A stretch of 64,000 nt of DNA from Halobaculum sp. MBLA0147 (lineage in GTDB: Archaea > Halobacteriota > Halobacteria > Halobacteriales > Haloferacaceae), in the NCBI RefSeq assembly GCF_041361345.1, contig NZ_JBGKAD010000001.1:992001-1056000 (forward strand), read 5' to 3'. Positions within the stretch are counted from its first letter, which is position 1, and every line of letters starts with the position of its first letter. The position numbers and the translations under genes are program-made. Shown here piece after piece: positions 1 through 64,000 of the stretch. The notes beneath the pieces were generated by a model. It made no database searches. It saw only the letters and a program-made list of their open reading frames with translations, and was not told the DNA's origin.

Positions 1-65
1 CGTCGCCGCCCACCTCGTTCTCTCTCGACGCCCCGACTACGACGGACTCCGGGACGAGTCGTCGA

Positions 66-2870
66 CTAGTTCTCCGACAACTCCGCGACCGCCTGTTCGA
101 GCCGGCGGTCGAGTTCGTCGAGCCGGCTGGCGAGCAGCGCCTCCGCGGCCGCCGGCAGTTCGCGACCGGTGTCCAGCGTGCGCCGGATCGCTCGGAGTTG
201 GTTCCGGAGTGCGCCGAGGCGGTTCGCCGCCGCACGTCGGTTCCCGTCGCCGATGGCGTCGAGGGCGTTCCGTGCGGCCGCGATGGCGTTGTCGAGCCGT
301 CGCAGCACCTGGTCGATCGGGTCCGGTGGGCTCGTCGACCCGTCCGTCGCAGCGTGCCACGCGTCGCCGTCCGAACCGCTCGCACTCCCGGAGCCGTCGC
401 CGTTCGTGTCGTCGTCCGTCGGCGTCGCCGTCGGAGTGTCGTACGGCGTCCGTGTCGGAGTGGCAGTCGGCGTCGCGGTGTCGGTCGGTGTCGTGGCGTC
501 GTCGCCGTCGTCCCGCGGACCGCGCCCGCCACCGGTGTCCGTCGCCGTCCGAGGACCGCGTCCGCGGTCGTCGTCCGCCTCGGTCGCGGTGGTCGTCTCG
601 GTCGGGACCGTAGTCTGGGTCTCGGATGCGGTCTCGGTCGGTGTCTCTGTGGCAGTCTCGGTCCGTCTCCCGGAGGTGGTCGCGGTCGGTGAGTCCGTTC
701 CTGGCTCGGTCTCGGTCGCGGACGCGCCGCCACCACGTCCCTTCCCGCGCGCGGCGGGGTCGCGGGCGTCCGCCGGGACCGCCGCGTCGACGGACTCCCC
801 GTCTCTGACGGCCGCGACCTGTGCGCGCGTCTCCCGGAGGAACGTCTCGAGGAACGTCGTCAACGACGTCACGCCGGTCTCGACTGCGGGGACGGTCGCG
901 GTCGCCTGGTCGGCCGCCGGATTGACGCGGTAGGCACCGACGCGCCCCTCGGTGTCCTCGACACTCGCCGTGTAGGCGCCCGCGCTGTGGACGTACACCG
1001 CGGCGCGACCGTCCTCGTCCGGCAGGGCGTCGTACACGCGGCCGCCGAAGTCGTCCGTGATCGACACACGCCGAACGTCTGGTCCGTCCGCGCTCGTGGC
1101 AGCACGGAACTTCACCGCCGCGTCCGACGGCGTCACGACCGTCTCGCCGTCCGTCCCGACGGCGGTGACTCGCGCGTCGGGGATCGTCTCGCTCGTCGGC
1201 GTGGCAGACGGACTCCCCCCGTCCGCCACCCCGGTCGTCGTCCGTCGTTCGCCGCCGGTCGTCGCCGTGTTGCGCGGTGTCGCCTCCGTCCCGTCCGTCG
1301 GGGTCGTCTCCGTTCCCGCCGTATCGGCCCCGTCGGGAACGTGCCGGAACCGACTACTGTACGGCGCGGCACCCGGCGCGTCGACGGTGAGCCTGTGTTC
1401 GCCCGACTCGACGCCGACGGCCGCGAGGACGCCGCGGAACGAGGAGAGTTCCGTCGACTCGGACTCCAACAGCGCCCGCACCTCCACCCGCGGCTCGCGC
1501 GTCTCGACGCCGTTGTTCCCCGGCGCGTCCGCCGTCGGCGTCGCCTCGCGGAGGCGAGTGACGACGGCGCCGCCGGTCGCGAGTGGGCCCGGCTCGCCCA
1601 CGTCGAACCGCGCCGCGAGTTCCGCGCGGTGAGCGTCCTCCGTCACGTCCGCGATGGGGTCGTCGAACCGCGGCTGCTCCCACGGCACGCCGACCGACGT
1701 GAGGTGGCTCGCGGCCGCGTCCTCCGCGAACGTCGGGATCGGGTACTCGAAGCGCAACTGCGGGCCGGTGAACGCGTCGATCTCCGTGACCGCCTCGATC
1801 GGTGTCAGCGTGTACGTCGCGTCTGCGTCGCCGGTGGCCGTCTCTCCGTCAGTGTCCCCCGCGTCCGCGTCTCCGGTGTCGCTGGCTCCGGCGCCCGTTC
1901 GGTCCTCGTGGACCAACACCGGACCTGGCTCTCTGGCCGGGAGGTCGTCCGGCACCTCGCCGTCGCGCAGCGTCACCGACGCCGGGACGAAGTCCTCGCG
2001 GTCCACGTCCGGGAGTTCCGGGTGTTCGAACAGGGGCGTCCCGTCCAACTCGGGGACTGCGAACGGGAGTCGGAACCCCTCGTCGCGTGGCAACCCGTAC
2101 GCGAGTGGGACGCCAATCCGGTCGAGGAGGCGGTTCGTCACGTCGGCCGTCTCCGTCTGGACCGCGAACCGTTCGAAGGTGTCGCGCGTCTCGTTGACGC
2201 CGAGTGCCGACGAGTGGCTGCCCACCTCCGCGATCACGCTCGGCCGGTCGGTCGCCGGGTCGATGTACTCGTTGTTCGGCACCCGCCGCGAGTGGGCGCT
2301 GGCGACGTACAACACCGGGTCCTCGGTCGCCGCGTCGACGAACACCTGCAACAGCTCCCAGTCGTGCCAGTGGAAGTTCGTGGTGAACTGGTCGAAGGCG
2401 CTGTACAACCAGTACTGGACGACGACGAGGTCCGTCCCCTCGTAGCGAACCACGTCGTGGAACACCGTCGGCGCAGGTGGGCCGTCACTCGCTCCCCTGT
2501 CGGCGCTGTACCCCGCGAGTGCGTCGAACCCGTCGACGACCGTCCGGCCGTCGCGCTCGCTCGTGTACCGGCGAGGGTCCGTCGGGAACCACCGCTCCGC
2601 AGCCCCGAAGTGGAGGTCCGGTGCGAACTGTGCCGCCAGCGTCGTCGCGGTGTCGTCGTCGACGCCCGTCGTGTCCGGTCGCTCACCGCCGTCGAGGAGT
2701 GCACCGGCCCCGAGCACACCGGCACCGAGTGCGGCCCCACCGGCGAGTGCCCGGCGGCGCGTGAGTGTCGGGAGTCGGTCGCGCTGCGAGTCGCCACTCG
2801 CGGGTTCGTCCGTCGACCGTTCCGCGTCGGCACCCCCCGTGTCTCCACTCTCTCCGTCCTCTGTCCCCAT
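66..2870 (-). CDS. Large Tat-type exported protein with Vps62-like N-terminal domain
   Basis: A 934-residue protein. I chose the ATG at 2870 because just after it comes an acidic leader followed by TRRRALAGG and an Ala/Gly/Leu hydrophobic stretch (residues about 35-60), a twin-arginine signal; the reading frame runs further upstream but only through gpmI antisense. After the signal, residues about 75-200 contain FHWHDWELLQVFVD and nearby aromatic motifs that resemble the HEGDWE core of Vps62/DUF946-type proteins; that link is from memory. Then comes a long Thr/Pro/Asp-rich linker (residues about 700-850) typical of haloarchaeal cell-surface proteins, and a C-terminal helical, probably coiled-coil segment rich in Ala, Arg and Leu. 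No lipobox Cys follows the signal. It is divergent from gpmI (110-base gap). Probably a surface-exposed protein of unknown function. Confidence 0.8.
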   Translation of the reverse strand: MGTEDGESGDTGGADAERSTDEPASGDSQRDRLPTLTRRRALAGGAALGAGVLGAGALLDGGERPDTTGVDDDTATTLAAQFAPDLHFGAAERWFPTDPRRYTSERDGRTVVDGFDALAGYSADRGASDGPPAPTVFHDVVRYEGTDLVVVQYWLYSAFDQFTTNFHWHDWELLQVFVDAATEDPVLYVASAHSRRVPNNEYIDPATDRPSVIAEVGSHSSALGVNETRDTFERFAVQTETADVTNRLLDRIGVPLAYGLPRDEGFRLPFAVPELDGTPLFEHPELPDVDREDFVPASVTLRDGEVPDDLPAREPGPVLVHEDRTGAGASDTGDADAGDTDGETATGDADATYTLTPIEAVTEIDAFTGPQLRFEYPIPTFAEDAAASHLTSVGVPWEQPRFDDPIADVTEDAHRAELAARFDVGEPGPLATGGAVVTRLREATPTADAPGNNGVETREPRVEVRALLESESTELSSFRGVLAAVGVESGEHRLTVDAPGAAPYSSRFRHVPDGADTAGTETTPTDGTEATPRNTATTGGERRTTTGVADGGSPSATPTSETIPDARVTAVGTDGETVVTPSDAAVKFRAATSADGPDVRRVSITDDFGGRVYDALPDEDGRAAVYVHSAGAYTASVEDTEGRVGAYRVNPAADQATATVPAVETGVTSLTTFLETFLRETRAQVAAVRDGESVDAAVPADARDPAARGKGRGGGASATETEPGTDSPTATTSGRRTETATETPTETASETQTTVPTETTTATEADDDRGRGPRTATDTGGGRGPRDDGDDATTPTDTATPTATPTRTPYDTPTATPTDDDTNGDGSGSASGSDGDAWHAATDGSTSPPDPIDQVLRRLDNAIAAARNALDAIGDGNRRAAANRLGALRNQLRAIRRTLDTGRELPAAAEALLASRLDELDRRLEQAVAELSEN

Positions 2871-2979
2871 CGTCTCCCTCCGTCTCCGCCACTCGCGGTG
2901 GTAAGTCTTCGGGCGACACCGAGTGGCACCACCCGACGCGACCGACAGAGCGAAACCCTCGGGTCGCGACCCGCCGGAC

Positions 2980-4557
2980 ATGCGCGCGGCGTTGATCGTC
3001 CTCGACGGGTGGGCACTCGGGGACCACGATAGACGCGACGCGGTCCGGACGGCGGAGACACCCACGTTCGACCGGATTCGCGAGGCGGGAGCGTTCGGCA
3101 CCCTCACCACACACGGCCGAGCGGTGGGGCTCCCCGAGGGACAGATGGGCAACAGCGAGGTCGGTCACCAGAACCTCGGGGCCGGCCGCGTGGTGAAGCA
3201 GGCGTACACCCGGATCGAGGACACCATCGCCGAGGGTGGGTTCGACGAGGTCCCGGCCATCGCGGACACACTGGCCCACGTCGCCGACGACGGCCGCCTC
3301 CACCTGTTGGGGCTCGTCAGCGACGGCGGGGTTCACGCCGCCCAGTCGCACCTCCACGCACTGATCGAGACGGCCGCCGACCACGGCGTCACGGCCGTCA
3401 CACACGCGTTCACCGACGGGCGAGACACGGACCCGACGGCCGGTCGCGAGTTCCTCGCAGAACTGGAGGCGGTTGCGGACGAGCACGGCACCGGCCACGT
3501 CGCGACGGTCGTCGGCCGGTACTACGCGATGGACCGCGACGAGAACTGGGAGCGGACCGCGGCGGCGTACGACGCGGTCGTCGACCGGGAGGCCCCCCAC
3601 GAGGCTGCCTCGGCCGTCGACGCCGTCGCAGCGTCGTACGACCGCGGCGACACCGACGAGTTCGTCGAGCCGACGCTCGTGACCGGCGCCGGGAGTGCGG
3701 ACGGTGACGCCGAGTCGACGCCGGTACGTGCCGGCATCGAAGACGGGGACGCGGTCGTGTTCGTCAACTTCCGTGCAGACCGCGCCCGACAGTTGACCCG
3801 GCTGCTCGCCGGAATCGAGCCCGCCGACTGGCACGACGCCGGGATCGACCGGCAGCCCCCCGCGGTCGAGGTGGTGACGATGACGGAGTACGACGAGACG
3901 TTCGACCTGCCGGTGGCGTTCCCGCCTGAGGAGCCGACGGGGACGCTCGGGGAGGTGCTCGCAGACGCCGGACTCACACAGCTCCGGATCGCGGAGTCGG
4001 AGAAGTACGCCCACGTCACCTACTTCCTCAACGGGGGTCGCGAGGTCGCCTTCGAGGGCGAACGGCGCCGGATCGTCCAGTCGCCGGACGTGCCGACCTA
4101 CGAGACGACGCCCGAGATGAGTGCGCCCGAAGTGACCGACACGGCCGTCGACCTGCTCGCGAGCGACGATCCGGACGTGTTGGTGCTCAACTACGCGAAC
4201 CCGGACATGGTGGGCCACACCGGCGACTTCGAGGCGGCGGTCGCAGCCGTCGAGGCGGTCGACGAGCAGTTGGACCGGCTGCTGACGGCCGTCGCCGACG
4301 CGGGTGGGCACGCGCTCGTGACCGCCGACCACGGGAACGCCGACGACATGGGCACCGCCGAGGAGCCACACACCGCACACACGTTCAATCCGGTCCCGTT
4401 CGTCTCGCTCACGCCAGCCGGTGACGACGGTGGGCGGCGCGTCCGGTCCGGCGGGAGTCTCCCGGACGTGGCGCCGACGCTGCTGTCGCTGCTCGACCTC
4501 GATCCCCCGGCGGCGATGACCGGCGAGTCGCTGCTCGTCGCGCGCGACGACGACTGA
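2980..4557 (+). CDS. gpmI: 2,3-bisphosphoglycerate-independent phosphoglycerate mutase
   Basis: 525 residues, the usual length for the cofactor-independent enzyme that interconverts 3- and 2-phosphoglycerate in glycolysis and gluconeogenesis. It opens with AALIVLDGW, where Asp9 is a metal ligand, and carries GNSEVGH with the catalytic Ser at about residue 59. Later motifs seen include FTDGRDTDP, NFRADRARQLT, NYANPDMVGHTG and VTADHGNAD, all characteristic of the alkaline-phosphatase superfamily core with two metal sites. The start is the ATG at 2980; an in-frame upstream GTG/ATG extension to 2923 would encode a non-homologous basic leader. Its last 149 bases overlap the 3' end of the opposite-strand DUF7286 gene. 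Soluble cytoplasmic enzyme. Confidence 0.96.
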   Translation: MRAALIVLDGWALGDHDRRDAVRTAETPTFDRIREAGAFGTLTTHGRAVGLPEGQMGNSEVGHQNLGAGRVVKQAYTRIEDTIAEGGFDEVPAIADTLAHVADDGRLHLLGLVSDGGVHAAQSHLHALIETAADHGVTAVTHAFTDGRDTDPTAGREFLAELEAVADEHGTGHVATVVGRYYAMDRDENWERTAAAYDAVVDREAPHEAASAVDAVAASYDRGDTDEFVEPTLVTGAGSADGDAESTPVRAGIEDGDAVVFVNFRADRARQLTRLLAGIEPADWHDAGIDRQPPAVEVVTMTEYDETFDLPVAFPPEEPTGTLGEVLADAGLTQLRIAESEKYAHVTYFLNGGREVAFEGERRRIVQSPDVPTYETTPEMSAPEVTDTAVDLLASDDPDVLVLNYANPDMVGHTGDFEAAVAAVEAVDEQLDRLLTAVADAGGHALVTADHGNADDMGTAEEPHTAHTFNPVPFVSLTPAGDDGGRRVRSGGSLPDVAPTLLSLLDLDPPAAMTGESLLVARDDD

Positions 4558-7500
4558 CGGCGGGTGGTGTGAGTTCGTCCTCGGCAGTCGTGGACACGCG
4601 GAGCGACGCCGACTCGTTCTCGTCACAGGCCGTCCCACCCGGACACGCCCACGCCGACGAGCGTTCGTCGGCGTTGCCGTCCACGTCGCCGACGCCGCTG
4701 CGCCCCGGTGGGACGACGGCGAACGCGACCGCGCGGGTCTGGAACGACACTGCACGGCTCCGGCCGACGCGCTCGCGGACGCCGTCCCCGTCAGTGTCGA
4801 ACCGGACCACCGCGTCTTCTCGGACGTACCGGAGTGCGGCGCTCCCGTTCTCTCCCCCGCGGCGCGCCGTCACGGCGAACTGTGCGTACTCGCCACGGAC
4901 CTGGATCGCCCAGACGTTCGCCGTCGCGTACCAGTACCCCGGGACGGGTGCGACCGGCACACCGGCGAGGACGCCGTCGAAGGCGTCGCGAGCGAGTCGC
5001 TCGCGGGCCCGCTGGAGTGCTGCCTCCGAGCCGTCCGTCGCGAGCCGTTTGGCAGCCGCCTCGACCGCCTGGCGGCGTGCGCCCACCGTCGCGTTCACCG
5101 ACGCAGCCGGGACGCGGGTCGCGCCCTCCGCGAGCGTCCGCCGGCCCGCGGCACGGAGTCGGACGGTGACGGTGTCGCGTTCGACCGCCGACAGTCGGAG
5201 GCGCCGGGTCGCGACACGGCTCACGACCGTCGCGAAGCTCCCGTTCGCGACGGCGACGGCTCGTGTGCCCGCTCCGTCGTACTTCCCCGCCGCCGTCGCG
5301 ACGAGACGGCGTGCGCTCCGTCGGTCGATCCGATCGGACAGTATCTCGGCGAGGGCCCCGGCGAGTCGTCCGTCGACGGTACGCAGTCGGTCGCCGACCG
5401 CCGTCGCGAGGTCGTCCCGTCGACCTCTGAGTTTCCGGCGCGAGTCTGAACCCGCTCGTCCCCTCGTCTCGTTCACCGCCCGGAGTCGCCCGCTCGTCGG
5501 TGTCCCGTTCGTCGATCGGAGTCGGTCACTCGCCGGTGTCTCGTTCACCGCCCGGAGTCGCCCGCTCGTCGGTGTCTCGTTCGTCGGTCGGAGTCGATCA
5601 CTCGCCAGCGTGTCGTTCGCCGCGGCGAGTGCACGACCGGCAGTAGCGAGTCCCACGCGCCGCGAGGTGCCACCGGGGAGCCACCCCGAGAGCACGTCGC
5701 CGGCGTCGTCGAACGGGACGGTGAACGCGTTCACGTTGCGCGTCGCCAGCGGTGTCACGTCCTCGGCGACCGGCACGGACCGCGTGAGTGTCCCGTCGAC
5801 GGGTGTCGTCGTGAGGTACGCCGGATCGGCGTCCGGCACGAGGACGATCCGGCCGCCGGGACCCTGCCCGATCGCACTCGGCCGTGGAGCGACCGCGTCG
5901 GCCGCGGCGTCGCTCGCCGCACGGAGCTCGTCGGCACCCCCGGCGACGCCGTCCTCGAAGGCGTCCGCCAGTGGCCGGTCGCGGTCTGCACGGCGGTCGG
6001 CACGCGCTTCGAGCCTCGCGATCACCGCGGCCACGAGCCGTGCCCGTGCGGCGACGCGGAGTCTGTCGGCGACCCCGTCGTACGTCGCCGGAGGGTCGAC
6101 GAACGCCTCGCGTCGCTGCCGGAGTTCGGCCGCCAGCCGTGCGGCGGGCGTCGCCGTTCCGTCTGCGATCGCGGCGTGGCGGACCGACACGTCGACCGCA
6201 CGGAGGCGCTCCCGGAGGTCGATCAGGTCGGCGAGCAGCCACGCTCGGAGTGCCGGCGGAGACGAGCCGGCGACTGACTTCCGATCTCGCCACCCGCCGG
6301 TCCGGACGGCGCGTCCGGCGAGGTCGTCGAGACGGGCCTCGCTCGGTGGGACCCCCGCGGCTGCCGGGACCCCGGCGAGGTTCCCGCCGTCGAGTGTGTC
6401 GGACGGCGCGAACGGTTGCCGGACGCGTCTGTCCGGACCCGGGAGCGACGGGTCGTAGCGTCCGCGAGCCCCGATCCGGACCGTGTGGCGGTCCGTCCAC
6501 GTGGCGTGTGTGTGTCGACTCTCGTTACCGTCGACCCACCGGCGTGTCCGTTCGTGCCGGACGGCGACGACGCGAGTGGCTGCGAGGAACCGTCGCGAGT
6601 CTGGACTGTCGTGCGTCTCCCGGCCGCGGATCGTCGTGTCCGTCGTCGTCTCGCTCGCGACGGGTGTCCAGTTCGGACCGGGGTCCGTCGTCGGGTGCGA
6701 GGCGCGGTCACTGTCGCGGACGCGGACACGACGTATGACGGTCGCAGTGTACGCCTGCCGGCGCAGTGTGCCGAGTTCGGCGAGTGTCTCGAGGTATGCG
6801 TCTTCGGCGGTTGCGTTCACCGCCACACGCCGACGGCGCGTGTCGCGTCGCCCCGACGCGAGGACGGGGACGCTGCCGGCCGCACGAGTCCCCGCCCCGA
6901 GGACTCGGTGTGCCCACGAGCCGCGGGTGGTTCCGGTTCGTGCCCCGGTGAGGAGATCCGTGAGTCCGGTGCGGACGCTCGCACGGCGGAGCGCGCTCCG
7001 CCCGTCCGGGTCGGCGCGCCCGAAGGTCGCCCGTTGTAGTCTGAGTGCGCCGCCGTTCGTCGCGAGCGAGACGTGCCGCGTCCCGACGACGTTCTCGACG
7101 CCAGCGCCGCCGTACTGTGCGAGTCCACGCGCCGCAGCGAGCGCAGTCACCGCTCCCGTGAGCTGACGGCCGAGTCCGACACCCTCTGTCGGTCCACGCG
7201 ACAGTCGGCGGTCGTACCGCTGGACGCGTCGGTGGACGGCGAACGCCGGGCGGTCGACGACGACGGTGAGCGTCGTGGTCCGCGTCGCGAGCACGTGACT
7301 GGTGTCTCGTTGCCGTCCAGAGTCGGCGTCTCGGCCCGACGGAGACGGCGACTCGTCCGTCTGTTCGACCACACTCGGCCTGCCTCCGTCAACCCGCCGC
7401 GCTGTGTGGGTCACCCCGTGGACCGTGACGACGACGCCGGTCTCGTCGGCCGTCGGTCGCACGTCGACGCGTCGGACGGCAGCCGCAGCCGACGGGTCGT

Positions 7501-7879
7501 CGTCCAACGGCGGCAGGGTGCTCTCGACCGTGACACCACCGACCCTCGTCCGGCCGAGCGAGCGAGCCACCGCCAGGCCGATCCGGAGTTCGAGCCCGCT
7601 CGCGAACGGGCGCGAGTCGTTCACCGCGGCACCGGCGGTGGTGTTCGCCGTCGTCGCGAGCGGCCTCCGTGCGCCACGGCGAACCGCCCGATCCGCGGCG
7701 ACGGAGACGCTCGTTCGCGCCGTCGTCGTCGCACGGTCGAGTGCCGTGTCGACGGCGTGGTCGGCCGTCCCCGTGCCTCCGTCGACGAGTGCGCCGGCGT
7801 ACGCCACGGCACCGAGCAACACGACGACCCCGACGAGTGCGAACGGGACTCGTCCCCGCCTGTCGGTGACGAAGCTCAC
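4409..7879 (-). CDS. DUF7286-like haloarchaeal membrane-anchored protein
   Basis: 1156 residues with a single N-terminal hydrophobic helix (VPFALVGVVVLLGAVAYAGAL) after a short basic leader, then a long extracellular-type, Arg/Thr/Ala-rich body. Last gene of a four-gene minus-strand cluster. The chosen GTG at 7879 overlaps the preceding TGA as GTGA, the same arrangement as at the previous junction; GTG codons four residues upstream are alternatives. Residues about 755-805 hold a 12-residue repeat in four copies. The body ends with a recognisable segment around GYWYATANVWAIQV, but then the frame continues through a basic low-complexity tail antisense to gpmI, which suggests that the normal stop has been lost. 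I recall DUF7283-7286 proteins as co-occurring in haloarchaea near pilus/secretion genes; exact function unknown. Confidence 0.75.
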   Translation of the reverse strand: MSFVTDRRGRVPFALVGVVVLLGAVAYAGALVDGGTGTADHAVDTALDRATTTARTSVSVAADRAVRRGARRPLATTANTTAGAAVNDSRPFASGLELRIGLAVARSLGRTRVGGVTVESTLPPLDDDPSAAAAVRRVDVRPTADETGVVVTVHGVTHTARRVDGGRPSVVEQTDESPSPSGRDADSGRQRDTSHVLATRTTTLTVVVDRPAFAVHRRVQRYDRRLSRGPTEGVGLGRQLTGAVTALAAARGLAQYGGAGVENVVGTRHVSLATNGGALRLQRATFGRADPDGRSALRRASVRTGLTDLLTGARTGTTRGSWAHRVLGAGTRAAGSVPVLASGRRDTRRRRVAVNATAEDAYLETLAELGTLRRQAYTATVIRRVRVRDSDRASHPTTDPGPNWTPVASETTTDTTIRGRETHDSPDSRRFLAATRVVAVRHERTRRWVDGNESRHTHATWTDRHTVRIGARGRYDPSLPGPDRRVRQPFAPSDTLDGGNLAGVPAAAGVPPSEARLDDLAGRAVRTGGWRDRKSVAGSSPPALRAWLLADLIDLRERLRAVDVSVRHAAIADGTATPAARLAAELRQRREAFVDPPATYDGVADRLRVAARARLVAAVIARLEARADRRADRDRPLADAFEDGVAGGADELRAASDAAADAVAPRPSAIGQGPGGRIVLVPDADPAYLTTTPVDGTLTRSVPVAEDVTPLATRNVNAFTVPFDDAGDVLSGWLPGGTSRRVGLATAGRALAAANDTLASDRLRPTNETPTSGRLRAVNETPASDRLRSTNGTPTSGRLRAVNETRGRAGSDSRRKLRGRRDDLATAVGDRLRTVDGRLAGALAEILSDRIDRRSARRLVATAAGKYDGAGTRAVAVANGSFATVVSRVATRRLRLSAVERDTVTVRLRAAGRRTLAEGATRVPAASVNATVGARRQAVEAAAKRLATDGSEAALQRARERLARDAFDGVLAGVPVAPVPGYWYATANVWAIQVRGEYAQFAVTARRGGENGSAALRYVREDAVVRFDTDGDGVRERVGRSRAVSFQTRAVAFAVVPPGRSGVGDVDGNADERSSAWACPGGTACDENESASLRVSTTAEDELTPPAVSRRRARRAATRRSSPPGDRGRAATAASAPRPGDSRRTGRAAHRRHRLA
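5467..5610. repeat. In-gene tandem repeat, 36 bp x4 (72 bp x2)
   Basis: Four 36-base units lie end to end at 5467, 5503, 5539 and 5575. Units one and three are identical and units two and four are close, so the higher-order period is 72 bases. Being a multiple of three it keeps the DUF7286-like frame and encodes a 12-residue unit with the pattern x-x-R-L-R-x-x-N-x-T-P-x. The Asn-x-Thr triplets are potential N-glycosylation sites. Confidence 0.85.
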
Positions 7880-8907
7880 TCGGACCACCACCTGACGGTG
7901 AGTCGGACGCGGTCGAGTGTGCGGCGTCTGGGGGCCGTCACGGAGACAGCGCGTCGGCGGAGGTCTGCACGGACGCGTGTCGCGACGTGGGACGCGAGGT
8001 CGGCGTTCGCCGCGCGGACGTCGGCGAGTCGACGGCTGGCGGTCGAGGGGTCGGTCGGGTCGCGTCCACTCGTCCGGTTCGAGTCCACTGTCGCGCCGTA
8101 CACGTCCGCGAGCCGGGAGTACCGCCGTGCGACGGTGTCCGCAACCGGACTGCCGGTGGCGACCGCTCGGGTCACGACTGTCGGGGAGACGAAGCGTCGG
8201 ACGAGACGACGTGCGACACGAGCCGCCGCGTTCGACGTGGACCGACCCGGCGAGTGTGCCGCGTCTGGTGCGTCCGGCGACTCGGGGGGCGAGCGGGCGC
8301 TACCGGGTGTGGAACCCACGCCCGGAACCGGGACGGTGGTACTGGCGGCGCGGACGGCAGCGTCTGCCGGAGGTGTGCTGCCGACCGTCACGCTCCCCTC
8401 GACGTGACTCCCGTGGTACGGACGCCAGGTCGCGGTGACCTGCGTAAACGCACCGAGGAGTGGCGAGACGGCCGCACGGACGCGTCGGACCACGACACCA
8501 CCGGCGGGGAACAGTCGCCGGCCGTCCACCCGTGCCGCCCTGATCGCCGCCCTCGCGAGCAGGCGTGCTGGTGTCCCCTCGCGGACGACACGCCCCTCGT
8601 CGTGGATCGTGCCGTCGTCGTCCGAATTCACCGGACGGTCGTCTCTCCGCGTGCGGCTCTGGCCGGCGCGGTCGGTCGACCCCCGACTGCCGCTCCCGGC
8701 GAACGGGTGTGAGACTGTCACCGTCGCCGTCGTTAAGACTGAGAGCGTGCCACCTGGGAGGTTCGCTCGGTGGTCGACGACCGGTGCGGCGTGACCAGCC
8801 GACGGGTGCTCCGAGGGCGCTGCGGCGTCACGGGCGACGCCGACGGTGACGACCGCAGCACTCACGAGCAGCAGACACACCGCCACGTCGAGCAGTGCGC
8901 TCGTCAC
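7876..8907 (-). CDS. DUF7284-like haloarchaeal protein
   Basis: 343 residues beginning MTSALLDVAVCLLLVSAAVV, a membrane-spanning N-terminus, followed by a polar, Thr/Ser/Pro/Arg-rich presumably external domain. The GTG at 8907 overlaps the stop of the upstream gene as GTGA (8904-8907), which is why I prefer it to the longer frame that opens at 9021. The family name is my recollection of haloarchaeal DUF7284 proteins, which share the short N-terminal helix. Together with its neighbours it looks like a minor pilin or pseudopilin-like component, but no prepilin peptidase site is certain. Function unknown. Confidence 0.75.
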   Translation of the reverse strand: MTSALLDVAVCLLLVSAAVVTVGVARDAAAPSEHPSAGHAAPVVDHRANLPGGTLSVLTTATVTVSHPFAGSGSRGSTDRAGQSRTRRDDRPVNSDDDGTIHDEGRVVREGTPARLLARAAIRAARVDGRRLFPAGGVVVRRVRAAVSPLLGAFTQVTATWRPYHGSHVEGSVTVGSTPPADAAVRAASTTVPVPGVGSTPGSARSPPESPDAPDAAHSPGRSTSNAAARVARRLVRRFVSPTVVTRAVATGSPVADTVARRYSRLADVYGATVDSNRTSGRDPTDPSTASRRLADVRAANADLASHVATRVRADLRRRAVSVTAPRRRTLDRVRLTVRWWSE

Positions 8908-9359
8908 GACCACACCTCGACCGTGAGTTCGCCCGGTCTGATACGACCGGGACCGAGCGACACACCCACCCGTCGACTGGCCGTCGTCGTCTCCGGCGGC
9001 GGTTCCGGACCGTGAGTCCACGTCCGGCCCGCCGCACGGAGTCGCACACGGAGGTCGTGGTCTGCCGGTGCCACGCCGGCGACGCGTCGGAGCCGTGCCG
9101 GCACCGCGACGCCACCGCTGGTGACCGCCGCGTGGGCGCGGTCGAGTGTCGTCGTCGCCAGTCGCCGTTCGCGGGTCGAGTCGTCGGTCTCGACGCCGAC
9201 CAGCGCGGTGGCGTAGAGACTAACCCCGGCCACGACGGCGAACGCGGCGACGAGCCCGACTGTCGGCGAACTCTGTGCCCGGCGACCGGCGTCCGTCGCC
9301 GCGCTGTCGACCGCGTCGGTGGGTCGGTCACCGGACCGCGAGGAGCGCGACACCGTCAC
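8904..9359 (-). CDS. DUF7285-like haloarchaeal protein
   Basis: About 151 residues. A polar leader of about 30 residues ends in RRAQSSPTVGLVAAFAVVAG, a charged-then-hydrophobic junction like those of archaeal pilin-type or TadE-like proteins, followed by a small external domain containing Arg-rich segments. GTG codons at 9359 and 9353 are both possible starts; either overlaps the 3' end of the DUF7283-like gene by about 30 bases. The stop overlaps the next gene as GTGA. The short length and single N-terminal helix fit DUF7285 as I remember it. Function unknown. Confidence 0.7.
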   Translation of the reverse strand: MTVSRSSRSGDRPTDAVDSAATDAGRRAQSSPTVGLVAAFAVVAGVSLYATALVGVETDDSTRERRLATTTLDRAHAAVTSGGVAVPARLRRVAGVAPADHDLRVRLRAAGRTWTHGPEPPPETTTASRRVGVSLGPGRIRPGELTVEVWS

Positions 9360-9828
9360 CTCCCCACGCGACGTGCCGGACGACCAACCGCGAGCCGCGA
9401 CGCCACCGGCTCCCCGTCTCGCGCGCGGTCCGGACCGCGTCGCGGAACCCCGCTCGGGTGTCGAAGACGGCCCGGAGCGGGTCGCCGAGCGCGACCCGTC
9501 GCAACGGACCGTCGCCGACTGCGAGCACCGGGCCGAATGCGAGCCGTGCAGTGGTCGTCGCGACACCGTTCCGGAGCCGGAGGTGGTCGGCGTCGGCTCG
9601 GACTGCGGTCGCGACGGTGTCGTGTGTGCCCCGTGCCGGCGGCGAGTGGCCGACGACACCGTCGACGGTCGCTACGGCCGCCGCGGCGTCCGGCGGGGGT
9701 TCGGTCGGCAGTCCCGCACCGACGCCGAACGCGACGGCGGCGACCGCTGTCAGCCCGATCCAGACGTACCACGCGTCGGCGAGTGTGTCGAACACGGGGT
9801 GTCTGGTCGCGTCACCCCACTTGAACAC
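9328..9828 (-). CDS. DUF7283-like haloarchaeal protein, first of the cluster
   Basis: About 166 residues, with one N-terminal transmembrane helix (WYVWIGLTAVAAVAFGVGAG) preceded by FDTLADA, which matches my memory of DUF7283 proteins (an FDxPxDAWYVW-type start). The remainder is a small Val/Ala/Arg-rich domain ending near GDGVALLAVR. The start is the GTG at 9828; another GTG at 9843 is possible. Its 3' end overlaps the next gene. It heads the run of four overlapping minus-strand genes, so they are probably one transcript. Confidence 0.7.
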   Translation of the reverse strand: MFKWGDATRHPVFDTLADAWYVWIGLTAVAAVAFGVGAGLPTEPPPDAAAAVATVDGVVGHSPPARGTHDTVATAVRADADHLRLRNGVATTTARLAFGPVLAVGDGPLRRVALGDPLRAVFDTRAGFRDAVRTARETGSRWRRGSRLVVRHVAWGGDGVALLAVR

Positions 9829-9904
9829 TCGCCGGAGAAACACGATCCGTCGGGGACGCGGGAGGGCCCGACTCGTGGGAGTTGTGTGTCCGTGTGTCCG
9901 TGTG

Positions 9905-10126
9905 TCAGGCGCTCGGACTGTCGACGAACAGTCCGTACAGGACCACCAACAGCGAGAGGAACGACCCGAGGCCGAGGCCGCCGACGGGGGACACCGATCC
10001 GGCGGTGCCGACGGCGGCCCCGACGGCCATCGGGAGCGGCACGACGGCCAACAACAGGTCGTACCGCTCGAACGACTGGTCGACGCGCTGTCCAGTGCCG
10101 TCGCTCGGTCGATTTCGTGTCGCCAT
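9905..10126 (-). CDS. Small two-helix membrane protein
   Basis: 73 residues from the ATG at 10126. A polar N-terminus (to about residue 20) is followed by two hydrophobic segments, roughly residues 22-42 (LLLAVVPLPMAVGAAVG) and 48-68 (LGLGSFLSLLVVLYGLFV), with a Gly-rich turn between. This architecture is common among short haloarchaeal proteins of unknown function. It ends 76 bases before the DUF7283-like start on the same strand, so may be co-transcribed. Codon use is typical of the genome. I do not recognise a named family. Confidence 0.75.
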   Translation of the reverse strand: MATRNRPSDGTGQRVDQSFERYDLLLAVVPLPMAVGAAVGTAGSVSPVGGLGLGSFLSLLVVLYGLFVDSPSA

Positions 10127-10318
10127 TCTCCCACACCCAGTTCCGAGTAGCGGCCCGTTCCACTAATACGTTTCTCCCTGTTTCGCGGGAAGAACGTGTG
10201 AAGGATACATGTGGTTCCCGAGAACACTCACAGACAGCTTCTCGAAGTTCTCCGTAACTTACACGCCCGCAGCCGAGGGGGTCCTCGATTCACGGCCGTC
10301 CGGGGTCGGGGCGTCGAC

Positions 10319-11287
10319 TCACGCCGGGAGAGAGACCGTGAGCGACCACGCCGCGAGTCCCACACTGCCGGCGACGAGGCCGGGGAGGAGTCGGCGGCGG
10401 AGAGCCCGTCGGAGCCGTGCCGCGGCACCGGCTCGATCACCGAGGTAGACGGCGGGCTCCGCCGGGTCGACGACCGTCACGTCGTCGCCGGTCTCCACAC
10501 GCCACTCGACGGCACACAGCGGCTCGTCGACCTCGTCGTCGGCGGCGACCGTGTCGTCGAGGTGGGTCGGGTCGAATCCGGCGAGGTAGCCCCGCAGGGA
10601 GCGCGACAGCTCCGGCCACTCCGCCTCGGGGACGACGCGTGGCTCGCCGCCGTACAGTCGCGCGCCGGCCAGGTCGACGCGCTCCCCGTCGACCGAGACG
10701 CGATCGCCGACGGTGCCGGCCGCGACCGCCGGGCCACGGACGGGGCCGTCCGCGGCCGCGAGGGTGTCCGCGTCCGGGTCTGCGTCTGCGGCTGGCCTCG
10801 TGTCCGTGTCCACGCCCGAGTCCGTACCCGCGTCCGTCTCCGCGCCTGCGCCCGGCGGGTCCGTCGCGGCGGGTTCCACGCGCCACCGGCAGCAGAGACA
10901 CCGGCGGTCACTGAACGGCGCGCGGACGCCAGTCTGCCCGTCGAGTGTCTCGACGGGCGTGGCCGCTCCGGAGGGCGTGTCACCCGCGACGCACCACAGC
11001 GTCGCCGCCCGCGCCGCGCCGACGGCCGTCGCGATCGCACCGCCCGCGGCGAGGAGGTACGCAGCGACTCTGCCGAGCAGTGGTCCCCACGCGACGTGTG
11101 TCGTCGCGACCGTCACGGGGAGCCCGACGAGTGCGCCACACAACAGCAGTCGCCACCCGCGTCCCGAGAGGTGGCGCTCGCGTCCGAACTCCCACTCCGC
11201 GGTGGCGACGACGACCGCGAACGGCGCGACCGCCAGCGCCGTCGCTGCCGTCACCAGGAGTCGCCACGCGCCCGTGCCCCCCGACAC
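10319..11287 (-). CDS. Haloarchaeal membrane protein with cytoplasmic acidic domain
   Basis: 322 residues. Hydrophobic helices near residues 10-30, 45-65 and 70-95, then a Cys cluster (CLCC), a low-complexity Asp/Ala/Thr linker (about residues 140-185), a globular domain with TWR/EWRVETGDDVTVV-type beta strands, and a final hydrophobic helix at the C-terminus (LLPGLVAGSVGLAAWSLTV). The domain order resembles E3-ligase-like GIDE membrane proteins in outline only; I would not assign that. The GTG at 11287 is preferred to the TTG-initiated longer frame because a TACTTGTA box lies about 30 bases upstream, as for a leaderless message. Function unknown. Confidence 0.75.
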   Translation of the reverse strand: MSGGTGAWRLLVTAATALAVAPFAVVVATAEWEFGRERHLSGRGWRLLLCGALVGLPVTVATTHVAWGPLLGRVAAYLLAAGGAIATAVGAARAATLWCVAGDTPSGAATPVETLDGQTGVRAPFSDRRCLCCRWRVEPAATDPPGAGAETDAGTDSGVDTDTRPAADADPDADTLAAADGPVRGPAVAAGTVGDRVSVDGERVDLAGARLYGGEPRVVPEAEWPELSRSLRGYLAGFDPTHLDDTVAADDEVDEPLCAVEWRVETGDDVTVVDPAEPAVYLGDRAGAAARLRRALRRRLLPGLVAGSVGLAAWSLTVSLPA

Positions 11288-11380
11288 GGTGTCACGGAGG
11301 TGACAGAGGTACAAGTAGCTGTCCGAGTGGGCGGGGTGTCCCGGTTCCGAGGGGCCGCTGGGCGCCTCCGCGGTGTCCCG

Positions 11381-11560
11381 TCAGTCGGCGTCTCTGTCGT
11401 CCAGGTACTCGTTGAGGAGCTGTGGCGCGACGACGCCGACGAGGATCAGGACCCCGATCAGGACGGCGTCGCTCAGGTTCGTCAGAGCACCACCGAGGAA
11501 CCACACCACCATCCCGAGCGTCGCGAACGAGAGGATGACCGCGTTCGAGCGAGAGAGCAC
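11381..11560 (-). CDS. 59-residue membrane protein, GC-rich tandem copy
   Basis: Reads from a GTG at 11560 to TGA at 11381. Two hydrophobic helices: AVILSFATLGMVVWFLGGAL and AVLIGVLILVGVVAPQLL, separated by TNLSD, with an acidic C-terminus. Aligned without gaps it shares about 38 of 59 residues with the neighbouring copy at 11659-11838. Codon use is normal for this genome (mostly G/C in third positions). The gene lies about 100 bases downstream of its paralogue on the same strand. No family recognised. Confidence 0.75.
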   Translation of the reverse strand: MLSRSNAVILSFATLGMVVWFLGGALTNLSDAVLIGVLILVGVVAPQLLNEYLDDRDAD

Positions 11561-11602
11561 GAGTGTGTGTCGGTCGGCTCGTCAGAAGTAGATTCTGTCT
11601 CG

Positions 11603-11621
11603 TCACTTCACTCAGAAGTGA
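11603..11621 (-). terminator. Inverted repeat between the two small membrane genes
   Basis: A perfect 7-base inverted repeat (TCACTTC / GAAGTGA) with a 5-base loop lies 38 bases downstream of the stop of the upstream copy and 43 bases upstream of the second copy's start. On the minus strand a run of T (antisense of 11636-11640) precedes it. It may end or attenuate the first transcript, or be an operator for the second; the sequence alone does not decide. Confidence 0.35.
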
Positions 11622-11658
11622 TCGCTAGAGTGGTCAAAAACCAACATAACGGTCTGGG

Positions 11659-11838
11659 TCAGTCCGAGTCCCTGTTATCCAGGTAGTTGTTCAGTAGTTG
11701 CGGTGCTAGGATACCAACGAAAATCAGTACTCCAATCAGAACGGTGTCGCTCAGGTTCGTCACGACACGCCCTCCGTACGTTAGTATTAGTCCGACAGTC
11801 GCAAACAAGAGGATTACCGTGTTTTCGCGGGAGACCAT
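11659..11838 (-). CDS. 59-residue membrane protein, AT-rich tandem copy
   Basis: ATG at 11838 to TGA at 11659. Two helices, NTVILLFATVGLILTYGG and VLIGVLIFVGILAPQLL, joined by TNLSD. It is the paralogue of the next gene downstream but uses many A/T-ending codons (CTA, GTA, ATA, GGA, GTT), unlike almost everything else here. A TTAGAAAT box about 29 bases before the ATG suggests a leaderless transcript. It starts 45 bases after the infB stop. The contrast with its GC-rich twin points to acquisition from a lower-GC source rather than recent duplication. Function unknown. Confidence 0.75.
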   Translation of the reverse strand: MVSRENTVILLFATVGLILTYGGRVVTNLSDTVLIGVLIFVGILAPQLLNNYLDNRDSD

Positions 11839-11883
11839 GTAGTATCGCCGTAAACTGGGATTTCTAAGTATCTTGTGATCGGC

Positions 11884-13704
11884 CTACTTCCCCCAGAAGG
11901 GGTCACCGCTCCGCTGTTTCTCCACGTACGCCTTCAGCGCCTCGCGTTCGTCGGCGGTGATCTCCTCGGTCAACTCCTGTTCGAGGATCTTGGCGTGTTT
12001 CTCCGGCAGTTCGATCCACAACTCGTCACCCTCCTCGATGCCGCGCCCGACCGTCGGGCCGTCGATGGCGACGGAGACGCGGTTGCCCGCACGCGCCTCC
12101 TCCACGTCGTCGCCCTGCTCTTGGATGCCGGAGAGTTCCCCGACGCGCTCGGGGTCGTCTCCGTCGAACTTCACCACGTTGCGGTTGTTCTGAACCGTCC
12201 CGGAGACGATCTCGACGCCGACCACGGCCGGGTCGTTCTGTCGGAAGGTGTGGTCCTGGAGGATGCGGAACCGCGCCGGCCGGACGATCTTGTCCAACAC
12301 CGTCTCCTGTTGGGCGCGTTCGATCTCCGCGACGTACTCCTCGTAGTCCTCGACGAGCTGGTAGATCACGTCGTGAGAGAACAACTGGACGGACGACTCC
12401 TCGAGTTCGTCCTCGGCGTCGGCCAACACGTCCACGTTGAACCCGAGGATCACCTCGTTGGTCTCCTCGTGAGCCGTCTCCGCGATCGCCACGTCGCGGG
12501 GCGCCACGTCGCCGACCTCCGCGCGCAGGATCGGGATCTCCGCCTCCTGGAGCGCCGAGGCGATCGCCTCCAGACTGCCGAGGGTGTCTGCCTTCACGAC
12601 GACCCCCTCGTCGGCCGTCTCCACCTCGATCTGGGCGATCTCCTGTTCGACCTCCGCGATCACCTCGTCGACGTTCTCCTCGCGGGCGACGCGGACCGGC
12701 GCGCCGGCCATCGCGCGGTCCAAGTCCGGCGCGGCGATCTTGATCCCCGCGGCCGCCGCCAACTCCGGCACCTGTTCGAACTCCTTCTCCGTGCGGATCT
12801 CCGCGAGCGGTCGCGGCCGCAACAGCGCGCGCACCTCCGTGACGATGGCCCCCTCCTCGCCGCCGACGACGATGGTGTCACCCTCGCGGACGGTGCCGTC
12901 GTACAACACCACGTCCAGCGTCGCGCCGAACCCGCGTTCGTCTTTGACCTCCAGCACCGTCCCCGCGCCGGGACCAGTCACGTCGATCTCCATCTCCTCT
13001 TTCATGTACCGCTGGGACAGCCCCATCATCACCGTCAGCAGGTCCGCGACACCCTCGCCCGTCTCCGCGGAGACGGGGACGACCCCGATGTTGCGCTGGA
13101 AGTTCTGGACCCGCCAGTAGAAGTCAGCCGAGAAGCCGGCGTCCGAGAGGTCCCCGATCAGTTCGTACACCTTCTCCTCCAAGTCGGACCGCGCCCGGTC
13201 GGACTGGGCGTCCATCGACGCCTGGATCGGCGTCTCGGGCTGTGGGTTCCAGCCGGGGACGGTGTCGACCTTGTTCGCGGCGACGACGAACGGCGTCCCC
13301 GTCCGCTTGAGGATCTCGACGGCCTCCTCCGTCTGCGGCTGGAACCCGTCGTTCACGTCGATCACGAGCACGGCGATGTCCGCCAGCGCGCCGCCGCGCG
13401 AGCGCAGCGTCGTGAACGAGTGGTGCCCTGGCGTGTCGATGAACAGGAGGCCGGGGAGGTCGAAGTCGTCTGGGTCGACCAACTCCCCGGCGATCCCGGA
13501 GATGGTCTCCAGCGGCACCGCGGTCGCGCCGATGTGTTGGGTGATGGCGCCGGACTCACCCTCGCTGACGGCCGAGCCGCGGATGCGGTCGAGGAGACTG
13601 GTCTTCCCGTGGTCGACGTGGCCCAGGACGGCGACGATCGGTGTCCTGAGTCCGTCGGCGCTGGGGCGAGTCACGTCGGCGGAGTCGTCGTGTGCGTCTG
13701 ACAT
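11884..13704 (-). CDS. infB: Translation initiation factor aIF5B (IF-2 family)
   Basis: 606 residues, the normal archaeal length without the long eukaryotic N-terminal extension. The GTPase domain has G1 GHVDHGKTS (residues 28-36), a switch region with ITQHIGAT, G3 DTPGHHSF, and G4 NKVD. Beta-barrel domain II, the alpha/beta/alpha domain III and the C-terminal tRNA-binding domain IV (around GVEIVSGTVQNNRNV) follow in order, ending KQRSGDPFWGK, typical of haloarchaeal aIF5B. It promotes subunit joining and positions initiator tRNA on the ribosome. ATG start at 13704; divergent from the GHKL gene. The conserved haloarchaeal neighbours (PRC-barrel and nob1) are nearby but displaced by inserted genes. 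Confidence 0.97.
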   Translation of the reverse strand: MSDAHDDSADVTRPSADGLRTPIVAVLGHVDHGKTSLLDRIRGSAVSEGESGAITQHIGATAVPLETISGIAGELVDPDDFDLPGLLFIDTPGHHSFTTLRSRGGALADIAVLVIDVNDGFQPQTEEAVEILKRTGTPFVVAANKVDTVPGWNPQPETPIQASMDAQSDRARSDLEEKVYELIGDLSDAGFSADFYWRVQNFQRNIGVVPVSAETGEGVADLLTVMMGLSQRYMKEEMEIDVTGPGAGTVLEVKDERGFGATLDVVLYDGTVREGDTIVVGGEEGAIVTEVRALLRPRPLAEIRTEKEFEQVPELAAAAGIKIAAPDLDRAMAGAPVRVAREENVDEVIAEVEQEIAQIEVETADEGVVVKADTLGSLEAIASALQEAEIPILRAEVGDVAPRDVAIAETAHEETNEVILGFNVDVLADAEDELEESSVQLFSHDVIYQLVEDYEEYVAEIERAQQETVLDKIVRPARFRILQDHTFRQNDPAVVGVEIVSGTVQNNRNVVKFDGDDPERVGELSGIQEQGDDVEEARAGNRVSVAIDGPTVGRGIEEGDELWIELPEKHAKILEQELTEEITADEREALKAYVEKQRSGDPFWGK

Positions 13705-13811
13705 ACTGCGAGATCACTCCGTAGAACGGTCGTTGTCTGTTCTCGTCGGGGTATCTTCGTAAGCGCTTCGACTCTACCACATTCTCACCGCACTCGCGTA
13801 CCGCCACACTT

Positions 13812-13822
13812 AGCTATAAGTG
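13812..13822 (+). promoter_or_regulatory. TATA-like box of the GHKL ATPase gene
   Basis: AGCTATAAGTG lies about 28 bases before the ATG at 13846 in an AT-rich stretch, the spacing expected for a leaderless haloarchaeal transcript. It supports the ATG at 13846 over the TTG at 13840. Confidence 0.5.
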
Positions 13823-13845
13823 AAGCGCGACAGATAGAATTGAAT

Positions 13846-14706
13846 ATGGAAACCCTTCAGCCAGATGTGGTACCAGTCAACGATAGTCTAGAAAGACAGT
13901 TCCGTTCAACATGTGATATTTTGAGTCGGTTGGACCGGAGTACCGCAAACGATGTTGAGGTGGATCTCTCCGACGCAGAGTGGTTCACACCCGCCTTCCT
14001 GACGCCGACTTCCGTGGTCTGTCAACGAGATGATCGACTCGACGGCGAGAGTCTCCGTCTCCCCGAAGATAAGGAAAGGTACCTCTCACAGATTAACTTC
14101 CCCATGGGGTCCAACGATCCGACAGAGTCACACGAAAACGACCTCCCACTCTGTCGACTGAACACACAATCTGGGCCTGCGTCGGTCGAGCGTGTCGAGT
14201 CGAAAATAGTGGAACTGCTCCAATTGGCACTCGCCGATAGCATCGAAGGAGGAATCTCCGCAATCAGATATCCCGTGAATGAGTTGATCGACAACGTTGA
14301 TCAGCACTCGCGCTGCGCGAACGGCGCTCTCCTCGTACAGAATTACCCACACAAGCCATTCGTAGAGATCTGTGTTGCAGACGCCGGCATCGGGATTCTC
14401 GGCAGCTACGAGGAGAGTGGTGAGAGTGTGGACACCGACGAAGAAGCGCTGCGGATGGCACTGAATGGAGTCTCGACGAAGTCCGACGGTGTCGACCGTG
14501 GGTACGGAATACGGACGACGACAGAGATGGTATGTGATGGACTGGAAGGAGAGATTCTGTTTGCATCGGGGGACACAGCAGTACACAAACGTGGCGATGA
14601 GTCATCTGAGGCGTTCCAGCTTCCAACAGAGTGGCCGGGAACAGTGTTCGTCGCTCGACCGAAACGACCAGACAAGTCGTTTAATTATATCGACTACGTC
14701 GGATAA
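13846..14706 (+). CDS. GHKL (HATPase_c) ATP-binding protein, anti-sigma/partner-switch type
   Basis: 286 residues. The C-terminal half shows the Bergerat ATP-binding fold: N box NELIDNVDQHS (145-155), G1 box DAGIGI (179-184) and G2 region GVDRGYGIRT (215-224). The N-terminal half has VEVDLSDAEWFTPAFLTP (about 37-54), similar in pattern to STAS-like beta-strand/helix segments. No phosphoacceptor His, receiver or transmembrane segment is seen, so it is not a sensor kinase; it looks like an SpoIIAB/RsbW-class or STAS-partner ATPase. Third-position GC is clearly lower than in neighbours (25 G/C of 60 bases at 13861-13920). It is followed 55 bases later by a STAS-like gene on the same strand, its likely partner. 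Confidence 0.8.
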   Translation: METLQPDVVPVNDSLERQFRSTCDILSRLDRSTANDVEVDLSDAEWFTPAFLTPTSVVCQRDDRLDGESLRLPEDKERYLSQINFPMGSNDPTESHENDLPLCRLNTQSGPASVERVESKIVELLQLALADSIEGGISAIRYPVNELIDNVDQHSRCANGALLVQNYPHKPFVEICVADAGIGILGSYEESGESVDTDEEALRMALNGVSTKSDGVDRGYGIRTTTEMVCDGLEGEILFASGDTAVHKRGDESSEAFQLPTEWPGTVFVARPKRPDKSFNYIDYVG

Positions 14707-14733
14707 AGGTTTCGGTCTCGCGCCCCCAAAGCC

Positions 14734-14740
14734 CTTTACC
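14734..14740 (+). promoter_or_regulatory. TATA-like box of the STAS-like gene
   Basis: CTTTACC sits 22-28 bases before the ATG at 14762 within the 55-base gap after the GHKL gene. It suggests that the STAS-like gene can be transcribed independently of the ATPase gene. Confidence 0.35.
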
Positions 14741-14761
14741 GGTCACGACAGAGTTGTACGC

Positions 14762-15007
14762 ATGACTGAGGTGGTCAGCGTCGACGATGACAGTGTCTCG
14801 ACCCGGCGGTACGCAAGAGAGATCGCCGAGGACGCGGCCGCCAACGGTGCCGATGCACTCGATCTCACCGGTGTCGAGTTCGTCAGTCGATCAGTTGCCG
14901 ACGAACTGCTCCATCAGTCCGAACGACGTAATTTGGAACTTCGGCACGCGGAGGGTGAAGTAGCGGAGATGCTCAATGCCGTCCGTGGTGATACCGCAAC
15001 CGCCTGA
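14762..15007 (+). CDS. STAS-like (DUF4325-type) protein
   Basis: 81 residues from the ATG at 14762. The core LDLTGVEFVSRSVADELL (residues about 33-50) matches the DUF4325/STAS-like pattern in which a beta-strand is followed by Ser residues at the helix start, the place where anti-sigma antagonists are phosphorylated; here Ser42 and Ser44 are candidates. The rest is helical and acidic. Codon use is closer to the genome average than that of the adjoining GHKL gene. Proteins of this type are usually encoded beside a GHKL ATPase, as here. The regulated target is unknown; archaea lack sigma factors. Confidence 0.75.
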   Translation: MTEVVSVDDDSVSTRRYAREIAEDAAANGADALDLTGVEFVSRSVADELLHQSERRNLELRHAEGEVAEMLNAVRGDTATA

Positions 15008-15126
15008 TTAACTCGTTTCTACCTCTTGCAGCGTCATATCGATGAACGACACTCACACCTCTCGTGTCCTCCACGCGTCCGACGCTGGGCGTGGCGTTTA
15101 TGACGTTCGCCACGAACCGCCGTAGT

Positions 15127-15372
15127 ATGGTAGACATCCTCGCCGAAGATCTCTCTGGGAAGGGGATCATCATGGGTGGGACGGAGCTCGGAGTCCTCTA
15201 CAACATCACGATGGACCTGAAGACGGGTCGTCTCTCCGACCTGTTGGTGACACCGAGTGAGGCACAGACGGTCGAGGGACTCCCGTTCGAGGCGGACGGC
15301 GACGGTCACGTGAAGGTGCCGGTGCGACGCGTCCAGCGGGTGGAAGACTACATCCAGATCGAGCCGGTGTGA
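15127..15372 (+). CDS. cdpB2: CdpB-like PRC-barrel protein
   Basis: 81 residues, a single PRC-barrel domain: ILAEDLSGKGIIMGGTELG, then LYNITMDLKTGRLSDLLV and a final VPVRRVQRVEDYIQIEPV strand. This matches the short haloarchaeal PRC-barrel proteins CdpB1/CdpB2, which bind SepF and CdpA in FtsZ-based cell division. The symbol cdpB2 rests on position, next to nob1 and near infB, as I remember for Haloferax; treat it as tentative. A GTTTATGA box about 28 bases before the ATG suggests a leaderless transcript. The stop overlaps the nob1 start as GTGA. Confidence 0.8.
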   Translation: MVDILAEDLSGKGIIMGGTELGVLYNITMDLKTGRLSDLLVTPSEAQTVEGLPFEADGDGHVKVPVRRVQRVEDYIQIEPV

Positions 15373-15836
15373 GCGCGATGCAGGTACTCGACACGTCCGC
15401 GTTCATCCACGAGTACACCACCGACGACCGCACGGCGTCGATCCCCGCCGTCCACGAGGAGTTGGAGGGAGAACACGCCTTCCGCTTCGACGCGATGGAG
15501 GGGTCGGGGATGCACATCCACGTCCCCGACGAGGGCGCCGTGGAGCGGGTCACCCGCGCCGCGGGCGAGACCGGCGACGACGGGGAGCTGTCGGCGACAG
15601 ACCGCCGGCTCGTCGCGACTGCCTTCGAACTCGACGCGACGCTCGTGACCGACGACTACGCGATGCAGAACGTCGCCGAACGGCTCGGCGTCGACGTGCA
15701 GGTGATCGCCCGCGACGGGATCGACGAACGCCGCGACTGGCTGTTCCAGTGTGTCGGCTGTGGCCGCGAGTTCGACGACGACCGCGACCGCTGTCCGATC
15801 TGTGGCAGCGACCTCAACCGGAAGAACCCTGCTTGA
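15369..15836 (+). CDS. nob1: rRNA maturation endonuclease Nob1
   Basis: 155 residues. An N-terminal PIN domain begins QVLDTSAF, with the first catalytic Asp at residue 8, and contains SATDRRLVATA and LVTDDYAMQNVA with further acidic residues. A C-terminal zinc ribbon has CVGCGREF and CPICG (Cys128, 131, 142, 145). This is the full Nob1 architecture; the enzyme cuts the 3' end of 16S pre-rRNA. The GTG at 15369 overlaps the PRC-barrel gene's TGA; an ATG three codons later is the alternative start. Co-transcription with the PRC-barrel gene is likely. Confidence 0.93.
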   Translation: MSAMQVLDTSAFIHEYTTDDRTASIPAVHEELEGEHAFRFDAMEGSGMHIHVPDEGAVERVTRAAGETGDDGELSATDRRLVATAFELDATLVTDDYAMQNVAERLGVDVQVIARDGIDERRDWLFQCVGCGREFDDDRDRCPICGSDLNRKNPA

Positions 15837-15927
15837 GTGCGTGCGGCCGCGTCGACGAGTCGTCGGACCTCGGCCGAGTCGACGCGCCGTCTGCTCTCTC
15901 TCGAAGAGACCGACGCCCGTCGCCCCC

Positions 15928-16665
15928 TCAGCCGAGCACGCCGATCACCGTCGCGTACTGGATGCCGAACAGCACGGCGTTGTAGCCGCCGTGGGTGAGT
16001 GACGGGACGACGACGTTGTCCGTCCGTTCGTACAACACCCCGAGGATCGCGCCGAGCACCGTCGCGACACCGACGTAGGCGACCTGCGCGGGCAGCCCGC
16101 CCATGACACCGGGCAGGTGGATCGCGCCGAACAGCAGCGACGCGAAGGCGATGCCGCCCGGCGCGCCGACGGCGTCGCGGACGTGGCCCTGCACGACCCC
16201 GCGGAAGAGGAGCTCCTCCGCCGGCCCGACGACGAGCAGCGAGACGGGGATCATCAACAGGAAGTACACCGGCGTGCGGCCGGCGGCGGTGATCGCGCGG
16301 TTCTGGCCCGTCCCGATCCCCAGCGCCTGGAGTCCGAACAGGAGGGCGAACTGGACGGCGAGGAGTCCGACGAGGCCGCCGACGATCAGCCCCGCCTCGC
16401 GACGCGACGGCCGACGGACGGAGACGAGGTCCCGCTCCTCGGCGTAGTAGAGGAAGGCGACACACGCGAGTGCGAACCCGACGAACTGTGCGACCGTCCG
16501 CGTCACCTCGTACACCGCCGTGTCGGGCGCGACGCCGAGGATCGTCGCCAGCCCGTCGACCGGCGCGACCACGGCGAAGGCGGCCGTCCACGCCGCCACG
16601 AGGACGAACAACGAGCGGATCACCCGCAACACCACGTCTTGGGGGTCCGCGGTCCTGACGCTCAT
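15928..16665 (-). CDS. CPBP family intramembrane metalloprotease-like protein
   Basis: 245 residues with about seven hydrophobic helices. The ATG at 16665 is chosen because the longer frame adds a polar, non-homologous leader. Motif 1 of the CPBP (Abi/Rce1) family is present as PAEELLFRG (Glu150, Glu151, Arg155), motif 2 as LLFGAIHLPG (His183) and motif 3 as SLTHGGYNAV near the C-terminus, so the metal-binding active site looks intact. In bacteria and archaea such proteins process or protect against peptides or mature membrane proteins; the substrate here is unknown. It converges on nob1 with a 91-base gap. Confidence 0.88.
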   Translation of the reverse strand: MSVRTADPQDVVLRVIRSLFVLVAAWTAAFAVVAPVDGLATILGVAPDTAVYEVTRTVAQFVGFALACVAFLYYAEERDLVSVRRPSRREAGLIVGGLVGLLAVQFALLFGLQALGIGTGQNRAITAAGRTPVYFLLMIPVSLLVVGPAEELLFRGVVQGHVRDAVGAPGGIAFASLLFGAIHLPGVMGGLPAQVAYVGVATVLGAILGVLYERTDNVVVPSLTHGGYNAVLFGIQYATVIGVLG

Positions 16666-16809
16666 CGGCCGTGCGTACGGGACGGCCGGTGTAAACGGCT
16701 GCGACTGCGACGGGCGCGTGTCAGGGTGGTCACGATCCAACTCCGGACTCTCTCTCCGCGTGAGACGGATCCCGACCGCTCTTGCCCGCCCGTCACGACA
16801 CACGACGAC

Positions 16810-17256
16810 GTGTCACTGGAATCGGAACGAGACACGGCTGGCGACGAGCGAGTGTACCGACTGTTGGGTGTCGCGGTTGCGGTCGGGTTCCCGATCGCCT
16901 TCGGTGGTGTCGGGTGGGCCGCACTGGACAGTCTCGTCTACGGCGTCGCGGCGGGACTGCTGACGGGCGTCGGCGGCTACCTGTTTCTCCCGTGGTTCGT
17001 ACGCCTCTCGGCGAGCGCCGAGGGAGGTGACGACCAGCCGTCGCTGGTCGAACTGATCGCCGACGCGCCCGGCGACCCGGGTGTCCGGTTCCTCGGGTTC
17101 GGACTCGACGCGGGTGGGATCGTCGTGCTCGCCGTGGGATTCGCGACCGACGAGCCGAACCTGTTGCTCGGCGTCGGGAGCGGCGTCGTCTTCGCACTCG
17201 CCGTCTACCTCGTCGCGTCCGTCGCGTTCGCGCAGTTCGACTCGACCGCCGCGTGA
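16810..17256 (+). CDS. Four-helix haloarchaeal membrane protein
   Basis: 148 residues from a GTG at 16810, encoded divergently from the CPBP gene. Hydrophobic helices near residues 15-35, 37-60, 92-112 and 118-140; the middle section (ASAEGGDDQPSLVELIADAP) is a polar loop. There is no recognised motif. It precedes nurA by 78 bases on the same strand and may be transcribed with it, though no functional link is evident. Codon use is typical. Confidence 0.75.
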   Translation: MSLESERDTAGDERVYRLLGVAVAVGFPIAFGGVGWAALDSLVYGVAAGLLTGVGGYLFLPWFVRLSASAEGGDDQPSLVELIADAPGDPGVRFLGFGLDAGGIVVLAVGFATDEPNLLLGVGSGVVFALAVYLVASVAFAQFDSTAA

Positions 17257-17334
17257 GGTGGCCGTGGCCGTACGGTCTCCGGGCCGACCGCCGTCACCAC
17301 AACCCTCATTCGCGCCGCCACCCCACGCAGGGAC

Positions 17335-18582
17335 GTGACACTCGACCGTATCCACGTCGACACCGTCGCGCACCTCGCGTCGGCGATCGCGGACGGCGTC
17401 GACGACCGCGACCACGCGGACCTCGCCGAGCGGGTGTGGACCGACTTCCTCGACCCGCTGTACGACGAGGGGAGAGAGGTGGTCGCGCCGCTGGGCGACG
17501 GCCAGGAGTTGCGGGTCGCGCCGCTGGAGGACGCCGTCCTCGCCGAGCGCCCGTTCGACACGACCCACGGCGTCGACTCGGGGACGATGAACCCCACGGC
17601 GTTCAAGAACGGCCTCGTGTTGGACGTGGCGCAGGCGGCGATGGCGGCCGATCCCTCCGAGTTGGAGCTCCACCGCGACCGCACCGTCCTCGTGACCGTC
17701 CACACGACGGACGCGACGTTCGCGCCGGCCGTCGCGGGTGGGTGGAGTCGCTACGACGACGGTCACAGTGAACGCCGCGTGTTGCGCGTCCCGGAGTCGC
17801 GGCGGTTCGCCGACGAGACCGTCCACGAACTCGCACTGTCGCTGGCGGAGTCACACCACGCCCTGACCCACGCCGACGCCGTCGAAGAGTTGCTCGTCCT
17901 CGACGGGCCGCTGTACCCCAAGCGACTGCTCAACTGGGGCGTCCGCGACGAGGAGCGGCGCGCGATGGCCCACCGCGAGGAGGTGCGCGAGGCGGTCCGC
18001 AACTACGTCCGGCTCGTCGAGCGGTTGGTCGAACGCGACGTGCCGCTGTGTGGGTTCGTCAAGAACCCCACGTCCGGCTACGTCACGCGGACGCTCTCGA
18101 AACAGGGCGTCGAGACGCCGTGGCCCGACGACACTGCGCTGTTCACGCGACTGCTGGAACGGACCGACGAGGACGGCGAGCGACGTACGGACGCGTTGAC
18201 GTTCACCTCGTGGTTCCGGTCGCGAGGCGGCCCGGACGAGCCGATGTCGACGACCGGCGAGGCGCTCGGCGTCGAGCGACGACTCGACCGCGAGGCGTAC
18301 GAGGTGACGTTCGCGCTGTTGTACGACCCGCGGACGGACGTACTGTTCAAGATCGAGGCGCCGTACGCCGTCACGCGTGATCCGTCGACCCGAGAGGCGC
18401 TGACACGTCAGTTGGTCGGCGAGGTCGCCGACCGCGCCGGCCCCCCGGTCGCCGTGTCGAAGGCCGACGAGATCGCCGGGATCGGACGCGGCGAGAAGGC
18501 GTCGCTGCGCGAGGAGTTCGCCGAGCGCTTCGACAGCGACCAACACACCACCTACGACGACGTGCGCTGGGACGAGGAGTAG
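17335..18582 (+). CDS. nurA: DNA double-strand break repair nuclease NurA
   Basis: 415 residues, initiated at a GTG. Conserved NurA features: FVKNPTSGYVTR in the middle, an early acidic region before HGVDSGTMNP (the catalytic Asp in a VDSGS-like motif), and a C-terminal section with YEVTFALLYDPRTDVLFKIE and PPVAVSKADEIAGIG. NurA is a 5'-3' exonuclease and endonuclease that works with the HerA helicase in end resection. No herA gene lies in this window. The haloarchaeal version is longer than crenarchaeal NurA, as expected. Confidence 0.9.
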   Translation: MTLDRIHVDTVAHLASAIADGVDDRDHADLAERVWTDFLDPLYDEGREVVAPLGDGQELRVAPLEDAVLAERPFDTTHGVDSGTMNPTAFKNGLVLDVAQAAMAADPSELELHRDRTVLVTVHTTDATFAPAVAGGWSRYDDGHSERRVLRVPESRRFADETVHELALSLAESHHALTHADAVEELLVLDGPLYPKRLLNWGVRDEERRAMAHREEVREAVRNYVRLVERLVERDVPLCGFVKNPTSGYVTRTLSKQGVETPWPDDTALFTRLLERTDEDGERRTDALTFTSWFRSRGGPDEPMSTTGEALGVERRLDREAYEVTFALLYDPRTDVLFKIEAPYAVTRDPSTREALTRQLVGEVADRAGPPVAVSKADEIAGIGRGEKASLREEFAERFDSDQHTTYDDVRWDEE

Positions 18583-18639
18583 TCGCGGCGGGCCCAGACC
18601 CGTCGCAGCCGCACCGTAGTTCGGCGTTTCGATCGGATC

Positions 18640-18713
18640 TCGCCGCCCTCACTGTAACTCGCCGCCCTCACTGTAACTCGCCGCCCTCACTGTAACTCGC
18701 CGCCCTCACTGGA
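18640..18713. repeat. 19-bp tandem repeat echoing the DHH gene's stop region
   Basis: Three full 19-base units follow the 3' end of the minus-strand DHH gene, and the gene's own last codons form a fourth, diverged unit. Read on the minus strand each unit gives GGC GAG TTA CAG TGA (Gly-Glu-Leu-Gln-stop). The gene itself ends GGT GAA CTC CAG TGA, the same peptide with four synonymous base differences. Stops fall at 18706, 18687, 18668 and 18649. Confidence 0.9.
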
Positions 18714-19878
18714 GTTCACCGTCCATCGCGTCGAAGAGCCGCGACTCCAGCGTCTCGCCGCGCGGCGCGGTCACCTCGCGAGTGCCGTCCGCCTGCACCG
18801 CCGGCGGGACACGCCCACCGCCCATCCGGGCGTGGCCCCCCGCAGAGGCGTTCGGGAGGTCGCCGACGGCTGCGTCGAGCGCCCGCCCCATGTGGACGCG
18901 GTCGTCGCGGGACCGCCCGGAGAAGTGGAGCGTGCCATCTTTGTCCCCGACGACGACGACCGCCGTGACACCCTCCAAGCCGACGAGTTCGTCGGCCGCC
19001 TGCGGGATCGCGTCCGTGTTCGACACCGACCCCACGTCGCTGACGGCGAAGGAGCCGCGCACCTCCCGCCCGGCGATGGCGCGCGCCTTCACCTCCAGCG
19101 TCTCCGTCGACACGTCCGGGTCCGCGATGCGACCGAGCAGGTCCTCGTCGACCCCGGGCGAGAGGTACCGCGCCGCGTCGAAGTCGGCGTCGGAGGCGCC
19201 ACGCGTGAGGTCGTCGGTGTCCGAGAGCACCCCGTACAACATCCCCGTCGCGACCCACGTCGGCAGCGCCGGGTCCGACACCTCGCTGTCGTGACGGTCC
19301 GGTGGCACCGGCGTCGCACCCAACTCGTCCAAGTACTCCGCGACGATGCTCGCACAGGCGCCGTAGTCCGTCCGCACGTCGGTGAACTGCTCGGCGGAGC
19401 CGTCACCAGGGTGGTGGTCGACGATCGCCGCCGGGAGAATGCCGTCCGACCCCTCGAACCCACGCGGTTCGTTGTGGTCGACGAGGACCACCGCCTCCGC
19501 GGAGATGTCGGTCACGTGGTCGATACACTCCAACTCGACGTCGAGAACTGTCCTGAACGCTCGATTCTCCTGTCGTCGTACCTGCCCCGAGTACTGGATC
19601 GTCGCCTCCGTGTCGACCCACTCGGCCGCGTGGGCGACGCCGACGCCCGCGGCCATCGCGTCCGCGTCGGGGTCGGGGTGGAGTAACACGGCGACTTCGT
19701 CGTAGTCGGCCAGCACCGACTGGAGGCGTTCGCCCGGCGCACGCCTGATACGGAGCGCGAGGACGACGAGGAGGACCACGACCAACAGGGCCCCCAGTCC
19801 GGCGGCGAGCAGCACGGGGTCCGACACCGACCCCTGTAGCCACTCCGGCAGCCGGCGCTGCACCTGTGGCGGGAACAT
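18706..19878 (-). CDS. Membrane-anchored DHH family phosphoesterase
   Basis: 390 residues from the ATG at 19878. I prefer it to ATGs at 19905 and 19920 because a TTTCTTAT box lies about 30 bases upstream. An N-terminal transmembrane helix (LGALLVVVLLVVLALRI, about residues 25-41) is followed by a DHH domain: VLLHPDPDADAMAAGVG, then VLVDHNEP and the signature IVDHHPGDG. A C-terminal DHHA1 domain carries a Gly-rich motif, GGHARMGGGRVP. These hydrolyse phosphodiester or pyrophosphate bonds (RecJ, nano-RNase and cyclic di-AMP phosphodiesterases); the anchored form is reminiscent of GdpP-type enzymes, but the substrate is unproven. Confidence 0.88.
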   Translation of the reverse strand: MFPPQVQRRLPEWLQGSVSDPVLLAAGLGALLVVVLLVVLALRIRRAPGERLQSVLADYDEVAVLLHPDPDADAMAAGVGVAHAAEWVDTEATIQYSGQVRRQENRAFRTVLDVELECIDHVTDISAEAVVLVDHNEPRGFEGSDGILPAAIVDHHPGDGSAEQFTDVRTDYGACASIVAEYLDELGATPVPPDRHDSEVSDPALPTWVATGMLYGVLSDTDDLTRGASDADFDAARYLSPGVDEDLLGRIADPDVSTETLEVKARAIAGREVRGSFAVSDVGSVSNTDAIPQAADELVGLEGVTAVVVVGDKDGTLHFSGRSRDDRVHMGRALDAAVGDLPNASAGGHARMGGGRVPPAVQADGTREVTAPRGETLESRLFDAMDGELQ

Positions 19879-20102
19879 ACGCCCCCAACGAGTGGATCGG
19901 GACATAAGAAAGTACACCACCGTTCAACCGCGTGACGGCAGCGTGATCGGCCCGATATTCGACGAACGTCGTCACTTCGATCGGGTCGACGCCGTCGGTG
20001 GAAGGAACTCGCCGATGGAAGCGGGACGGGAGCGGGTGTTCGCGTGTCGTCCGACGGGGCCAACGGGGGACCCGAGGGAGGAGACCAGAGTCGGGATTCC
20101 GG

Positions 20103-21119
20103 TCACTCCGTGCGCTCCCGGTAGGCGGCGATCGCGTCTCGGTACCCCTCTCGGTACGTCGGGTAGCGGAACGCGTACCCCGACTCGCGGAGGTAGGCGT
20201 TGTCACACCGCTTGCTCGTCTGGATCCGTCGTTCGGCGGCCGCCGAGAGGTCGCCGGCCGCGAGTCGGTCCGCCGTCGTCCGTTTCTCGGGCCGGGCGAC
20301 GCCACACTCGTCGGCGAGCCAGTCGGCGAACGCCCACTTCTCGACGGGCTCGTCGTCGACGACGAGCACCACCTCCCCGCGGGCGTAGTCTGCCGGCGTC
20401 TCCAGTGGCTCGTCTCCGTCACTGGGAGCCTCCGCGTCGTCCGCCTCACCGGACGCCGTCGCCTCGTCTGCGTCGTCGGCACTCGCCACGGCCGGGTCCG
20501 GGTCGAGCGAGCGATCGGTCAGGAGGAACCGGACGGCGCCGGCGGCGTCGTCGCGGTGGACCATGTTCAGGTAGCCCTCCGTGACCGGGCCCTCGACGTA
20601 CCGTGCCGTCCGGTAGCGGTCGGGCCCGTACAGTCCCGCGAACCGGGCGACGGTGCCGTCGATCCCGTACTCCGCGGCCGTCTCGACCGCGATCCGTTCC
20701 GCCTCGACCAACACCTCCGTCTTCTCCGTCTGTGGGTCCAGCGGTGTGGACTCGTCCACCCAGTCGCCGTCGTGGTCACCGTACACCCCGGTGCTGGAGG
20801 TGTAGACGAGCCGATCCGGCGGGTCGGTGCGCTCGCCGTACTCGCGGATCACGTTCCAGAGCCCCTCGACGAACACCGCGCGGGCGGCCGTCGCGCCACG
20901 GCCGCCGCTGCTGGCCGCGAAGACGACCGCGTCCGCGTCCGGCAGCGCCGTCAGGCTCTCCGGGTCGGTCACGTCCGCCGCGACGGCTTCGGCGTCCGGC
21001 ACGGCCTCGCGCACGGCGTCCGCGTCGCGGCGGACGCCGGCCACCTCGTGGCCGTCCGCGATCAGCTGTTCGGCGAGTGCCAGCCCGACGTAGCCACAGC
21101 CGACGATACAGACTCTCAT
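20103..21119 (-). CDS. NAD(P)-dependent epimerase/SDR-type oxidoreductase
   Basis: 338 residues starting with the Rossmann motif VCIVGCGYVGLALAEQL (GxGxxG). Tyr and Lys of an extended SDR appear near LVYTSSTGVYGD and in the following helix, and GLYGPDRYR is a typical substrate-region motif of the YeeZ-like/NAD-epimerase group. Residues about 210-245 are a low-complexity Asp/Ala/Glu insert absent from bacterial relatives. The start ATG overlaps the upstream DUF5791 stop as ATGA, so the two genes are translationally coupled. The substrate, perhaps a nucleotide sugar, is not evident. Confidence 0.85.
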   Translation of the reverse strand: MRVCIVGCGYVGLALAEQLIADGHEVAGVRRDADAVREAVPDAEAVAADVTDPESLTALPDADAVVFAASSGGRGATAARAVFVEGLWNVIREYGERTDPPDRLVYTSSTGVYGDHDGDWVDESTPLDPQTEKTEVLVEAERIAVETAAEYGIDGTVARFAGLYGPDRYRTARYVEGPVTEGYLNMVHRDDAAGAVRFLLTDRSLDPDPAVASADDADEATASGEADDAEAPSDGDEPLETPADYARGEVVLVVDDEPVEKWAFADWLADECGVARPEKRTTADRLAAGDLSAAAERRIQTSKRCDNAYLRESGYAFRYPTYREGYRDAIAAYRERTE

Positions 21120-21538
21120 CGGCTCCGAGTGCGGATCAGCGACTGGATCTCCGCCAGTTCGGCGAGCGTGAGGCGGATCTGTCCCTCCAGCGCCTGGCGG
21201 ACGGCCTTCCCGCCCAGATCGGCATCGATCTCGGCCGCGACGGTGTCCACGTCCAGGATCGCCGTCGACATCCCCATCAGGAGGTGGTCGCGCACTTCGG
21301 CGGCGACCGTCTCTGCGTCGGGACCCGACAGCGACAACACCGCCGCGGCCTCCGCCAGCGTCGTCTCCCCGAGGTCGCCGTCGGCGAAGCCCGCGACGAC
21401 GGACACCTCGAGGTCGGCCGCCTCGGCGACGGTCTCGACCCCGTGCTCGTCGACGACGGCCGCCAACTCCGCCGCGTACGCCGCGCGGAACTCCGCCGGC
21501 GTCGGGGCCTCCGCGTCCGCCAGCGTGTCGTACAACAT
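21116..21538 (-). CDS. DUF5791 family protein
   Basis: 140 residues. The ATG at 21538 gives MLYDTLADAEAPTPAEFRAAYAAEL, the usual start of this haloarchaea-only family as I recall it. The protein is wholly alpha-helical in appearance, acidic and Ala-rich, with repeated helix pairs (VETVAEAADLEVSVVAGFADGD). It has no membrane segment or catalytic motif. Its stop overlaps the start of the SDR gene (ATGA), a strong sign of a two-gene operon. Function unknown. Confidence 0.8.
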   Translation of the reverse strand: MLYDTLADAEAPTPAEFRAAYAAELAAVVDEHGVETVAEAADLEVSVVAGFADGDLGETTLAEAAAVLSLSGPDAETVAAEVRDHLLMGMSTAILDVDTVAAEIDADLGGKAVRQALEGQIRLTLAELAEIQSLIRTRSR

Positions 21539-21635
21539 ACCGAACGTGTACCGGGCCGCGCGCAAAACGGTTGCTACTCTCGTCGTCGCGAGACCGCTCG
21601 TCGTCGCGAGCAGTGGTGGTCGGGCCGTACCCGCG

Positions 21636-23561
21636 TCAGGCGGACGCGAGTCGGTCGGCCGTGACGACGCGAACGGACGCCGGCCGCTTCACGAACTCCC
21701 CGCTGGAGGCGGCGACGATCTGTGAGATCCCGCGTTGTGCGGCCACGTCGAGCAACCGCTGGTCGAGTCGGCCGTCGATCACGAGGGCGACCCCCTCCGT
21801 CTCGCCGTCGGCCAACAGGTCGAACGCCTCGCCCGCGGGCACGTCCGCGACCACGCCGAACGACTCGTCGAGCAGTCGCGCACGGTTCGTCCCGCCGGTC
21901 ACGACCTCGCCGACGTGCCCACGCAGCGTGGCCGGCTCGTCGTCTGTCGACTCGTCACCTGTCGGCTCGTCGGCTGCCGTCGCCCTGTCTCCGTCCGAGT
22001 CGGCCTCCGCCTCCGGCTCGGCATCCGGTTCGGTGTCTGCGTCCGGTTCGGCGTCCGCCTCCGACTCCGCGTCCGGTTCCGACTCCGAATTCGTCTCCGG
22101 ACCGGTGTCCGACTCCGGTTCGAGCTCTGTGTCCGGCGCGGCATCCGGTTCGGTGTCTGCGTCCGGTTCGGGATCCGTGTCGACCTCGGCGTCTGCGGGT
22201 GTCACGGCGGCGTCCGTCTTGCCTCCCTCGTCCGGTTCCGTGTCGGTGAACCCCTCGGTGTCGGCTCCCCTCCCGTCGACCGACGCCGACTCGGTCGCGG
22301 CGTCGGTACCACTCACCGACGCGTCGGTCTCCGCGGCGACGCGCTCCGAGTCGTCCTCGTGTGTGTCGCCCGGGCCTGGGCTCGTCTCGCGGTCGGGGGT
22401 CTCCTCGTCGGTCGTGTCTCGCTCCGTCGCGCCGGCGATCTCGTCGACGACCGCCGCGGGATCGACCGTCACCGACTCGCCCGCCTCGCCGCCGACGCCA
22501 CCGACGGTCCCCGACGCCGTGTCCTCGCGCGCACGGACCGACCCCGTCGTCCGGTTGCCGTCCGCGTCGACTCCGTCGGCGCGCTGCGGGGCGGCCGGCG
22601 TCGGCGAGTCGCTCCCTGCCTCCTCGGGCGTCTCGCCGTCGTCCGTGTCCACCTCGGCCGCCTCGGTCGGCGGCGAGGGTGCCGCCGGGTCCGGGCCGTC
22701 GCTCGACTGTCCCGGCGCCGGGTGGACGCTCCCGTCGGTGGCGGCCGTCTCCGCCGTCCCGTCGATCGTCTCGAACGGCACCTTCTCGCGGAGAGCGTCC
22801 ATCACGGCCTCGCGAGACAGATCCTCGACTGACTGTCCCTCCGGGCCGAAGGCGACGTAGTCCAACTCGCCGACCTGTGACAACTCGCGGAGGATCAGGT
22901 CGCCGCCACGGTCGCCGTCCAGGAACGCCGTCACCGTCCGGTCGCGAGTCAACTCCGCCACTTCGCTGGGGACGTTCGTCCCCTCGACGGCGATCGCGTT
23001 CTTGATCCCGTAGTCCAACAGCGTCGACACGTCCGCACGGCCCTCGACGACGATCACGGCGTCGGAGTCGGCCACCCGCGGCCCCGCCGGGTAGCCGGCG
23101 TACTCGTCGACGGCCGCGACCGTCTGGGCCTCGCGGACCTCTTCGAGAATCTTCGCGGAGTCCATGATCCCGTCGTCGAACGACTCCGCCAGCAGTTCCT
23201 TGGCGCGTTCGACGACCTCGCGGCGCTTGGCGGCCCGCATGTCCTCGATGTCGGCGACCTCGACGCGGGCCTCACACGGCCCGACGCGCGTGATCGCCTC
23301 CAGCGAGGCCGCCAGGATCGCCGTCTCGACCTTGTCGAGACTCGAGGTGATGGTGATGGTGCCGAACGACTGGCCGTGTTCGCTGTCGATCTCGACGTCG
23401 ATGCGGCCGATCTTCGACGACTGCTGGAGGCCCCGGAGGTCCAGCTCGTCGCCGAGGAGTCCTTCCGTCTGTCCGAACACCGCGCCGACGACGTCTGACC
23501 GTTCGACGACGCCGTCCGCGGTGATGCGTGCGTGGATGAGGTACTTGGACGTGTCTTCCAT
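21636..23561 (-). CDS. dnaG: Archaeal DnaG-type primase
   Basis: 641 residues. An N-terminal domain (1-160) matches archaeal DnaG, then a TOPRIM domain has VIVVEGRADV (Glu173) and FLDGDRGGD (Asp215, Asp217), the metal-binding set. Residues about 270-545 are a long acidic, low-complexity linker (Asp/Glu/Ala/Thr/Ser) with internal direct repeats, for example near 22020-22050 and 22141-22171. A conserved C-terminal domain, VGEVVTGGTNRARLL to the end, follows. Archaeal DnaG is associated with the exosome as an RNA-binding subunit and also has primase activity in vitro. The ATG start at 23561 is clear. A 278-base region upstream holds a palindrome and a TATA-like box. Confidence 0.95.
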   Translation of the reverse strand: MEDTSKYLIHARITADGVVERSDVVGAVFGQTEGLLGDELDLRGLQQSSKIGRIDVEIDSEHGQSFGTITITSSLDKVETAILAASLEAITRVGPCEARVEVADIEDMRAAKRREVVERAKELLAESFDDGIMDSAKILEEVREAQTVAAVDEYAGYPAGPRVADSDAVIVVEGRADVSTLLDYGIKNAIAVEGTNVPSEVAELTRDRTVTAFLDGDRGGDLILRELSQVGELDYVAFGPEGQSVEDLSREAVMDALREKVPFETIDGTAETAATDGSVHPAPGQSSDGPDPAAPSPPTEAAEVDTDDGETPEEAGSDSPTPAAPQRADGVDADGNRTTGSVRAREDTASGTVGGVGGEAGESVTVDPAAVVDEIAGATERDTTDEETPDRETSPGPGDTHEDDSERVAAETDASVSGTDAATESASVDGRGADTEGFTDTEPDEGGKTDAAVTPADAEVDTDPEPDADTEPDAAPDTELEPESDTGPETNSESEPDAESEADAEPDADTEPDAEPEAEADSDGDRATAADEPTGDESTDDEPATLRGHVGEVVTGGTNRARLLDESFGVVADVPAGEAFDLLADGETEGVALVIDGRLDQRLLDVAAQRGISQIVAASSGEFVKRPASVRVVTADRLASA

Positions 23562-23631
23562 GATGATCCCCTCCGTCGGGGTGTGATGGTGATGTGAGCG
23601 TGAGCCGCCGTCGCAGTGCGGTCGATCGTGT

Positions 23632-23666
23632 CACCGGACGATGTAATCCGGTGTGGCCGGATATAC
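23632..23666. promoter_or_regulatory. Palindrome and TATA-like box upstream of dnaG
   Basis: CACCGGA (23632-23638) and TCCGGTG (23647-23653) form a perfect 7-base inverted repeat with an 8-base spacer, immediately followed by GGATATACC. It is about 70-100 bases before the dnaG ATG. This could be an operator plus core promoter for a dnaG transcript with a leader, or for an unannotated short RNA. Support is from pattern only. Confidence 0.3.
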
Positions 23667-23839
23667 CTGTCGTACCGGCGAAAACTGACACGCTCCGTCT
23701 TCGTATTTTCGGACGATGAGACCGATCACAACGGGAGTGAGATCACGGGGGCACCCGCCGAACGAGCGGCTGGAGGGCGTGTCTCGAGGGAGAACGGTGT
23801 CGCGGTGGGTGTGTCACCGACTGGGTGACGTGTCGGCCG

Positions 23840-24118
23840 TCACTCCTCGTCGTCGACGACGATCTCCGCCGGGTCTTCGTCCTCGTCGGCCGTCTCGTCG
23901 CCGCCGCCCTGTTCCTGGTACAGCAGACCGCCGACGACCAGGACGACGATCCACGAGCGCCAGTTCGCCAAGTTCAGCGTGTAGCCGACGCCGAACGGCT
24001 TCTCGACCAGCATCCCCTCGCCGGGCTGCCAGTACGAGGAGAGCATCCGCCCGAGGCTCGGGCGCTCGAAGTTGTACGGGATCCCGAAGAGTTCACCGGA
24101 CTGCGGCTTGTCTGCCAT
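23840..24118 (-). CDS. DUF5808 domain membrane protein
   Basis: 92 residues from the ATG at 24118. The N-terminal domain SGELFGIPYNFERPSLGRML, followed by SYWQPGEGMLVEKPFGVGYTLN, is the haloarchaeal DUF5808 pattern as I recall it. A single transmembrane helix (about residues 55-70, WIVVLVVGGLLY) and a very acidic C-terminal tail complete the protein. It lies downstream of dnaK on the same strand, separated by the hairpin-rich region at 24230-24369. Function unknown. Confidence 0.8.
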   Translation of the reverse strand: MADKPQSGELFGIPYNFERPSLGRMLSSYWQPGEGMLVEKPFGVGYTLNLANWRSWIVVLVVGGLLYQEQGGGDETADEDEDPAEIVVDDEE

Positions 24119-24229
24119 ACCAGCCCGTTCCGCGGCTCCGCGTAAATCGTTTTTCGTCCGTCTCACGCGTCGGGGAGTCGGTCGTCCCCGACCAGTGGAC
24201 GGGATCGACTACTCCTCGTCGTCGTCGTC

Positions 24230-24369
24230 AAATCGAGAAAACTCACTCCGTTCGCTCTCTCGAACACGGTCGGCTTCGCCTCCCTACCCGAGATTGCTCG
24301 CGTCGCTCGCAATCTCGGACTACGCTGGACTCGCTCCGCTCGTCCAGCGAGTCGACGACTCCTCGGACT
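24230..24369. repeat. Hairpin-rich element abutting the dnaK 3' end
   Basis: Two strong stem-loops sit in tandem: arms 24288-24297/24309-24318 (10-base perfect stem, 11-base loop) and 24323-24330/24342-24349 (8-base stem, 11-base loop). The loops share the pattern TCGC..CGCTC. On the far side (24209-24229, minus strand) lies a run of GAC codons, two GAG and a TAG, resembling the normal acidic DnaK tail. The element may therefore be an insertion that replaced the last codons of dnaK. Confidence 0.5.
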
Positions 24370-26286
24370 CTACGAGTCTTCGTCGTCGTCGACGTCTTCG
24401 AAGTCGGCGTCGACGAACTCGTCGTCGTCGCCACCGGCACCGGCCGCGCCGCCCGGGCCCGCACCCGCAGCACCGCCGGGTCCGGCGCCCGCGGCACCGC
24501 CGGCCGCACCGGCACCCGCACCGCCGGCACCGGCCTGCGCCTGCTGCTGGTACATCTGCTTGCCGATCTCCTGGAGCGCCGCCGAGAGGTCCTCGGTGGC
24601 GTCCTCCAACTCCTCGGGGTCGACCTCGTCGTCGGACTCCAACAGGTCCTCGACGGCGTCGATCTCCTCGCGGATGTCCGACTCCAGGTCCTCGTCGATC
24701 TCCTCTTCGTTCTCTTCGAGCAGCTTCTCGGCGCGCTGGACCGCGCCCTCGGCCTCGTTGCGAGCCTCGATCCGTTCGCGGCGGCGCTGGTCCTCCTCCT
24801 CGTGGGCCTCGGCCTCCTCTTGCATCTGTTCGATCTCCTCGTCGGAGAGGCCGACACCACCCTCGATGGTGATGTCCTCCGCGTTGCCCGAGCCCTGGTC
24901 CTCGGCGGAGACGTTGACGATCCCGTTCTCGTCGATGTCGAACGTCACCTCGATCTGCGGGGTGCCCGCGGGTGCCGGCGGGATGCCGCTGAGCTGGAAC
25001 GCACCGAGCAGTTCGTTCTCCTCGGCGATCTCCCGCTCACCCTGGAACACGCGCACCTGGACGGACTGCTGGTTGTCCGCCGCGGTGGTGAAGATCTTCG
25101 ACTCCTCCGTCGGGATCGTCGTGTTCTTCTCGATCAGCCGCTCGAACAGCCCACCCTTCACCTCGATCCCGAGCGACAGCGGCGTCACGTCCAGCAGGAC
25201 GAGGTCGTCCACGTCACCCGAGAGCACGCCGCCCTGGATCGCCGCACCCAGCGCGACCGCCTCGTCCGGGTTGACGTTCGACTGTGGCGGCGTCCCGAGC
25301 AACTCTTCCACCTGGTCTTTCACCTGCGGCATCCGCGTCGACCCGCCGACGAGGATCGCCTCGTCGATGTCGGACTTCGTGTAGCCGGCGTCCTCCAGCG
25401 CCTGCTCCGTCGGGCCGACCGTCCGCTCGATCAGGTCCTCGGTGAGCGCCTCGAACTTCGCGCGAGTGATCGACTGTTCGAGGTTGAGCGCCCCGTCGTC
25501 CGTCGTCGCGATGAACGGGAGGTTCACCGTCGTCTCCTTGCGCGAGGAGAGTTCGATCTTCGCCTCCTCGGCGGCGTCGTTGAGCCGCTGGAGCGCCTGC
25601 CGGTCCTCGCGGAGGTCGATCCCGTGTTCGGCCTCGAACTCGTCGGCGAGGTAGTCGATGATCGCCTCGTCCCAGTCGTCGCCGCCGAGGTCGTTGTCCC
25701 CGTTCGTCGCGACGACCTCGTAGACACCCCCACCCAGGTCGAGGATGGACACGTCGAAGGTGCCGCCACCGAGGTCGTACACGAGCACCGTCTGGTCGGA
25801 CTCGTCGTCGAGTCCGTACGCCATCGCGGCGGCCGTCGGCTCGTTGACGATCCGCTCGACCTCGAAGCCGGCGATCTCGCCGGCGTCCTTCGTCGCCTGT
25901 CGCTGACGGTCGGAGAAGTACGCCGGCACCGTGATCACGGCGCGTTCGACCTCCTCGCCGAGGTACTCCTCGGCGTCGCGTTTGATCTTCTGGAGGATCA
26001 TCGCCGAGATCTGCTCGGGGGAGTACTCCTCGCCGTCGACGGAGACGGTGTAGTCGTCGTCTCCCATGTGCCGCTTGATCGACTGGATCGTGCGGTCCGG
26101 GTTCTGGACGGCCTGGTTCTTGGCCGGCTTCCCGACCAGTCGCTCGTCGTCGTCGAACGCCACGACCGACGGCGTCGTCCTGTCTCCCTCGCCGTTCACG
26201 ATGATCTCGGGGTCGTCTCCCTCCATCACCGCGAACGCGGAGTTCGTCGTCCCGAGGTCGATTCCGAGAATCTTGTCGCTCGCCAT
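24370..26286 (-). CDS. dnaK: Molecular chaperone DnaK (Hsp70)
   Basis: 638 residues. The ATPase domain opens [17 protein letters not shown], with [16 protein letters not shown] and [10 protein letters not shown] as phosphate and adenosine motifs. The substrate-binding domain begins around [16 protein letters not shown]. The helical lid is followed by an Ala/Gly-rich linker and an acidic tail ending [11 protein letters not shown] at 26286; a GGTTAAACG element (26313-26321) about 30 bases upstream is the likely TATA box on the minus strand. No grpE or dnaJ is adjacent; the upstream neighbour is a divergent DUF2240 gene. The tail may have been altered by the hairpin element downstream. Confidence 0.97.
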
Positions 26287-26312
26287 GTTACCAGACACTA
26301 CCACCCTCTGCC

Positions 26313-26321
26313 GGTTAAACG
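26313..26321 (-). promoter_or_regulatory. dnaK core promoter TATA box
   Basis: Read on the minus strand, CGTTTAACC begins about 35 bases before the dnaK ATG at 26286. Haloarchaeal heat-shock genes use TFB/TBP promoters with such boxes; the spacing implies a short leader of a few bases. It is the only good TATA-like match in the intergenic region for this direction. Confidence 0.4.
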
Positions 26322-26556
26322 TTACTGGATCACCTCGTCGGAGCGGCGAGCCCGGGTCGCTGCCGTCTTGCGATTCGCTGCGGCACCGGGGTTCGACGGT
26401 GGGAACTTTTATCACGAACCTCCCGCGCACCGTCGCGGGGGCGCACGGTCGAGTGGCACGGGGGCGAGTGAGTCCGAACGACTCCGGTGGCACCCTCGCT
26501 CGTTGCGTCCGGATCGAAAGGGTGTGCTTTTGCCGGAGCCGGTCGGACGAGGCGAC

Positions 26557-27012
26557 GTGAGTCTGAAGACCGCCGTCGCCGTCCCGTTCCGCAGTGCCGG
26601 GACGCGTCGCCTCGGCGAGGGTGAGTTCGTGGTGGCGCTGTCGTTGGACCGCGACTGGTTCTCGCCGGACCAGGCGAAGCGGCTCGTCGACATCGCAGAG
26701 GGGCGCGGACTGCTCGCACACGACGACGGGGAACTCGTCGCGGAGTTCGAGCCGTCGGCCGTCTCGGTGCCCGAGGACTTCGAACCGGGTGCGGACGTGT
26801 TGACCGAACAGTCGACCTTCGAGCGCGTGATCGACCGCCTCGTCGACGACGGCACGGAGAAGCGCGAGGCCGTCGCCGCCGCCAACGAGCGCCAGTCGAC
26901 CGTCGGCGTGAGTCTCGAAGCCGCAGCCGTGTTGGTCGCCCGCGAACGCGGCGTCGAGGTGGACGACGCCGCCGCCGCGGCCCGTGCCGATCTCCTGGAG
27001 GGAGAGGAGTGA
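26557..27012 (+). CDS. DUF2240 family protein
   Basis: 151 residues from the GTG at 26557, divergent from dnaK. The N-terminal half has [20 protein letters not shown] and [20 protein letters not shown], a helix-turn-helix-like region; the second half is helical ([20 protein letters not shown]) and ends with an acidic helix. This matches archaeal DUF2240 as I recall it. It is cytoplasmic. The next gene is 76 bases downstream on the same strand and may be in the same operon. Function not known. Confidence 0.82.
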
Positions 27013-27088
27013 CCCGACACGGGGACGGGGAGGACGTGCTCCGGAGTGGTGAACGGGGAGTGGTGTCCGACCTCGGAGGTCGTCGCTG

Positions 27089-27676
27089 ATGGTCCGAGAG
27101 CGACTCGACGACGGGGTGCGGATCGCACAACTACTCGCCTCGGAGCTGTCGGGCGGCGCGACACACCCGGGGTTCCGCGTGGTCGACGCCGACCGCGACG
27201 TGGAGCCGACGCCGGACGGCGCCGTCGCCTACCGCGTCGCCTTCGACCCCGACGAGACCGAGGAGAGCGCCCTCGACACCGGCGGGATCCCCGGAAGCGA
27301 CGACGACGAGGACGGGACCGGAGGTACAGACGCGAGTGACGGAAGTACAGACGCGAGTGACGGAAGTACGGACGCGAGTGACGAGCGTGCAGACACGAGT
27401 GACGGGGGTGCTGGGGAGAGCGGCGACGACGCGTCGGAGTCGACGGAAGACGAGACGGACGACCGCGTCGTCGCGACGGTGCACGTCCACCCGGAGCGGG
27501 CCCACGTCGCCGTCAGAGTGGCACCCGACGCCGCCGCGGCCGCCGCCGAGTCCGCCGCGTTGCGCGTCCGCCCGAAGGCGACACGACCGCCACAGACGCT
27601 CGTGTTCGTCGAGGACGGCGCCGAGGTGAAGCGTGTGCTCGCCGTCTTCCGCGCGGTCGCCGACGCGGTCCGGTGA
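27089..27676 (+). CDS. Haloarchaeal protein with acidic repeat linker
   Basis: 195 residues. Two globular parts, residues 1-68 ([24 protein letters not shown]) and about 128-195 ([38 protein letters not shown]), are separated by a low-complexity Asp/Ser/Thr/Gly linker. The linker contains a 21-base tandem repeat encoding TDASDGS in four copies with the last two diverged. This looks like one small domain split by an expanded acidic insert. Function unknown; it follows the DUF2240 gene. Confidence 0.72.
27326..27409. repeat. 21-bp in-frame tandem repeat (TDASDGS)
   Basis: Units start at 27326, 27347, 27368 and 27389. The first two are identical; the last two diverge. The period is a multiple of three so the frame is kept, and the encoded units are acidic and Ser-rich. 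Confidence 0.85.
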
Positions 27677-27735
27677 GAGAGCGGTCGACTCGCAGACCGT
27701 TCGAGGTCGCGTCGGTCGGGTCCAACCGGCGCCGC

Positions 27736-28833
27736 TCAGGAGGGCACGCCGCGGTCGGCCGGGTCCGGACGGTCGTCGTCCAGCGGGTCCTCGAGATCGC
27801 CCATCACGCTCTCCAAGGTGTCCGTCGCGGTCAACAGCCCGACGACCGCTCCCTCGCTCACGACGAGTGCGAGTTCCTGGTGTTCCGCCTGGAACCGGTC
27901 GAAGGCGTCACTGACGGAGGTGTCCGCGGAGATCGTCATCGGCGGGGCGGCGAGGTCCGCGAACGTCACCTCGCCCGCCTTCAGTTCGTCCGTGCGGTCG
28001 ACGACGCTCGGGACGTAGACGATCCCGACGAAGTCGTCGGGACTCTCGCCGATCAGCGGGTAGCGGGTGTGTGGCGTCTCCGTGATCCGGCGGAGGTTCT
28101 CCGCGACGGACGCCGTCGTCGAGAGGTACGTCACCTCGCTCTCGGGGACCATCTCCTCGCGCACCTCGGTGGTGCCGGCCTCCAGCGCCCGCAACACCTC
28201 GTCGTGACGCTCCTCGGAGAGTTCGCCCTGTTCCAACAGCGAACTCAGTCGCGTGCGGAGTTGGGCGCGCGACTCGATGGCGTCCTCCTCCGTCTCCAGC
28301 CACGCGCCGGTCATCTCGATCCCGAACAGCCGCAGCGTCAGCTTCGCGACCCAGTCGCCGAGTTTGATGATCGGCGAGATGATCACGTAGAACCAGTACA
28401 GCGGCGCGGCGCCGTACCGACAGACGAACCGCGAGCGCTCGACGCCGAGGTACGTCGGCGTCTGCTCGCCGTGTGTCAGGTGGATCAGGTTGATGATGAA
28501 GTACGCGATGAAGGCGCCGGCGCCGACCGACGCCAGCGCGGTGCCGCCGAACAGCGGCTCGAACAGCGCCGCCAGCGCCGGCTCGGCGACGATCCCGACC
28601 GCGATACTGGAGGCGGTGATCCCGACCTGACACGTCGTCAGGTACAACTCCAGATCCTGTGTCATCTCCCAGGCCCGTTCCAGTCGCCCGTCGCCGTCGA
28701 GGAACTCCTGCTCGGAGAACTGTCGCGCACGAGTCAACGCGAACTCGATCGCGACGAAGAACCCGTTCGCGAGGATCAACAGCAGTCCGGCGACGAGTCG
28801 AACCACGATCGCTGCCGTACTCAGGTCGGCCAT
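27736..28833 (-). CDS. CNNM/CBS domain membrane protein (CorC/HlyC type)
   Basis: 365 residues from the ATG at 28833. The N-terminal CNNM (DUF21) domain has helices around residues 8-28, 60-85, 95-115 and 130-150, with motifs NGFFVAIEFALTRAR, LTTCQVGITASSIAVGI and HLTHGEQTPTYLGVE typical of the family. The cytoplasmic part has a CBS pair: MVPESEVTYLSTTASVAENL and ISADTSVSDAFDRFQAEHQ. These are related to the Mg2+/Co2+ efflux-linked CorC/CorB proteins. The transporter-associated CorC_HlyC domain at the C-terminus is absent, so it is a short form. Confidence 0.9.
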   Translation of the reverse strand: MADLSTAAIVVRLVAGLLLILANGFFVAIEFALTRARQFSEQEFLDGDGRLERAWEMTQDLELYLTTCQVGITASSIAVGIVAEPALAALFEPLFGGTALASVGAGAFIAYFIINLIHLTHGEQTPTYLGVERSRFVCRYGAAPLYWFYVIISPIIKLGDWVAKLTLRLFGIEMTGAWLETEEDAIESRAQLRTRLSSLLEQGELSEERHDEVLRALEAGTTEVREEMVPESEVTYLSTTASVAENLRRITETPHTRYPLIGESPDDFVGIVYVPSVVDRTDELKAGEVTFADLAAPPMTISADTSVSDAFDRFQAEHQELALVVSEGAVVGLLTATDTLESVMGDLEDPLDDDRPDPADRGVPS

Positions 28834-29003
28834 CGCCCGCCAGTTACCGAGCCGGCGTGGAAAAAGCGGCGACGAGTGTCCGACGGCGAGCCGCCACCCG
28901 GGTGCGCCGCGTCCGTGGTCGGACCCGACCTGCGAACTCCCACCGAAGATCGAACCCGGACACGACCACAACGCGCTTTCGCGCGGGACTCGTACGGCGG
29001 ACG

Positions 29004-30302
29004 ATGACCGACTTGGACGACTCGCTCCCGCGGCGCGAGTTCCTGAAGGCCGCCGTCGCGGCGGGCGGCACCGCGGCGCTGTCCGCCTGCGTCGGGCGGT
29101 TGGCGGGCGACGACACCGCGACGCCGCCGCCGATCCCGACCGGCGACGGGCCCGACGCCCACCCGGACCGGCAACACGCCTGGAACGACTACACCCGGAC
29201 CGACGACGCCGGCAACACGCTGCTGCCTCGCCACCAGGTGCTCCTCTACTGTGACCTCCCGGACGACGGACCGCCCACTGAGGCGGCGCGGGAGACGGTC
29301 GCGGCCGCACTCGACGCACTCGACGAGGCGTACGCCTGGAGTCACGAGGGGTTGCTCCACTCCGTCGCCTACTCGCCGGCGTACTTCGACCGCTACGAGA
29401 CGCCCCTCGCCGGGGTCGAGTTGCCACGACCGGAACCGCTCGCGGACTTCGAGACGCCCGAGTTCGACGAGCAGGACCTGTTGGTCCACCTCGCGTCTGA
29501 CCGGCCGGACGCGGTGTTGGCCGCCGACGCGGCGCTCCGTGGGGAGCGGGAGACGGCCAACGGCGTCGCGGTCCCGTCGCTGACGGACGCCGTGACGGTC
29601 GCGGACCGCCGGACTGGGTTCGTCGGCGCGGGCCTCCCACGCGAGCGGGGCGCGGGGCTGGAGGGCGTGCCGGCCGACAACCCGATCCCGGAGGCGTCGC
29701 CGCTGTTCATGGGGTTCGTCGCCGGCTTCCGGCGGAACCAGGCGAGCGAGTCGTTCGTCACACTCGCGGCGGGGCCGTTCGCGGGCGGGACGACGAAGGT
29801 GGTGTCGAACTGGCGCCAGCGACTCGCGGACTGGTACGAGGAGCAGAGCTACGACGAGCGCGTGACGGAGTTGTTCTCCCCGCAACACGCCGAGCAGGGG
29901 CTCGTCGAGGGGGTCGGCGAGACCCTCGGCGACGACAGCGGGATCGACGCGTTCCTCGAGAACCTCCCCGAGGTGGCGCGCGAACACGGCCGGATCGGCC
30001 ACGCACAGAAGGCGGCACGGGCGAACCGCGACGCGGACGGGAACGTCCTGCTGCTCCGGCGGCACTTCGAGTCGACGGACGACGACGTGGCGAGCCTCCA
30101 CTTCCCGTCACTCCAGCGCGACGTGCGGGAGTTCGAGGCCGTCAGGCGGGCGATGAACGGTGTCGACGTGACGGACGCGACCCCGGCGGTGCGCCAGCGC
30201 GTGAACAACGGGATCTTGGAGTACGTCTTCGTCCGCCACCGTGGCTACTTCCTCGTGCCGCCGCGGGCGAAGCGGGCACTCCCGCGTCCGGACGGGGAGT
30301 GA
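29004..30302 (+). CDS. Tat-exported lipoprotein, DUF7405 (Dyp-type peroxidase-like)
   Basis: 432 residues. The signal is twin-arginine, LPRREFLKAAVAAGGTAAL, immediately followed by the lipobox LSAC, so it should be a Tat lipoprotein on the outer face of the membrane. The remainder resembles the haloarchaeal DUF7405 family, distantly like Dyp-type peroxidases and iron-deprivation proteins such as EfeB: note GFVAGFRRNQASES, EQGLVEGVGETLG and a late H-x-R segment, RVNNGILEYVFVRHRGYFL. Heme ligation is not proven. A 26-base minisatellite begins 31 bases after the stop. Confidence 0.8.
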   Translation: MTDLDDSLPRREFLKAAVAAGGTAALSACVGRLAGDDTATPPPIPTGDGPDAHPDRQHAWNDYTRTDDAGNTLLPRHQVLLYCDLPDDGPPTEAARETVAAALDALDEAYAWSHEGLLHSVAYSPAYFDRYETPLAGVELPRPEPLADFETPEFDEQDLLVHLASDRPDAVLAADAALRGERETANGVAVPSLTDAVTVADRRTGFVGAGLPRERGAGLEGVPADNPIPEASPLFMGFVAGFRRNQASESFVTLAAGPFAGGTTKVVSNWRQRLADWYEEQSYDERVTELFSPQHAEQGLVEGVGETLGDDSGIDAFLENLPEVAREHGRIGHAQKAARANRDADGNVLLLRRHFESTDDDVASLHFPSLQRDVREFEAVRRAMNGVDVTDATPAVRQRVNNGILEYVFVRHRGYFLVPPRAKRALPRPDGE

Positions 30303-30333
30303 CTCGGGAGTGGTGTGTCGGCCGACGGGACGG

Positions 30334-30515
30334 GACGAGAACGGAACGGGACGGGATGGGACGAGAACGGAACGGGACGGGATGGGACGAGAACGGAACG
30401 GGACGGGATGGGACGAGAACGGAACGGGACGGGATGGGACGAGAACGGAACGGGACGGGATGGGACGAGAACGGAACGGGACGGGATGGGACGAGAACGG
30501 GACGGGACGGCTCAG
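30334..30515. repeat. 26-bp minisatellite, about 6-7 copies
   Basis: Units beginning GACGAGAACGGAACGGGACG start at 30334, 30360, 30386, 30412, 30438, 30464 and (diverged) 30490. Copies are almost identical, so the array is young and probably variable in copy number. It lies between the convergent stop codons at 30302 and 30512, and is G-rich on the plus strand with runs of three G. Confidence 0.95.
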
Positions 30516-30802
30516 ATCACGGGCCAGACGAGCAGTGCGGCAGAGACGAGCAGGAGTCCGCCGAGCGAGACACCGACCCCCGCACCGCGGACGGAGAGGG
30601 CGTCGGTCGTGTACAGTCGCGCGACACCGAGACAGACGGCGAGGCCGGCGAGTCCCAGTGTGGCGACACTGACCACACCGGCGGTCGTGTGGAGGGCGCC
30701 GTGACCCGCGTGTGCGCTCGCCGCCGCGACGGCCGTCTGGAGGACGACGACGAGTGCGAGCGCGGTGCGGGTCACGCGACGCCGCGTCCGTCGGGAGAGC
30801 AT
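30512..30802 (-). CDS. Small three-helix membrane protein
   Basis: 96 residues from the ATG at 30802. A basic N-terminus (SRRTRRRVTR) is followed by hydrophobic helices around residues 12-30, 40-60 and 72-93, with AHAGHGALH containing His residues between the first two. It could be a small transporter subunit or a cytochrome-associated protein, but no motif proves this. The stop codon borders the 26-base minisatellite. It converges on the Tat lipoprotein gene and is divergent from the DsbA-like gene. Confidence 0.75.
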   Translation of the reverse strand: MLSRRTRRRVTRTALALVVVLQTAVAAASAHAGHGALHTTAGVVSVATLGLAGLAVCLGVARLYTTDALSVRGAGVGVSLGGLLLVSAALLVWPVI

Positions 30803-31014
30803 ACTCGGACGTACGGTCGTACGGTCGGCGGGAACAAGTACGAATCGGATCGAGTCGACGCACACGCCGTCTGGGGAAACCAGAGCCACGTCGTCGGGAG
30901 CGAAACGAGAACACGTCGTCTGTGGCGAAACCGGCCTTCCACTCCGTCCGCGCGAGTGTCGCCGGCTCGCACGGAACGCCGCCGCTTAACCGCCGCGGAG
31001 CCGAACGGGCGAGC

Positions 31015-31665
31015 GTGACACCAGACGACGACACACTCGCGGTGTACTCGGACTTCGTCTGTCCGTTCTGTTACCTCGGTCGTGCCGCCTTGCGGGAGTA
31101 CCTCGCGGACGCCGCGGACCCGCCGACGGTCGAGTGGCGACTGTTCGACCTGCGCGGGTACAAACGCGGCCCGGACGGCGACCTCCGAGAGGACGTCGAC
31201 GACGGGAAGGACGACGACTACTTCGAGCAGGTGCGCGAGAACGTCGCGCGCCTCCGCGAGACGTACGACGTGGAGATGCGCGACTTCGACGATCTCCCCG
31301 AGGTAGACTCGTGGGACACCCAGCAGGCGGCGCTGTACGTCCGGCAGACGTACGACGAGGAACAGTTTCACGACTTCTACGATGCGGTGATGGACGCCTA
31401 CTGGCGCGACGGCGACGACATCGCGGACCCGGACGTGGTCGCGGAGATCGCGGAGAGTGTCGGCGTCGGCGGCGACGAGGTCCGCAGTGCGATGGCCGAC
31501 GAGCGCCTCGCCGAGGAGTTGGCCAACCGGTTCGACGACGCGACGGAGCTGGGGATCAGCGGCATCCCGACGTTCGTCTACGACGGCCACGCCGCTCGCG
31601 GCGCGGTGCCCCCGGAACACCTCGAACGACTGGTCGAGGGAGCCGACGCCGGCGGCGCGGTCTGA
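31015..31665 (+). CDS. DsbA family oxidoreductase (FrnE-like)
   Basis: 216 residues from a GTG at 31015, with a TTAAC box about 30 bases upstream. The thioredoxin fold has the active-site CPFC (Cys16 and Cys19) in YSDFVCPFCYLG, a long helical insertion (residues about 60-165), and the cis-Pro loop SGIPTFVYDG. There is no signal peptide, so it is a cytoplasmic FrnE/2-hydroxychromene isomerase-like DsbA protein, probably acting on thiols. The last codons and stop are echoed by a 22-base tandem repeat downstream. Confidence 0.88.
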   Translation: MTPDDDTLAVYSDFVCPFCYLGRAALREYLADAADPPTVEWRLFDLRGYKRGPDGDLREDVDDGKDDDYFEQVRENVARLRETYDVEMRDFDDLPEVDSWDTQQAALYVRQTYDEEQFHDFYDAVMDAYWRDGDDIADPDVVAEIAESVGVGGDEVRSAMADERLAEELANRFDDATELGISGIPTFVYDGHAARGAVPPEHLERLVEGADAGGAV

Positions 31666-31712
31666 GCCGGCCAGCGGCGCGATCTGAGTCGGCCAGCGGC
31701 GCGATCTGAATC
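31644..31712. repeat. 22-bp tandem repeat echoing the DsbA-like gene's stop region
   Basis: Three units end in TGA at 31665 (gene stop), 31687 and 31709. The gene ends Gly-Gly-Ala-Val-stop; the two echoes read Ser-Gly-Ala-Ile-stop. Since 22 is one more than a multiple of three, the three stops fall in the three different frames. Confidence 0.85.
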
Positions 31713-31756
31713 GGTCGACGACGGATGTTACCTCAACCACGACACGAGAGAGACAC

Positions 31757-33001
31757 TCAGATCTCGAACCGCCCGTCGATCACGGTCTCGGCGACGGCAC
31801 GGAGGTAGTCGGCGTGGGCGTGGTGGTCGCTGTCGGCGCCGGCGGCGACGCTGCGGCGGTGGAGGTCCGCACACACCGCCGCGAGCGTGAACGCCGCGTG
31901 TGCGAGGAAGTACTCGGGGTCGTCGACGACGATTCCGGTCGCACGCTCGTAGCGGTCGAGCACCGCGCGCCGGGACGGGGTGCCGGGTTCGCTCGTGAAC
32001 GGGGCCATCCCGACGGCGTTGTCCTCGCGGAGGTCGGCGACGGTCGCCTCGCCGTACCGCTCGGCGAACCCGTCGAGGGACGGCGTCACGTCGCCCGCGT
32101 CGCGCCACCGCAACAGGAGGTAGCCGATCTCAACGCGCGGGTCGCCGAGCATCGGTGTCTCCCAGTCGAGCACTGCCGCGACGCGCGGGAGCGGACCGTC
32201 CGTGGCAGTCGTCGCCGTCGCGACCTCGTCACCCCGCGTGCCGGTGGCAGCGCGGGTCGGTACGTCTGCCGTCTCGCCGTTCGGCGCGTTCGCGGCCGCG
32301 TGGTCTGGGTCGTCTGCGTACAGCAGGTTCCCGGGGCGGAAGTCCCCGTGGACGAGTCGCGTGGGCCCGTCAGTGGGCGCGTGCTCGCGGAGCCAGTCGC
32401 CGACGGCGAGCAGGTCGGCGAAGTCGGCCGCGACGGCGTCGGCGACGCGCTCGACGCGTCGCACGTCCGCCGCGACCTGTTCGCGAGGCGTGTGGTGCTC
32501 GCACACGTCGCGGAACTGTGCGACCGGAACGTCGTGGAGCCGCGCGAGCGTGTCGACGGTCTCCCACGTCAGCTGCTCGCGGGCGGCGGGCGTCCGGTAG
32601 CGCTCCGGGAGCCGCGAGCCGAGTGGGACGACCGCACCGTCGCGGTACTCGGTCACGACGAACGGCGCACCGAGGACCGACGGGTCCGTACAGTGTGCGA
32701 CCGGCTCCGGGACCGGGACGGGTGTCTCCACGAGTCGCTCCAACACGGCGTACTCCGTCGCGGTGTCGACGAACAGCGCCGTCTCCCGGAGTTCGTTCGG
32801 CCGGCGGACGACGTACGCGTCCGCCTCCGAGGTGGTCGAGACGGCGACGACGAGGTTGAGCCCGTCCGCGAGCACCGACAGCGAGTCGACCGGCGCCCGG
32901 AGCGTCGCCGCGAGCCACCGCCGCAGCGCCGTCCGCTCGTCGGTACCCAGCGAGCCCCGCTGCTCGGCGTCCAGTGTCACCTCCTCGTCGTCCACTGTCA
33001 C
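31757..33001 (-). CDS. Phosphotransferase family protein (APH/choline kinase fold)
   Basis: 414 residues from the GTG at 33001. Kinase-fold landmarks: a nucleotide region at the N-terminus (LADGLNLVVAV), PFVVTEYRDG at the hinge, the catalytic loop LVHGDFRPGNLLY, and the metal-binding VLDWETPMLGDP. A low-complexity insert of about 40 residues (ANAPNGETADVPT) interrupts the protein between the catalytic loop and the metal motif. It belongs to the ACAD10/APH-like phosphotransferases common in haloarchaea. It lies upstream of no obvious operon; a 78-base gap separates it from an SDR gene upstream on the same strand. Substrate unknown. Confidence 0.87.
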   Translation of the reverse strand: MTVDDEEVTLDAEQRGSLGTDERTALRRWLAATLRAPVDSLSVLADGLNLVVAVSTTSEADAYVVRRPNELRETALFVDTATEYAVLERLVETPVPVPEPVAHCTDPSVLGAPFVVTEYRDGAVVPLGSRLPERYRTPAAREQLTWETVDTLARLHDVPVAQFRDVCEHHTPREQVAADVRRVERVADAVAADFADLLAVGDWLREHAPTDGPTRLVHGDFRPGNLLYADDPDHAAANAPNGETADVPTRAATGTRGDEVATATTATDGPLPRVAAVLDWETPMLGDPRVEIGYLLLRWRDAGDVTPSLDGFAERYGEATVADLREDNAVGMAPFTSEPGTPSRRAVLDRYERATGIVVDDPEYFLAHAAFTLAAVCADLHRRSVAAGADSDHHAHADYLRAVAETVIDGRFEI

Positions 33002-33079
33002 ACTCGTCGAGGCGGGACACCGGGGCAAAAACGCTCCGACGGGGTGTGACGACGGCCCACGGCGTGTGGTGGTGACGCC

Positions 33080-33949
33080 CTACTCCTCGCGCGAGTAGTC
33101 GGCCTCGAACATCTGCGCGGAGGTGGGTGCCGGGTCGCCCTCGGTGAGGTTGTACGGGGCGAACGACTCGACGCCGGCCTCGCGGAGGAGTTCCTCGTCG
33201 TACACCGCCTCGCCGGTGAACTCGTCCGGGTCGCGCGAGAGGATCTCCAGGACCGTGTCGGCGACGATCCGCGGGTGACGCCAGTCGTCTTCCGTCCCGA
33301 GTCCGAAGTATCGCGTCGCCCGCGTGTCGATGGCCGTCACCGGCCAGAAGGTGTTGCAGCCGACGCTCTCGCCGGCGAGTTCACCAGCGAGCGAGAGGGT
33401 GACGAAACTCATCCCGAGTTTCGACCAGCCGTAGGCGGCCTTGCCCGGCGCGCGGTCCGTCGTCACCGGCGGCGCGTTCGTCAACAACCACGCCTCCTCC
33501 CGCTCGCGGAGGTGCGGCAGGAACGCCCGCGAGACGAGGTACGTCCCGCGGACGTTCACCTCGTTCAACAGGTCGAACCGCTTGGCGGGGAGGTCCGCGA
33601 CGTTCGCCAACTGGATCGCGCTGGCGTTGTTGATCACGATGTCCACCTCGCCGAACCGCTCGATGGCGGCCTCGGCCGCCGCCTCGACGGCGTCGGCGTC
33701 CCGGACGTCGAGTTGGATCGCCTCCGACTCGACCCCCAACTCGCGGCACGCCTCGGCCGTCTTCCCGATAGTACCCGACAGGTCCGAGTCGGAGTCGTCG
33801 ACGGTCTTACCGGTCGAGACGACGTTCGCGCCCGCCTCCGCGAGCGCGAGCGCGATCTCCTTCCCGATGCCGCGGGTTGTGCCGGTGACGAACGCAGTCG
33901 AACCGTCGAGGTCCGGCACGTCCAGTGCGTCGAGTCTGGGTGTGTCCAT
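33080..33949 (-). CDS. SDR family oxidoreductase (HSDL2-like)
   Basis: 289 residues from the ATG at 33949. A classical SDR: cofactor motif TGTTRGIG (residues about 22-29), NNAS, catalytic Tyr and Lys in YGWSK, and IVINNASAI. The segment TVDDSDSDLSGTIGKTAEAC between beta2 and alpha3 and the C-terminal extension fit the HSDL2/hydroxysteroid dehydrogenase-like subgroup. It is cytoplasmic. The substrate could be a fatty or branched acyl compound; the sequence does not tell. It shares a divergent intergenic region, containing a 22-base repeat array, with the winged-helix regulator gene. Confidence 0.9.
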   Translation of the reverse strand: MDTPRLDALDVPDLDGSTAFVTGTTRGIGKEIALALAEAGANVVSTGKTVDDSDSDLSGTIGKTAEACRELGVESEAIQLDVRDADAVEAAAEAAIERFGEVDIVINNASAIQLANVADLPAKRFDLLNEVNVRGTYLVSRAFLPHLREREEAWLLTNAPPVTTDRAPGKAAYGWSKLGMSFVTLSLAGELAGESVGCNTFWPVTAIDTRATRYFGLGTEDDWRHPRIVADTVLEILSRDPDEFTGEAVYDEELLREAGVESFAPYNLTEGDPAPTSAQMFEADYSREE

Positions 33950-34012
33950 ACCGCTCCTCTACTCTACACCGACCTAAAGCGTCGGGAAGACAACCCCGCC
34001 CGCGTTGTCGAC

Positions 34013-34111
34013 GGTGGCCCGGTGGTGGTTCTGGGGTGGCCCGGTGGTAGCTCGGCGGTGGCCCGGTGGTAGCTCGACGGTGGCTCGGTGGTGGCTCGGC
34101 AGTGGCTCGCC
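34013..34111. repeat. 22-bp repeat array in a divergent intergenic region
   Basis: Four and a half diverged units with a GGTGGCCCGGTGGTAGCTCG-like consensus start at 34013, 34035, 34057, 34079 and 34101. The array lies between the SDR start (33949, minus) and the regulator start (34168, plus), so it may sit in both promoters. Strongly G-rich on the plus strand. Confidence 0.88.
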
Positions 34112-34167
34112 GAGAGACGGCGACGGCGAGACGAACCTACTTCAGGTGTGGGCACGGACAGTCGGGT

Positions 34168-35070
34168 ATGAGCGACGACGGCGGCAGCGCCGCGGTGTTG
34201 CGGAACAAGCGGGACGCGACCCGCTACCGGATCCTCGTCGAGATCGCCCAGCGGCAGCCGGCCGTGAGCCAGCGGGAGATCGCCGACGAGATCGGCGTCA
34301 CCGCGCAGGCCGTGTCGGAACACCTCGGCGACCTCGTCGAGGAGGGGTACGTCGACCGCGAGGCACGCGGGCGCTACGAGGTGACGAAGGAGGGTGTCGA
34401 CTGGCTGATCTCCGAGACGGACGCGTTGGACGAGTACGTCTCGCACGTCTCCGAGGAGGTGATCGGCGACGTGGAGGTCGACGCCGCACTCGCCGCCGCC
34501 CCGGTCGCCGAAGGTGACCGCGTCCGCCTCTCGATGGAGGACGGCGTGTTGACCGCGCGACCGCTGGGTGGTAGCGAGTCGGACGACGACGGGGGCGACG
34601 AGTCGGGCGGTGAGAGAGGTGGTGGCGCCAACGACACGGATGGCGGCAGCGAGGGAGACGACGGCGACGAGACGGACGGCGCGACCGCGGTCGCGCTCAC
34701 GGACGCGGCGGCCGGCAGCGACGTGGGCGTCACGGAGTTCCAGGGCGTGTTGGACTACGAACTCGGGACGGTGACGGGTGTGGAGGTCCCCTCCGTGCGA
34801 GCGGGCGGGAGCAGTGTGGTCGACACGGAGCGCGTCGCGGCGTTGGCCGCCGACGCCGACGTGATCGCGACCGCGGGGACGGAGGCGCTCGCGGCGGCAC
34901 GCGCGGCGGGGCTCGACCCCGACGTGCGGTTCGGCACCGTCGCGGCCGTCGAGGAGGCGGCGACGAAGGGACTCGACGTCCTCTTGCTCGCCGAGAGCCG
35001 CGAACTCTCGTCGCACGCGGACCGCCTCCGCGACAGCGCCGTGGCCTACGAGGTCGCCAGCGCCGCCTGA
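34168..35070 (+). CDS. Winged-helix transcriptional regulator, DUF7839-like
   Basis: 300 residues from the ATG at 34168. The N-terminal MarR/ArsR-like winged helix, RYRILVEIAQRQPAVSQREI then VTAQAVSEHLGDLVEEGYVD, is clear at residues about 18-75. Then a short helical linker, an acidic low-complexity stretch (about residues 135-180), and a C-terminal domain with alternating GVEVPSVRAGG, VIATAGTEALAAARAAGL and LDVLLLAES, reminiscent of the haloarchaeal DUF7839 family. It probably binds DNA and a ligand. Its target may be the divergent SDR gene; that is inference from position. Confidence 0.82.
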   Translation: MSDDGGSAAVLRNKRDATRYRILVEIAQRQPAVSQREIADEIGVTAQAVSEHLGDLVEEGYVDREARGRYEVTKEGVDWLISETDALDEYVSHVSEEVIGDVEVDAALAAAPVAEGDRVRLSMEDGVLTARPLGGSESDDDGGDESGGERGGGANDTDGGSEGDDGDETDGATAVALTDAAAGSDVGVTEFQGVLDYELGTVTGVEVPSVRAGGSSVVDTERVAALAADADVIATAGTEALAAARAAGLDPDVRFGTVAAVEEAATKGLDVLLLAESRELSSHADRLRDSAVAYEVASAA

Positions 35071-35187
35071 GCCGGCGACGTGAGAGCCCGCCGTCGCGGA
35101 CCGACACCGACCGCGAGTGGACGCCGGTGGGGAGTGACGAATCGAGAATGCACAAACGTCTTGTCGGGTCACGGTGTCGTGCCGGGT

Positions 35188-36153
35188 ATGGAGGCAGTCG
35201 TTCTCGCCGGCGGGTACGCGACACGGATGTGGCCGATCACGCGACACCGTCCCAAGATGTTCCTCCCGTTGGGAGAGGAGACGGTGATCGACGGGGTGTT
35301 CGCGGACCTCGAGGCCGACGACCGGATCGACGAGGTGTACGTGAGCACGAACGAGCGGTTCGCCGACGAGTTCGAGGCGTACCTCGCCGACTCCGCGTTC
35401 GAGAAGCCGCAGGTGTCCGTCGAGGACACCACCGCGGAGTCCGAGAAGTTCGGCGTCGTCGGCGCGCTGGCACAGTTGATCGACCGCGAGGACGTCGACG
35501 ACGACCTGCTCGTGATCGCCGGCGACAACCTGTTGTCGTTCGACGTGGCCGAGTTCGTCGACTTCTTCGTCGATGCCGGGACACCGACGCTGGCCGCCTA
35601 CGACGTCGGGTCCAGAGAGCGTGCCAAGAGCTACGGCCTCGTGGAACTCGACGGAACCGAGGTCGTCGACTTCCAGGAGAAGCCGGACGACCCGAACAGC
35701 ACCCTCGTCTCCATCGCGTGTTACGCGTTCCCGAGAGATACGCTGCCGTCGTTCGACACGTACCTCTCGAACGACAACAACCCGGACGAGCCCGGGTGGT
35801 TCGTCCAGTGGCTCCAGAGCCGGCAGTCGGTGAACGCGTTCACCTTCGACGGCGCGTGGTACGACATCGGGACGGCGGACGCCTACCTCGACGCGGTCGC
35901 GCACGCCCTCGACGGCGACACACTCGTCGCCGACGACGCGACCGTCGAGGACAGCGAGTTGGGCGAGAACGTCCACGTGATGAGCGGTGCCGAGGTCGTC
36001 GACGCGAGTCTGTCGAACACGGTCGTCTTCGACGACGCACGGATCGCAGACAGCACACTCGAACGGTCCGTCGTCGACGAGGCGGCGACCGTCGAGGATC
36101 TGGACCTCCGCGAGACGCTGCTCGGCCAACACTCCCGCCTCGTCGGGAACTGA
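35188..36153 (+). CDS. NDP-sugar nucleotidyltransferase
   Basis: 321 residues from the ATG at 35188. The nucleotide-binding signature is VVLAGGYATRMWPITRHRPK, followed by PLGEETVIDGV; GDNL and FQEKPDDPNSTLVS are typical of sugar-1-phosphate NTases. YDIGTADAYLDAV ends the catalytic domain. The C-terminal 60 residues (DATVEDSELGENVHVMSG) form left-handed beta-helix hexapeptide repeats. It would supply NDP-sugars for glycan or polysaccharide synthesis; the nucleotide and the sugar are undetermined. It follows the regulator gene by about 115 bases. Another possible start lies 33 bases upstream at GTG. Confidence 0.9.
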   Translation: MEAVVLAGGYATRMWPITRHRPKMFLPLGEETVIDGVFADLEADDRIDEVYVSTNERFADEFEAYLADSAFEKPQVSVEDTTAESEKFGVVGALAQLIDREDVDDDLLVIAGDNLLSFDVAEFVDFFVDAGTPTLAAYDVGSRERAKSYGLVELDGTEVVDFQEKPDDPNSTLVSIACYAFPRDTLPSFDTYLSNDNNPDEPGWFVQWLQSRQSVNAFTFDGAWYDIGTADAYLDAVAHALDGDTLVADDATVEDSELGENVHVMSGAEVVDASLSNTVVFDDARIADSTLERSVVDEAATVEDLDLRETLLGQHSRLVGN

Positions 36154-36209
36154 CCGCCGCGCGTCTCACGCCGGCGAGTGCACGGGGTGACATCGGTCGA
36201 CCCACCTCC

Positions 36210-36941
36210 TCACGCCAGTTTCGCGTCCGTGACGACGATCCGCCCGCGAGTGCCGTCCCACTCCGTCTCGTACGTCAACTCGATCTCGCGGTCCATGTGT
36301 GGCCCGTCGGTGACGAACGTCTCGAACTCTCCACCTTCGCCGAGCGGGTGGACGCCGTACTGCTCGCGCAGTTCGATCAGTTCGGCCAGCGCCTCGTGAT
36401 CGAGCGTCCGCCCGAGCCACGACTCGTCGAGCCCGGCGGCGGCGACCTGGAGGATCGTGATCTCGAAGCCGGCGTCCAGCATCGCCTCGGCCAACGCCAC
36501 CGGGTCCTCCTGCCACAGCGGCGCGAACAACTCGATCCCGAGGCGGTCACACATCCCCTCGATCCGGCTCGTCTGGAACTCGCTCTCGACGGCGCCGGCG
36601 GTGACCCCCGCGAGCGGCCGTTCGGCGGCGAGGCGTTCGAGCGCCGCCTCCATCGGTTCGAGTTCGCGGTCCCCCTGTGCGCCCGCGTCGACGGTCGACT
36701 CGGCCGCGAAGTCGTCCGGGTCCACCTCGACGAGTTCGATCCCGACACTCTCGGCCGCCAGCGTCGCCAGCCCCGTCTCGGGGACGTGGTACATGTACGA
36801 GTCCTCGCCCGGGTGGACGGTGAGAAGTCGCCCGACCGGCAGGTCCGACTCCAGGGCGCGGTACAGCGCCCACGAGGAGTCCTTCCCGCCGGAGAACAGC
36901 GACACCCAGATCGGCTCGCCCGCACTCGTCTCGTCTGTCAC
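36210..36941 (-). CDS. dph6: Diphthine--ammonia ligase (Dph6)
   Basis: 243 residues from the GTG at 36941, with ATP-pyrophosphatase signature SLFSGGKDSSWALYRAL at the N-terminus. Additional conserved motifs are GITAGAVESEFQ-type (VTAGAVESEFQTSRIEGMC), and LAEAMLDAGFEI and GEGGEFETFVTDGP near the C-terminus, which identify the Dph6/MJ0570 family. The enzyme amidates diphthine on elongation factor 2, the last diphthamide step. It is transcribed toward the nucleotidyltransferase, converging on it with 56 bases between them. Confidence 0.92.
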   Translation of the reverse strand: MTDETSAGEPIWVSLFSGGKDSSWALYRALESDLPVGRLLTVHPGEDSYMYHVPETGLATLAAESVGIELVEVDPDDFAAESTVDAGAQGDRELEPMEAALERLAAERPLAGVTAGAVESEFQTSRIEGMCDRLGIELFAPLWQEDPVALAEAMLDAGFEITILQVAAAGLDESWLGRTLDHEALAELIELREQYGVHPLGEGGEFETFVTDGPHMDREIELTYETEWDGTRGRIVVTDAKLA

Positions 36942-37125
36942 GGCGAGCGGTTCGCGACCGGCGCGTAAGTCCCTGACGGAGCCGTCCGTGGCGGTCCGCG
37001 TCCGTAACACCGGGTCGCGACACGGCGAGTGCCGCGGATCGGCACGACGAGGTAGCGGAGCGACGACGGGCTGGCCGTCGCGGCGAACGCACGGTTTACC
37101 AGCGGACGGCGACTAGCCGTGGGCG

Positions 37126-38220
37126 ATGGCGACCGCAGACGGGACCTGGCGGTACCGCGACCGGTTCGGCGACAGCTTCGGCCGCACGTACTTCCGGCGG
37201 TTCGGCCCCGGTGTGGTCTCCAGTCTCGGCGTCGGGACCTACCTCGGGGCGCCGACGGCCGCCGTCGACGACGCCTACCGAGAGGTGCTGACGACGGCGC
37301 TCGACGCCGGCGTGAACCTGATCGACACCGCCGTGAACTACCGCGCGGGTCGCAGTGAGCGCGTCGTCGGCGACGCACTCGAGGCCAGCGACACCCCGAG
37401 AGAGGCGGTCGTCGTCGCGACGAAGGGCGGGTTCGTCCCGTTCGACGGCGAGCGGCCCGACGACCCCGCCGGGTACGTCCGCGAGCGGTTCCTCGACACC
37501 GGACTGCTCGCGGGCGAGGACCTCGCCCGCGGGAGTCACGCGATCGCGCCCGACTTCCTCGACGCGATGCTCGACCGCTCACTCGACCGGCTCGATCTCG
37601 ACACCGTCGACTGCTACTACGTCCACAACCCGGAGACGCAGCTCGCAGTTCGGGACCGGGCGGCGGTGTACGACCGGCTCGAAGCGGCGTTCGAACTCCT
37701 CGAACGGCGGCGTGCGGCGGGTGACCTGGGTCGGTACGGCGTGGCGACGTGGGACGCACTCCGCGTCCCGCGAGATCACGACGCCCACCTCGACTTGGGC
37801 GAGATTCGCGCGCGTGCCGAGCGGGCGGCGGACACGGTCGGCGTCGACGACCACGGGTTCGCGGCGGTGCAACTCCCGTTCAACGTCCGGATGGCGGACG
37901 CGTTCACCGTCCGGAGTCACACCCACGGCGACGAGCGCGTCTCCGCGCTGGAGTTCGCCCACCGCGAGGGGCTGTCCGTGTTCACCAGCGCCAGCGTCGG
38001 GCAGGGGGAGTTGGCCGACGAGGAGGCGATTCCGCCGGCCGTCGCCGCAGAACTGGAGGGTGACACCCCCGTCCAGCGGGCGATCAACTTCGCGCGCTCC
38101 GCGCCGGCCGTCACTGCGGCGCTGGTCGGGGTTCACGACGTGGCGCACCTCCGCGAGAACGTCGCCGCCGGCACGTTCGACCCGATGGGCGCGAGTCAGT
38201 TCGACGACGTGTTCGAGTGA
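37126..38220 (+). CDS. Aldo/keto reductase
   Basis: 364 residues. A TIM-barrel AKR: SSLGVGTYLGAPT at the N-terminus, catalytic Asp and Tyr in LIDTAVNYRAGRSE, Lys in VVATKGGFVP and His in CYYVHNPETQ. The C-terminal INFARSAPAVTAALVGV matches the NAD(P)-binding segment of AKRs. It is longer than many AKRs and belongs to a group common in haloarchaea. The substrate is unknown. The ATG at 37126 lies 13 bases after a CTAG tetranucleotide, one of few in the window. Convergent with the zinc-ribbon gene. Confidence 0.9.
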   Translation: MATADGTWRYRDRFGDSFGRTYFRRFGPGVVSSLGVGTYLGAPTAAVDDAYREVLTTALDAGVNLIDTAVNYRAGRSERVVGDALEASDTPREAVVVATKGGFVPFDGERPDDPAGYVRERFLDTGLLAGEDLARGSHAIAPDFLDAMLDRSLDRLDLDTVDCYYVHNPETQLAVRDRAAVYDRLEAAFELLERRRAAGDLGRYGVATWDALRVPRDHDAHLDLGEIRARAERAADTVGVDDHGFAAVQLPFNVRMADAFTVRSHTHGDERVSALEFAHREGLSVFTSASVGQGELADEEAIPPAVAAELEGDTPVQRAINFARSAPAVTAALVGVHDVAHLRENVAAGTFDPMGASQFDDVFE

Positions 38221-38271
38221 ACGCGTCGCTGACGGCGGTGTCGAACGACGAACGCCGTGGTGACCTCCCGG

Positions 38272-38442
38272 TCAGCCGAGTTCCTTGTACTCGTCGCCAC
38301 ACTCCGGACAGACCCGGACGGTGTACACCTCGTCCGGGTCGTCCTCCGTCGAGAGGTCCGCTCCGCAGGTGCCACACTGCAACCGCTCGTAGTTGTCCTT
38401 CTCCAAGTCCCCGTCTCGGAGTCCCCGCCGGACACTCTTCAT
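38272..38442 (-). CDS. Small zinc-ribbon protein (HVO_0758-like)
   Basis: 56 residues from the ATG at 38442: KSVRRGLRDGDLEKDNYERL, then a four-Cys zinc ribbon formed by CGTC (Cys23, Cys26) and CPEC (Cys45, Cys48), ending DEYKELG. This matches my memory of the HVO_0758 family of haloarchaeal zinc-finger microproteins, whose cellular role is poorly known. It lies 51 bases downstream of the aldo/keto reductase stop, on the opposite strand. Confidence 0.88.
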   Translation of the reverse strand: MKSVRRGLRDGDLEKDNYERLQCGTCGADLSTEDDPDEVYTVRVCPECGDEYKELG

Positions 38443-38944
38443 GCGTCCCGGTTGGCGGCGACCGCTGATAAACTCCCCGTCGGGTGGTGGTGTCGGCGGT
38501 CGGGTCGTAGCGAGTGACAGTGCAGGAGATGAGACTATAGATTGGCTTTTCAGGAAATACAAGCGTGTTTGGGCGCATAGACAAGTCAATTTGAGTCCAG
38601 AAATCGGTCGCTATGTCGATTTGATAGGCAGAGTCCTACGCCACCGCCGTGATTAGCGAGATGCTGCTCCTTGTCTACCCGAGCAGAAAGGTGAGGATTG
38701 ACAGCAGTAACGCAGGGAAGATCGATCTCAGCAACGGCGACACCGGTATGACCTTTGACGAGGCCAGAGATATTTCGGCGCAGAACCAAGGCTACGCGTC
38801 AGCTGAAACAGCAGCAGACTCAGACAACTCCAAAATACAACCATTCCAACACTTCATAACTCAACTAGAATTCAACAGCAAGGATAATATAAGACGAGCG
38901 ACTGATCCGGTTTCAACCGGAGGATTGAACTGAAAACTCATCAG
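38443..38944. other. 502-base lower-GC intergenic region
   Basis: From about 38515 the base composition drops sharply, marking the left edge of an accessory island that extends to about 40660. It holds one weak open frame (38649-38933) and otherwise no recognisable gene, tRNA or repeat. The zinc-ribbon gene's promoter must lie in the first 60 bases. Confidence 0.5.
38649..38933 (+). CDS. Doubtful small ORF in AT-rich island
   Basis: 94 codons from a GTG. The translation starts VISEMLLLVYPSRKVRIDSS, has a polar centre rich in Asn, Ser, Asp and Gln, and ends VSTGGLN. No homologue is recognised, and no TATA box is clear upstream. The composition is not like a shadow frame of a GC-rich gene, because no gene is opposite. 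It could be a real orphan or a decayed fragment of mobile DNA. It ends 11 bases before the stop of the convergent lipoprotein gene. Confidence 0.3.
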   Translation: MISEMLLLVYPSRKVRIDSSNAGKIDLSNGDTGMTFDEARDISAQNQGYASAETAADSDNSKIQPFQHFITQLEFNSKDNIRRATDPVSTGGLN

Positions 38945-40426
38945 CTATGGGTGAGGTTCTCCATCCTCCACAGCTAATTCTTCAAAGTCCTCCTTTGTGA
39001 GATTGGTTTGTGTTACTGATTGTAGTCCGTTTTCGTTTACTGAGAATGTGTAATCGAGTCCTCTGCCTCCGTCCCTGTCTTCAAGATTGCCGTTCTGGTA
39101 GTCTTGGTGAACTCTCTCGTTTATTCCGGTGATAACCGATGCTGCTTTCCGCGAATAGTTACCCGGAAAATCATAGCCTTGCTGTATGTCTTCGGTTGAG
39201 GTCACCCATCCGCCTGAATGGTTGTCAAGGAAGCTGTCGTACATCACAGCGCTTCTGGGATCATCTGGCTGGATCAAGAACGCGCCTCGAAGCTCATCTG
39301 CGCCCTCCAAATCATCCTTCTCACCAACCTCCTCATCATTCAAATACAGCACACCATTTCCGTTCTCCAATCCCATACCCGAACCATACAAAATACCAGT
39401 CGCAAACTCGCTTTGACGTAGCTGGGCGGCATCCTCGCTCGGATCAAATTTTTCTGGAAAAAGTCCTGCTACAGTTCCTACGTCTGCTGAGGTCCATCTA
39501 TTAGTATAGTCGTTTGAGATTCTGTCACTAGGATACCTCTTAAAGTGGGGCTCAGTTCCTCCAGTCACTACGTGGTCACCTATCATTATGTCCGGATCTT
39601 CACCATCCAACTCGCAGAACAGTGTATGGTAGGCATCCCTGCTAGGCAGGTTCATCGACGAAAGAAGGAGAGGCCCGGTTGCCTCGGTGTTGTCTCTTTC
39701 AGGATTGTTCAACGCTCCCAAGTTCTCAACCATTCCGTCGACATCGGTATATCTGGCTGATTGCTGGATTACTTCTTTCATCAACCGCGTCCTGTGATTG
39801 TTAAACATGCCTCCCGCGTCCTGCGTTAGTCTGTGCATTCCGTCCCAGACTGTTTGTTCTAGGTCGCGAACGGTGTCTATGTTTTGTATTTCTTGTTCGG
39901 TGAGTATGTCTTGGTAGAAGAAGTCTGTGAAGTCTTTTTCTGTTTCTGATTGTACTTGTTCCGGCAGTTCTTCAAGTGTCACGTCTGCCGGGCCGCCGAC
40001 CAGCACTTCTTCAGTGGTGCCATACTCGTGGTCGGATTTGAGTTGTTCCCAGTAGCTTTGTGTTAGTTGTGCTTTGGCGTAGTATGCTTCTGTTGCGGGG
40101 TCGTGGCTTTTTTCCGGGTTTTCCACGGGGTTTTGCAGTGGCTGCATTTCTGGTGGTAGTGGTTCCGGTGTCTCCGTTTCTGTCTCTGTAGGTGTTTCTG
40201 TGGGTTGTTTTGTGTCTGTAGGTGTTTCTGTGGGTGTTGGTGTGGATTCTGTTTGTGTTGGTGACTCGGTTGGTGAGGGAGTTGGCTCCGGTTGATTGGC
40301 ACCACACCCGCTCACAACTGTGGCAACCCCCGCCAGAACCCGCCGCCGTGACGTACTCGCAACTCTCGATTCGTCAGATTCCCCAGACCCACTCTCAGAA
40401 GTCAAACCTGACGCCCACCAGCGCAT
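38945..40426 (-). CDS. Tat lipoprotein of AT-rich island, unknown family
   Basis: 493 residues from the ATG at 40426. TSRRRVLAGVATVVSGCGAN gives a twin-arginine motif and a lipobox with Cys41, followed by a Thr/Pro/Glu linker (about residues 45-90) built of PTETPT-like units. The main domain (about 95-493) is soluble, with FTDFFYQDILTEQEIQNI, GLLFPEKFDPSEDA-like and GYDFPGNYSRKAASVI segments, and no motif I can name. Many codons end in A/T, unlike the genome. It lies beside a transposase and is probably horizontally acquired. It would be anchored to the outside of the membrane. Confidence 0.8.
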   Translation of the reverse strand: MRWWASGLTSESGSGESDESRVASTSRRRVLAGVATVVSGCGANQPEPTPSPTESPTQTESTPTPTETPTDTKQPTETPTETETETPEPLPPEMQPLQNPVENPEKSHDPATEAYYAKAQLTQSYWEQLKSDHEYGTTEEVLVGGPADVTLEELPEQVQSETEKDFTDFFYQDILTEQEIQNIDTVRDLEQTVWDGMHRLTQDAGGMFNNHRTRLMKEVIQQSARYTDVDGMVENLGALNNPERDNTEATGPLLLSSMNLPSRDAYHTLFCELDGEDPDIMIGDHVVTGGTEPHFKRYPSDRISNDYTNRWTSADVGTVAGLFPEKFDPSEDAAQLRQSEFATGILYGSGMGLENGNGVLYLNDEEVGEKDDLEGADELRGAFLIQPDDPRSAVMYDSFLDNHSGGWVTSTEDIQQGYDFPGNYSRKAASVITGINERVHQDYQNGNLEDRDGGRGLDYTFSVNENGLQSVTQTNLTKEDFEELAVEDGEPHP

Positions 40427-40663
40427 ATGTCATCTTCACAGGCCCACCGCCTGTTAAATCTGTACCTGCTATCGAAGTACACGCCTGATTCCACGGGGTC
40501 CCTAAAATCAAGTACGCCGACCATAGCCGGGTAGGACAAGTCACGGTGTGTTCCCCTGTCCTCCGAGTTTCATGTCAAACCTGTTGCTGTCTGCGATTAT
40601 ACTTTCACTCTACACGGACGTACGCTTATCAGTGATCACGCAGGCATACATGTATGGGCCGGA

Positions 40664-42460
40664 ATGGTCGTGGACCCACGGGTCGAGACAGGCACACCGG
40701 CGGCATCCAGCCGCGAGGCCGCCGAAACCGTGGCCTCGGCCCTCTGCGCGCGCGCCGAACAGGCCGCGCCGACGGCTGACTCGGCCGCTGCTCTTGTCGC
40801 CGATCTCCCGCTGCCGGACTGTGTGACGACACTCGACGACCACGCCCACTACGTGGGCTACGACACAGAACCGGCTGTTCACGTCCTATTGCTCGGTCAC
40901 GCCCTCGGCATCGACGGCAACCACGACCTCCGCCGTCGGCTCCAGCGCGATCCGGTCCTGCTCGGCCAGCTCGGATTCGACACCGTTCCGTCGTCGACGA
41001 CGATCTGGCGGATTCGCACGAAGCGGTTCGACGGCGAGCTGTACGACGCCGTCCGCGAGGCGGCACACCAGATCGCCACCGAGTGCCGCGAGAACGGCCT
41101 TGACGCACCCGGACCGACCCAACCGACGCGAGAACCCACAGACGACCGCGACGGCCGGCTCGGCAGTCAGTCGCCGGTCCTCGCCGAAGCCGACCGCGTC
41201 ACTGACGCCGCCCGGCGCGAGGTCTATCCAGCACTGTCACTCGATAGAGCCGAGAACACTGCTATCGACGAGTCGGCGTTTTGGAGTCTTGCGGCGTACC
41301 TCGGTCTCCAGTCCGACGCCCACGCCAACGCCGGAGCGCGGCGGTACCTCTCCGAGAGCAGCCAGATGACGCCGCTGGGCGATAACTTCCGCGATCAACT
41401 TTCGTCGATCAGCATCGAAGAGCAGCGCGAGCAACTCCGCGACGCCGCCCGGAACATCGTCCTCGAAGCCCAGTCGGAAGGCTACTTGGACCGCGAGGTG
41501 CCGGTCGCTATCGACACGACGACCGGACCACGGTTCTGGGGCGACCGCACGGGCCGCGAGGAGACGATCCTCGGCACGAAGACGCCGAGCGGCGAGTACG
41601 CCCACCACTACGCGACCGTCCAGATCGTCACCGATGACGCGCCCGTGGTTCTGGACGCGCGGCCAGTGAGACTCGGCGAGTCCCGCGACGAGATCGTGGC
41701 TGATCTACTCAACTCCGCGACCGAGATTGTCGCGCCGACGGTCGTGCTGATGGACCGCGAGTTCGATACGCGCGGTGTGCGTGGTGTCTGTGAGACTCAG
41801 GGTCTCCGGTACCTCACGCCCGGCTCTCGCGTCGGCGAGCAGAGCCGGATTGAGCGGTTGGACCGGGGCAACGTCGACATGTTCCGCGACAGCGAGCCAA
41901 GTCTCGCCGGCCCCGACCGCGAAGTTCTCTACCAGCGCGCCGAGTCGGATGAGATTCAGACGACGATCTCCAACAGCTCGGAGGCCGACGAGGACCGCAC
42001 CGAGCAGTCTGACCTCTGGCTACAGCTGGACGACACACTGGACGTGGACCTCGGCGTCGAGGAGAACCAGAAAGAGCGGGCGATGTGGGACGCGCTCGAC
42101 GACATGATGGACGACGACGGCGAAGAGGGCGACGAGGAGACGGCGACGTACTACCTGTGGAAGACTAATCTGAGTCTTCCAAACGAGGACGAAGCGGCGA
42201 TCAACCGTGTCACGCGGCTGTACTCGAAACGCTGGCGGATCGAATCCGGCTACCGGGCCTTGAAGAAGTTCCTGACGCCGACGACCAGTCCGTCGCACGA
42301 ACTTCGGTTCTGGTACTTCTCGTTCGCCTCGCTTCTGTACTCAGTCTGGCGACTTGTCGACGTAATCCTGCGGAAGCAGGAGGGCGTCGAGTCCGATGGC
42401 CCAGTCGTTCCCGCTGCGACAGTCGTGTCGTTCTTGCGCCGGTCCACGGGCGTCGGTTAA
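40664..42460 (+). CDS. DDE transposase, IS4-superfamily type
   Basis: 598 residues. The N-terminal domain has HAHYVGYDTEPAVHVLLLGHA and LLGQLGFDTVPSSTTIWRIR, as in IS4/IS1182-like transposases. The DDE triad is visible: VAIDTTTG (Asp284), LMDREFDTRG (Asp364) and YSKRWRIESGYRALK (Glu527, the YxxRWxIExxYR signature). An acidic stretch, about residues 425-495, is inserted between the second Asp and the Glu. The gene is GC-rich, unlike its immediate flanks. No inverted terminal repeats or target duplication were found, so the element limits are not defined and mobility is uncertain. The protein appears full-length. Confidence 0.85.
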   Translation: MVVDPRVETGTPAASSREAAETVASALCARAEQAAPTADSAAALVADLPLPDCVTTLDDHAHYVGYDTEPAVHVLLLGHALGIDGNHDLRRRLQRDPVLLGQLGFDTVPSSTTIWRIRTKRFDGELYDAVREAAHQIATECRENGLDAPGPTQPTREPTDDRDGRLGSQSPVLAEADRVTDAARREVYPALSLDRAENTAIDESAFWSLAAYLGLQSDAHANAGARRYLSESSQMTPLGDNFRDQLSSISIEEQREQLRDAARNIVLEAQSEGYLDREVPVAIDTTTGPRFWGDRTGREETILGTKTPSGEYAHHYATVQIVTDDAPVVLDARPVRLGESRDEIVADLLNSATEIVAPTVVLMDREFDTRGVRGVCETQGLRYLTPGSRVGEQSRIERLDRGNVDMFRDSEPSLAGPDREVLYQRAESDEIQTTISNSSEADEDRTEQSDLWLQLDDTLDVDLGVEENQKERAMWDALDDMMDDDGEEGDEETATYYLWKTNLSLPNEDEAAINRVTRLYSKRWRIESGYRALKKFLTPTTSPSHELRFWYFSFASLLYSVWRLVDVILRKQEGVESDGPVVPAATVVSFLRRSTGVG

Positions 42461-42809
42461 GACGTTCTTTCTACCGTGTTCGCCCGATTCAGTAGCGACT
42501 GCCATACTGTTCTCCACTTTGTTACCAGATATAATCTAGTTGTGAATATTCGCGGCGGACGAATCGCGTTGTAGAGCGGCTGTTGAGAGGTTCTATCACG
42601 CCACTGGCTCCTGAAACGCACTCTCCGCCGGTGCAAAGCCCTATCGTGTGGACAGTGCGTTCGATATCGCTCGTCGCGGTTTATCCGGCGGGCCGGACCC
42701 GTCGCCGTCGGGGGGTCGACGAGAGCGTGGGCGAACGGTGGAGCGGCCGCTGGCGACGAGCGACGCCAGAACTCACGAGGAGAGAAGAACTGGGAGGTGC
42801 GTCGGCCGC
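42461..42809. other. 349-base region between transposase and metG
   Basis: The first 90 bases are AT-rich, the rest GC-rich. No open frame with genome-like codon use, no tRNA and no convincing inverted repeat match with the left side of the transposase were found. It presumably contains the right end of the element and the metG terminator region. Confidence 0.5.
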
Positions 42810-45053
42810 TCAGCGGATCTTCGTCCCCGGTTCGGCGTCTGCGTGGGTGGTCAGCAGGTCGGCCTGCTCGCCGGCCGCCAACACCATCCCGTTCGACTCC
42901 AGGCCGAACAGCTCGGCGGGCTCCAAGTTCGCGACGACGACCCGCGTCCCGGGCAAGGCGTCGGCGTCGTGGAGCCCCTGAATGCCGGCGACGATCTGGC
43001 GGGTCTCGACACCGATGTCGACCTCCAGTCGCATCAGGTCGTCCGCGTCCGCGACCGGCTCGGCGACCTCGATCTCGCCGACCCGCAGGTCCAGCTCTTG
43101 GAACTCCTCGAAACCGATCCGGTCGTCCGCGATGGGTTCGAACTCCGTCACGCCGTCACCTTCGGCCGCCGTGGCGTCGTCAGTTTCGGTCTCGTCCGTC
43201 TCCCCGGACGCCGCTTCGTCTACATCGTCGTCGGCCGTCGCCGCGGCGACGCGGTCCTCCAGCTTCCGGTTGAGTTCCTCGACGCGCTCGGCCTCGATCT
43301 TCTCGAACAGTTCCGTCGGCTCCGCGAGGTCGCCGGCCGGTGGCTCCAGGGCGGCGTCGGTCTCGACGTCGTGGACCGACCCCGCCTCGCCAAGTTGGCT
43401 CCACAGGGTCTCGCTCTTGTCCGGACACACCGGCTCGAAGAGGACGGCGATGGCCTTCGCGATCTGGACACAGTCGCCGATCACCTGTCGGGCGCGCGTC
43501 TCGTCGTCGTCGACGAGGTTCCACGGCTCCTCGCGCTGGATGTACTCGTTGCCGAACCGCGCGAGGTCCGTCGTCGCCTCCCCGACGGCGCGGATACTGT
43601 AGTCGTTCACGCCGGTCTCGAACTCGTCGATCGCGGTCTCGATCGCCTCGCGGACCTCCGCGGACGGCTCGACCTCCGGGGCCGTCTCGAAGTTCCGGTG
43701 GGCGAACAACAGCGAGCGGTAGAGGAAGTTCCCGACCGTCCCCACCAACTCCGTGTTCACGCGCTCGCGGAACTTCTCCCACGAGAAGTCCACGTCGCGC
43801 TGGAACGCGCCGTTCGTCGCGAGGTAGTAGCGCAACAGGTCCGGGTGGAACCCCTCCTCGAGGTACTCGCTGGCCCACACTGCCCGGTCGCGCGAGGTCG
43901 AGAACCCCTTCCCGCCGAGGGTCATGAACCCGCTGGCCATCACCGCGCGCGGCTCCGTGTACCCCACGGCGCGCAACATCGCCGGCCAGAACACCGTGTG
44001 GTGTTGGATGATGTCGCGGCCGATCACGTGGACCACCTCGCCGCCCTCGTTGGGCACGTCGATCGCTGCGGTCGGGTCGGTGTCGTCGGCAGGCGCGCTG
44101 GTGTCGCCGGCTGCCGGGTCGGCGTCGTCCGTGGTCGCGGCGGCGTCGGCGCCACCCGTGAGCGACCCGTCGTCGGGAGCCCCCCACGCCTCGGCCCAGT
44201 CGAACGTCTCGGCACCGACCCGATCGGTGTACTGTCGCGTCGAGGAGACGTACTCGATCGGTGCGTCGACCCAGACGTACAAGACGAGGTCGTCGGTCTC
44301 GCCGTCCTCGACGGGGTAGTCGACGCCCCAGTCCATGTCGCGGGTGATACACCAGTCGCGGAGTTCCCCCTCGACCCACTCGCGCGGCTGGTTCTGTGCG
44401 TTGTCCGTCCCCTCCAGCCGGTCGAGGAACGCCGAGAGGTACTCCTGGAACTCCGTCACGCGGAAGTAGCGGTGTGACTGCTCGCGGTACTCGGCCGGGT
44501 TCCCGGTGATCGTCGACACCGGATCCTCGACCTCGCCGGGTTCGAGGTGGCGACCACACCCTTCGTCGCACTCGTCACCCCGGGCTCGCTCGCCACAGTA
44601 CGGACAGGTGCCCTCGACGAACCGGTCCGGGAGCGACTGGTCGGCCTCGGGGTCGTACGCGACGGGAATCTCCGTCTCGTAGACGAAGCCACGTTTCTCC
44701 ATCTCGCGGACGAACGCTCGCGTCGTCTCGTGGTTGGTCGCGTCGTCGGTGCGCCCGTAGTTGTCGAACTCGACGCCGAACTGCGGGAACGTCTCGGCGA
44801 ACTCCTCGTGGTACTGTGTCGCGAACGCCTCCGGGTCGACACCCTCCTGTTGGGCGCCGACGGCGATGGGCGCACCGTGCATGTCGGAGCCGCAGACGAA
44901 CGCCGTCTGCTGTCCGAGCGACTCCAGTGCGCGGCTGTACACGTCGCCGCCGACGTACGTGCGGAGGTGACCGATGTGCTGGGGGCCGTTCGCGTACGGC
45001 AGCCCGCAGGTCACCACCGCGGGCGACTCCGTCGGGAACGCCTCGTGACTCAT
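42810..45053 (-). CDS. metG: Methionyl-tRNA synthetase
   Basis: 747 residues from the ATG at 45053. The class I HIGH motif is in LPYANGPQHIGHLRTYVGGD; the zinc-knuckle pair is CPYCGER and CDEGCGRHL; the KMSKS-equivalent is GGKGFSTSRD. Anticodon-binding helices follow (RFGNEYIQREEPWNLV), then a C-terminal OBA/tRNA-binding domain starting ELDLRVGEIEVAEPV. Within the catalytic domain there is a low-complexity insert of about 40 residues (TGGADAAATTDDADPAAGDT), and another acidic linker precedes the OB domain. It charges tRNA-Met. A YbaK-type editing gene lies divergently 93 bases away. Confidence 0.96.
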   Translation of the reverse strand: MSHEAFPTESPAVVTCGLPYANGPQHIGHLRTYVGGDVYSRALESLGQQTAFVCGSDMHGAPIAVGAQQEGVDPEAFATQYHEEFAETFPQFGVEFDNYGRTDDATNHETTRAFVREMEKRGFVYETEIPVAYDPEADQSLPDRFVEGTCPYCGERARGDECDEGCGRHLEPGEVEDPVSTITGNPAEYREQSHRYFRVTEFQEYLSAFLDRLEGTDNAQNQPREWVEGELRDWCITRDMDWGVDYPVEDGETDDLVLYVWVDAPIEYVSSTRQYTDRVGAETFDWAEAWGAPDDGSLTGGADAAATTDDADPAAGDTSAPADDTDPTAAIDVPNEGGEVVHVIGRDIIQHHTVFWPAMLRAVGYTEPRAVMASGFMTLGGKGFSTSRDRAVWASEYLEEGFHPDLLRYYLATNGAFQRDVDFSWEKFRERVNTELVGTVGNFLYRSLLFAHRNFETAPEVEPSAEVREAIETAIDEFETGVNDYSIRAVGEATTDLARFGNEYIQREEPWNLVDDDETRARQVIGDCVQIAKAIAVLFEPVCPDKSETLWSQLGEAGSVHDVETDAALEPPAGDLAEPTELFEKIEAERVEELNRKLEDRVAAATADDDVDEAASGETDETETDDATAAEGDGVTEFEPIADDRIGFEEFQELDLRVGEIEVAEPVADADDLMRLEVDIGVETRQIVAGIQGLHDADALPGTRVVVANLEPAELFGLESNGMVLAAGEQADLLTTHADAEPGTKIR

Positions 45054-45146
45054 GTGTCCGTGTGATCGGCCGAGCGCGTCTAAAACCCGCCGGTGTCGGG
45101 TCGCGTGGCCGGTGGACTCAGTACCGTCCGCCGCGTGGCGCGACTC

Positions 45147-45710
45147 GTGCACGAGACCACACGCGAGTTCGTCGAGCGGCTCCGGGCGGCTCACGGGGTG
45201 GAGCCGGCCGTCGAGACGTTCCCCGAGGGGACGAAGACCGCCGCCGACGCCGCCGCTGCCGTCGGCTGCGAGCCGAGCCAGATCGTCAAGAGCGTCGTGT
45301 TGACCGTCGACTTGGCGGGTGGCGACGACGGGGACGGAGACACGGACGGAGCGTCGGGTACCCACCCGAACCCGACCGACTCGACGGACGAGGACGGACG
45401 GGCGGTCGTCGTGGTCCTCACCGCCGGCCACCACCGCGTCGACACGGACGCACTGGTACACGAACTCGGCGCGGAGTCCGTCTCGTTGGCCGACCCGGAC
45501 ACGGTGCAGGCGGCGACCGGGTGGAGTATCGGCGGCGTCCCGCCGGTGTGTCACGACCGCGACCTGCCGGTGTACCTCGACGAGTCACTGCGCGATCACG
45601 AGACCGTCTGGGCCGCCGCGGGCACGCCGGAGACGGTGTTCCCCGTCGCACCCGAGCGGTTGGTCGCGTGGACCGACCCGACGCCGACGACGGCGTTCGA
45701 AGACGCCTGA
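45147..45710 (+). CDS. YbaK/EbsC-type aminoacyl-tRNA deacylase
   Basis: 187 residues from the GTG at 45147, divergent from metG. TREFVERLRAAHGVEPAVET at the start, then TKTAADAAAAVGCEPSQIVKS (with a conserved Lys and the Gln-Ile-Val-Lys substrate-pocket motif of this family), and GWSIGGVPPVCH and VWAAAGTPETVFPVAPERL later. This is the YbaK/ProX deacylase fold that hydrolyses mischarged Cys- or Ala-tRNA-Pro. An acidic insert of about 25 residues (GDDGDGDTDGASGTHPNPTD) interrupts the domain. The substrate is inferred from the family. Confidence 0.88.
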   Translation: MHETTREFVERLRAAHGVEPAVETFPEGTKTAADAAAAVGCEPSQIVKSVVLTVDLAGGDDGDGDTDGASGTHPNPTDSTDEDGRAVVVVLTAGHHRVDTDALVHELGAESVSLADPDTVQAATGWSIGGVPPVCHDRDLPVYLDESLRDHETVWAAAGTPETVFPVAPERLVAWTDPTPTTAFEDA

Positions 45711-45834
45711 GCCGTCGGACGGGCCGTCGTAAACCTGGTCACGGTATATCGAATCGGCGTGAACGGGCTCGTCGCTGCACAGAGTGGCCTTCGGAGGGGC
45801 GAGACCGCGAGCGTCGTGTCGAACGCCCGACAGA

Positions 45835-46965
45835 CTAGTCGTAGCTGTCGAGGTCGGACAGCGTCGGCGAGAGGGACGTGTGCACCACCGCCACCCGTCC
45901 GTCGGGGTTCGAGAACGCGGCTCGCAGCTCCGCCGGACAGAACGCGACGGCGTCGGCGGTCGGCGGCTCGGTCTCGACTCTGCCGACGTTCCCGACCACG
46001 ACCGGGCGACACCGGACCCCGTCACACGCCCACAGACCCGGGAACCCCCAGCGGTGGTGTACCGTCGAGTCGACCGGGTACGCCCCGCTCTCGTCGTGCT
46101 GTCGAACCCGTCCACCGTCGACGGAGATCCCCACGCGCCCACCGTCCGTCGAGACGGTGACGGCGAGGTCCGTGTCGTAGGTCGTGGTGTCGTCGCCGAC
46201 GGGACTGCAGGTCAGTTCTCTGTACTCGTGATCGCTCCGTGCCCAGTCTTGCCGGATAGACGCCTCGTGGTTCCCGAACCTGCCGGCGAAGGGACCACCT
46301 CGACCGGGTCGCAGGACCACCTCGGCCGCGAGAGCGAACGCCGTCGTCCCGTCGCCCGTGCCCGCAGCGGCCGGGACTTCGGTCCCGTGGTAGTTGTGTT
46401 CGACTTCTCCGACCACCTCGTCGGCCTCCCAGGCCGCCGCCGTGTGGAAGATCGTCCCGAGGGTCTTCCACGGAGATTCTGCGACGAGTCCCGTCGACAC
46501 CGCACCTCGTTCGAACCGGCGGAGCCGATCCCTCGCCCGCTCTCTGGCGGTCTCGACGGCACCGGAGGGTGCGTCCGAGTCGATCGTGTACCGGTACTCG
46601 ACTGGAGCGCCTCCCTCGAGGCGAAGGCCGTACGCGAGGAGTCGGTCGTTCCCCCCGGCCGGATTCTCGCCGATCAGTCCCCGCTCTCTGGTCGAGTGTG
46701 TCCGCAGCGTCGCTTCGCGAACGGTCTCGACCGCGTCCGCCGAGACCGACTCGCCGGGATCACTCGCGAGAACGCGAGAGGGAGCGTCCGGACGCCCGTC
46801 GCTCCGCCGTCGATCCAGTTCACGACCCAGAGTCGGGGCACTCGACGACACACAGCCCGCAGCGGCCACGACAGGTGTGACGGCCCCGACGGCAGTCGAC
46901 CGCAGGATGTCACGACGGGTGGGACTCGACACACCCTCCCGGAGAGAACGATCCTCTCTGTCCAT
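45835..46965 (-). CDS. Tat lipoprotein, unknown family
   Basis: 376 residues from the ATG at 46965. SPTRRDILRSTAVGAVTPVV ends at AAAGC, a twin-arginine signal with a lipobox Cys at about residue 38. The mature part has no named motif; a beta-rich region (RVGISVDGGRVRQHDESGAY) and the conserved-looking YHGTEVPAAAGTGDGTTAF segment suggest an extracellular beta-sandwich protein. It converges on the YbaK gene and is divergent from the CTAG methylase with 161 bases between. Haloarchaea encode many such orphans. Confidence 0.78.
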   Translation of the reverse strand: MDREDRSLREGVSSPTRRDILRSTAVGAVTPVVAAAGCVSSSAPTLGRELDRRRSDGRPDAPSRVLASDPGESVSADAVETVREATLRTHSTRERGLIGENPAGGNDRLLAYGLRLEGGAPVEYRYTIDSDAPSGAVETARERARDRLRRFERGAVSTGLVAESPWKTLGTIFHTAAAWEADEVVGEVEHNYHGTEVPAAAGTGDGTTAFALAAEVVLRPGRGGPFAGRFGNHEASIRQDWARSDHEYRELTCSPVGDDTTTYDTDLAVTVSTDGGRVGISVDGGRVRQHDESGAYPVDSTVHHRWGFPGLWACDGVRCRPVVVGNVGRVETEPPTADAVAFCPAELRAAFSNPDGRVAVVHTSLSPTLSDLDSYD

Positions 46966-47032
46966 CCGAGACGAACGGTGTTCGCACTGGTACAAATAGG
47001 TTGATCGAAGACACCGGTCGGTTCGGGCCAGT

Positions 47033-47126
47033 CTAGGCAATTCGAACCGGTACTGCCAGAAGGTCCATCGATGTTTGCGTTGGGAAAACGACGGGTATAT
47101 CCCGGGTCGGGCTAGCGCCTAGGTCG
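47033..47126 (+). promoter_or_regulatory. Core promoter of the CTAG methylase with three CTAG sites
   Basis: TATAT at 47096-47100 lies 27-31 bases before the ATG at 47127, the spacing expected for a leaderless haloarchaeal start. CTAG occurs at 47112-47115 and 47119-47122, between TATA box and start, and again at 47033-47036. CTAG is otherwise very rare in this window. Confidence 0.7.
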
Positions 47127-48179
47127 ATGCGAACCGACGACGCGGCCCCGACGACCACCCACCGAGTGTGTCTCGGGGACGCCAGACGGCTCCCGTTGCC
47201 GGACGACAGCGTCGAGTTGGTCGTCACCTCGCCGCCGTACCCGATGATCGAACAGTGGGACGACCTGTTCGCGGCCCAAGACCCGCGCATCGCGGAGGCG
47301 TTGCAGGCGGGCGAGGGGCCGCGTGCGTTCGACCTGATGCACGGCCTGCTCGACGAGGCGTGGGCGGAACTCCAGCGGGTGCTCGTCGACGGCGGAATCG
47401 CGTGTGTCAACGTCGGGGACGCCACGCGGACCGTCGCCGGCGAGTTCCGGCTGTACCCGAACCACGCCCGCGTCGCGGAGCGGATGCGCGCCGCCGGGTT
47501 CCGCCAACTCCCGGGCGTGTTGTGGCGGAAACCGACGAACGCACCCGCGAAGTTCATGGGGTCGGGGACGCTCCCACCGAACGCGTACGTCACGCTGGAA
47601 CACGAACACGTGCTCGTGTTCCGGAACGGACGGCGACGGTCGTTCCCCGCGAGCGACCCGGACCGGTACGAGGCGTCGTACTTCCACGAGGAGCGGAACC
47701 GCTGGTTCTCGGACCTGTGGGACGGGTTGGACGCCGCCTCGCAGGCCGCCGACGAGGCGACACCCAGAGAGCGGTTAGCCGCGTTCCCGGTGGAGTTGCC
47801 CTACCGACTGATCTCGATGTACTCCGTCTACGGTGACACGGTGTTGGACCCGTTCTGGGGAACCGGGACGACGACGCTGGCGGCGATGGCGGCCGCACGC
47901 GACTCCGTCGGCGTCGAAGTCGAACCGGGACTCCCGACGCAGTTCGACGACCGCGTCGACGGCGTCCGCTCGTGGGCTCAGGAACGGGTCGACAGACGGC
48001 TCGCGGACCACCGCGAGTACGTCGCCGAGCGGGAGGCCACGGAGTACGAGGCCGAACACTACGACTTCGACGTGGTGTCCAGCCGCGAGCGGCGCATCCG
48101 GCTGTACACGGTCGCCGACGTGTCGCGTGTCTCGGGTGGCTACCGGGTCGAACACGAACTCGTCGACGGCAAGCAGTGA
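47127..48179 (+). CDS. zim: CTAG-specific DNA methyltransferase (Zim type)
   Basis: 350 residues. A beta-class amino-methyltransferase: the catalytic TSPPY motif (residues 34-38) comes before the AdoMet-binding motif DPFWGTGTT (about 242-250). SPPY rather than DPPY indicates N4-cytosine methylation. The intervening region has VNVGDATRTVAGEFRLYPNH, LWRKPTNAPAKFMGSGTLPPNAY and EHEHVLVFRNG, which match my memory of haloarchaeal Zim proteins (Haloferax HVO_0794), an orphan enzyme that methylates CTAG. No restriction endonuclease gene is adjacent, supporting orphan status. Specificity is inferred from family resemblance. Confidence 0.88.
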   Translation: MRTDDAAPTTTHRVCLGDARRLPLPDDSVELVVTSPPYPMIEQWDDLFAAQDPRIAEALQAGEGPRAFDLMHGLLDEAWAELQRVLVDGGIACVNVGDATRTVAGEFRLYPNHARVAERMRAAGFRQLPGVLWRKPTNAPAKFMGSGTLPPNAYVTLEHEHVLVFRNGRRRSFPASDPDRYEASYFHEERNRWFSDLWDGLDAASQAADEATPRERLAAFPVELPYRLISMYSVYGDTVLDPFWGTGTTTLAAMAAARDSVGVEVEPGLPTQFDDRVDGVRSWAQERVDRRLADHREYVAEREATEYEAEHYDFDVVSSRERRIRLYTVADVSRVSGGYRVEHELVDGKQ

Positions 48180-48224
48180 ACTGGTCGGAGAACATCTCGG
48201 ACATCGGCCAGTCCCGCGACGGGC

Positions 48225-48848
48225 TCAGACCCCGGTCAGTGCAATGAAGCCAACTTGTGCGAGCGCGAGCGTGACGACGAGTCGGCCGACGCTCCCGACG
48301 AACGTCGCGGCCGCGAACTTCGCGTAGTCCTCCTCCAAGACGGCGAACGCGTAGATCGAGAGCGTGTCCGGGAACCCGGGGACACACAGCGCCGCCGCGA
48401 GCCCGGCGTAGCCGTACCGACGGGCGATCTCGACCGTGCGGCGTTCCGACCACTCGATCACGTCGAACCGCGAGCGCCGCAGGAACCGGACAATCGGACC
48501 CGCCTCCTTCGCCTCCTGGCCGATGTGGAACGCGAACACGGACCCGGCGGCCTTCCCGAGCCCGGAGACGAACGTCAACACGGCCATCCGTCCCCAGAAA
48601 CCTAGTCCCAAGTCGAGCGGCGCCAAGAGGACGACCTCGCTGACGCCCGGCAGCGCGAACGCGATCAGAAACGAGTAGACGAAGACGATCACCAGTCCCG
48701 GCCAGCCGGTCGCCTCCTCGACGACGCGTTCGAGCCACGCGAAGTCGGCGAGGCTCACGGCCGGCGCCGCCCCGGCGAGCGGCGTACTCGCGACGGCTGC
48801 GACGACGCTGGAGAGGGACGCGGGGTCCGCGGCGGGGAACGCTGTCAC
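48225..48848 (-). CDS. VTT (DedA/YqaA-type) membrane protein
   Basis: 207 residues from the GTG at 48848. Hydrophobic helices near 10-30, 50-75, 85-105, 140-165 and 180-205. Characteristic VTT-domain features are the re-entrant loop region PGVSEVVLLAPLDLGLGFWG and GLGKAAGSVFAFHIGQEA. YqaA/DedA proteins are lipid-flippase or scramblase-like and membrane-homeostasis factors. It converges on the methylase gene (45 bases). Confidence 0.85.
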   Translation of the reverse strand: MTAFPAADPASLSSVVAAVASTPLAGAAPAVSLADFAWLERVVEEATGWPGLVIVFVYSFLIAFALPGVSEVVLLAPLDLGLGFWGRMAVLTFVSGLGKAAGSVFAFHIGQEAKEAGPIVRFLRRSRFDVIEWSERRTVEIARRYGYAGLAAALCVPGFPDTLSIYAFAVLEEDYAKFAAATFVGSVGRLVVTLALAQVGFIALTGV

Positions 48849-49104
48849 TGGTCGACAGGGGGTGCCACGTGTAGTAAACTCCGACGGTTCGTGTCGTCTC
48901 CGACGAGGACACCGTAGCCAACGGACGACAGACAGTGTCTCGCCGGAGACCGCCGGGTGTCGTGGACGATTGGAGAGACACACGCTCGCGGGGTTCGCTC
49001 GCAGGAACACTGTCGGAGTGCCCGCTCACCGAGACACCACTGCAGTGAATCGCTCACAGAGACACGACGGGGGTATTTACACTCCCGTTCGAGCCCGTCC
49101 AACC

Positions 49105-50436
49105 GTGTCCAGCGACTCACCACAAATCAGGTACGTCAACGACCTCGAACGCGCCTACGACGACCCGGAGCGGATCGGGCGTGTGGCGCAGTTCCTCACT
49201 GGCGGGGACGACCCGATCGTCCTCGACGGTGGCGACTCGACGGCGCTGGGAGCACTCTCACTGGCGAGCGACGATCCCGGAGGTGAACCGACGATCGAAT
49301 CGGGACCGAGCGGCCGACTCGCTCCCGACTCGGCGGAGTCGGAGGTGATCGATCACCCCGTCGATCCGGCGCTTCCGCTCTTCGACGCGGTCGAACCGGA
49401 CGTTCACGTGCCGGGGAACCACGACCTCGACGCCGGTGACGCTCACCTCGAGGTGGTTCAGTCGGCGACTGCCGGGCAGTGGCTCGCCGCGAACCTCTCG
49501 GGCACGGACGCGTTCGACGAGACGGCCGTGTTCGAGCGGGCTGGAGACCGAGTCGGGATCGTCGGCGTCACACACCCGGCGGTGGCGCGTATGGCACGAC
49601 TCGTCGCCGCGAACACGGCTGGCGACTCGAGTGTCGATCCGGCGCTGTCCGCCACCGACCCCGTCCCGCACGTCCACGACGCCGTCGACAGTCTCGAAGA
49701 CAGAGGAGTGGACCACTCGGTCGTCGTCTCTCACTGTGGCGGGACGGACGAGACCATCGCCCGTCAGTGTGAGGTCGACCTGATCCTCGGGGGGCACGAC
49801 CACAGGCACGAGGTGTTCGAGACGGCGGGGACGACGGTCGCGCGCACCGCGGGCCACGGACGAGCGGCACTCGCGATCGACCTCGGGGGGCCGACCGTCC
49901 ACGTCCACGACCTCGACGACGTCACACCGCACACGAGTGTCACCGAGTGGTACGATCGCGAACGGTCTCGGCTCGGACTGGACGCGACGGTGGCGGCCGT
50001 CTCGGCCTCACACGACAGTCCCGCGGTCAGACGACGAGTCTGTGTCGCGTTGCGTCGGCAGACGGACGCCGACCTCGCCGTGGTCCCCGCGCTGGCGGTT
50101 CGAGGACGACTCGCCGGAACAGTCACGACAGCCGACCTGATCGGCGTCGTCCCCTTCCGACTCCCGACGGCGACGGTGACGGTCCCCCGTCGGGTGGCGA
50201 CGCGTCTCGTCACGGCCGCGGACGACCCCGACGATCCTCTCGACCGGACAGTGTGGGACGGAGCCGACCCCGAACGTGGAACTGTCGCGACAGACGCCGA
50301 CCCCGTCCACCTCGCGCTCGTCGCGGGCGCGGTCGAACGGGGACCGCTCGCGTCGCTGGGGACGGAGGTGATCACCGAGCGACACGGGCAACTCCACGAG
50401 TTGTTCCTCGAGGATGTCCGATCCAGTGGCTGGTGA
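49105..50436 (+). CDS. Metallophosphatase, 5'-nucleotidase family
   Basis: 443 residues from a GTG at 49105, with a GGGTATTTAC box about 30 bases upstream. The calcineurin-like domain has DGGDSTALGA (first metal site), VPGNHDLDAGD (GNHD), SHCGGTDE and GGHDHRHEV. The C-terminal 5'-nucleotidase domain follows (residues about 275-443, LPTATVTVPRRVATRLV). The N-terminus lacks the usual DxH metal pair of this fold (IRYVNDLERAYDDPERIG replaces it), so one metal site may be altered. No signal peptide is seen, so it is probably cytoplasmic. It would dephosphorylate nucleotides or related esters. Confidence 0.85.
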   Translation: MSSDSPQIRYVNDLERAYDDPERIGRVAQFLTGGDDPIVLDGGDSTALGALSLASDDPGGEPTIESGPSGRLAPDSAESEVIDHPVDPALPLFDAVEPDVHVPGNHDLDAGDAHLEVVQSATAGQWLAANLSGTDAFDETAVFERAGDRVGIVGVTHPAVARMARLVAANTAGDSSVDPALSATDPVPHVHDAVDSLEDRGVDHSVVVSHCGGTDETIARQCEVDLILGGHDHRHEVFETAGTTVARTAGHGRAALAIDLGGPTVHVHDLDDVTPHTSVTEWYDRERSRLGLDATVAAVSASHDSPAVRRRVCVALRRQTDADLAVVPALAVRGRLAGTVTTADLIGVVPFRLPTATVTVPRRVATRLVTAADDPDDPLDRTVWDGADPERGTVATDADPVHLALVAGAVERGPLASLGTEVITERHGQLHELFLEDVRSSGW

Positions 50437-50535
50437 GACGGCGGCGGCGTCACCGTCCCGCGAACCGGGGCACGGTGGACGACACGAGACACCGGGCACA
50501 GGTTCGAACATCGACGGCGTGTCTCGGACCGAGCG

Positions 50536-51753
50536 TCACCGCGACCGATCCAGATCCGCGAGGAACGCCGACAGCGACTCGCGGTCGACGTGGGGCATCA
50601 GCACGACACGCGCCTCGCCGGCCGCGGTCGGCGACAGTCGCCAGCCGGCGGCTCGGAGGTCGTCGACGAGTCCTTCCGGGAGCGCGACGGCGACGATCGG
50701 CATGTCGCGCGGCCGGACCGCGAACCCACGGTCGCGGAGTTGCTCACTCAGCCACGTGGCCAACTCGACGGCGCGGTCGTAGTCCGCCCGGTAGCCCGTC
50801 GGCCACAGGGCGTCGAGTGCGGCCGCGGCGGAGGCGACGCCGGCGCCCGACCGCGTCCCGGTGAGTGTCGCCTGCGCGTGGGTCTCCAGGTACGGCGTGT
50901 CGACGGCGAGTGCGTCCAGCGTCGCCGGCTCGCGTACGAGCAGCCCGCCGGCCGGCACCGCCGCGCGACCGAGTTTGTGTGGGTCGATCGTCAGCGAGTC
51001 CACCGGCGCGTCCGCGAACGACCACGCGTGGTCCGTGAACGGCAGGTGGAACCCACCCCACGCCGCGTCGACGTGGAGGTGGACCCCGGCCTCGTTGGCG
51101 ATCTCACCCAACTCCGGGATCGGGTCCACGCGCCCGTACGCGGTCGAGCCCGCGACGCCGACCACCGCGACGGTGTCGTCGTCCACCGCCGCCCGCACGG
51201 CGTCGACGTCGACACGGCCGGCCTTCGTCGGATCACTGTCGACGGGATGTGTCGGGGCCTCGCGGAGTTCGACGCCGAGCAGTTCGGCGGCCTTGGTGAA
51301 GCTGAAGTGGCCCGACGAGGGGACGACGACGTTCGGGTCGCGGGTGTCCGCCCGGTTGCGTGCGGCGCGGATCGCCTGGACGTTCGCCTCCGTCCCACCA
51401 CTGGTGACGTAGCCGTAGGTCGGCTCCGTCGGACCGTCGTCCGTCGAGACCGCCACGCTCGCGTCGTCGGTCGACGGTCCCGCGCCGAGGTCGTCCGTCG
51501 GCACCGCCACGCCCGCGTCGCCGGCCACCGTGGGGTCGTTCGGTCCGACCACCGGGTGGTCCGCGAGCCGTGCGAGGTCCGCGACGACGGCGGCCTCAAG
51601 ACGCGCGACGGTCTGGTAGGTCGCCGGGTCGCCGGGGTTCGTGGCGAGGAAGCGTTCCGCAGCCGCCCGTGCCGCGGGGTGTGGCTCGGTACACATCGAC
51701 GACAGCACCCGGTCGAACGACTGTGGTCGGTGGTCGGCGACACCCGTCTGCAT
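50536..51753 (-). CDS. mfnA: L-tyrosine/L-aspartate decarboxylase (MfnA)
   Basis: 405 residues from the ATG at 51753. PLP-dependent group II decarboxylase: [19 protein letters not shown] binds the cofactor phosphate, [13 protein letters not shown] holds the Asp-x-Ala pair near the pyridine ring and [17 protein letters not shown] contains the Schiff-base Lys. A low-complexity insert of about 40 residues ([20 protein letters not shown]) sits before the cofactor domain. In haloarchaea, which lack methanofuran, the family most likely makes beta-alanine from aspartate for coenzyme A. Confidence 0.92.
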
Positions 51754-51861
51754 CGCACCAGTGTCGTCGCTCCCGGGATTTCATCGGTTCGGTTTCCGAC
51801 GCCGGGAGCGACGAGAGTGTCGGGGGCGGTAGCACAGACAGCGCCGGAGTGGTGTGGTGGC

Positions 51862-52644
51862 TCAGTCGGCGTCGGGGCCCAACGGGCGGCCGTCCGGGCG
51901 TTTAGCCCCCTCGGAGTCGTGGACGACGACCCCGTCGGCGTCCGTCGGCTCGTAGGAGTCCCGGACGGCGATGGCCTCCTCGAGTTCGCGGACGGCACGC
52001 TCCTTCAGCGCCGCCGCCAACTCGCGGGCCGCCTCGCGGTCGATGTCGCGGCCGAGCCCCTCGCACTCGTGGGCGCGGACCACGCCGTCCTCGTCGACCG
52101 CCTCCCCCATCGGTTGGCTGGTCCCGCCGAGCGCGACGCTGAACGGGTACGTCTGGCAGACGAGCGGGCGATCCTCGTGGACGGAACACGCGCCGGTGCC
52201 GTCCGCGGCCTCCTCGTAGAACGTGCAGTCCCCGCAGTCGTCCGTCGCCAGTGCCCACTCGAACGTCTCCCCGGTCGGCCCGTCCGGCCCCTCGCGAATC
52301 CCGTACGGCATCGGCCGCGCCACGTCACGCCAGTCGTACTCCGCCTCGGGGTCGGTCGCGGACGAGTCGCCGGCACCGCCACTACCGCCGGCAGCGCCGT
52401 CCGCGCGGTCGTCCGAGTCGGTGTCGTCGGCGTCGTCGGCATCGGCGTCGTCGAGTCCCGCCGCGGCACGCTGGACCTGCCGGACTTCGTCGGGGAACAC
52501 CGTCGCCGTGTGGGGGTCGTCCGCCTCCGCCTTACAACAGGCGCCACAGCGCGTACACTCGAAGCCGATCTCGCGGATCGAGGCGGCGAGGCTGTCCACG
52601 TCCAGCGCGCGTGCTCGTTCCAGCTCCGTCTCCAACGACTCCAC
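51862..52644 (-). CDS. YkgJ family cysteine cluster protein
   Basis: 260 residues from the GTG at 52644. CTRCGACCK (residues about 29-37) followed by DDCGDCTFYEE, GACSVHEDRPLVCQTYPF and HECEGLG is the typical Cys-cluster pattern of YkgJ/Fe-S or zinc-binding proteins. A low-complexity Asp/Ala/Gly insert (about residues 65-100) splits the first and second clusters. Family members are thought to bind an Fe-S cluster or zinc. Cytoplasmic. The frame can be opened further upstream, but the extension has atypical composition. Confidence 0.86.
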   Translation of the reverse strand: MESLETELERARALDVDSLAASIREIGFECTRCGACCKAEADDPHTATVFPDEVRQVQRAAAGLDDADADDADDTDSDDRADGAAGGSGGAGDSSATDPEAEYDWRDVARPMPYGIREGPDGPTGETFEWALATDDCGDCTFYEEAADGTGACSVHEDRPLVCQTYPFSVALGGTSQPMGEAVDEDGVVRAHECEGLGRDIDREAARELAAALKERAVRELEEAIAVRDSYEPTDADGVVVHDSEGAKRPDGRPLGPDAD

Positions 52645-52789
52645 GGGTTCGCTGGGGTCGGGACGCCGAAAAGACTCTCGGGGCGTCCACGACACGCGTC
52701 GGGAGACGGGCCCGTCTCTCCGTACGGCTACGGACGACACACCCAGGCTCTCTCGACTCCCGACGGCCCACGACGCGACTTAGCGAGGA

Positions 52790-52796
52790 TTAAGTA
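52790..52796 (+). promoter_or_regulatory. TATA-like box of the DUF7511-like gene
   Basis: TTAAGTA, 23-29 bases before the ATG at 52819, in an AT-rich pocket. It supports a leaderless transcript and the chosen start. Confidence 0.5.
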
Positions 52797-52818
52797 CCAT
52801 ACCGACGAACTGCTTCGT

Positions 52819-53037
52819 ATGGCAGCGGACACCGATCCCGTCACGGGGACTACTCGGTCCGACCACACCGCCGACGCGGCCGACGGCGACGGAGCCCTCC
52901 ACTCCGAACTCGTCACGTACGACGAGGAGCCAGATCGCCGGACGGTGTTCCCGGCCGCGGCCGACGACGACGACCTCCTCACCCACTGGATCACCGCCAA
53001 CGACGGCAGTTTCGTCGACCTCCGCGACCTCCGGTAG
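52819..53037 (+). CDS. DUF7511-like small haloarchaeal protein
   Basis: 72 residues from the ATG at 52819. The core SELVTYDEEPDRRTVFPAAA and HWITANDGSFVDLRDLR follows the short haloarchaeal DUF7511 pattern as I recall it (a Tyr-x-x-x-Pro-Asp-Arg-x-Thr-x-x-Pro strand pair and a final Trp-x-x-Ala...Phe-Val-x-Leu motif). No membrane segment. It stands alone between the YkgJ gene and the convergent MBL gene. Function unknown. Confidence 0.78.
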   Translation: MAADTDPVTGTTRSDHTADAADGDGALHSELVTYDEEPDRRTVFPAAADDDDLLTHWITANDGSFVDLRDLR

Positions 53038-53077
53038 TCCCCGCCGCCAGCGTACCGCCCTCCGACCGCCTCCACGA

Positions 53078-53971
53078 TCACGTCACGGGCGACACCCGCT
53101 CCGTCGTCGGGTCCCAACGCAGGTGACCCTCGGCGGCCAGTTTCTCGAGGTGCGCGACCACCGTCGCCCGTGCGAGGTCTCGCACGCCGGACACGTCCGT
53201 CTCGTAGGCGTCGTCGACGACACTCTCGAGGTCGCGCGCGCCGCCGGCGACCGCCTCGCGGACCGCCCGCTCGCGGTCGCGCCGGTGTGCGAGCAGCCGC
53301 TCGCAGGTCCCCCGCGGGTCGTCGATCACCGGGCCGTGTCCGGGGTAGAGTCGTGGTGGGTCCCGTGCGAGCAGGCGGCGCAGCGACGCGAGGTACGCAC
53401 GTACGTCACCCTCCGGCGCCGCGACGGCGACGCTGCCGGTGGCGACCGCGAGATCCCCACACACCACACCCCGAGCCGTCTCGAAGGCGACGTGGTCCGG
53501 CGCGTGCCCGGGCGTGTCGGAGACTCGTGCCGGGCCGACGGCGTCGCCGTCGAGGAAGGTACGGTCCGGGTCGACGCCCGTCGCCTCGCGGAACCGGTCC
53601 GTCCGCCAGCGGCGCGCCCAGACCGTCGCGTCCGTCGTCGTCGCGTAGTGTGCGACGGCGTCGACGTGATCCGGGTGCGTGTGCGTGACGGCGACGTGAT
53701 CGAGTCCCTTCTCGTGGACGACCGTGTCCAGCGTCTCCGAGCGAGCGGCGGGGTCGATCAACAGCGTCTCCGTCTCGGGATCGGTGTCCGCTCTCTCCGC
53801 CGTCCCCGACTCGGCGTCCGCGTCGTCGGACGGCGGTTCGTGATCCGTGTCGTCCGACCGTGGTCCGGCGTCCGTGTCGCCCACCACCGGCTCGCCGCTC
53901 ACGAGGTACGCGTTCGTCTGGCCCGTCGGGGCACGGGTGGACACGTCCAACGAGAAGGTGTCGACGTACAT
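53078..53971 (-). CDS. MBL fold metallo-hydrolase
   Basis: 297 residues from the ATG at 53971. The metallo-beta-lactamase signature VTHTHPDHVDA (HxHxDH), then DTPGHAPDHVAFE and GDLAVATGS, LYPGHGPVIDDP, supply the metal ligands in the usual order. The C-terminal helical domain (about 220-297) with AHLEKLAAEGHLRW resembles LACTB2-like hydrolases. An acidic insert (about residues 33-68) disrupts the beta-sheet start. Hydrolytic; substrate unknown. It follows the radical SAM gene by 32 bases on the same strand. Confidence 0.88.
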   Translation of the reverse strand: MYVDTFSLDVSTRAPTGQTNAYLVSGEPVVGDTDAGPRSDDTDHEPPSDDADAESGTAERADTDPETETLLIDPAARSETLDTVVHEKGLDHVAVTHTHPDHVDAVAHYATTTDATVWARRWRTDRFREATGVDPDRTFLDGDAVGPARVSDTPGHAPDHVAFETARGVVCGDLAVATGSVAVAAPEGDVRAYLASLRRLLARDPPRLYPGHGPVIDDPRGTCERLLAHRRDRERAVREAVAGGARDLESVVDDAYETDVSGVRDLARATVVAHLEKLAAEGHLRWDPTTERVSPVT

Positions 53972-54003
53972 CTGCTCGCCTCGACCGAGTGGCGCAGTCG
54001 GCT

Positions 54004-55773
54004 TCAGTCCGCCGACCCGCGCGTCTCGCCGTGGCCCGGCACGGTCGCGCCCGCCGGGTCGGCGGTGAGGAACCGCGAGAGCGGCACGTCGGCGTCGACG
54101 ACGCTCGCCGCGTCCGCGACGCGCTCGTACGGCCGTCCGACGACCAGGTCACCCGCCGCGGCGCGCGTGATCCCCGGGATCGCCGTCAACTCGTCCATCG
54201 ACGCCGCGTTCACGTCCAGCGGGTACGGGACGGCCGTGATCGACCGGTACCCCCAGTCGACGACGGCCACGTCCAGCGTCTCGCCCAGCGGCCGCTCGCC
54301 CGGGATGCCGACCAACAGCGCGTACGTGCCGGGCTGGCGGCCGAACGTCGTCCCGTCATCGTGGTACTCCGTGTGGACACCAGGGAGGACCGTCCCCGGC
54401 GGGGCGACCCGTTCGAGCATCGGGCGGTCGAACGTCTCCCGCACCTCCCGTTTGTACTCTTTGAACTGCCGCTTGTGGTCGCGGGCGATGTCTGCCCCCG
54501 CCTCCGCCATGTCCGTCCCCTCGAACGCCATCACCTGCCGGATGTTCACGCGGCGCACGAGTAGCCCCTCGTCCAACACGTCCTGCAGGAACCGTCGGTT
54601 GTGCTCGAACGTCTCCTCGCGTTCGCCCATCAGTCCGTGGAGCAGGTTGATCCCCGGCAGCAGCTTCGGGAGTCGCCGCGGCGCGTCGGCGCCGTAGCTG
54701 GGTGCCGCCGCCGGCTGCTCGCCGGGACGCCAGCCGCCGGCCTCGTTGACGACGCGGACCGCCTCCAGACACTCCTCGGCGGTGACGAGCAGTTCGTTCT
54801 GGTCTTGCACGACCGGGTCGGCACTCTCCAAGCCGAACGCCGCCGTGTCACCGGGGGTGTTGTACGCGGCGATGGTCCGGATCGCCTCGCGGGACGCCTC
54901 CGGGTACTCCACGATGGTGACGGGGTTCATGTTGTCGAGGTGGAGCGTCCGCAGGTCGGGCGCCACCTCGCGAATACCGGCGTAGAGGTCGTGGAGCGCC
55001 TCGGGGTTCGGTGCCTCCCCGTCGCCGCCGAACGCGAGGATGTCCGCCTGGCGACCGATCCGGAAGTCGCGGACGCCGTGGTCCGACAGCGCGTCCACCT
55101 CCGCGACCACGTCCGGCGCGGTCCGGAAGTCCGGGTCGCCGTACATCGGTTCCGTACAGAACGAACACCGGTAGGCACACCCGCGAGAGGTCTCCAACTC
55201 CGCGATCAGGTACTCCGGGTGGTTCGGGTGTTGTTCGACGACGAACGCCCCGGTGTTCGACCACCGGGCCACCTCGTCGTACGTCCGGATCCGGTCGGTG
55301 TACCCCTCCAGCCCGTTGTGGACCAGGTCGTAGGCGGCCGCCTCCACGTCGCCCATCGAGACGAAGTCGTAGTCCAGGTCGTCGCGCTCCATGTCCTGTG
55401 CGCCGGCGTTCTCGTCGCCGACGCCGAACCGGACCGGGCCGCCCAGGAGTGTCGTGCCGTCGGCGGTCCACGCGAGTTCCTTCACCTCGTCCGGTTCCGC
55501 GGGAGTGCCGCCGACGTACTTCCCGGGGACGGTCATCCCGCCGACGTAGATCAGCAGGTCCGCGTCGGCCACGTCCCCGCGCTTGCGGGGCGTCTCGCGG
55601 AGTTCGTCGATCGTGTGGTAGGTGATCTGCTCGCGAGGGACCCCGGCGTCGACGAGCGCACCCGCCGTGTACCGGGGGTACGTCGAGACGTACGGCGGCA
55701 CGCCGAAGTGGGCCGGCTCGTCCACGTAGCCGTCCACGATGGTCACGTCGAGCTGTGCGGGGGCTGTCGTCAC
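54004..55773 (-). CDS. Radical SAM protein with helix-hairpin-helix C-terminus
   Basis: 589 residues from a GTG at 55773. The radical SAM cluster CAYRCSFC (CxxxCxxC, residues about 199-206) follows an N-terminal domain (1-190) that looks like a cobalamin-binding-like or B12-free Rossmann fold (VTIVDGYVDEPAHFGVPPYV). A TIM-barrel core follows (TLHLDNMNPVTIVE, FGLESADP), then C-terminal TRAM-like and HhH regions with LDVNAASMDELTAIPGITRA, a DNA-binding type HhH motif. Similar proteins occur across euryarchaea. The reaction is unknown; no methylthiotransferase signature was recognised. Confidence 0.87.
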   Translation of the reverse strand: MTTAPAQLDVTIVDGYVDEPAHFGVPPYVSTYPRYTAGALVDAGVPREQITYHTIDELRETPRKRGDVADADLLIYVGGMTVPGKYVGGTPAEPDEVKELAWTADGTTLLGGPVRFGVGDENAGAQDMERDDLDYDFVSMGDVEAAAYDLVHNGLEGYTDRIRTYDEVARWSNTGAFVVEQHPNHPEYLIAELETSRGCAYRCSFCTEPMYGDPDFRTAPDVVAEVDALSDHGVRDFRIGRQADILAFGGDGEAPNPEALHDLYAGIREVAPDLRTLHLDNMNPVTIVEYPEASREAIRTIAAYNTPGDTAAFGLESADPVVQDQNELLVTAEECLEAVRVVNEAGGWRPGEQPAAAPSYGADAPRRLPKLLPGINLLHGLMGEREETFEHNRRFLQDVLDEGLLVRRVNIRQVMAFEGTDMAEAGADIARDHKRQFKEYKREVRETFDRPMLERVAPPGTVLPGVHTEYHDDGTTFGRQPGTYALLVGIPGERPLGETLDVAVVDWGYRSITAVPYPLDVNAASMDELTAIPGITRAAAGDLVVGRPYERVADAASVVDADVPLSRFLTADPAGATVPGHGETRGSAD

Positions 55774-55907
55774 GTGCGAGCCTTGGCCGCTCGGCGGCTA
55801 AAACGGTGTGGTCCGGGGCGCGGCCCACTCACTGGTGACGAGCGGCGGCGTGGCCCCACGGTGCGACGGCCGTCCGTCGGTCGTACGCGTCCCCTCTTCG
55901 GCCGCCG

Positions 55908-56570
55908 TCACGACTCCGCGTCGGGGTGCCCGCGGACGATCTCGACGCCCGAGGAGGCACCGATCCGGGTGGCACCGGCGTCCAACATCGCCCGTGCCTC
56001 CTCGTAGGAGCCGACCCCGCCGGAGGCCTTCACCGGGAGGTACTCGCTCAACAGTTCCACGTCCGGCACCGTCGCGCCGCCGTCCGCGAACCCCGTCGAG
56101 GTCTTCAGGTAGTCGGCACCCGCCTCGACGGCCAGCTCGCCGGCGGTGTGTTTCTGCTCCTCCGAGAGGAGTGCCGTCTCGACGATCACCTTCACCGGCA
56201 GCGGGGTCGCGTCCACCACGTCCGCGACGTCGACACAGACGCCTTCCGTCTCTCCCGCCAGGAGGCGACCGACGTTGAGCACCAGATCCAGCTCGTCGGC
56301 ACCGTCGGCGTGGGCACGTTCCGCCTCGGCGACCTTCGCTGCCGTGGCGTGTTGACCGTGGGGGAACCCGATCACCGTCGCGAGCGTCACCTCGGGGGCG
56401 TACTCGGCCGCCTCGGCGACGTAACACGGCGGCACACAGGCGTTGAGTCCGTACTCGGCCGCCTCGTCCAGACAGACGTGCACGTCGGCCAGTGTCGTCT
56501 CCGGTCCCAGCACCGTGTGGTCGATGGTCTCGGCGAACGCCGACAGCGACGCAAACCGATCCTCTGACAT
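55908..56570 (-). CDS. deoC: Deoxyribose-phosphate aldolase
   Basis: 220 residues from the ATG at 56570. Class I aldolase: the Schiff-base Lys is in YLKTSTGF, with a second active-site Lys in [25 protein letters not shown] at the N-terminus and [14 protein letters not shown] are conserved. It cleaves 2-deoxyribose-5-phosphate to glyceraldehyde-3-phosphate and acetaldehyde in deoxynucleoside catabolism. The length is normal for the archaeal enzyme. Confidence 0.95.
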
Positions 56571-56731
56571 GCGCGGCCCGTCTCGCGGCTCGGTGGAAAA
56601 AGTGTCGAGAGGGCACGGGCAGCGAGACGGGGCAGCGTGGGGTCGAACCCAGAGCGGGTCGAGTCGGGTGACGGCGCGACCGGTTCCGACTCGGTTCGGC
56701 GTGGCGGTACCACCGCCACCGCTGGTCCGTC

Positions 56732-57214
56732 TCAGACCGTCGCGGCGCTAGACCCCTCGGCGTCCGGGTCCACCCCGTCGGCCTCGGTCAACTGGCGGAC
56801 GGTCAACACGGGGACTGGACACGAGCGGACGACGCGCTCGGCGACACTCCCGATCAGGAAGCGGTTCTCGCCGTGGCGCCCGCGCGTGCCGACCGCGACG
56901 GCGTCGGCACCGATCTCGCGGGCGTAGTCGGAGATCTCCGTCGCGGGGCGCCCCTCGCGGACGACGCCGGTCACGTCACAGTCGAGATCGGCCGCACGAC
57001 GCTGCACCTCGACGATGGCCTCGCCGCCCCGCTCCTGGAGCGCGTTGCGCATCTGGTCGCGGACGGCCGCGGGCGAGGAGTCCACCTCGCTGGCGTCGAC
57101 GACGTACAGCGCGTGGACCGACGCGTCGAACCGCTCGGCCAGATCCAACGCCGCGCCGACGGCACGACTCACACTGGCGGAGCCGTCGGTGGCGATGACG
57201 ATGGTGTCGATCAC
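56732..57214 (-). CDS. Universal stress protein, UspA family
   Basis: 160 residues from a GTG at 57214. Usp fold: [20 protein letters not shown] at the N-terminus, and the ATP-binding glycine motif near [21 protein letters not shown] (Gly-x2-Gly-x9-Gly-Ser) with [10 protein letters not shown], so the nucleotide-binding version is likely. An acidic tail of about 20 residues follows. Cytoplasmic; no substrate. It is divergent from the second UspA gene with 179 bases between. Confidence 0.9.
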
Positions 57215-57393
57215 ACGACGGACTTCGCCGGCACCCGTGAAAAACGCGCCGGGTCGTCGGGCGCGGGGCGACGAGCGGTACCACGTGGGTCGAACCGCTC
57301 GGGGCGTCTGGACCGTCCGGATCGGCTAGATCGTCCGCGGGCCGCTCCACCGGGGAGGGGAAGGTCTTTGACGAGGCCCACACACCCACGAGT

Positions 57394-57846
57394 ATGGACG
57401 ACGCGTTGGCGGTGGATCGCGTGCTGGTCCCGGTCGACGGGAGCGAGGAGTCGCTGGAGGCGGTCGAGTACGCGGTGGCGGTGGCCCGGCGGTACGACGC
57501 CGCCCTCCACGCGGTGTACGTCCTCGGCGAGGAGGTCGTCCGTGCCATCGAGACCGGAGCCGTCGACCACGAGGCCGTCGCCGAGGAGACGGAGGCGTTC
57601 ACCGACACGGTCCGCGAGCAGTGTGCCGCCGCGGACGTACCCGTCTCGACCGCCATCGCCTACGGCTTCTCGACCCGCCGGAAGACGACACACCCGGGCA
57701 GCGCCATCCTCGACACCGCCGAGGAGATCGACGCCGACTTTCTCGTCGTCCCCCGCGAACCCGTCGCCGGGGAACCCGGCGAGGTGCTGGAGAAGGCCGC
57801 CGAGTACGTCCTCCTGTACGCGAGTCAGCCCGTCCTCTCCGTCTGA
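57394..57846 (+). CDS. Universal stress protein, UspA family
   Basis: 150 residues from the ATG at 57394. DRVLVPVDGSEESLEAVEYA at the start; the segment FLVVPREPVAGEPGEVLEKA replaces the glycine-rich ATP motif, so ATP binding is doubtful. Ends LLYASQPVLSV. Divergent from the UspA gene at 56732-57214. A TATA-like AAGGTCTTTG lies about 30 bases upstream. Confidence 0.88.
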   Translation: MDDALAVDRVLVPVDGSEESLEAVEYAVAVARRYDAALHAVYVLGEEVVRAIETGAVDHEAVAEETEAFTDTVREQCAAADVPVSTAIAYGFSTRRKTTHPGSAILDTAEEIDADFLVVPREPVAGEPGEVLEKAAEYVLLYASQPVLSV

Positions 57847-57899
57847 GACGCGTCTCGTCGGCTGGTCGCTCGGACGTCCGCCGATCGGAAGTCTGCCGG

Positions 57900-58481
57900 T
57901 CAGAACTCGTCCTCGAAGTCGAACTCGCCGTCGCTGTCGAGTTGTGCGAACGCCTCCTCGGCGGTGAGCGTGTCGAGTGTACGGTCCATCTCGCGGCGGA
58001 TCTCCGCCATCCGCTCGACGAGGGCCTCGTACTCCTCGGAGTCGTGTTCGTTGGCCGACTCCAAGGCGGCCTTCTTCGAGGCGAGCGCGAAGAACTCGCG
58101 ACTCTTGCGGTCGTAGGTGCGCCGCTCCAACAGCACCTCGACGACCGCGTGCACCTCCTCGCGTTCGACCGGCTTGGTGACGTAGTCGTCGAACTGCATC
58201 TCGGCGATGTCCGTGTCGGGTTCGACGGCGGTCAACATCGCCACCTGCGCGCCGACGCTCCGGCGACGGATCTCCGCGAGCACCTCGTCGCCCGACAGAT
58301 CCGGCATCCGTCGGTCCAACAGCGCCACGTCGACGTCGCCGTCCACCCGTTCGAGTGCCTCCTCGCCGCTCGTGGCCGTCACGACCTCGTACTCCGACTC
58401 CAACCACGTCGCGTACAGCGCGGTCAGGTCGGTCTCGTCGTCGACGACCAACACCGTCGCCGACTGCTCGGTGGACTCCAT
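57900..58481 (-). CDS. Response regulator with HalX domain
   Basis: 193 residues from the ATG at 58481. Receiver domain: VLVVDDETDLTALYATWLES, with the phosphoacceptor Asp in VALLDRRMPDLSG and the signalling Lys in VTKPVEREEV. The C-terminal 70 residues (RRTYDRKSREFFALASKKAA and onward) match the HalX domain, found only in haloarchaeal response regulators. No output DNA-binding domain is seen. The cognate kinase is not in the window. It converges with the UspA gene (53 bases). Confidence 0.92.
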   Translation of the reverse strand: MESTEQSATVLVVDDETDLTALYATWLESEYEVVTATSGEEALERVDGDVDVALLDRRMPDLSGDEVLAEIRRRSVGAQVAMLTAVEPDTDIAEMQFDDYVTKPVEREEVHAVVEVLLERRTYDRKSREFFALASKKAALESANEHDSEEYEALVERMAEIRREMDRTLDTLTAEEAFAQLDSDGEFDFEDEF

Positions 58482-58608
58482 CCCTCTCGTCTTCACAGTA
58501 CGGACGGGTGTAGGTAAATCACGCGGTACGGCGGACGGACCTGGATCCACGAGTCGTCGACGCCGTCAGACGACCGGTTCGACGACGCTACCCGGTGTTC
58601 GGGGAGGG

Positions 58609-58862
58609 CTCGTGTGTCGCACGAGCCGCGTGGGCCGCGCGGATCGTGTGGGTCGCCCGAGCCGCGTGTGCTGCACGGATCGTGTGGGTCTCACTCCGGT
58701 GGCGCGAGCCGCGCGGATCGTGTGGGTCTCACTCCGGTGGCGCGAGCCGCGCGGATCGTGTGGGTCTCACTCCGGTGGCGCGAGCCGCGCGGATCGTGTG
58801 GGTCTCACTCCGGTGGCGCGAGCCGCGCGGATCGTGTGGGTCTCACTCCGGTGGCGCGAGCC
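58609..58862. repeat. 38-bp tandem repeat echoing the GNAT gene's stop region
   Basis: Near-identical 38-base units start at 58703, 58741, 58779 and 58817, with a partial copy inside the GNAT gene (58855) and degenerate copies back to about 58609. Each unit carries, on the minus strand, codons for Arg-Leu-Ala-Pro-Pro-Glu and TGA. Stops at 58843 (gene), 58805, 58767 and 58729 fall in successive frames because 38 is two more than a multiple of three. Confidence 0.95.
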
Positions 58863-59388
58863 GCGCCGCCATCTCCAACTCGAAGGACTCGGCGTCGCTG
58901 GTCTCGAAGCCGACCTTCTTGTAGAGGCCGACGGCAGCGCGGTTCCACCGCTCGACGGAGAGCCAGACCCGCTCGACACCGGCGGCGGCGCCGTGCCCCA
59001 ACAGCGTCTCTATGAGGACGGTGCCGACCCCGACCCCCTGGTACGGCTGGTTGACGAAGATCGCGAGTTCGTAGGCGTCCTCGTCGGGCACGAGCGTCGC
59101 GTGGCCCGCCACCTCGTCGCCGTCCCACGCGAGGACGTTGTAACAGTCGTCGGTGAGGATCGAGTCGAGCCACTCGCGGATGCGGTGCTCGCCGCCCGGC
59201 GGGATCCCCTGTGCGCGGTCGGCGGCGTCGAAGTCCTCGTACATCGCGACCAGCGCCTCGCGCTCGTCGTCGCCGCCGTCGAAGGCCCGCAACTCGATCG
59301 TGCGACCCTCGTCGTCCGTCGTCGTCACCGGCGGCGGGTCGTACGGGCCGGCAGACTCGTCCGGGTAGAGACGATCCGTCATCGTCAC
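58843..59388 (-). CDS. GNAT family N-acetyltransferase
   Basis: 181 residues. GNAT motif A is NQPYQGVGVGTVLIETLLGH (Q-x2-G-x-G/A acetyl-CoA loop), followed by RVWLSVERWNRAAVGLYKKVGFE, motif B. An N-terminal extension of about 30 residues precedes the domain. The GTG at 59388 overlaps the UspA stop as GTGA; an ATG at 59382 is the alternative. The acceptor substrate is unknown. Its C-terminal RLAPPE is the unit repeated downstream. Confidence 0.9.
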   Translation of the reverse strand: MTMTDRLYPDESAGPYDPPPVTTTDDEGRTIELRAFDGGDDEREALVAMYEDFDAADRAQGIPPGGEHRIREWLDSILTDDCYNVLAWDGDEVAGHATLVPDEDAYELAIFVNQPYQGVGVGTVLIETLLGHGAAAGVERVWLSVERWNRAAVGLYKKVGFETSDAESFELEMAARLAPPE

Positions 59389-59753
59389 CGTACCAACTTC
59401 ACCGACACCGGCGCGTTCAGGAGGACGAACTGCGCGATGGAGCCGAGGTTGATCTTCCCCATCGGGCTGGTCTCGCCGCCGCCGAGTGCGATCTGGTCGA
59501 ACCCCTCTGCCTCCGCGATCTCCACGAGACGACTCCCCGCGTCACCCTCGACGCGGCGCACCTCCGCCTCCAGCGGCACGTCCGTCAGCGTCGCGCGGAC
59601 CCGATCGACGATCTCGTCCGTCGAGCGGTCCGACTGCGGGTTCTCGACGACCGCCACCGTGAGCTCGTCACCGGCGGCCAGCGCGCGCTCGACGGTCGCG
59701 TCCAACGCGGTCAGCGAGTCCGCGCTGCCACCGATCCCCAGGAGTACTTTCAC
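59385..59753 (-). CDS. Universal stress protein, UspA family
   Basis: 122 residues from a GTG at 59753: VKVLLGIGGSADSLTALDAT, then a short core and LGGGETSPMGKINLGSIAQF, where the Gly-x2-Gly-x9-Gly-Ser ATP motif is replaced by a related Gly-rich segment. It is shorter than typical Usp. Stop/start overlap (GTGA) with the acetyltransferase gene suggests an operon. It starts 59 bases downstream of no other gene on this strand; the TIGR00300 gene is divergently arranged in order only, being also on the minus strand after it. Confidence 0.85.
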   Translation of the reverse strand: MKVLLGIGGSADSLTALDATVERALAAGDELTVAVVENPQSDRSTDEIVDRVRATLTDVPLEAEVRRVEGDAGSRLVEIAEAEGFDQIALGGGETSPMGKINLGSIAQFVLLNAPVSVKLVR

Positions 59754-59811
59754 GTCCCGTGGTGGCACCTGCCACGAACAAAAGGTTGCCGTCCGGCGGT
59801 CGCCCGCGTCG

Positions 59812-61086
59812 TCACCCACCGGTGTCGTCTCCGCTCCCGTCGGTGTCGTCACCCGGCTCCACCGCCTCGACGGCCTCGACGAGTCGTGGGAGGAACATCC
59901 CCACGTCGGTGACCATCCCGGTGGCCTGCGCCGAGCCACGGTCGACGAGTTGGGTGACCGTCGCGGGGTCGATGTCGACGCAGATCGTCGGCGTGTCCGA
60001 GGGGAGACAGTTGCCGACCGCGACGGAGTGGAGCAGGGTCGCGAGCAGCAACACCACGTCGGCGTCCTGCGCCTGCTCGCGGATCGCGCCCTGCGCGGCG
60101 ACGGTGTCCGTGATCGTGTCCGGCAGCGGCCCGTCGTCGCGAATCGAGCCCGCCAGGACGTACGGCACGTCGCCCGTCACACACTCGTACATCACCCCGG
60201 AGTCGATCAGTCCGTCCTCGACCGCGGCGGGGATCGACCCCGCGCGGATGATCGACCCGATGGTGTAGATGTGGTGTTTGTGCCCCTTGCGCGGGTGGTC
60301 GAGTGTCTCCACGTCGAGCCCGAGCGAGGTACCGTAGAGGTCCCGTTCGAGGTCGTGGACCGCGAACCCGTTGCCCGCCGAGAGCGCGTCGACGTAGCCC
60401 GCTCGCACCAACTCCGCCAGCGCGTCGCGGCCACCGGCGTGGATCACCGCCGGCCCGGGGACGACGAGGACGTTCCCGCCGTCGGCCTGCGTCTCGACGA
60501 TCACCTCGGCGATCTCCCGCACCAGCGACTCCGAGGGGCGCTCGCTGGAGACCCCACCCTGCATGAACCCGAACGGGCCCTCGGCGTCGCGCGGGCGCTC
60601 CGGCGGGTGGACGCGCACGCCGGCCTCGCCGACGACCACGAGGTCGCCGGCCTCGACGCCCGAGAGCGGTTCCGTGTACGCCCGCGGGCCGCCCTCGGCG
60701 TCCGGGTCGACGACCACGGCACAGTCCATCTCGGTGCCCTCCACCGCGATCCACGCCCCGTCGTAGCGGACCTCAGTCCGGTGGTTCGTGGTGGAGTAGA
60801 AGTCCTTCGGGACGACGCGGTCGGCGGGTGCGTGTTCCACCGCGGCGTCGACCGGGTCCGCGACGGTCGCGCCGTTCTGGTGGAGTTCGTGGAGGATCGA
60901 CTCCAACTCGGCGGCGGTGTCGGCGGCGACGGTCATCCGGCAGTAGGAGGTCTCGTCTTTCCGCGAGCCCACGTCGAACTGTTCGACGTGGAACTCCCCG
61001 CCCATGTCCATCACCACACCGAAGGCGCGTTGCATCGTCCCCGAGTCGATGACGTGCCCGGTGAGTTCGACGGTCCGTTCTGGCAC
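59812..61086 (-). CDS. TIGR00300 family protein (LOR/SDH-like, ornithine cyclodeaminase-type)
   Basis: 424 residues from the GTG at 61086. VELTGHVIDSGTMQRAFGVV begins a LOR/SDH-like N-terminal domain; FGFMQGGVSSERPSE and GKHKHHIYTIGSIIRAGSIP follow, and the C-terminal Rossmann part ends VDIDPATVTQLVDRGSAQ. The family TIGR00300 includes the archaeal ornithine cyclodeaminase from Methanococcus and the ArgZ-type homologues, so amino-acid metabolism (ornithine to proline) is a plausible function. It lies upstream of the UspA and GNAT genes on the same strand, with a 58-base gap. Confidence 0.85.
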   Translation of the reverse strand: MPERTVELTGHVIDSGTMQRAFGVVMDMGGEFHVEQFDVGSRKDETSYCRMTVAADTAAELESILHELHQNGATVADPVDAAVEHAPADRVVPKDFYSTTNHRTEVRYDGAWIAVEGTEMDCAVVVDPDAEGGPRAYTEPLSGVEAGDLVVVGEAGVRVHPPERPRDAEGPFGFMQGGVSSERPSESLVREIAEVIVETQADGGNVLVVPGPAVIHAGGRDALAELVRAGYVDALSAGNGFAVHDLERDLYGTSLGLDVETLDHPRKGHKHHIYTIGSIIRAGSIPAAVEDGLIDSGVMYECVTGDVPYVLAGSIRDDGPLPDTITDTVAAQGAIREQAQDADVVLLLATLLHSVAVGNCLPSDTPTICVDIDPATVTQLVDRGSAQATGMVTDVGMFLPRLVEAVEAVEPGDDTDGSGDDTGG

Positions 61087-61127
61087 GGCCCTACCGACGC
61101 GGGTGGCGGAGTTAAGCGTTCGTCTGC

Positions 61128-62093
61128 TCACCCGAAGCGGTCGAGGCCAGCCTGCCGACGGGCGACGCCGTCGGGGTCGCGGACCCACGGGGTGCGCTCG
61201 GCTCGGAGCCGCGCCACGTCGACCGCGGGCGGGTCGGCGGGGTCGTGGCGCGGACAGTCCGCCCCGCAGTCGTGGCCGGGGTCGACGACGCGCTCGAACG
61301 CCTCGCAGTACGGGAGGCCGTCGTCGTCCGGGACACACCGGGCGCAGGCGGGGTACGTCGTCGGTCGCCAGCCGCCGCCGTAGACGCGTTCGGCGATCCG
61401 GCGGCGACGGCGGCGTTTCGCGGCGGCGGAGACGACGCGCACGTCGGTCGCGGCGGCGCGTCGCTCGCCGACCTCGAGGCCGGCGTCGGCGGGCGAGAGT
61501 GGCTCCGGGTCCCGGACCACCTCGCGGGTCCCCGCCTCGGGGTCGAAGCGCCAGACGCCGACGGGGTCCGGGATGCGGTTGAGGTGCGCGCGGGTGACGT
61601 GGCTGGCGGTGGCGAGGACGACGCGGTCGAAGAGCCCGAGGCTGGCGTCGCGGCGGAGTTGGTCCGCGAGGTCGCCCGGGCGGTCAAGGTCGGGCTTGTT
61701 CTCGACCCCGACGAGGGTGTCGAACCAGTCGTCGGGGTAGCGGGTGGGTTGGCGGACGAGTTCGGTGCCGTCGCGCCACTCGCGTTCGAGGAAGCCGGCG
61801 TCGACGGCGGCGTCGACCACGTCGTCGCGGCGGTCGGGGTGTGTGTCGAGGACGGCCTCGGGGCGGCGCGCGCGGCCGACGCCGAGGTCGCTCTCGATCA
61901 CGGCAGGAGGGATGGCGTCGGTGCCGATCTCGGCGCGGTCGTCGAACGCGGGGCCGGGAGCGAGGCCGACCACGTCGATCACGCGGCGGCCGGGGTCGGC
62001 GACGGCGGCGCCGAGTTGGCGGCCGAGCACCCACTCGCGGGAGGGGTCGCGTTCGAGGTGGGCACACAGCGCGAGTTCGAAGCCGTACTCCAC
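61128..62093 (-). CDS. DUF5787 family protein
   Basis: 321 residues from the GTG at 62093: [20 protein letters not shown], the typical start of the haloarchaeal DUF5787 as I recall it. There are acidic and Lys residues spaced as in a PD-(D/E)xK-like nuclease fold ([23 protein letters not shown]). A Cys cluster at the C-terminal part ([25 protein letters not shown]) suggests zinc binding. Function unknown. It follows the G-rich/hairpin region upstream. Confidence 0.82.
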
Positions 62094-62117
62094 GGGGCGT
62101 GGGTAGTGCCACGCAGA

Positions 62118-62202
62118 GAAAAGTAGTGTGTCGGCGGGGCGGTGTGGGGTGGTGTGGGGTGGTGTGGGATGGTGCGGGTGGTGTGGGGTGGTGGGGAAGC
62201 AG
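62118..62202. repeat. G-rich GGTGTGGGGT-like microsatellite
   Basis: Degenerate 10-12-base units rich in GTGGGG on the plus strand, 25-110 bases upstream of the DUF5787 start. It could form G-quadruplexes. Confidence 0.7.
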
Positions 62203-62264
62203 AACAGAGTGGCGCGGTGCGGATGCGGTGGCGGAGCGGTGCGGTTGCGGCACCAGCACACCCA

Positions 62265-62294
62265 CCGCGAGCGCGCCGTCCGGCGCGCTCGCGG
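62265..62294 (+). terminator. 13-bp perfect stem-loop followed by T tracts
   Basis: Arms 62265-62277 and 62282-62294 are perfectly complementary with a 4-base loop, followed by T5 (62298-62302) and T6 (62311-62316). It looks exactly like a factor-independent terminator on the plus strand, though no gene is upstream on that strand. Confidence 0.5.
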
Positions 62295-62316
62295 CCCTTT
62301 TTGATCGAGCTTTTTT

Positions 62317-62350
62317 CCTCGGGTGGCGCGCGCAGCGCGCCACCCCGAGG
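62317..62350. repeat. 15-bp stem-loop with one bulged base
   Basis: Arms 62317-62331 and 62335-62350 pair with a 3-base loop and one unpaired C, flanked by T6 on the left and A5 on the right. It is adjacent to the preceding hairpin, forming a compact element of about 90 bases. Confidence 0.7.
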
Positions 62351-62404
62351 AGTGAAAAAGGTCGTAGCGAACGGTTGAAGACCCAGAGCCACGACCCACT
62401 ACGT

Positions 62405-64000
62405 ATGTACGATCCGGACGACCTCGAGCAGATCCGCGAGGAGAAAGACGAGTGGGAGGCGGAGACGCTCGGCCCGACACTCGACCGGTTCGGCGAGCGC
62501 GAGGAGACGTTCACCACCGACACGGGTGGCCAAGAGGTGAAGCGGCTGTACACACCCGCGGACGTGGCGGAGTTGGACTACGACGAGGATCTGGGGTTCC
62601 CGGGCGAGGAGCCGTACACGCGCGGGGTGTACTCGACGATGCACCGCGGGCGCCTGTGGACGATGCGGCAGTACGCCGGGATGGGGACGGCCGCGGAGAC
62701 GAACGAGCGGTTCAACTACCTGATCGACAACGGCTCCTCGGGGCTGTCGATGGCGTTCGACCTGCCGACACAGATGGGGTACGACTCCGACGCCGCGATG
62801 GCACAGGGGGAGGTCGGCAAGAGCGGCGTCGCCATCGACTCGCTGGCGGACTTCGAGCGGGTGTTCGACGGCATCCCGCTGGACGAGGTGTCCACCTCGA
62901 TGACGATCAACGCACCCGCGTCGGTGCTGTTGGCGATGTACGTGGCCGTCGGCGATCGACAAGGTGTCGACCGCGAGCAACTCCGCGGGACGATTCAAAA
63001 CGACATCATGAAGGAGTACATCGCGCGGAACCTCTACATCTACCCGCCCGAGCCGTCGATGCGGCTCATCACGGACATCTTCGAGTTCTGTGCCGAGGAG
63101 ACGCCGAACTTCAACACGATCTCCATCTCGGGGTACCACATCCGGGAGGCGGGCGCGACCGCCGCCCAGGAGATCGCGTTCACGCTGGGCAACGGGATCG
63201 AGTACGTACAGGCCGCCGTCGACGCCGGGTTGGACGTGGACAGCTTCGCGCCACAGCTCTCCTTCTTCTTCGCGGCGCACAACAACATCTTCGAGGAGGT
63301 GGCGAAGTTCCGCGCCGCGCGACGGCTGTGGGCGAAGATCGTCGAGGAGCGGTTCGACCCGGACGACCCCGCGAGCAAGCAGCTCAAGTTCCACACCCAG
63401 ACCGCCGGCTCGACGCTGACGGCCCAACAGATCGAGAACAACGTCGTCCGCGTCGGCTACCAGGCGCTGGCGGCGGTGTTGGGCGGCACCCAGAGTCTCC
63501 ACACGAACGGGAAAGACGAGGCGCTGTCGCTGCCGACGGAGGAGTCGGTCCGGACCGCGCTGCGCACCCAGCAGATCCTCGCCCACGAGTCCGGCGCGGC
63601 CGACACCATCGACCCGCTGGCAGGGAGCTACTACGTCGAGTCGCTGACGGACGAGGTCGAGCGGGAGGCACGCGAGATCATCGCGGACGTGGACGAGCGC
63701 GGTGGGATGTTGGAGGCCGTCGAGAGTCAGTACGTCCAACGCGAGATCCAGGACGTGGCGTTCGACCGCCAACAGGAGATCGAGCGCGGCGACCGGATCA
63801 TCGTCGGCGTCAACGAGTTCGAGGTGGAGGACGACGAGACGGAGATGGACTTGGAGGACGTGAGCGAGGAGGAGGAACAGAACCAGATCGACCGGGTCCA
63901 AGAGTTGCGCGAGACGCGCGACCAGGAGGCGACGGACGCCGCGCTGGCGGCGCTGCGGGACGCCGCCCGCGGGGACGCGAACGTGATGCCGTACATCGTC
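62405..64000 (+). CDS. Methylmalonyl-CoA mutase large subunit, partial
   Basis: 532 residues are visible; the gene runs off the window at 64000. The ATG at 62405 gives [20 protein letters not shown]. Substrate-binding motifs of the MCM alpha chain are present: [20 protein letters not shown] and [20 protein letters not shown], and [41 protein letters not shown]. The C-terminal cobalamin domain is not in the visible portion; archaeal mutases encode it as a separate small subunit. With that subunit it would interconvert methylmalonyl-CoA and succinyl-CoA, a step of propionate and amino acid catabolism. Confidence 0.95.

Follow-up and report, generated by a model that had tools for sequence, protein, structure and literature searches.

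A conserved CTAG pair in the core promoter of an archaeal CTAG methylase gene suggests that the enzyme tunes its own production

Why would a DNA methylase gene carry its own enzyme's target, twice, in its core promoter? The zim gene raises this question in the 64-kb stretch of haloarchaeal DNA analysed here, which as a whole we call the window: the interval between its TATA box and its ATG contains two CTAG tetramers, the putative targets of the Zim methylase, and both are kept in each of the four species compared within the genus. The three upstream CTAGs listed in the initial annotation, at 47033, 47112 and 47119, are all confirmed in the sequence, and the latter two do lie, as claimed, between the TATA box (TATAT, 47096-47100) and the ATG at 47127. 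They sit at -15 and -8, downstream of the TATA box, within a box that can be read as the hexamers GCTAGC and CCTAGG around one shared G (Table 1). The assignment of TATA box and start was upheld when set against other genes, since the zim TATA box, at -31 to -26 from the ATG, falls where the A+T content of 684 other promoters peaks; both assignments therefore appear sound for a leaderless transcript. With this spacing the transcript is probably leaderless, which leaves both CTAGs between TATA box and start, probably in DNA that is contacted or melted at initiation. Two further readings of the interval were rejected. Against a coding role or an upstream start for GCTAGCGCCTAG, this genome has no in-frame ATG, GTG or TTG from the stop at -93 up to the zim ATG, and an RNA leader hairpin before zim is unsupported, with a folding z-score of -0.12.

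Table 1. Features of the zim locus, in window coordinates.
Feature	Position	Strand	Remark
Candidate methylation-sensing cis element GCTAGCGCCTAG	47111..47122	+	-16 to -5 from the zim ATG
CTAG pair in the GCTAGCGCCTAG box	47112-47115, 47119-47122		7 bp apart
TATA box region of zim, GGTATATC	47094..47101	+	Leaderless distance from the ATG
Third CTAG upstream of zim	47033..47036	+	At -94
zim, putative orphan beta-class N4-cytosine DNA methyltransferase	47127..48179	+	CTAG by homology; 350 aa

How scarce is CTAG in this DNA? The window holds exactly 17 copies, in agreement with the earlier estimate of about 17. Base composition alone predicts 182, dinucleotide-preserving shuffles give 59 (sd 7.4), and a second-order model gives 32. 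The avoidance holds with each of these null models, although the figure of 150 or more that had been put forward as the expectation fits base composition and neither of the other two. CTAG density, which we took for the genome from 400-kb samples, is 0.20/kb in total, 0.12/kb in sequence called coding and 0.54/kb in intergenic DNA; at this last rate 100 nt would carry about 0.05 CTAG, and the zim upstream region has three. Within the 400 contiguous kb around zim, the pair at 47112/47119 is the sole pair of CTAGs at most 30 nt apart, and the upstream three are the sole trio within 100 nt. Elsewhere in the window, five of the 17 CTAGs (38865, 39528, 39642, 39859 and 42536) fall in the 3.7 kb from 38865 to 42539, with flanks that are AT-rich and accessory-looking.

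The Zim protein matches PF01555 (N6_N4_Mtase, E 1.5e-29), and its translation reads TSPPY ahead of DPFWGTGTT, thus containing both the SPPY and the DPFxGxGTT motif, in an order that we take to mark the beta class. The gene is single copy in its own genome, and 332 of the 391 class genomes carry homologues of it (E <= 1e-40); the protein is about 59% identical to its homologue from Halobacterium salinarum (L087). By sequence and class-wide distribution, zim is a member of the HVO_0794 or group U (PMC6471742) family of CTAG orphan methylases. In Haloferax volcanii, a triple deletion that includes HVO_0794 (zim) is reported to abolish m4C at CTAG, and HVO_0794 is described as an orphan with no known partner nuclease (PMC5867850). 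From homology to this protein we infer that the Zim of the window methylates CTAG at cytosine N4. Its two neighbours, scanned against Pfam and NCBIfam, are a protein without a family match and a VTT-domain protein, neither of them a nuclease, so that zim looks like an orphan methylase.

How strictly is the promoter arrangement kept? The comparison within the genus covers four genomes, one for each of four species and this one included, whose Zim proteins are 71-76% identical to that of the window. GCTAGCGCCTAG is identical at -16 to -5 in all four, the TATA box keeps the same spacing, and the TATA region reads GGATATAT in the other three species. All 12 letters of the box are invariant, compared with 38 of the 116 fourfold-degenerate sites of zim (33%) in the same species, and a run of this length would arise by chance with a probability of about 1.5e-6 per position, assuming independence. 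Pairwise identity of the upstream regions is 15-38% from -100 to -61, 40-70% from -25 to -16 and 100% from -15 to -5. Farther upstream, a CTAG at -93/-94 is present in three of the four species (at -94 in the window and at -93 in two others), in surroundings that cannot be aligned, and one at -49 in two of the four.

Each genome of the genus carries a single copy of GCTAGCGCCTAG, at zim, and the 144 other family genomes searched lack it; CTAGNNNCTAG occurs in two places in the 4.29-Mb genome of the window and in two or three per genome across the genus. With one copy per genome, the box was rejected as the element of a regulon. In the other species of the genus the window's upstream gene was not seen next to zim, which argues that the box belongs to zim and travels with it, and against an operator of this divergent gene; the VTT gene lies on the opposite side of zim in one of the species. 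As a putative cis element that is conserved and zim-specific in this genus, GCTAGCGCCTAG is well supported.

What might such an element do? We favor, at a probability of roughly 55%, a reading in which GCTAGCGCCTAG allows Zim to act back on the transcription of its gene by way of m4C in the part of the promoter that melts. The box would put two Zim targets in DNA that TFB and RNA polymerase contact or melt. With little Zim in the cell, these CTAGs would be unmethylated or hemimethylated; with plenty, they would carry N4-methylcytosine on both strands, and the modification would affect how the promoter opens or how factors bind it, thereby adjusting zim transcription. The sign would most likely be negative, giving a feedback that keeps the amount of this orphan methylase low and steady. 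Conservation of the CTAG pair in four archaea suggests, at the level of sequence comparison, that the enzyme tunes its own production by marking its promoter, and a box that is unique to zim and missing from the 144 other family genomes fits an own-product loop better than a shared regulon. The autoregulatory loop that the initial annotation had sketched thus gains a conserved element, present in four of four species of the genus, which is not general to zim, and the effect of methylation in it is extrapolated from bacterial precedents.

Control of a methylase through its own promoter is documented already in bacterial restriction-modification systems. In CfrBI, as described, the methylase target and the -35 element overlap, and the methylase gene is repressed when the site is methylated (PMC12707154, PMC3978073); in AhdI and LlaDII, promoter methylation is described as controlling the methylase gene (PMC12707154). 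CfrBI resembles zim in that the methylase gene has the target within its core promoter, and differs in being bacterial, with one site on the -35 element and a divergent, overlapping nuclease promoter (PMC12707154, PMC3978073), whereas zim has a TATA/TFB promoter of the archaeal kind with both sites 3' of the TATA box, no partner nuclease among the two neighbors scanned and a methylation effect that is putative. LlaDII and AhdI, which we liken to zim on the basis of a secondary description, share with the proposed loop that promoter methylation affects the methylase gene alone, but belong to bacterial restriction-modification systems with sigma-type promoters (PMC12707154). A limited literature search found no archaeal or orphan methylase that controls itself through its own promoter. 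A target pair that is both conserved and genome-unique in the zim core promoter offers a concrete and cheap test of whether m4C controls archaeal transcription.

Some features of the box speak against methylation sensing. Its G and CGC letters are as invariant as the CTAGs, as they would be in a protein operator, and a dedicated transcription factor might recognize GCTAGCGCCTAG and control zim, with methylation irrelevant or secondary. Invariance of all 12 letters, beyond both CTAGs, would be accounted for in this way, the spacing of the two hexamers fits protein contact, and the interval from TATA box to start is a classic repressor position. However, the box is present once per genome, and no regulator is linked to zim across the genus, so that such a factor would serve a single gene from a remote locus; the same two observations disfavor an ordinary regulon operator. 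A dedicated factor would also leave unexplained that the core of the box is zim's own rare target, twice. We consider it unlikely.

How does the zim promoter compare with others in the same genome? In 23 comparable promoter pairs from this genome and its congener G124, the final 24 nt were compared for their longest conserved run: the median is near 5, and zim has 14, the third highest value; the conserved block by itself is unusual, not unique, and its invariance in four species is the stronger evidence. Among 81 orthologous pairs, 12 CTAGs lie at most 160 nt upstream in this genome, three of them at zim. All three zim CTAGs recur at an equal distance in G124, compared with one of the nine at other genes, and this lone kept CTAG is a stop codon that ends the gene before and overlaps a start. 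A further CTAG of the window, at 37113-37116, sits at -13 relative to a different predicted start, near 37126, and is not kept in G124.

These controls bear on the view that GCTAGCGCCTAG is simply a good proximal or initiator element, the TA steps of its CTAGs aiding melting and their status as methylase targets being incidental. Other promoters do show an A+T peak near -11/-10, and the CTAGs found at the TATA position in other genera (below) follow CTA-type TATA boxes. CTAG is reported to be generally over-represented upstream of Haloferax starts (PMC11001535), which favors such a core-promoter constraint and counts against methylation sensing. Yet 12 invariant letters far exceed a proximal element of two bases, GCTAGCGCCTAG is used nowhere else in the genus, and, the one stop codon aside, no other upstream CTAG among the controls is kept. 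A constraint of this kind strikes us as rather improbable.

Does the arrangement extend beyond the genus? None of the zim promoters examined across the class outside the genus contains the box, and most are without a CTAG within 40 nt of the start, which rules out class-wide conservation of GCTAGCGCCTAG. The claim had been staked on orthologues in related genomes keeping CTAG in the same promoter interval; this is borne out inside the genus, where four of four keep both sites, and fails for the box outside it. A CTAG at most 40 nt from the start occurs in 13 of 166 distinct zim promoters of the class outside the genus, versus 20 of 684 promoters of other genes, and 21 of the 168 zim promoters in the genus-labelled set have one. 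When each genus is represented by a single promoter and that of the window is excluded, CTAG is present in 5.1 of 65 genera versus 1.9 expected (P ~0.04, a value affected by the deeper sampling of Halocatena and Halorussus after matches had appeared there). The class-wide excess is weak, and this, together with the limitation of GCTAGCGCCTAG to one genus, counts against methylation sensing.

Several other genera, whose names are approximate because they were taken from matching named loci, share a CTAG of their own, and we count this sharing in favor of methylation sensing. In Halocatena it stands at -22/-23 in four of four promoters (L264, L265, L266 and L269), immediately 3' of the TATA box in a GAAGRATATWAGTCTAG-like context, and one Halocatena promoter adds a second CTAG at -13, 10 nt on, in an arrangement that resembles the window's. 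Genus g23 has it at -26 (two of two), and genera g65 (two of two) and g46 (three of four) at -27 to -31. In Halorussus, five of nine promoters carry it at -60 to -69, within a TTTCTAGTTAC-like block that precedes the TATA region. Loci of Halorussus type that share this CTAG, at -58 to -69, are L276, L277, L278 and L281 (each 1-361), L055, L078 and L167; in some congeners AAAG or CAAG replaces it. Unlike the zim of the window, the Haloferax-type promoters (L314, L315, L317, L319 and L321, their genus judged from sequence) contain no CTAG. Natrialbales-type zim promoters (L041, L053, L063, L079 and similar ones) have a highly conserved GACGAAGGAGCTAAGGG TATA region, from about -35 to -20, with an unusual CTAA-type TATA box.

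The -27 to -31 interval, picked post hoc, holds a CTAG in 9 of 166 zim promoters of other lineages versus 2 of 684 in the background, and of the CTA words found there, 9 of 74 in zim promoters are CTAG versus 2 of 34 in the background. Because the interval was chosen after the fact and zim TATA boxes are often of the CTA type, this peak does not lend strong support, and CTAGs on the TATA position may in part be a by-product of such TATA boxes. The palindrome AGCT is even more enriched than CTAG in zim promoters, through the same clade inheritance, which calls for caution with pooled promoter statistics. Taken across the class, the GCTAGCGCCTAG box is real and lineage-specific and not a general zim feature, with other genera sharing their own CTAG elsewhere in the promoter. 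That m4C self-regulation is recurrent in zim, its targets having been installed independently in this genus, Halocatena, g23 and Halorussus, is a tentative and somewhat doubtful extension.

Could Zim act on the promoter in a way that does not use the methyl mark as the signal? The enzyme might occupy the unmethylated CTAG pair and repress initiation through its catalytic domain; the target logic and the genomic uniqueness of the box would then be the same as for methylation feedback. In contrast to M.SsoII-type enzymes, in which, as described, an N-terminal HTH of some 70 residues precedes the methylase domain (PMC12707154), Zim has about 10 residues ahead of its catalytic region, and a domain scan recognized no separate DNA-binding or second domain, so that a fused repressor of the M.SsoII type is unlikely. 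Binding should, moreover, be transient once the substrate site is methylated. We regard repression by occupancy as highly improbable.

Methylation feedback at zim would touch on a wider problem, since the role of the widespread haloarchaeal orphan CTAG methylase is described as an open question (PMC6471742). If true, self-sensing through CTAG would be one role of CTAG methylation in Halobacteria. Promoter-borne CTAG targets go without mention in the available excerpts of the family literature (PMC5867850, PMC6471742). In Haloferax lucertense SVX82, CTAG, scarce elsewhere, is reported to be several-fold enriched at most 75 bp upstream of starts, and the methylome study suggested, without proof, a regulatory role for these sites (PMC11001535). 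That enrichment is genome-wide and from one strain, and the excerpted account of it includes neither methylase autoregulation nor conservation across species (PMC11001535). Two zim-like genes per genome were seen in two of the genomes searched, G030 (C2 and C6) and G216 (C1, at two places).
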